A stretch of 12,725 nucleotides of DNA, taken from assembly GCA_016839425.1 (NCBI GenBank), contig JAEOUI010000052.1, forward strand, positions 1 to 12,725. Reading direction: 5' to 3'. Made by a program: the position numbers and the translations under genes. The notes beneath the pieces were generated by a model. That model did no database searches, was not told where the DNA came from, and worked only from the letters and a program-made list of their open reading frames with translations. This DNA comes from Promethearchaeota archaeon. GTDB taxonomy: Archaea > Asgardarchaeota > Lokiarchaeia > Sigynarchaeales > SOKP01. Shown piece by piece: positions 1-12,725 of this stretch. How positions within the stretch are numbered: position 1 is the first letter of the stretch; every line of letters begins with the position of its first letter.

Positions 1-98
1 ATATTATAAAAGAATTATAATAAAATTCAATAAGATTTTTTTTAAAAAATCCTTTTTTCAACATATCAAAAATTTACCGATACAAATCTGATTAAAAC
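1..98 (+). promoter_or_regulatory. upstream region of the first frhB-like gene
   Basis: Very A+T-rich leader with no gene. A TATA-like run (TTTAAAAAAT) lies at 41-50 and would place a transcription start near 68-75, giving a leader of about 25-30 bases. No clear Shine-Dalgarno motif precedes the ATG at 99. The promoter call is inference from base pattern only. Confidence 0.3.
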
Positions 99-1565
99 AT
101 GACTGAAGATAAAGAAAAACTAGAGTACGACTATTCTTTCGACTATATTTCTCGAAAGCTAGAAGGTAAGAAGGATAGTTACGGAATGCTCATGAAGGAG
201 ATCATTAGGACGGGAATTTGCACAGAATGCGGTACTTGCGCTGCAGTATGCCCCGTTTTAGAGTGGGACTCCGCTACGAGTCAGCCTAAGCTAATTGGTA
301 AGTGCACGGGATGCGGCATATGCTATAATCAATGTCCTCGAACGATTACGGATCCTATAGAATTAATGGGGGAATTCAAAACGGGTTACGTAGCAAATAC
401 TAACATTCCAGATGTAATAGGGGGTCAAGATGGAGGTACGGTCGTAAGTATTTTATGTTATTTATTTGACGAGCATTTAATAGATGCGGCCATTGTAACA
501 ATGAAAGATCCCAAGAAACCGTGGTATCCAGTTGCTCAAATTGCTACCTCTAAAGAAGATATTTTAAAGAGCGCAGGTTCAGTTTATGCACATAGTCAAA
601 CAGTAGAGGCCTTAATGGAAGCAATCAGGGCAGATTGTCGATCGATTGCCTTCGTTGGAACGCCATGTAATATAGATGCTGTGGATAAAATGATGAACAG
701 CCCCGCAGGAATGCTTAAATACTTCATGAGGGCACACATCTTAAAGATAGGACTATTTTGTATGGACAGCTTTTCTCCAGAAACCTTATATTCGAGATTT
801 GAAAGCGATGGTATAGATATTTCTAAAATCGTGAAGATGGATATTAACAAGGGGAAATTTCATTTATACGAACAATTAGGTGCAGATCCTGTTAGATCAT
901 ATACAATCGCATCTTTACACAAATATAAATCGTCAAGTTGTAATTTCTGTACGGATCTTACTGCTGAAAATGCTGATATTTCTATAGGTTCAGTTGGGAG
1001 TGGCCCAAACCGAAATACCGTGTTTGCCAGAAGCGGCATTGGAACAGAAATAATTGAGGACGCAGCTAAAAAAGGATATTTAAAGATAGATCCATTCAAC
1101 GCAATTAATTTGAACGCAGTTTTATTCTTGGCTAAGTTAAAGAAAGTTACTCAATATAATATCCAAAAAAGAAAGGTTTTTATTGTGAAAAATGGGGAGG
1201 AACCTCCAAGGATCGGAGCAGAAATTGGACCCCTCACAGACAAAGCAAAGTCTCTCATTGGTACACGAAAAGCACTTAGTTTAAATAAAAAACTAAACGA
1301 AAAAACAAGTAAAGTAAAGGTCACGCTTACCAATACTGTTGGATTTACGCTTGAGAATATGACCGCACGAGTAGCTTTAGTTGAAGACGTATTTGAACAA
1401 AATCCTTGGGTTGCTACTTTAAAGGAATTGTTCCCATACGAAGAATTGGAAATAGATTATCCCGTAAACAAGTTAGAAGGAACAATTCTTGTAGAAGCAT
1501 CTACAGAAGACTACGGAAAAATCTTTTCGAGATCAGTGAAATTTGCCCCTGAGGAGAAAAAATAA
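99..1565 (+). CDS. frhB: FrhB/FdhB-family Fe-S flavoprotein with C-terminal beta-rich domain
   Basis: 488 residues. The protein belongs to the coenzyme F420 hydrogenase/dehydrogenase beta-subunit family, which uses FAD and [4Fe-4S] clusters to pass electrons to or from F420 or a related carrier in the cytoplasm. Two ferredoxin motifs are visible (Cys41/44/47/51 and Cys69/72/75/79). The FrhB core follows: GGQDGGTV near 108-115, GTPC ending at Cys190, FCMDSF at 220-225, DINKGKF at 248-254 and a CNFC pair at 281-284. FrhB proteins usually end near residue 350-400. Here about 85 further residues (403-485) look like alternating beta strands and resemble the C-terminus of the arrestin-like protein encoded at 3786-5048. 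The carrier cannot be told from sequence (F420, NAD(P)H and ferredoxin are all possible). The gene lies 74 bases upstream of the Rag-like GTPase on the same strand and may be cotranscribed with it. No in-frame UGA is present. Confidence 0.9.
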   Translation: MTEDKEKLEYDYSFDYISRKLEGKKDSYGMLMKEIIRTGICTECGTCAAVCPVLEWDSATSQPKLIGKCTGCGICYNQCPRTITDPIELMGEFKTGYVANTNIPDVIGGQDGGTVVSILCYLFDEHLIDAAIVTMKDPKKPWYPVAQIATSKEDILKSAGSVYAHSQTVEALMEAIRADCRSIAFVGTPCNIDAVDKMMNSPAGMLKYFMRAHILKIGLFCMDSFSPETLYSRFESDGIDISKIVKMDINKGKFHLYEQLGADPVRSYTIASLHKYKSSSCNFCTDLTAENADISIGSVGSGPNRNTVFARSGIGTEIIEDAAKKGYLKIDPFNAINLNAVLFLAKLKKVTQYNIQKRKVFIVKNGEEPPRIGAEIGPLTDKAKSLIGTRKALSLNKKLNEKTSKVKVTLTNTVGFTLENMTARVALVEDVFEQNPWVATLKELFPYEELEIDYPVNKLEGTILVEASTEDYGKIFSRSVKFAPEEKK

Positions 1566-1624
1566 TCTAACCATATTTTTAAAAAAGTTAAATTAAAGGA
1601 ATAATTACACAAAAATATTAAAAT

Positions 1625-1630
1625 AAGGAG
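1625..1630 (+). promoter_or_regulatory. Shine-Dalgarno site of the Rag-like GTPase gene
   Basis: AAGGAG lies 9 bases before the ATG at 1640. It is the clearest Shine-Dalgarno sequence in the window. It fixes the start and suggests translation from a leadered, possibly polycistronic, message with the preceding frhB-like gene. Confidence 0.7.
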
Positions 1631-1639
1631 TAAAAAAAA

Positions 1640-2548
1640 ATGAAAATATCATTAGTCGGACTTGGTGGATGCGGAAAAACAAGCCTGTATTCTGTTGCTT
1701 TTGCCGAAAAAACTGCTCAAGATACCAAGAGATTATCGCCTACAATCCTTTACGAAACAAGAAGACATCCCTTTTTAGGCCTTCAAGTAGGTATTTTTGA
1801 TTTTGGTGGACAAGAACAATACAGGAAGGAATATATGGATAAGCCTGAAATTTTCAAAGGTACCGATATCTTAATTCCAATTGTTGATTTACACGATCCC
1901 GATCGTTTTGAAGATGCCAAGGAATATTTTAAAGATTTACTTAATATCTATCGCCAAAACAACGAAAAACCAAGAATCTCGCTTTTTCTACATAAATACG
2001 ATACGGAAGATTACCAAAAGGAATTACTAGATACAAATGTCAATAAAGCAAAAGAGATTTTCTTGGATTTATTCAAGGATTACGAATTTACTTACCTCCT
2101 CACGAGCATTTACGAACAAGATAAACTTTCAAAAGTCTTCAGAGATCTATTAATTTCTTCCTACACGGAATTAAAAGCACATGTAGAAAAGGCCGAAAAA
2201 CAACTAGAAGAGATCAAGGCAAAAATTATCGTATCTGATATATCAGGAAATGTGATAAGCCACAATGTTCAAGGTGTTAGCACTGGATTGACATTGAGGG
2301 GTGACTTACGCGATTACATAAATGCATGCAACACAATTAGAGAAAACATCTTCATGTCTGATTCAGCTACATTTAAAGGACGAAATGAAGACGGAAAAGA
2401 AGTAGAACTCCATATATTCAAATATATCATTTCCGTAATTATTATGAAATCCGGGGATGTAGATATGGCTTCTCAAGATAAGATTAACACGCTCCTCAAT
2501 GACATGAAATTATTTGCAGACCTCATTATTTCTGCTCATTCGGATTAA
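1640..2548 (+). CDS. Rag/Gtr-like small GTPase with C-terminal roadblock/longin-like domain
   Basis: 302 residues, close to the length of eukaryotic RagA/Gtr1. GTPase motifs in order: P-loop GLGGCGKTS at 7-15, switch I Thr35 in LSPT, DFGGQE at 54-59, HKYD at 118-121 in the NKxD position, and TSIYE at 155-159. HKxD together with TSI(W/Y) is typical of Rag/Gtr proteins. DxGGQE is shared with Arf and G-alpha proteins. Residues 193-300 have the alternating strand and helix pattern expected of the roadblock/longin-type C-terminal domain by which Rag proteins dimerise. In eukaryotes Rags control TORC1 at lysosomes. In Asgard archaea many Ras-superfamily GTPases exist with unknown roles, so the function here is open. 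All nucleotide-binding motifs look intact. No C-terminal prenylation CaaX box and no membrane segment is seen, so recruitment would need a partner protein. The assignment to Rag rather than another Arf-like clade is fairly secure by motif. Confidence 0.85.
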   Translation: MKISLVGLGGCGKTSLYSVAFAEKTAQDTKRLSPTILYETRRHPFLGLQVGIFDFGGQEQYRKEYMDKPEIFKGTDILIPIVDLHDPDRFEDAKEYFKDLLNIYRQNNEKPRISLFLHKYDTEDYQKELLDTNVNKAKEIFLDLFKDYEFTYLLTSIYEQDKLSKVFRDLLISSYTELKAHVEKAEKQLEEIKAKIIVSDISGNVISHNVQGVSTGLTLRGDLRDYINACNTIRENIFMSDSATFKGRNEDGKEVELHIFKYIISVIIMKSGDVDMASQDKINTLLNDMKLFADLIISAHSD

Positions 2549-2552
2549 ATTG

Positions 2553-2586
2553 ACTCTTTTTTATTTTTTCTCTTTATTATTTTTCT
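2553..2586 (+). terminator. pyrimidine-rich terminator after the GTPase gene
   Basis: A nearly continuous T/C tract starts a few bases after the TAA at 2546-2548. Oligo-T without a stable hairpin is the usual archaeal termination signal. This suggests the message ends here, separating the GTPase from the membrane-protein gene. Confidence 0.55.
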
Positions 2587-2742
2587 ATAAAAGAAGCAGA
2601 TAGTTAAATTACCTTTATAAAAATTGACCTATTAAATTCAAATTTAATTTTCTAAATTCCCTGTATAGAAAATTCATGGTACTTCTGTGAGACACGAATT
2701 ATTTTCAAAAATGGTATCTTTAATAACAATCCCGATTTTGAT

Positions 2743-2750
2743 CTATATAA
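2743..2750 (+). promoter_or_regulatory. TATA box upstream of the seven-helix protein gene
   Basis: CTATATAA lies 29-36 bases before the ATG at 2779. It would give a start of transcription around 2770-2776 and an almost leaderless message. A GGAG at 2764-2767 lies in the same interval and could act as Shine-Dalgarno only if transcription begins further upstream. The rest of 2587-2742 holds no gene that I can see. Confidence 0.45.
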
Positions 2751-2778
2751 CTTTAGTACCACTGGAGACTAATTCTAA

Positions 2779-3543
2779 ATGAACATGCAAGACAATTGGG
2801 GATCTATTTTATTTTCGTTGTTTTATTTAGCTTTAATTTGGACTTACTTGATTAAACTGCTTTATAAATGCAATAGAAGAGGAACCTTACAAGCAAATTT
2901 TCAAAACCATACTTGGAAATGGACTTTTATTCCTTATTTCTTACTTGCTTTTGGAGATATTTTCCATCTCGTCTCAAGAAGCGTGGTATTTTTCTTAAAT
3001 GTCGATCCAAACATCGGAATTGCAGCTATTGCTACGGGTTGGGGTGCCATCATAACGGGAATAACAATGACTTACTTTTATGTGGCGTTATTTCATATGT
3101 GGGCAAGGTTATACGGTAAAACATATTCTACTTCAGGTAAAATCAAAAAATATACCATTATATTATATGTGATGTTTGCATTAAGAATTGCATTAGTATG
3201 TGTGCCATGGAATCATTATTTTGGTGGTGATAGTATGGACGAGATTGGATTTGATTTCCGTATAATTTCAGCTATTCCAATAATCGTTATTGGTATTATA
3301 TCAGTAGCTCTTTTATTAAATTCGACGATAAAAGAAAAAAAGCAACCAAGTGATATTAATCCTAAAATTAACAAGGGAAATTTTAATGCATCTATCTGGT
3401 ATGTCGTGTCATATGCCAGTTACATCCCAGCAGTTTTATTCGTGGCCATCTATCCTATGATTGGAATGCTCTATATCATAAAGACTATCGCTTATCTAAT
3501 GGCATTTCATTACCATTATAAGAACATTCTATATAAGGAATAA
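2779..3543 (+). CDS. seven-transmembrane protein of unknown function
   Basis: 254 residues and not assigned to a named family. Hydrophobic segments are near 9-29, 49-74, 83-110, 123-143, 161-182, 205-224 and 226-246, giving seven helices. Basic residues cluster in the first, third and fifth loops (30-48, 110-124, 183-203) and at the C-terminus. By the positive-inside rule this places the N-terminus outside and the C-terminus inside. A motif GDIFHLVSR spans residues 59-67 around the second helix. From memory, similar GD-x-FH-L-x-R motifs occur in uncharacterised bacterial membrane proteins, but this is unverified. A lysine sits in the last helix (Lys235), but the rest does not read as a microbial rhodopsin. 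The gene has its own TATA box and is followed by a T tract. The ATG at 2785 is an alternative start two codons downstream. It may be a receptor, transporter or sensor, and none of these is shown. Confidence 0.75.
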   Translation: MNMQDNWGSILFSLFYLALIWTYLIKLLYKCNRRGTLQANFQNHTWKWTFIPYFLLAFGDIFHLVSRSVVFFLNVDPNIGIAAIATGWGAIITGITMTYFYVALFHMWARLYGKTYSTSGKIKKYTIILYVMFALRIALVCVPWNHYFGGDSMDEIGFDFRIISAIPIIVIGIISVALLLNSTIKEKKQPSDINPKINKGNFNASIWYVVSYASYIPAVLFVAIYPMIGMLYIIKTIAYLMAFHYHYKNILYKE

Positions 3544-3548
3544 ATCTT

Positions 3549-3560
3549 AATTTTTTTTAA
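3549..3560 (+). terminator. T8 tract after the seven-helix protein gene
   Basis: A run of eight T begins 7 bases after the TAA that ends at 3543. It is a candidate archaeal oligo-T terminator. No hairpin precedes it. Confidence 0.45.
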
Positions 3561-3605
3561 TATTCTTAGCTAAAATCTATTATTAATAAAACCTTTTCTT
3601 TTTAA

Positions 3606-3765
3606 ATCCTTGATATTTTTGATGAAAATAAAGAAGATGTAATTTATAATTTCTAGAAAATTTTTCTTCCAATATGATGAAATAAAAAACTTTCTCAAGA
3701 ATAATAAAGATAAATCTCAATTAATCATTGAATTAGTAGAAAGGTTCGTGAATCTCGTTATTTAA
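3606..3765 (+). pseudogene. possible decayed coding remnant between membrane and arrestin-like genes
   Basis: The 242 bases between 3544 and 3785 hold no intact gene. Two neighbouring stretches look protein-like but lie in different frames and lack start codons. Positions 3606-3653 read ILDIFDENKEDVIYNF before TAG. Positions 3643-3762 read through YDEIKNFLKNNKDK and LIIELVERFVNLVI before TAA. Amphipathic, Lys/Glu-rich composition suggests a frameshifted helical protein remnant, but A+T-rich noncoding DNA can produce similar text by chance. Confidence 0.2.
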
Positions 3766-3770
3766 AAAAA
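3761..3770 (+). promoter_or_regulatory. candidate TATA box for the arrestin-like gene
   Basis: TTTAAAAAAA lies about 16-25 bases before the first ATG at 3786 and 70-79 bases before the alternative ATG at 3840. Typical archaeal spacing would start the message near 3785-3790. That fits a leaderless start at 3786, or a roughly 50-base leader for a start at 3840. Confidence 0.35.
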
Positions 3771-3785
3771 TTTTAATAAAATTCA

Positions 3786-5048
3786 ATGCTTTCTATCACA
3801 ATAATTATCTTCATAAATTCTCTTTGGTTTATATTTATCATGAAAATGGAATTAACAAGCGCAAAAAACTCCGTATTTATCGGAGAAAAAATGAATGTGA
3901 CAACAAAATATAATTTTGATGAGAAAAGTTCTGTTTTATGGAGCGGAATAAGGCTTGTAACAAAAACTCCTTGTGTGAAGGAACTTCAGATTGGAAATGA
4001 AGAAGTTTTTTCTTTTGGGGATTTTGAACCTGGCGAATATATAAGGGAGAGAGCAATTCTCATAAAAAACAATGTCATTCCTACAATAAAAAAAAGAAAT
4101 CTCGAATATACCGTTCAATTACTCTTGCGTCAAAAAAATCCCATAAATCCTGATGATGATCTTGTAATTAAAAGGGATTTACCTATAGAATTAAAAATAA
4201 ATGAGGCTCAGTCTCAAACAACAAAACAAAATCCAATTGCGTTTTCGATATCAGGGCTAAAAATAGATATTTCAAAAGACGCGTTTAAACCTGGAGAAAC
4301 CATTAAGATTAATTACAATTCTGAAAATTTAGCTGAAATCGAAATAAGATTATTACAAAAAGCCAATTTGGTTTGCTTTTGTGAAGCTTATGGCAAAAAT
4401 TGCCGTAAAGTTGAAGAACTTCCTCCCGCAATTGCCGGAGATGTTAAATCCAAGGAATCCAAGGAGGGTTATTTGTTATTAAAAGTACCAGAAATCGCTG
4501 AACCAAGCCATAACTATATGTGGGAACCATCTGAAAAAGAGTTTTGGGGTTTAAAATATGGTGATTATTCTCAATGGTCCTTATTAGTGATTGGTAAGAA
4601 AAAACCCGAATTTGGAAAGGATAAAATACAATTTGAAATTCCAATTATTGTCTCCGCCAAACCCATTGATAACGAAAGCGAAAGAGAAGTGGATTTGTTT
4701 TCGGGAAAAGGTGAAACATCTCCAGGTCTTTTCGATGGAATATCATCAAAACTTCAAAAAATCTATGAGGTTACCTCGATAGAATCCGACATCGATCAAT
4801 ATATGATACGAATCAAGAATATTTCTAAAAACGATTTACACGGTGTTACTATAAAACTTGCTGGACTTCAAGAAGGATTATTCGAAACAGCCCCAAAATT
4901 ATTTGGGTTTAATACTTGGAAAAAAGGCGAAGAAAAGGAGATAATTTATGAATCAAAGCAAAATATTTCTGCAATAATTTCTATAATCGAAGATAATTCA
5001 AAGAATAGAATCAGAATTCAATCTGCCGTATCGGCTGACTTTTTCTAA
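3786..5048 (+). CDS. arrestin-like multi-domain beta protein
   Basis: 420 residues from the first ATG, made almost wholly of predicted beta strands in three blocks. Residues 20-138 contain an EPGE motif at 81-84 and a closing strand pair of arrestin type (RNLEYTVQLLLR, 104-115). Residues 152-291 open with FKPGETIKINY (167-177) and include a Cys cluster (Cys197, Cys199, Cys206) and a Trp-rich stretch (246-264). Residues 328-417 form a shorter beta module after an acidic linker. Tandem PGE-bearing beta sandwiches recall arrestin, Vps26 and Spo0M proteins, which act as trafficking or signalling adaptors, but this is recognition by pattern and not by alignment. The first 18 residues are hydrophobic. 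If real they would be a membrane anchor or signal. Starting at Met19 (base 3840) would instead give a soluble protein, which fits an adaptor better. The gene follows the seven-helix protein gene and converges on the second frhB-like gene with a 33-base gap. Confidence 0.7.
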   Translation: MLSITIIIFINSLWFIFIMKMELTSAKNSVFIGEKMNVTTKYNFDEKSSVLWSGIRLVTKTPCVKELQIGNEEVFSFGDFEPGEYIRERAILIKNNVIPTIKKRNLEYTVQLLLRQKNPINPDDDLVIKRDLPIELKINEAQSQTTKQNPIAFSISGLKIDISKDAFKPGETIKINYNSENLAEIEIRLLQKANLVCFCEAYGKNCRKVEELPPAIAGDVKSKESKEGYLLLKVPEIAEPSHNYMWEPSEKEFWGLKYGDYSQWSLLVIGKKKPEFGKDKIQFEIPIIVSAKPIDNESEREVDLFSGKGETSPGLFDGISSKLQKIYEVTSIESDIDQYMIRIKNISKNDLHGVTIKLAGLQEGLFETAPKLFGFNTWKKGEEKEIIYESKQNISAIISIIEDNSKNRIRIQSAVSADFF

Positions 5049-5063
5049 ATAATATTTAGCTTT

Positions 5064-5081
5064 AAAAAAGAAAAAGAAAAA
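5064..5081 (-). terminator. T-rich terminator of the hdrA-mvhD-frhB cluster
   Basis: Read on the minus strand the interval is three runs of T separated by single C residues, immediately after the stop of the frhB-like gene. It is a strong archaeal oligo-T termination signal. It lies in the 33-base space between two convergent genes. Confidence 0.6.
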
Positions 5082-6578
5082 TTAATATTGCGGAAATCTT
5101 TTATTTGCTGAGATTTTCTCATTTATATGTTTTTTACATGTGTTTCTCTTGATTCCAGCAATTTTTTGAAGCATGGGCAATCCAGGTTTTATATCGTTAA
5201 TGTCCTTAGTTTCTATAAGTCCTTTTTCGATTAATTCGTGATAAAGTTCCTTCCCCTTTTGGGTTCTAATTAAAACCATGTTCCATCCGGGAGGCGCTCC
5301 AATTGAGCCTACAGATATATCTGCCGATTCTGAAGTCAGATCGTAGCAAACTTCACAATCTTCTCTTGCTAAATTGCTAATATCTTTAATTGGAACATTT
5401 AACTCCTCTCCTGAATTTGTATATACAAAAAATTTTCCTTTATTTATATCGGTCTTTTTAACATCCTGCACATTAACTTTTAATATTTCACAGATCTTGA
5501 GAAATCCTTCGTAGGGAAATGACTCCATACAAAAAATACCGATCCTATATTCAATTTTATTTAAAGAGGGAATGCCTATATTATAAACCTTGGATTTTAA
5601 TAAAGCTTGCATTTGGCAGGGAACGCCTACAACAGCTAGCTTTTTGTCCTTTATCTTGCTTTCACTTAATAATTGCAAGTTAGGATTATTTACATATTTT
5701 GTTCCTGCAGCTAGAACAACGCTTTCCTTTTGCGCTATAAGAAAGGGTTCTGGCCGCCAAGGGTCATTGCTTGTCTTAGCACTTAAAGCAGCATCGATCT
5801 TTCCTTGTTCTAAAAGATAATACAAGCAAGTGCTAGAAATACCACCATCTTGGCATACAGCTTTAATTTCAGGAATTTTTGTTTGAGCAATAAATGCTTC
5901 CATAAATGGTCCAACATTTGAATATTCTTTAATATTATCGATTTCAGCTTGATACATATAGAATGATTTAAGAGGCAATGCAGACCGAGGGCATGCAAGA
6001 TAACATAATCCACAACGGATGCAAATATTTTCATCAACACTTCCCGCACCATTCTTGAGAGTTATGCAATTCATGGGGCATATTCCAGAACAAATACCAC
6101 ATCCAGAGCAAATCTCCGAGTGAAAAATAACCTTTACGGGTTCATATACGGATTTGATTTTAGTAAAATCCCCTTTGAAGCAAGTAATCGAAACATCCTT
6201 AAAAATCTTTTTTGATTGACCTTCTTCGCTTGCAGGGGGGATTTCGTCAAATATCTCCGTAATTTGAATTAGATTTTCGCTGTGAAGCATTTGAACAAGA
6301 GAGAACGCTTTTTTAAAGTCCAAAATGTTTTGATCAGAAAACGCTTTAAGTCCAATTAAATCGATAGGTTCATTTTCTTTAAGATATCGTAATAAAGCAT
6401 ATTTCATTTTTTCTTCATCAAACATCTTGAAGAGTATGTCGTAGTAAGTTTTTTCGTCATAAACACCAATTTTTAAGATATCCTCTTTTGCATCAATGAA
6501 AGCTCGTATCCTATACGAATCAAATGTTTCTGCCACGTTTTTTAAAAATTCCCACGTGATTTTTCCTTCTAATGTCAT
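5082..6578 (-). CDS. frhB: FrhB/FdhB-family Fe-S flavoprotein with N-terminal helical extension
   Basis: 498 residues. Residues about 150-470 are a FrhB-type electron-transfer unit: ferredoxin motifs at Cys157/160/163/167 and Cys186/189/192/196, CQDGGISS at 242-249, GVPC ending at Cys321, FCMESF at 349-354, DINKGKF at 377-383 and a Cys408/Cys411 pair. The first 145 residues are additional. They are mainly helical with a strand, and residues 55-115 resemble a winged-helix or helical-bundle domain. The gene follows mvhD on the same strand after 103 bases that contain the SECIS-like element. In Hdr-type complexes an FrhB or FdhB subunit can deliver electrons from F420H2, formate or NAD(P)H to MvhD and then HdrA, and the order hdrA-mvhD-frhB fits that. 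It shares the core with the FrhB-like protein at 99-1565, but the extra domains differ. No in-frame UGA. The carrier is not determined by sequence. Confidence 0.88.
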   Translation of the reverse strand: MTLEGKITWEFLKNVAETFDSYRIRAFIDAKEDILKIGVYDEKTYYDILFKMFDEEKMKYALLRYLKENEPIDLIGLKAFSDQNILDFKKAFSLVQMLHSENLIQITEIFDEIPPASEEGQSKKIFKDVSITCFKGDFTKIKSVYEPVKVIFHSEICSGCGICSGICPMNCITLKNGAGSVDENICIRCGLCYLACPRSALPLKSFYMYQAEIDNIKEYSNVGPFMEAFIAQTKIPEIKAVCQDGGISSTCLYYLLEQGKIDAALSAKTSNDPWRPEPFLIAQKESVVLAAGTKYVNNPNLQLLSESKIKDKKLAVVGVPCQMQALLKSKVYNIGIPSLNKIEYRIGIFCMESFPYEGFLKICEILKVNVQDVKKTDINKGKFFVYTNSGEELNVPIKDISNLAREDCEVCYDLTSESADISVGSIGAPPGWNMVLIRTQKGKELYHELIEKGLIETKDINDIKPGLPMLQKIAGIKRNTCKKHINEKISANKRFPQY

Positions 6579-6590
6579 AATCCAGTTATT

Positions 6591-6616
6591 ATTTTAAATT
6601 ATTTTTTTTAAAAAAT
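6591..6616 (-). promoter_or_regulatory. possible internal promoter for the second frhB-like gene
   Basis: On the minus strand two TATA-like stretches (TTTTTTAAAAAAAAT at 6616-6602 and AATTTAAAAT at 6600-6591) lie 13-38 bases before the ATG at 6578. They could drive a short-leader message independent of hdrA-mvhD. Alternatively the T run terminates part of the upstream message. Both readings are inference. Confidence 0.3.
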
Positions 6617-6638
6617 TTTTTCCGAATACTCGGGCCAC

Positions 6639-6688
6639 GAGTCAGTCCCTTTCCAACTATTATTTTATTGGAAAAATCATTCTAATTC
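6639..6688 (-). promoter_or_regulatory. SECIS-like element, eukaryote-type core, overlapping the mvhD stop codon
   Basis: Read on the minus strand from 6688. Helix I is GAATTAG (6688-6682, containing the UAG stop) pairing with CTGACTC (6645-6639) in six of seven positions. The internal loop follows with AATGA on the 5' side and GGGA on the 3' side. Helix II is TTTTTCCAA with TTGGAAAGG, nine pairs including two U-G. The apical loop is the 11-base, A-rich UAAAAUAAUAG. The 5' UGAU and 3' GGAC fit the UGAN/NGAN quartet of tandem sheared G-A pairs that defines eukaryotic SECIS elements, and the loop carries the expected unpaired A run. Lokiarchaeal selenoprotein genes are reported to have such eukaryote-like elements in the 3' region. 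The folding was done by hand. Confidence 0.82.
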
Positions 6689-7113
6689 GGATTGAGTTTA
6701 ACTTTTGGTAGTGGAGGAAGTGCTTGTACTTTTTTCGAGATATCCTCGACTGATCGCACGAAATTTTCTACTTCGGCCGCAGCACAGAAATATTGTTCTA
6801 TTCGATTTTCGCTAATTCCCAAATGAGAAAATAATTTCTTCAAGAACAACACGTGCTTATTCGTATTTATGTTGGCTTGACCATAATCACATTCTCCTTT
6901 ATGGCAAGATATTATAGCTACACCATCGGCACCGTTAAGAAAAGCTTCCATAATAATATGTATTCCAATTCTTCCAGTACATCGAACTCGAACCAAATGA
7001 AAATTTGACGAATACGACTTTCTTGTCGTTCCAGTCAAGTCTGCTGCCGAATATCCTCATTTTTCGCAACCAAATGCAATGATATTTCTTGATTTATCAT
7101 GTATTTCTTCCAT
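6682..7113 (-). CDS. mvhD: MvhD/VhuD-type electron-transfer subunit, selenoprotein (Sec19)
   Basis: 143 residues if the in-frame TGA at 7059-7057 is read as selenocysteine. MvhD carries a [2Fe-2S] cluster that passes electrons from a hydrogenase, formate dehydrogenase or FrhB-type partner into HdrA. The N-terminus reads IIAFGCEKUGYSAAD, matching the family's CxxC-x-Y-x-x-AD pattern with Sec in the second Cys position. Further ligand-type residues are Cys45 in RCTGR, Cys70 and Cys75 in CHKGEC, and Cys110. Without readthrough only a fragment lacking the first motif could be made, from an internal start. The ATG at 7113 is preceded by AGGTG at 7124-7120. hdrA ends 18 bases upstream, so the two are surely cotranscribed. 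The methanogen homologue VhuD is also a known selenoprotein. A SECIS-like element overlaps the stop codon. Confidence 0.92.
7057..7059 (-). other. in-frame UGA read as selenocysteine, MvhD codon 19
   Basis: TGA on the minus strand in frame with the ATG at 7113, within CEKUGYSAAD. The family has Cys at this position (CxxC). Conserved MvhD residues lie on both sides and the frame is kept, so this is recoding and not a broken gene. Confidence 0.92.
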
Positions 7114-7119
7114 ATTCTA

Positions 7120-7124
7120 CACCT
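7120..7124 (-). promoter_or_regulatory. Shine-Dalgarno site of mvhD
   Basis: AGGTG lies 6 bases before the ATG at 7113, inside AAAAAGGTGTA. The same string precedes hdrA. The match supports this start, which lies upstream of the UGA codon. Confidence 0.65.
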
Positions 7125-7131
7125 TTTTCGT

Positions 7132-9138
7132 TTAGTCACTAATCGATTCGTTGATTGGTTTGGACTGATTTATATAATCATCGATCTTGCCAATACCCTT
7201 AATTTCTTCCTCAAATTGTATATCCCTGTAATATTTTAGATCAATCGCTCTAGCAGGACAGGATGTAACACAAGCGCCACATCCCTTACATTTTAAATCA
7301 TCAACGATCGCAATCTCGTTCTCGTCAACTTTAATCGCTCCAAAATCACAAGTCTTTTCGCATCTTTGACATCCCATGCATAAAGATTCGTTCACTTCGG
7401 CAATTATGAGTTCTTGACTTAATGTATCACTGGATAATAAAACAGATACTTTACTAGAAGCACCCAAAGCTGAGGAAACCGAATATGGAATGTTTTTTGG
7501 ACCTGCGGCACAACCACAAATGTAAATTCCTGTATCTTTAGTTTCAACAGGTTTTAAACAACCGTGAACTTCAGAAAGGAAGCCACTGGGCCCCTTGCTT
7601 AAGCCCATAATTTCAGCCAATTCGTAAGTACCTTTTGAAGGTACGATGCCTGTAGAAAGAACAACAAGATCAAAATCCATTGATGTAACTTGATCCTCCA
7701 AAGTATTATCAAAGAAAAGTCGCATTGTCCCATTAGGGTTAAGCTTTATGTCTCCAGGTTTTCCTTTGATGAAAGTAATGTTTTGCCCACGAATATTTCT
7801 GTAATATTCCTCATTTCCCTTGTCCCAAGTCCTAATATCCATATAAAACATCGTAATATCCATATCAGGATATTCTTGTTTTAACAATTGGGAATTTTTC
7901 AACGAAACATTACAACACACGGCAGAACAATATGGATTAGCGTTCAAGCTTCTCGATCCCACGCATTGAATCATTGCAACATTTTTTGGAATATCTCCAT
8001 TAGAAACTCTATAGACATGACCACCGGTTGGACCTATAGGACTTAACATTCTTTCCAATTCTATTTGAGTAATGACATCAGGATAAATTCCGTAGTTATA
8101 CTCATTCGTTTTGATTATTGGATATTCGTCCCAACCAGTAGCAACGATAACAGCCCCAACCGTTACATCGACGATTTGTTCCTCTTGATCAAATAAAATT
8201 GCCTCTGCTGGACAAGCTCGCTCACAAGCCTTACAGCCTATACAAGACGACTTATCGATGACAGCATATTTTGGTACGGCTTGAGGAAAAGGTATGTAAA
8301 TTGCACCTCGTTCCCCAATACCCCTATCAAATTCGTTTGGCATTTTTACTGGGCACTTTGTTGTGCATAATCCACATCCTGTACACTTGCTCTCGTCTAT
8401 ATATCGAGGATTCTTGCGAATTTTAACTTTATAATCTCCCGTAATTCCTTTAAATTCAATAATATCGCTATAGGTAAAGAGATTAATGTTTGGATGCTTG
8501 GCGGCATTTACCATTATTGGAGCCAAGACTCATATTCCACAATCATCAGTTGGAAAAATTCGATCTAACTGTGCCATTTTTCCTCCAATTGTCGCCTCTT
8601 TCTCAACTAAATAGACTTCAATTCCTTGCGATGCCAAGTCTAATGCAGCATTCATTCCAGCGATACCTGCACCAGCGACTAAGGCAGCTTTTTTAAGTGG
8701 GATTTCTTTTCTCGGTACCGATTCTAATTGTCTTGATCGATTAATGCCAGCTAATAATAATCTTTTGGCTTTTTCAGTCGCTCCTTTTTTATCACCTTGA
8801 TGAACAAACGAACAATGTTCTCGCATGTTTACCATTTGAAAATAATAAGGACTTAATCCCGCTTCCATTAAGACCGCACGATATGTAGGTTCGTGAATTT
8901 TAGGTGTACACGCAGCCACGACGATTCTATTTAGTCCCAATTCAAGAATATCGTTTTTAATTTGTTGTTGCCCTGGATCACTACAAGTAAACTTGTTCAT
9001 CCTAGCAACAACAACATTTGGTAAAGGTTCGGCAAATTCTCTCAGTTCAACGCAATCAACATGTAGTCCGATGTTAACACCTCACTCACACACGTAAACT
9101 CCGATTCTCACATTATTAATGGTCTGATTTTCAGACAT
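7132..9138 (-). CDS. hdrA: HdrA, heterodisulfide reductase flavin-bifurcating subunit with two selenocysteines
   Basis: 668 residues when two in-frame TGA codons (9084-9082 and 8532-8530) are read as Sec19 and Sec203. HdrA is the cytoplasmic FAD subunit that splits electron pairs between ferredoxin and a disulfide via HdrBC. N-terminal domain: VYVCEUGVNIG (14-24), CSDPGQ from Cys52, ACTPK with Cys77, and REHC ending at Cys109. FAD/NAD fold: GAGIAG at 156-161. Sec203 lies in FPTDDCGIUVLAPIMV, a position where methanogen HdrA carries Cys or Sec. Ferredoxin motifs follow at Cys252/255/258/262, Cys299/302/305/309, Cys587/590/593/597 and Cys617/620/623/627. Cys392 and YCSAVCC (403-409) match the FAD-near cluster. 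Length is normal for the family. The start has an AGGTG Shine-Dalgarno. mvhD follows 18 bases later. HdrB and HdrC are not in the window. No separate SECIS was found near the hdrA stop. Confidence 0.93.
8530..8532 (-). other. in-frame UGA read as selenocysteine, HdrA codon 203
   Basis: TGA in frame between conserved DDCGI and VLAPIMV. In relatives the residue is Cys, or Sec in some methanogens. Reading resumes immediately and stays open for 465 codons with all expected Fe-S motifs. Confidence 0.93.
9082..9084 (-). other. in-frame UGA read as selenocysteine, HdrA codon 19
   Basis: TGA in frame within VYVCEUGVNIG. HdrA proteins typically have a C-x-C pair here (VYVCHCG type), so the second Cys is replaced. 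Upstream codons back to the ATG at 9138 keep the family's start. Downstream codons continue into LPNVVVARMNKFTCSDPG, again as in the family. Confidence 0.9.
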
Positions 9139-9145
9139 TATATTA

Positions 9146-9150
9146 CACCT
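9146..9150 (-). promoter_or_regulatory. Shine-Dalgarno site of hdrA
   Basis: AGGTG lies 7 bases before the ATG at 9138, in the same AAAAAGGTGTA context as mvhD. It decides the start upstream of the first UGA and argues against an internal start at 9000. Confidence 0.65.
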
Positions 9151-9189
9151 TTTTGAGAAATGTCACCAATATTATTTTTTTATTATACG

Positions 9190-9207
9190 ATTAGAAATAA
9201 TTCTAAT
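9190..9207. promoter_or_regulatory. inverted repeat in the hdrA promoter region
   Basis: ATTAGAA (9190-9196) and TTCTAAT (9201-9207) form a perfect 7-base inverted repeat with a 4-base spacer, 52-69 bases before the hdrA ATG. TATA-like sequences lie on either side (about 9180-9190 and 9216-9228). The arrangement is that of an operator for a dimeric regulator, but no regulator is identified and A+T-rich DNA gives such repeats by chance. Confidence 0.35.
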
Positions 9208-9400
9208 TCCTTGATTTGTATAATAATGGAATAAATTTATTTTTTCTGATTAAACTTAATAATTTTAATTGCTCATATTCGAATTATCACGATCGAATTA
9301 CAACATTATCATCTAAGAATCGAAACATTTGATTTGTCATTTCGATTATTTTGACTAAAATAAAAAATATGTGTATTAGTTGATTAGTTTTTAGCGTCTT

Positions 9401-9439
9401 AATAGATTAAGATTTCAATCTATTTTCGAACGAAATCTT
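9401..9439 (+). repeat. two interlocked 8-base inverted repeats
   Basis: The region 9139-9553 contains no gene. Within it AATAGATT (9401-9408) pairs with AATCTATT (9417-9424), and AAGATTTC (9409-9416) pairs with GAAATCTT (9432-9439). Both are perfect, and the order is that of an H-type pseudoknot. The downstream stretch is T-rich. It may be part of a leader of the small gene at 9554, a small RNA, or chance. Confidence 0.4.
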
Positions 9440-9553
9440 TCTTTTATTCAAGAATAATAATTATTGAATTAATTTATTATTAGTTGTCAAGACTGATTCT
9501 TTTTAAGTAGAAGAATTTGTTAACCTTTTTTTTTTTATTTCCTTTTCTATCTC

Positions 9554-9733
9554 ATGTCAGAAAAATCTAATATTGAGACCTTTGCTAACGAGTTTATGGT
9601 AGCAGAAGGCCTTAAAGGCAAGGCTAAACGAATGAAAATTATGAAAATCGTCGAACAAGTTGGATTTGACATAAAAAAGGTTAAAACGAGTTACCTTCGT
9701 TCAACAATCAACGAAAGGATTATTCATCATTGA
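9554..9733 (+). CDS. small protein of 59 residues, unknown function
   Basis: An ATG-to-TGA frame encoding a Lys-rich, mostly helical protein that begins MSEKSNIETFANEF and includes KAKRMKIMKIVEQVGFDIKK. Codon use and amino-acid pattern look coding. No family is recognised. Its size and charge would allow a nucleic-acid-binding role, but no motif proves it. No Shine-Dalgarno is seen; a pyrimidine-rich tract precedes the ATG. An 8-base perfect hairpin plus T tract lies across the stop codon. It is the only gene here that would end in TGA. Confidence 0.5.
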   Translation: MSEKSNIETFANEFMVAEGLKGKAKRMKIMKIVEQVGFDIKKVKTSYLRSTINERIIHH

Positions 9734-9751
9734 ATTCATCAATGATTTTTG
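9726..9751 (+). terminator. hairpin plus T tract at the end of the small gene
   Basis: ATCATTGA (9726-9733) and TCAATGAT (9739-9746) form a perfect 8-base stem with a 5-base loop, followed directly by T residues (9747-9750). The stop codon of the 59-residue gene is inside the stem. The shape is that of an intrinsic terminator, supporting transcription in the plus direction. Confidence 0.5.
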
Positions 9752-9818
9752 AAAGAATTTATAAAAAAGAGTTTTTTCATCCCCCTTTTAATAAAAGATA
9801 AGTATTTTCAAGTAACTT

Positions 9819-10196
9819 TTAAAAAATAATTAAATCTCCTTCAATACTATAAGGTAATATACCCTTTAAAATTAATATTTCGAGCTCTCTTCGAAACTCA
9901 CCGTCCTTAATATCAATATCTACCCGTTGCCTAATTAATTCACTCAGCTCATTAACTGATATTGTTTTCTGTTGGATCGTCAATTCTTTCATAACTTTTA
10001 CAATTGTTTGCTGGTTGAGAAGAGAATGTGCATTCGAAAGGAGTTGATAAAGCTTGTGCGTCAGCTTGTAATCGAATTCTCCGTTTTTCTCAATTATTTT
10101 TAACTTTTCTAATATAACGATGGCTTCCTTGAATTTTTCGTTTTTCATTAGTTCTTGAGCCTCGTTTAATCGTTTTACGAATTTTTCCAATTCCAT
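9819..10196 (-). CDS. helical-repeat plus winged-helix small protein
   Basis: 125 residues. Residues 1-65 form amphipathic helices of TPR type (for example AQELMKNEKFKEAIVILEKL, 13-32). Residues 70-125 look like a winged helix: a helix in TIQQKTISVNELSELI, a recognition-type helix in EFRRELEILILKGIL, and a closing strand pair ending GDLIIF. Short helical repeats followed by a winged helix are the plan of PCI domains (proteasome lid, COP9, eIF3) and of some ESCRT-II and transcription proteins, but at 125 residues it is much shorter than those. No Cys or catalytic motif is visible. The ATG at 10196 is preceded by AAAAGGT as a weak Shine-Dalgarno. It is divergent from the NifU-type gene with 153 bases between. 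Function is not assigned. Confidence 0.65.
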   Translation of the reverse strand: MELEKFVKRLNEAQELMKNEKFKEAIVILEKLKIIEKNGEFDYKLTHKLYQLLSNAHSLLNQQTIVKVMKELTIQQKTISVNELSELIRQRVDIDIKDGEFRRELEILILKGILPYSIEGDLIIF

Positions 10197-10324
10197 TTGA
10201 AGTTACCTTTTAATTATAATATTTGACGCCGATTTAATTGATATAGCGCTTTCTTAGTGATAAAATTTTTTTTATTTTATAAAGGTAAGGCTTAAGTTTT
10301 TGAAATAATTTAGTAAATTTAGAA

Positions 10325-10337
10325 TTTATATTTTAAA
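10325..10337 (+). promoter_or_regulatory. TATA box of the NifU-type gene
   Basis: TTTATATTTTAAA lies 13-25 bases before the ATG at 10350. That spacing would start the message at or very near the ATG, giving a leaderless transcript, common in archaea. The rest of the divergent space 10197-10324 holds no other clear element. Confidence 0.45.
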
Positions 10338-10349
10338 AAATGATAAAAT

Positions 10350-10583
10350 ATGGCAGTAAACAAGGATAAAGTAAAAGAAGTTCTGGAAAAAATTCGTCCA
10401 TCCTTGCAACGAGACGGTGGAGACGTGGAATTAGTAAACATCACGGATGACGGAATCGTTCAAGTGCGATTACAAGGCCATTGTGCGGGATGCGCACACG
10501 CTCAGATGACCCTTAAGATGGGGATCGAGAGAGCAATCCAACAATTTGTTCCAGAAGTAAAATCTGTAGAAAATGTTTTCTAA
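10350..10583 (+). CDS. NifU C-terminal-domain (Nfu-type) Fe-S cluster carrier
   Basis: 77 residues, a stand-alone Nfu domain. It binds or transfers a [4Fe-4S] cluster through the CxxC pair at Cys45 and Cys48 in GHCAGCAHAQMTLK, working as a dimer in the cytoplasm. Other family marks are IRPSLQRDGGDVEL (15-28) and the ending PEVKSVENVF. The length is normal for archaeal and bacterial single-domain Nfu proteins. The window encodes many Fe-S proteins (HdrA, MvhD, two FrhB-like proteins, a radical SAM enzyme) that would need such a carrier, although no direct link is shown. Transcription probably starts at the ATG. Confidence 0.9.
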   Translation: MAVNKDKVKEVLEKIRPSLQRDGGDVELVNITDDGIVQVRLQGHCAGCAHAQMTLKMGIERAIQQFVPEVKSVENVF

Positions 10584-10599
10584 TTTTTTTTTCCTTTTT
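10584..10599 (+). terminator. T tract after the NifU-type gene
   Basis: A long T/C run follows the TAA without delay, as expected for archaeal termination. The rest of 10600-10830 is A+T-rich with no gene. It holds a 7-base inverted repeat (GATGATC at 10688-10694 with GATCATC at 10711-10717), which I do not interpret. Confidence 0.55.
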
Positions 10600-10830
10600 C
10601 AATAATTTTCAAAAATTTTAAATTATTCACGAATGTATAAATATTTTTTATCTAAAAAAAATCTTGATGTTTAATATAATAAATATCGATGATCTATTAT
10701 TTTTTTATCTGATCATCAAATTAAGATATTTTTAAGCTAATTTTTCCCAGAATAGATTCATAAAATTGATGATAATCGATAGGTACAAAAATTTTTACAA
10801 TTCTAATTTAAATTTTATTGTGTATTGAAA

Positions 10831-10838
10831 AATATAAA
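10831..10838 (+). promoter_or_regulatory. TATA box of the PH-like protein gene
   Basis: AATATAAA lies 26-33 bases before the ATG at 10864. Standard archaeal spacing gives transcription starting a few bases before or at the ATG. No Shine-Dalgarno is seen, consistent with a near-leaderless message. Confidence 0.45.
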
Positions 10839-10863
10839 TTTTAACAAATAAACAATTTTAAAA

Positions 10864-11238
10864 ATGAATAAAGGAAAAGAATTAAAGACTAATTTAAAGG
10901 AAAATTATGACAAGGAAGATAGAAAAATTCTCTTAAAATCTCGGGGAGCAAATTTTTTTGGTCAAGAATCTAAAGGTGTTAGCCAAATGAGAGGTAATGG
11001 TAATTTGTTCTTGTATGAGAACGAGTTGTTTTTCAAACAATGGGTGCCAAAGAAAAATATTTCCATTCCTATAGATAAAATACACTCTGTTGAGGTAATA
11101 AAATCTCATCTACTCAAAACAAAAGCTGTCCCTCTTTTAAAGGTTATTTTTGAAAACGAGAAAAGCCAAAACGATTCTATAGCTTGGTTTGTTAGGAAAT
11201 TGGATAAGTGGATATCAACCATCAATTCATTACTCTAA
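10864..11238 (+). CDS. PH/GRAM-like domain small protein
   Basis: 124 residues. After a charged 25-residue N-terminus the protein has alternating short strands (GNLFLYENELFFKQW at 46-60, NISIPIDKIHSVEV at 65-78, PLLKVIFEN at 90-98) and a final amphipathic helix (IAWFVRKLDKWISTI, 106-120). Seven strands closed by a C-terminal helix is the pleckstrin-homology-like fold. The IPIDKIHSVEV stretch resembles the I-P-x-x-x-I-x-S-V strand of bacterial PH and GRAM-type domains. Such domains bind lipids or proteins. No transmembrane segment is present. The assignment is by pattern only. The gene stands alone between two T-tract-flanked spacers. Confidence 0.6.
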   Translation: MNKGKELKTNLKENYDKEDRKILLKSRGANFFGQESKGVSQMRGNGNLFLYENELFFKQWVPKKNISIPIDKIHSVEVIKSHLLKTKAVPLLKVIFENEKSQNDSIAWFVRKLDKWISTINSLL

Positions 11239-11269
11239 AAACTAACCTATAATTCCGAGTACCTTGAAT

Positions 11270-11280
11270 ATTTTTTTTCT
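11270..11280 (+). terminator. T tract after the PH-like gene
   Basis: A run of eight T followed by CT lies about 30 bases after the TAA ending at 11238. It is a candidate oligo-T terminator separating this gene from the radical SAM gene. Confidence 0.4.
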
Positions 11281-11344
11281 TATAATTAATTAAAATTCAT
11301 ATTATCAAATTATATTTTAAGCGATATTTATCATTAAAATCGAA

Positions 11345-11383
11345 TAATTTACATTGTATTTCATGTTTTTGTAATTTACATTG
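11345..11383 (+). repeat. 12-base direct repeat ending at the radical SAM start codon
   Basis: TAATTTACATTG occurs at 11345-11356 and again at 11372-11383, 27 bases apart. The last three bases of the second copy are the TTG start of the radical SAM gene. Perfect spacing of two copies at a start codon suggests a protein or RNA-binding site, but duplication by slippage is equally possible. Confidence 0.5.
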
Positions 11384-12725
11384 AAAAGCTACGATGTTAT
11401 ATTCATCCATCCACCAAAAAACATCTTGGAACATAAAAATAAGAGCCCTCGGTTTGCCCGAGGGAATTACATTTTCGTTCCAATGGGTACATTCGCAATT
11501 GCAGATCTCTTAGAACGAGAGGGATTTAGCGTTAAAGTCATTAATTACCCTTTCGAAAAAATCTTAGATCCAACATGGGATTTACAGAAATATCTCAAGA
11601 GATTCAATTTTGATGTATGTGGTATAGACTTACATTGGTTACATAATTCGTTTGGTGTAATAGAAGTTGCAAAAATTGTCAAGAAAGTTAATCCAAACGC
11701 TAAGATTCTTCTCGGGGGTTTTAGCGCTTCTTATTATCACGATGAACTTTTGAGAAACTTTAAAATCATTGATGGAATCATCAGAGGAGAAGGAGAAATT
11801 CCCTTTTTACAATACCTTCGGGAATTTAAAAAAGAAAATGGTTTGGAGAGCGTTCAGAATTTAACGTATAAAAATACCACTAGAAGTATAAAAATAAATC
11901 CCTTATCATATTGTGCCAAGAGTTTGGATCATCTTAATTTTACGAATTTCTCATTTTTAGAACACGCAAGGGAATACATCGAATCATGCAAAAAGATAAT
12001 GGGAATTCCCTTCAATTTATCGATTGGGAGGGGTTGTCCTTTTAATTGCCCCTTTTGTTCTGGTGGACAACAATCACAAAAGAGATTAACCGGTCGCACG
12101 AGCGTCCTTTTAAGAAATCCTAAAAGCGTTCTAGACGATATATGTACTATAGTTGATGATTATAGAGTAGAAAGCGTTTTTTTTGGGCACGGGACTTATC
12201 CTGCCAGTTTTAAATATTGGAAAGAATTGTTTGAATTAATTAAGAAAGAAAATTTAGATATAGGCGGGGATATTGAAATTTGGAGGCTACCTTTTCCTAA
12301 AAATATGTGGAAACTATATTATAACACATTTACACAACAAAGCTCTTCATTAAGCATTTCTCCTCGAACATTATCCCAAAAAGTTCAGAACAAAATAGCA
12401 AAGATATGCGATCCAACATTTCAATTCCCAGAAAATCAGATTAACGACTTAATCAAGAACGCAAATTTTTACGGCTTGACTTTAAGAATTTGGTTGACTA
12501 TTGGTTATCCATTTCAAACATTAAAAGATATAATGAGAGATTTCTATTTTACTTACAAGTGCTTTTGGAAATATGGTTTAAAAAAATCAAATTCTATCAC
12601 ATTTATGAACGAACCATATTATATATTCCCTAGTTCTCCCGTACACGAGTCTCCTGAAAAATTTGGGTTAAAATTAAAATATAAATCATATTTAGAAGTA
12701 ATGAACGCCTTTAAACACTCAAAAA
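11381..12725 (+). CDS. B12-binding radical SAM protein, 5' part (runs off the window)
   Basis: 448 codons are visible with no stop before the window end. The N-terminus reads SYDVIFIHPPKN and VPMGTFAIADLLEREGF, then LLGGFSASYY and IIRGEGE, matching the cobalamin-binding domain of class B radical SAM enzymes. The SAM [4Fe-4S] motif CPFNCPFC is at Cys219/223/226, in GRGCPFNCPFCSGG. Later elements include VESVFFGHGTYP and LTIGYPFQT, typical of the barrel. Members of this group methylate or rearrange substrates (BchE, P-methylase, hopanoid and lipid enzymes); the substrate cannot be told. The frame upstream is closed by TAA at 11372-11374 and no ATG or GTG lies between it and the conserved text, so TTG at 11381 is the only standard start. 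An ATG at 11394 is in another frame and closes early. The next in-frame ATG (11483) would remove the first part of the cobalamin domain. Confidence 0.85.
   Translation, partial: MKSYDVIFIHPPKNILEHKNKSPRFARGNYIFVPMGTFAIADLLEREGFSVKVINYPFEKILDPTWDLQKYLKRFNFDVCGIDLHWLHNSFGVIEVAKIVKKVNPNAKILLGGFSASYYHDELLRNFKIIDGIIRGEGEIPFLQYLREFKKENGLESVQNLTYKNTTRSIKINPLSYCAKSLDHLNFTNFSFLEHAREYIESCKKIMGIPFNLSIGRGCPFNCPFCSGGQQSQKRLTGRTSVLLRNPKSVLDDICTIVDDYRVESVFFGHGTYPASFKYWKELFELIKKENLDIGGDIEIWRLPFPKNMWKLYYNTFTQQSSSLSISPRTLSQKVQNKIAKICDPTFQFPENQINDLIKNANFYGLTLRIWLTIGYPFQTLKDIMRDFYFTYKCFWKYGLKKSNSITFMNEPYYIFPSSPVHESPEKFGLKLKYKSYLEVMNAFKHSK

What the first reader, a model, noticed from the sequence alone, without database searches (positions are those of the whole stretch)
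6639..6688. Eukaryote-type SECIS core overlapping the mvhD stop codon
On the minus strand the stem carries 5' AUGAU and 3' GGAC around an internal loop, a 9-pair helix II and an A-rich 11-base apical loop. This is the UGAN/NGAN quartet of eukaryotic SECIS elements and not the classic archaeal form with GC-rich tip. Helix I uses the UAG stop codon and preceding bases, so coding sequence and recoding signal overlap. This supports descent of eukaryotic SECIS from an Asgard-type element.
Basis: partly seen in the sequence, partly recalled or inferred. Interest (0 to 1): 0.85.

Follow-up and report, generated by a model that had tools for sequence, protein, structure and literature searches.

The report
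Asgard selenocysteine signal with third hairpin
At the end of two linked hydrogenase-related genes of a Lokiarchaeon lies an RNA signal of the kind that makes ribosomes read UGA stop codons as selenocysteine; its eukaryote-like core was already known from such archaea, but comparison of many genomes shows that it is part of a larger three-armed RNA fold that also follows genes not yet recognised as selenoproteins.

Summary
Observation partly confirmed. Behind vhuD/mvhD on the minus strand lies a SECIS with eukaryote-type core (AUGA_GA), an 8-bp helix II and an A-rich 11-nt loop; its hdrA-vhuD operon holds three in-frame UGA codons. The kind is known: eSECIS-like elements shared by hdrA-frhD are published for Asgard archaea (Huang 2024). 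The closing helix is instead UCCGAA/UUCGGA (6691-6686 with 6626-6621), and a third hairpin (6642-6628) lies between, so the element (6618-6694) is a three-way junction with kink-turn geometry. Support: 51 orthologous elements, 51 distinct further elements in which all 21 pairs change on both sides, and 19 outside the class. A model built without the window gives it 71 bits and hits 81 of 227 relatives, 76 of which carry SepSecS. The texts I could read do not describe the third hairpin; Mariotti 2016 was not available. The model also marks candidate new selenoproteins, among them a family with two adjacent UGA codons. Not shown: Sec insertion itself, protein partners, descent of the eukaryotic SECIS.

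The parts
6618..6694 (-). whole SECIS element as modelled (77 nt), a three-way junction
   Evidence: A1 and counts; R2 71.3 bits, E 5e-15
6686..6691 (-). P1, 5' strand (UCCGAA), in the last sense codons of vhuD
   Evidence: P1 covariation in further elements
6621..6626 (-). P1, 3' strand (UUCGGA)
6682..6684 (-). stop codon UAG of vhuD = 5' strand of the short C-stem (P1a)
6643..6645 (-). C-stem, 3' strand (CUG)
6676..6681 (-). three-base bulge AAU (6681-6679), then GA (6678-6677) and U6676: 5' side of the kink-turn core
   Evidence: geometry counts
6646..6648 (-). 3' side of the core: G6648, then GA (6647-6646)
6668..6675 (-). helix II (P2), 5' strand UUUUCCAA
   Evidence: 8 of 8 pairs with changes on both sides
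6657..6667 (-). apical loop UAAAAUAAUAG
   Evidence: AAA in the loop in 48 of 48, 51 of 51 and 19 of 19 distinct rows
6649..6656 (-). helix II (P2), 3' strand UUGGAAAG
6628..6642 (-). third hairpin P3 (ACUCG-UGGCC-CGAGU), GC in the loop
   Evidence: P3 covariation in further elements
6682..7113 (-). vhuD/mvhD; UGA codon 19 at 7059-7057
   Evidence: PF02662 FlpD 1.4e-37
7132..9138 (-). hdrA; UGA codons 19 (9084-9082) and 203 (8532-8530)

Best explanation
The element is the shared SECIS of the hdrA-vhuD operon. It is a three-way junction: P1 (UCCGAA/UUCGGA) closes it; the stop codon UAG with CUG forms a short C-stem; a three-base bulge AAU and tandem G-A/A-G pairs make a kink-turn that leads into helix II with its A-rich loop; a third hairpin P3 with GC in its loop lies between the C-stem and the 3' strand of P1. 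A kink-turn-binding protein (most likely L7Ae, because no SBP2 is known in archaea) and the Sec elongation factor would recognise it, so that Sec-tRNA reads the two UGA codons of hdrA and the one of vhuD, up to 2.4 kb upstream; a ribosome that reaches UAG would melt P1 and the C-stem and terminate. Shown: presence, structure by covariation, kink-turn geometry, association with UGA-type vhuD genes and with SepSecS. Inferred: the protein partners, Sec insertion itself, one element serving all UGA codons, and the melting step.
For: Same RNA behind all 51 vhuD orthologues taken. Structure counts on A1 and on 51 distinct rows outside A1: 93.0% of cells paired, all 21 pairs with both-side changes, covariation 0.727 against 0.189 in shuffles and at most 0.148 when slid; P1 alone 0.629/0.137, P3 alone 0.515/0.116, C-stem alone 0.432/0.204. 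Kink-turn spacing in 47 of 48, 48 of 51 and 19 of 19 distinct rows. R2 at E<=1 with default filters: 26 of 35 UGA-type loci, 0 of 13 loci whose VhuD-like frame has no UGA. 76 of 81 R2-positive genomes have SepSecS over cut-off. UGA kept in hdrA in 20 of 20 N-terminal and 49 of 49 middle motifs found in 51 loci.
Against: No experiment. A2 and A3 are fitted to a model, which favours the structure; RNAalifold on A1 by itself predicted helix II only. The third C-stem pair is unpaired in 13 of 46 (A1) and 22 of 47 (A2) cells. L040, a UGA-type orthologue, has a broken core (AUGC). 54 of the 130 SepSecS genomes have no R2 match, and five UGA-type loci (L167-L169, L171, L173) have none even at E<=1. 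tRNA-Sec over cut-off in only 71 of 227 genomes; the window's own genome is not held.
Confidence: 0.88

Rival explanations
1. It is a two-stem eSECIS-like element as in the published model (lower stem, core, upper stem, loop); P3 and the CCGAA/UUCGG helix are a separate feature, such as a processing or termination signal that merely lies next to it.
For: The published model text has no third hairpin; RNAalifold on A1 predicts helix II only.
Against: P1 brackets core and P3, and P1 and P3 covary and travel with the core behind unrelated genes and outside the class.
Confidence: 0.08
2. It is a kink-turn bound by L7Ae that regulates the mRNA (stability or translation), and the UGA codons are read by some other signal.
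For: Kink-turn geometry; L7Ae as an mRNA regulator in archaea is published (PMC5539422, search listing and start of abstract only).
Against: The element follows UGA-type and not UGA-less vhuD loci (26 of 35 against 0 of 13), and known Sec families of other kinds (61 of 113 places).
Confidence: 0.03
3. It is a chance hairpin; the reader saw a pattern that is common in AT-rich sequence.
For: The 71-nt piece folds no better than shuffles; the loose pattern is at chance level.
Against: Conservation and covariation and R2 E 5e-15.
Confidence: 0.01

Closest known systems
Asgard archaeal eSECIS-like element, type I, of hdrA-frhD (Huang et al. 2024, PMC11227280; first report Mariotti et al. 2016, not held, known to me by citation and recall)
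   Same: GA_[G/A]A core, upper stem of 7-15 bp, apical loop of 8-20 nt rich in A, close behind frhD and shared with hdrA
   Different: Closing helix P1 outside a short C-stem, and a third hairpin P3 with GC in its loop; neither is in the model text that I read. The supplements were not read.
Eukaryotic SECIS, form 1 (features and recall)
   Same: AUGA ... GA quartet at the base of helix II, unpaired A in the apical loop, position 3' of the Sec codons
   Different: Short helix II, third hairpin, 5' strand inside or next to the stop codon, three UGA codons in two cistrons, no Rfam match, no SBP2 reported in Asgard archaea
Euryarchaeal SECIS (eaSECIS) of Methanococcales and Methanopyrus
   Same: 3' position; hdrA and frhD eaSECIS elements also carry [A/G]UGA_[G/A]A according to Huang et al.
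   Different: No GAA_A bulge with three consecutive S-S pairs seen here
Kink-turn of the Kt-7 kind (recalled)
   Same: Three-base bulge, tandem G-A/A-G (or A-A), other strand continuous into the closing pair of the C-stem
   Different: Binding by L7Ae not tested; C-stem of two to three pairs

Membership tests
Asgard eSECIS-like type I (Huang 2024 model) | 5'-GA_[G/A]A-3' core | tested here: met
   GA at 6678-6677, GA at 6647-6646; U-GA with [G/A]A in 46 of 48, 51 of 51, 18 of 19 distinct rows
Asgard eSECIS-like type I (Huang 2024 model) | upper stem 7-15 bp with at most 2 mismatches, apical loop 8-20 nt | tested here: met
   8 bp, 11 nt
Asgard eSECIS-like type I (Huang 2024 model) | within 30 nt upstream to 600 nt downstream of the gene's 3' end; energy below -5 kcal/mol | tested here: met
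   element starts 12 nt upstream of the last base of the stop codon; -18.4 kcal/mol
Asgard eSECIS-like type I (Huang 2024 model) | belongs to a gene with in-frame UGA at a Sec position | tested here: met
   hdrA codons 19 and 203, vhuD codon 19; Sec itself not shown
Eukaryotic SECIS | AUGA ... GA quartet and unpaired A in the apical loop | tested here: met
Eukaryotic SECIS | recognised by the Rfam SECIS models | tested here: not met
   no match of the element to any Rfam 15 family at E<=5
Eukaryotic SECIS | bound by SBP2 | not testable with these tools
   no SBP2 homologue in Asgard archaea according to Huang et al.; PF01248 gives two genes in 18 of 20 genomes chosen, Sec users or not
[quoted passage not shown]
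   by inspection: helix II has two adjacent C-G pairs and the core is AUGA_GA
Kink-turn (Kt-7 type) | three-base bulge, tandem GA, continuous other strand, paired C-stem | tested here: met
   47 of 48, 48 of 51, 19 of 19 distinct rows; closing pair G-C or A-U in 117 of 118
Kink-turn (Kt-7 type) | binds L7Ae and kinks | not testable with these tools
   needs an experiment

The most novel reading that the evidence does not exclude
The Asgard SECIS is at heart a three-way-junction RNA (kink-turn arm plus a third GC-loop hairpin, closed by a helix that can reach into the reading frame), and a model of it uncovers a hidden selenoproteome: a family with two adjacent selenocysteines, membrane mini-proteins with selenocysteine behind or between the helices, and HesB-like and zinc-ribbon proteins; the eukaryotic two-stem form would then be the reduced one.
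Probability: 0.5. Interest if true: 0.78.

Novelty: new variant of a known kind. Interest (0 to 1): 0.62.

Why it matters
[quoted passage not shown] Following the third arm through Asgard groups, methanogens and eukaryotes could show whether the eukaryotic form lost it.

Tried and rejected
Rfam: two matches at E 4 and 4.9, far below their gathering scores and elsewhere in the window; taken as chance. Single-sequence folding as proof: too weak. Published loose pattern as proof: at chance level. tRNA-Sec by RF01852 as marker of Sec use: at E<=0.001 it rings in all 14 control genomes (over cut-off in 5), and the single-contig Lokiarchaeia genome G043 stays below cut-off (38.2 of 47 bits), so SepSecS was used. 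An extra L7Ae-family gene as SBP2 substitute: PF01248 finds two genes in 18 of 20 genomes chosen, three in G091, one in G132. PSTK model TIGR03574: over cut-off in 0 of 20 genomes, but E 5e-37 to 8e-57 in 12 of the 13 Sec users chosen (not in G185) against 3e-12 or weaker in the 7 others. EFSec was not searched. Mariotti 2016 could not be read; whether it shows the third hairpin is unknown to me. G047 has its vhuD split over two contigs and was left out of A1; three regions cut short by my script (L039, L045, L047) were lengthened by hand for A1. Protein structure prediction and scans of viral contigs were not used.

Full report
What is there. The closest relative found in the genome collection is a contig of Candidatus Lokiarchaeota archaeon Zod_Metabat.1389 (L001), 91% identical in VhuD and the only hit of that scan. 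On the minus strand an hdrA-vhuD operon runs from 9138 to 6682. hdrA has in-frame UGA at codons 19 and 203, vhuD at codon 19; VhuD is FlpD (PF02662, 1.4e-37).

Check of the observation. Core, helix II and loop are as described. Alone they prove little: the 71-nt piece folds no better than shuffles (z -0.61), and the published loose pattern matches 363 times in this window against 340 in shuffles. AUGA with a perfect stem in the 210 nt around the vhuD end occurs in 1 of 500 shuffles. No Rfam family matches the element.

Comparison. The window's own genome is not held, so I used the class of its relative: 83 genomes, all with VhuD-like proteins, often several. From 50 of them I took the best match, 59% or more identical by tblastn (L001, L011-L059), plus the window. 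All 51 gave a region between the two anchors of my script. Alignment A1 has UCGG, the G of the core and most of its neighbours invariant or nearly so. One row, L040, has AUGC in place of AUGA.

Structure. A closing helix CCGAA/UUCGG and a third hairpin are supported on A1 (88% and 91% of cells paired), although in A1 P1 changes on both sides at one pair only and RNAalifold alone predicted helix II only. Some rows are shifted by one column in P1. I therefore sought independent elements. Model R1 from A1 matched 69 of 227 genomes of the phylum, all in the class. Fifty-four matches outside A1 (51 distinct; nine score as high as orthologues) form A2: all 21 pairs show both-side changes, 93.0% of cells pair, covariation 0.727 against 0.189 in shuffles and at most 0.148 when slid. 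P1 alone gives 0.629 against 0.137, P3 alone 0.515 against 0.116, the C-stem alone 0.432 against 0.204. Examples: P1 UCUGAA/UUCAGA in L083, AACUUGAG/CUCAAGUU in L105, AUGGACAA/UUGUCCAU in L121. A2 is fitted to the model, which favours the structure. Folded alone, the window's 77 nt and six of nine other elements show P1, P2 and P3 unprompted; L105 and L121 show them with extra pairs; L023 folds otherwise.

Kink-turn. In 47 of 48, 48 of 51 and 19 of 19 distinct rows of A1, A2 and A3, three bases separate the C-stem from GA and the other strand runs on from [G/A]A into the closing base; three A2 rows have one base more before helix II. The closing pair is G-C in 110 rows, A-U in 7, U-U in 1. This is the geometry of a Kt-7 kink-turn (recalled); in the window the stop codon is one strand of its C-stem.

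Coding overlap. In the window the 5' strand of P1 lies in the codons before UAG. In nine orthologues (L017-L019, L021, L025, L030, L032, L046, L050) a TAA stands before it, so it is not translated; in L036 and L037 it is read in another frame. The RNA is kept all the same, so selection acts on the RNA. In L026, L027, L036 and L037 the stop is the UGA of the core itself, as reported for other Lokiarchaeia genes.

Association. R2 was built from A2, without the window or A1 rows, though the members of A2 were found with R1. At E<=1, default filters, 26 of 35 UGA-type loci match and 0 of 13 loci whose VhuD-like frame has no UGA. Missed are L149, L151, L165, L166 (found with filters off, the last three at E 0.17 to 0.38) and L167-L169, L171, L173. 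In 227 genomes R2 matches 81 at E<=0.01: 76 of the 83 in the class and G161, G175-G178. SepSecS is over cut-off in 130; 76 of the 81 have it, the others being G006, G012, G069 (a fragment), G070 and G072. Against generality, 54 SepSecS genomes have no R2 match, among them most of G180-G225.

Outside the class. I fetched 20 vhuD loci that searches flagged with TGA (not all of those flagged); 19 are UGA-type. All 19 align to the junction, four of them with E above 0.01: covariation 0.721 against 0.184. The P3 loop has GC or GU in 19 of 19.

Mechanism. The element would act for ribosomes still upstream, at UGA codons up to 2.4 kb away in two cistrons; a ribosome at UAG would melt P1 and the C-stem. 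hdrA keeps UGA in 20 of 20 N-terminal and 49 of 49 middle motifs that were found in 51 loci. L7Ae is the likeliest core binder: no SBP2 is reported, and PF01248 shows no extra family member in Sec users. These steps are inference.

What else the model finds. In 12 class genomes R2 gives 112 matches at E<=0.01, 107 below 1e-5. I labelled 113 places (50, E<=1 with R1, and 63 more; L040 left out) by tblastn of reference proteins, upstream end within 400 nt: VhuD 29, VhuU 14, Prx-like 11, HdrA 6, SelD 1, together 61 in known Sec families; an adjacent-UGA family 14; other small frames 11, mostly matched by their own sequence; none 27, including L135 and L136, whose R1 matches are not significant. 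In-frame UGA was seen by eye in many and not verified in each. The adjacent-UGA family has no Pfam match. Thirteen of its 14 members align through and past the pair (the script asked for UU, L245 was not resolved). Of 72 database relatives I read nine: five end right before the pair, four have WW there, as a caller that reads UGA as Trp would give; their DNA was not seen; none of the nine has Cys there. The remaining candidates are listed under noticed in passing.

Known or new. Of Huang et al. 2024 I read the abstract, passages and sections 7, 8, 14 and 16: eSECIS-like structures in 1224 of 1439 Asgard selenoprotein genes, shared by hdrA and frhD, cores AUGA_GA and AUGA_AA, seven families; no third hairpin in that text. 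Passages of PMC13188914, PMC9723677 and PMC11291895 add none. Searches for SECIS with three-way junction, with kink-turn and L7Ae and for Asgard with novel selenoprotein gave listings in which I saw nothing on it. Mariotti 2016 and the supplements were not read. So the element belongs to a known kind and has an architecture that I could not find described.

Noticed in passing
L115, L120, L122, L113, L126, L229, L230, L231, L233, L234, L237, L239, L240: Candidate new selenoprotein family of about 150 residues with two adjacent UGA codons (GCUUEK, ADUUAD, UGUU) and a conserved tail (..GK..FAHYFK), always before an R1 or R2 match; no Pfam hit; nine database relatives read end before the pair or have WW there.
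   Followed up: partly
L100, L097, L099, L195, L191, L201, L106, L121, L211, L118, L132, L103, L109, L212: Small frames with one hydrophobic helix followed by a Gly/Asp-rich stretch and UGA (GGUGC, GGUAC, GTUPG, DCFUH); some share an N-terminal ELRKGKIKK. They recall eukaryotic SELENOK/SELENOS in layout only (recall).
   Followed up: partly
L096, L105, L114, L117, L198, L204, L125: Small frames with two hydrophobic helices and UGA in the loop between them (AUGT, AUGR, SUGE); L096 and L105 are a tandem pair 468 nt apart, each with its own element.
   Followed up: partly
L244, L226, L220, L236, L134, L235: Frames that look HesB/IscA-like by eye (LAIY..RSUSR..C, SIUGTGG) with UGA at the Cys position; HesB-like selenoproteins are listed for archaea in a review table, not among Huang's Asgard families. 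Family by recall, not searched.
   Followed up: no
L123, L192, L243, L232: Mini zinc-ribbon frames ending in KU-stop (L123, L192, L243) and a frame with HRUPUIFCSYGDTPU (L232), which recalls the GDCCVxC proteins. A tandem stop UGA-TAA is the plain alternative for the first three.
   Followed up: no
window 9084-9082; 20 of 51 orthologous loci: HdrA has a second UGA near its N-terminus (VCEUGVNI) besides the DCGIU one; it is U in all 20 loci where the motif was found.
   Followed up: yes
window vhuD codon 70: 45 of the 51 vhuD orthologues have a second UGA (ISUHKGEC in L001); the window, L011-L014 and L040 do not; the window has Cys there.
   Followed up: partly
L040 (G024): UGA-type vhuD whose element keeps P1, P2 and P3 but has AUGC instead of AUGA, and whose reading frame runs on into the element to a later TAA; decayed element or sequence error.
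   Followed up: no
G180-G225: Genomes with SepSecS and often tRNA-Sec over cut-off, mostly UGA-less vhuD and no R2 match; their SECIS must differ or follow other genes.
   Followed up: no
window 99-1565, 1640-2548, 5082-6578, 10350-10583, 11381-12724: Other frames look like two FrhB-type iron-sulfur proteins, a Ras-superfamily GTPase, a NifU-like domain and a B12-binding radical SAM protein (from the sequence and recall; not searched).
   Followed up: no
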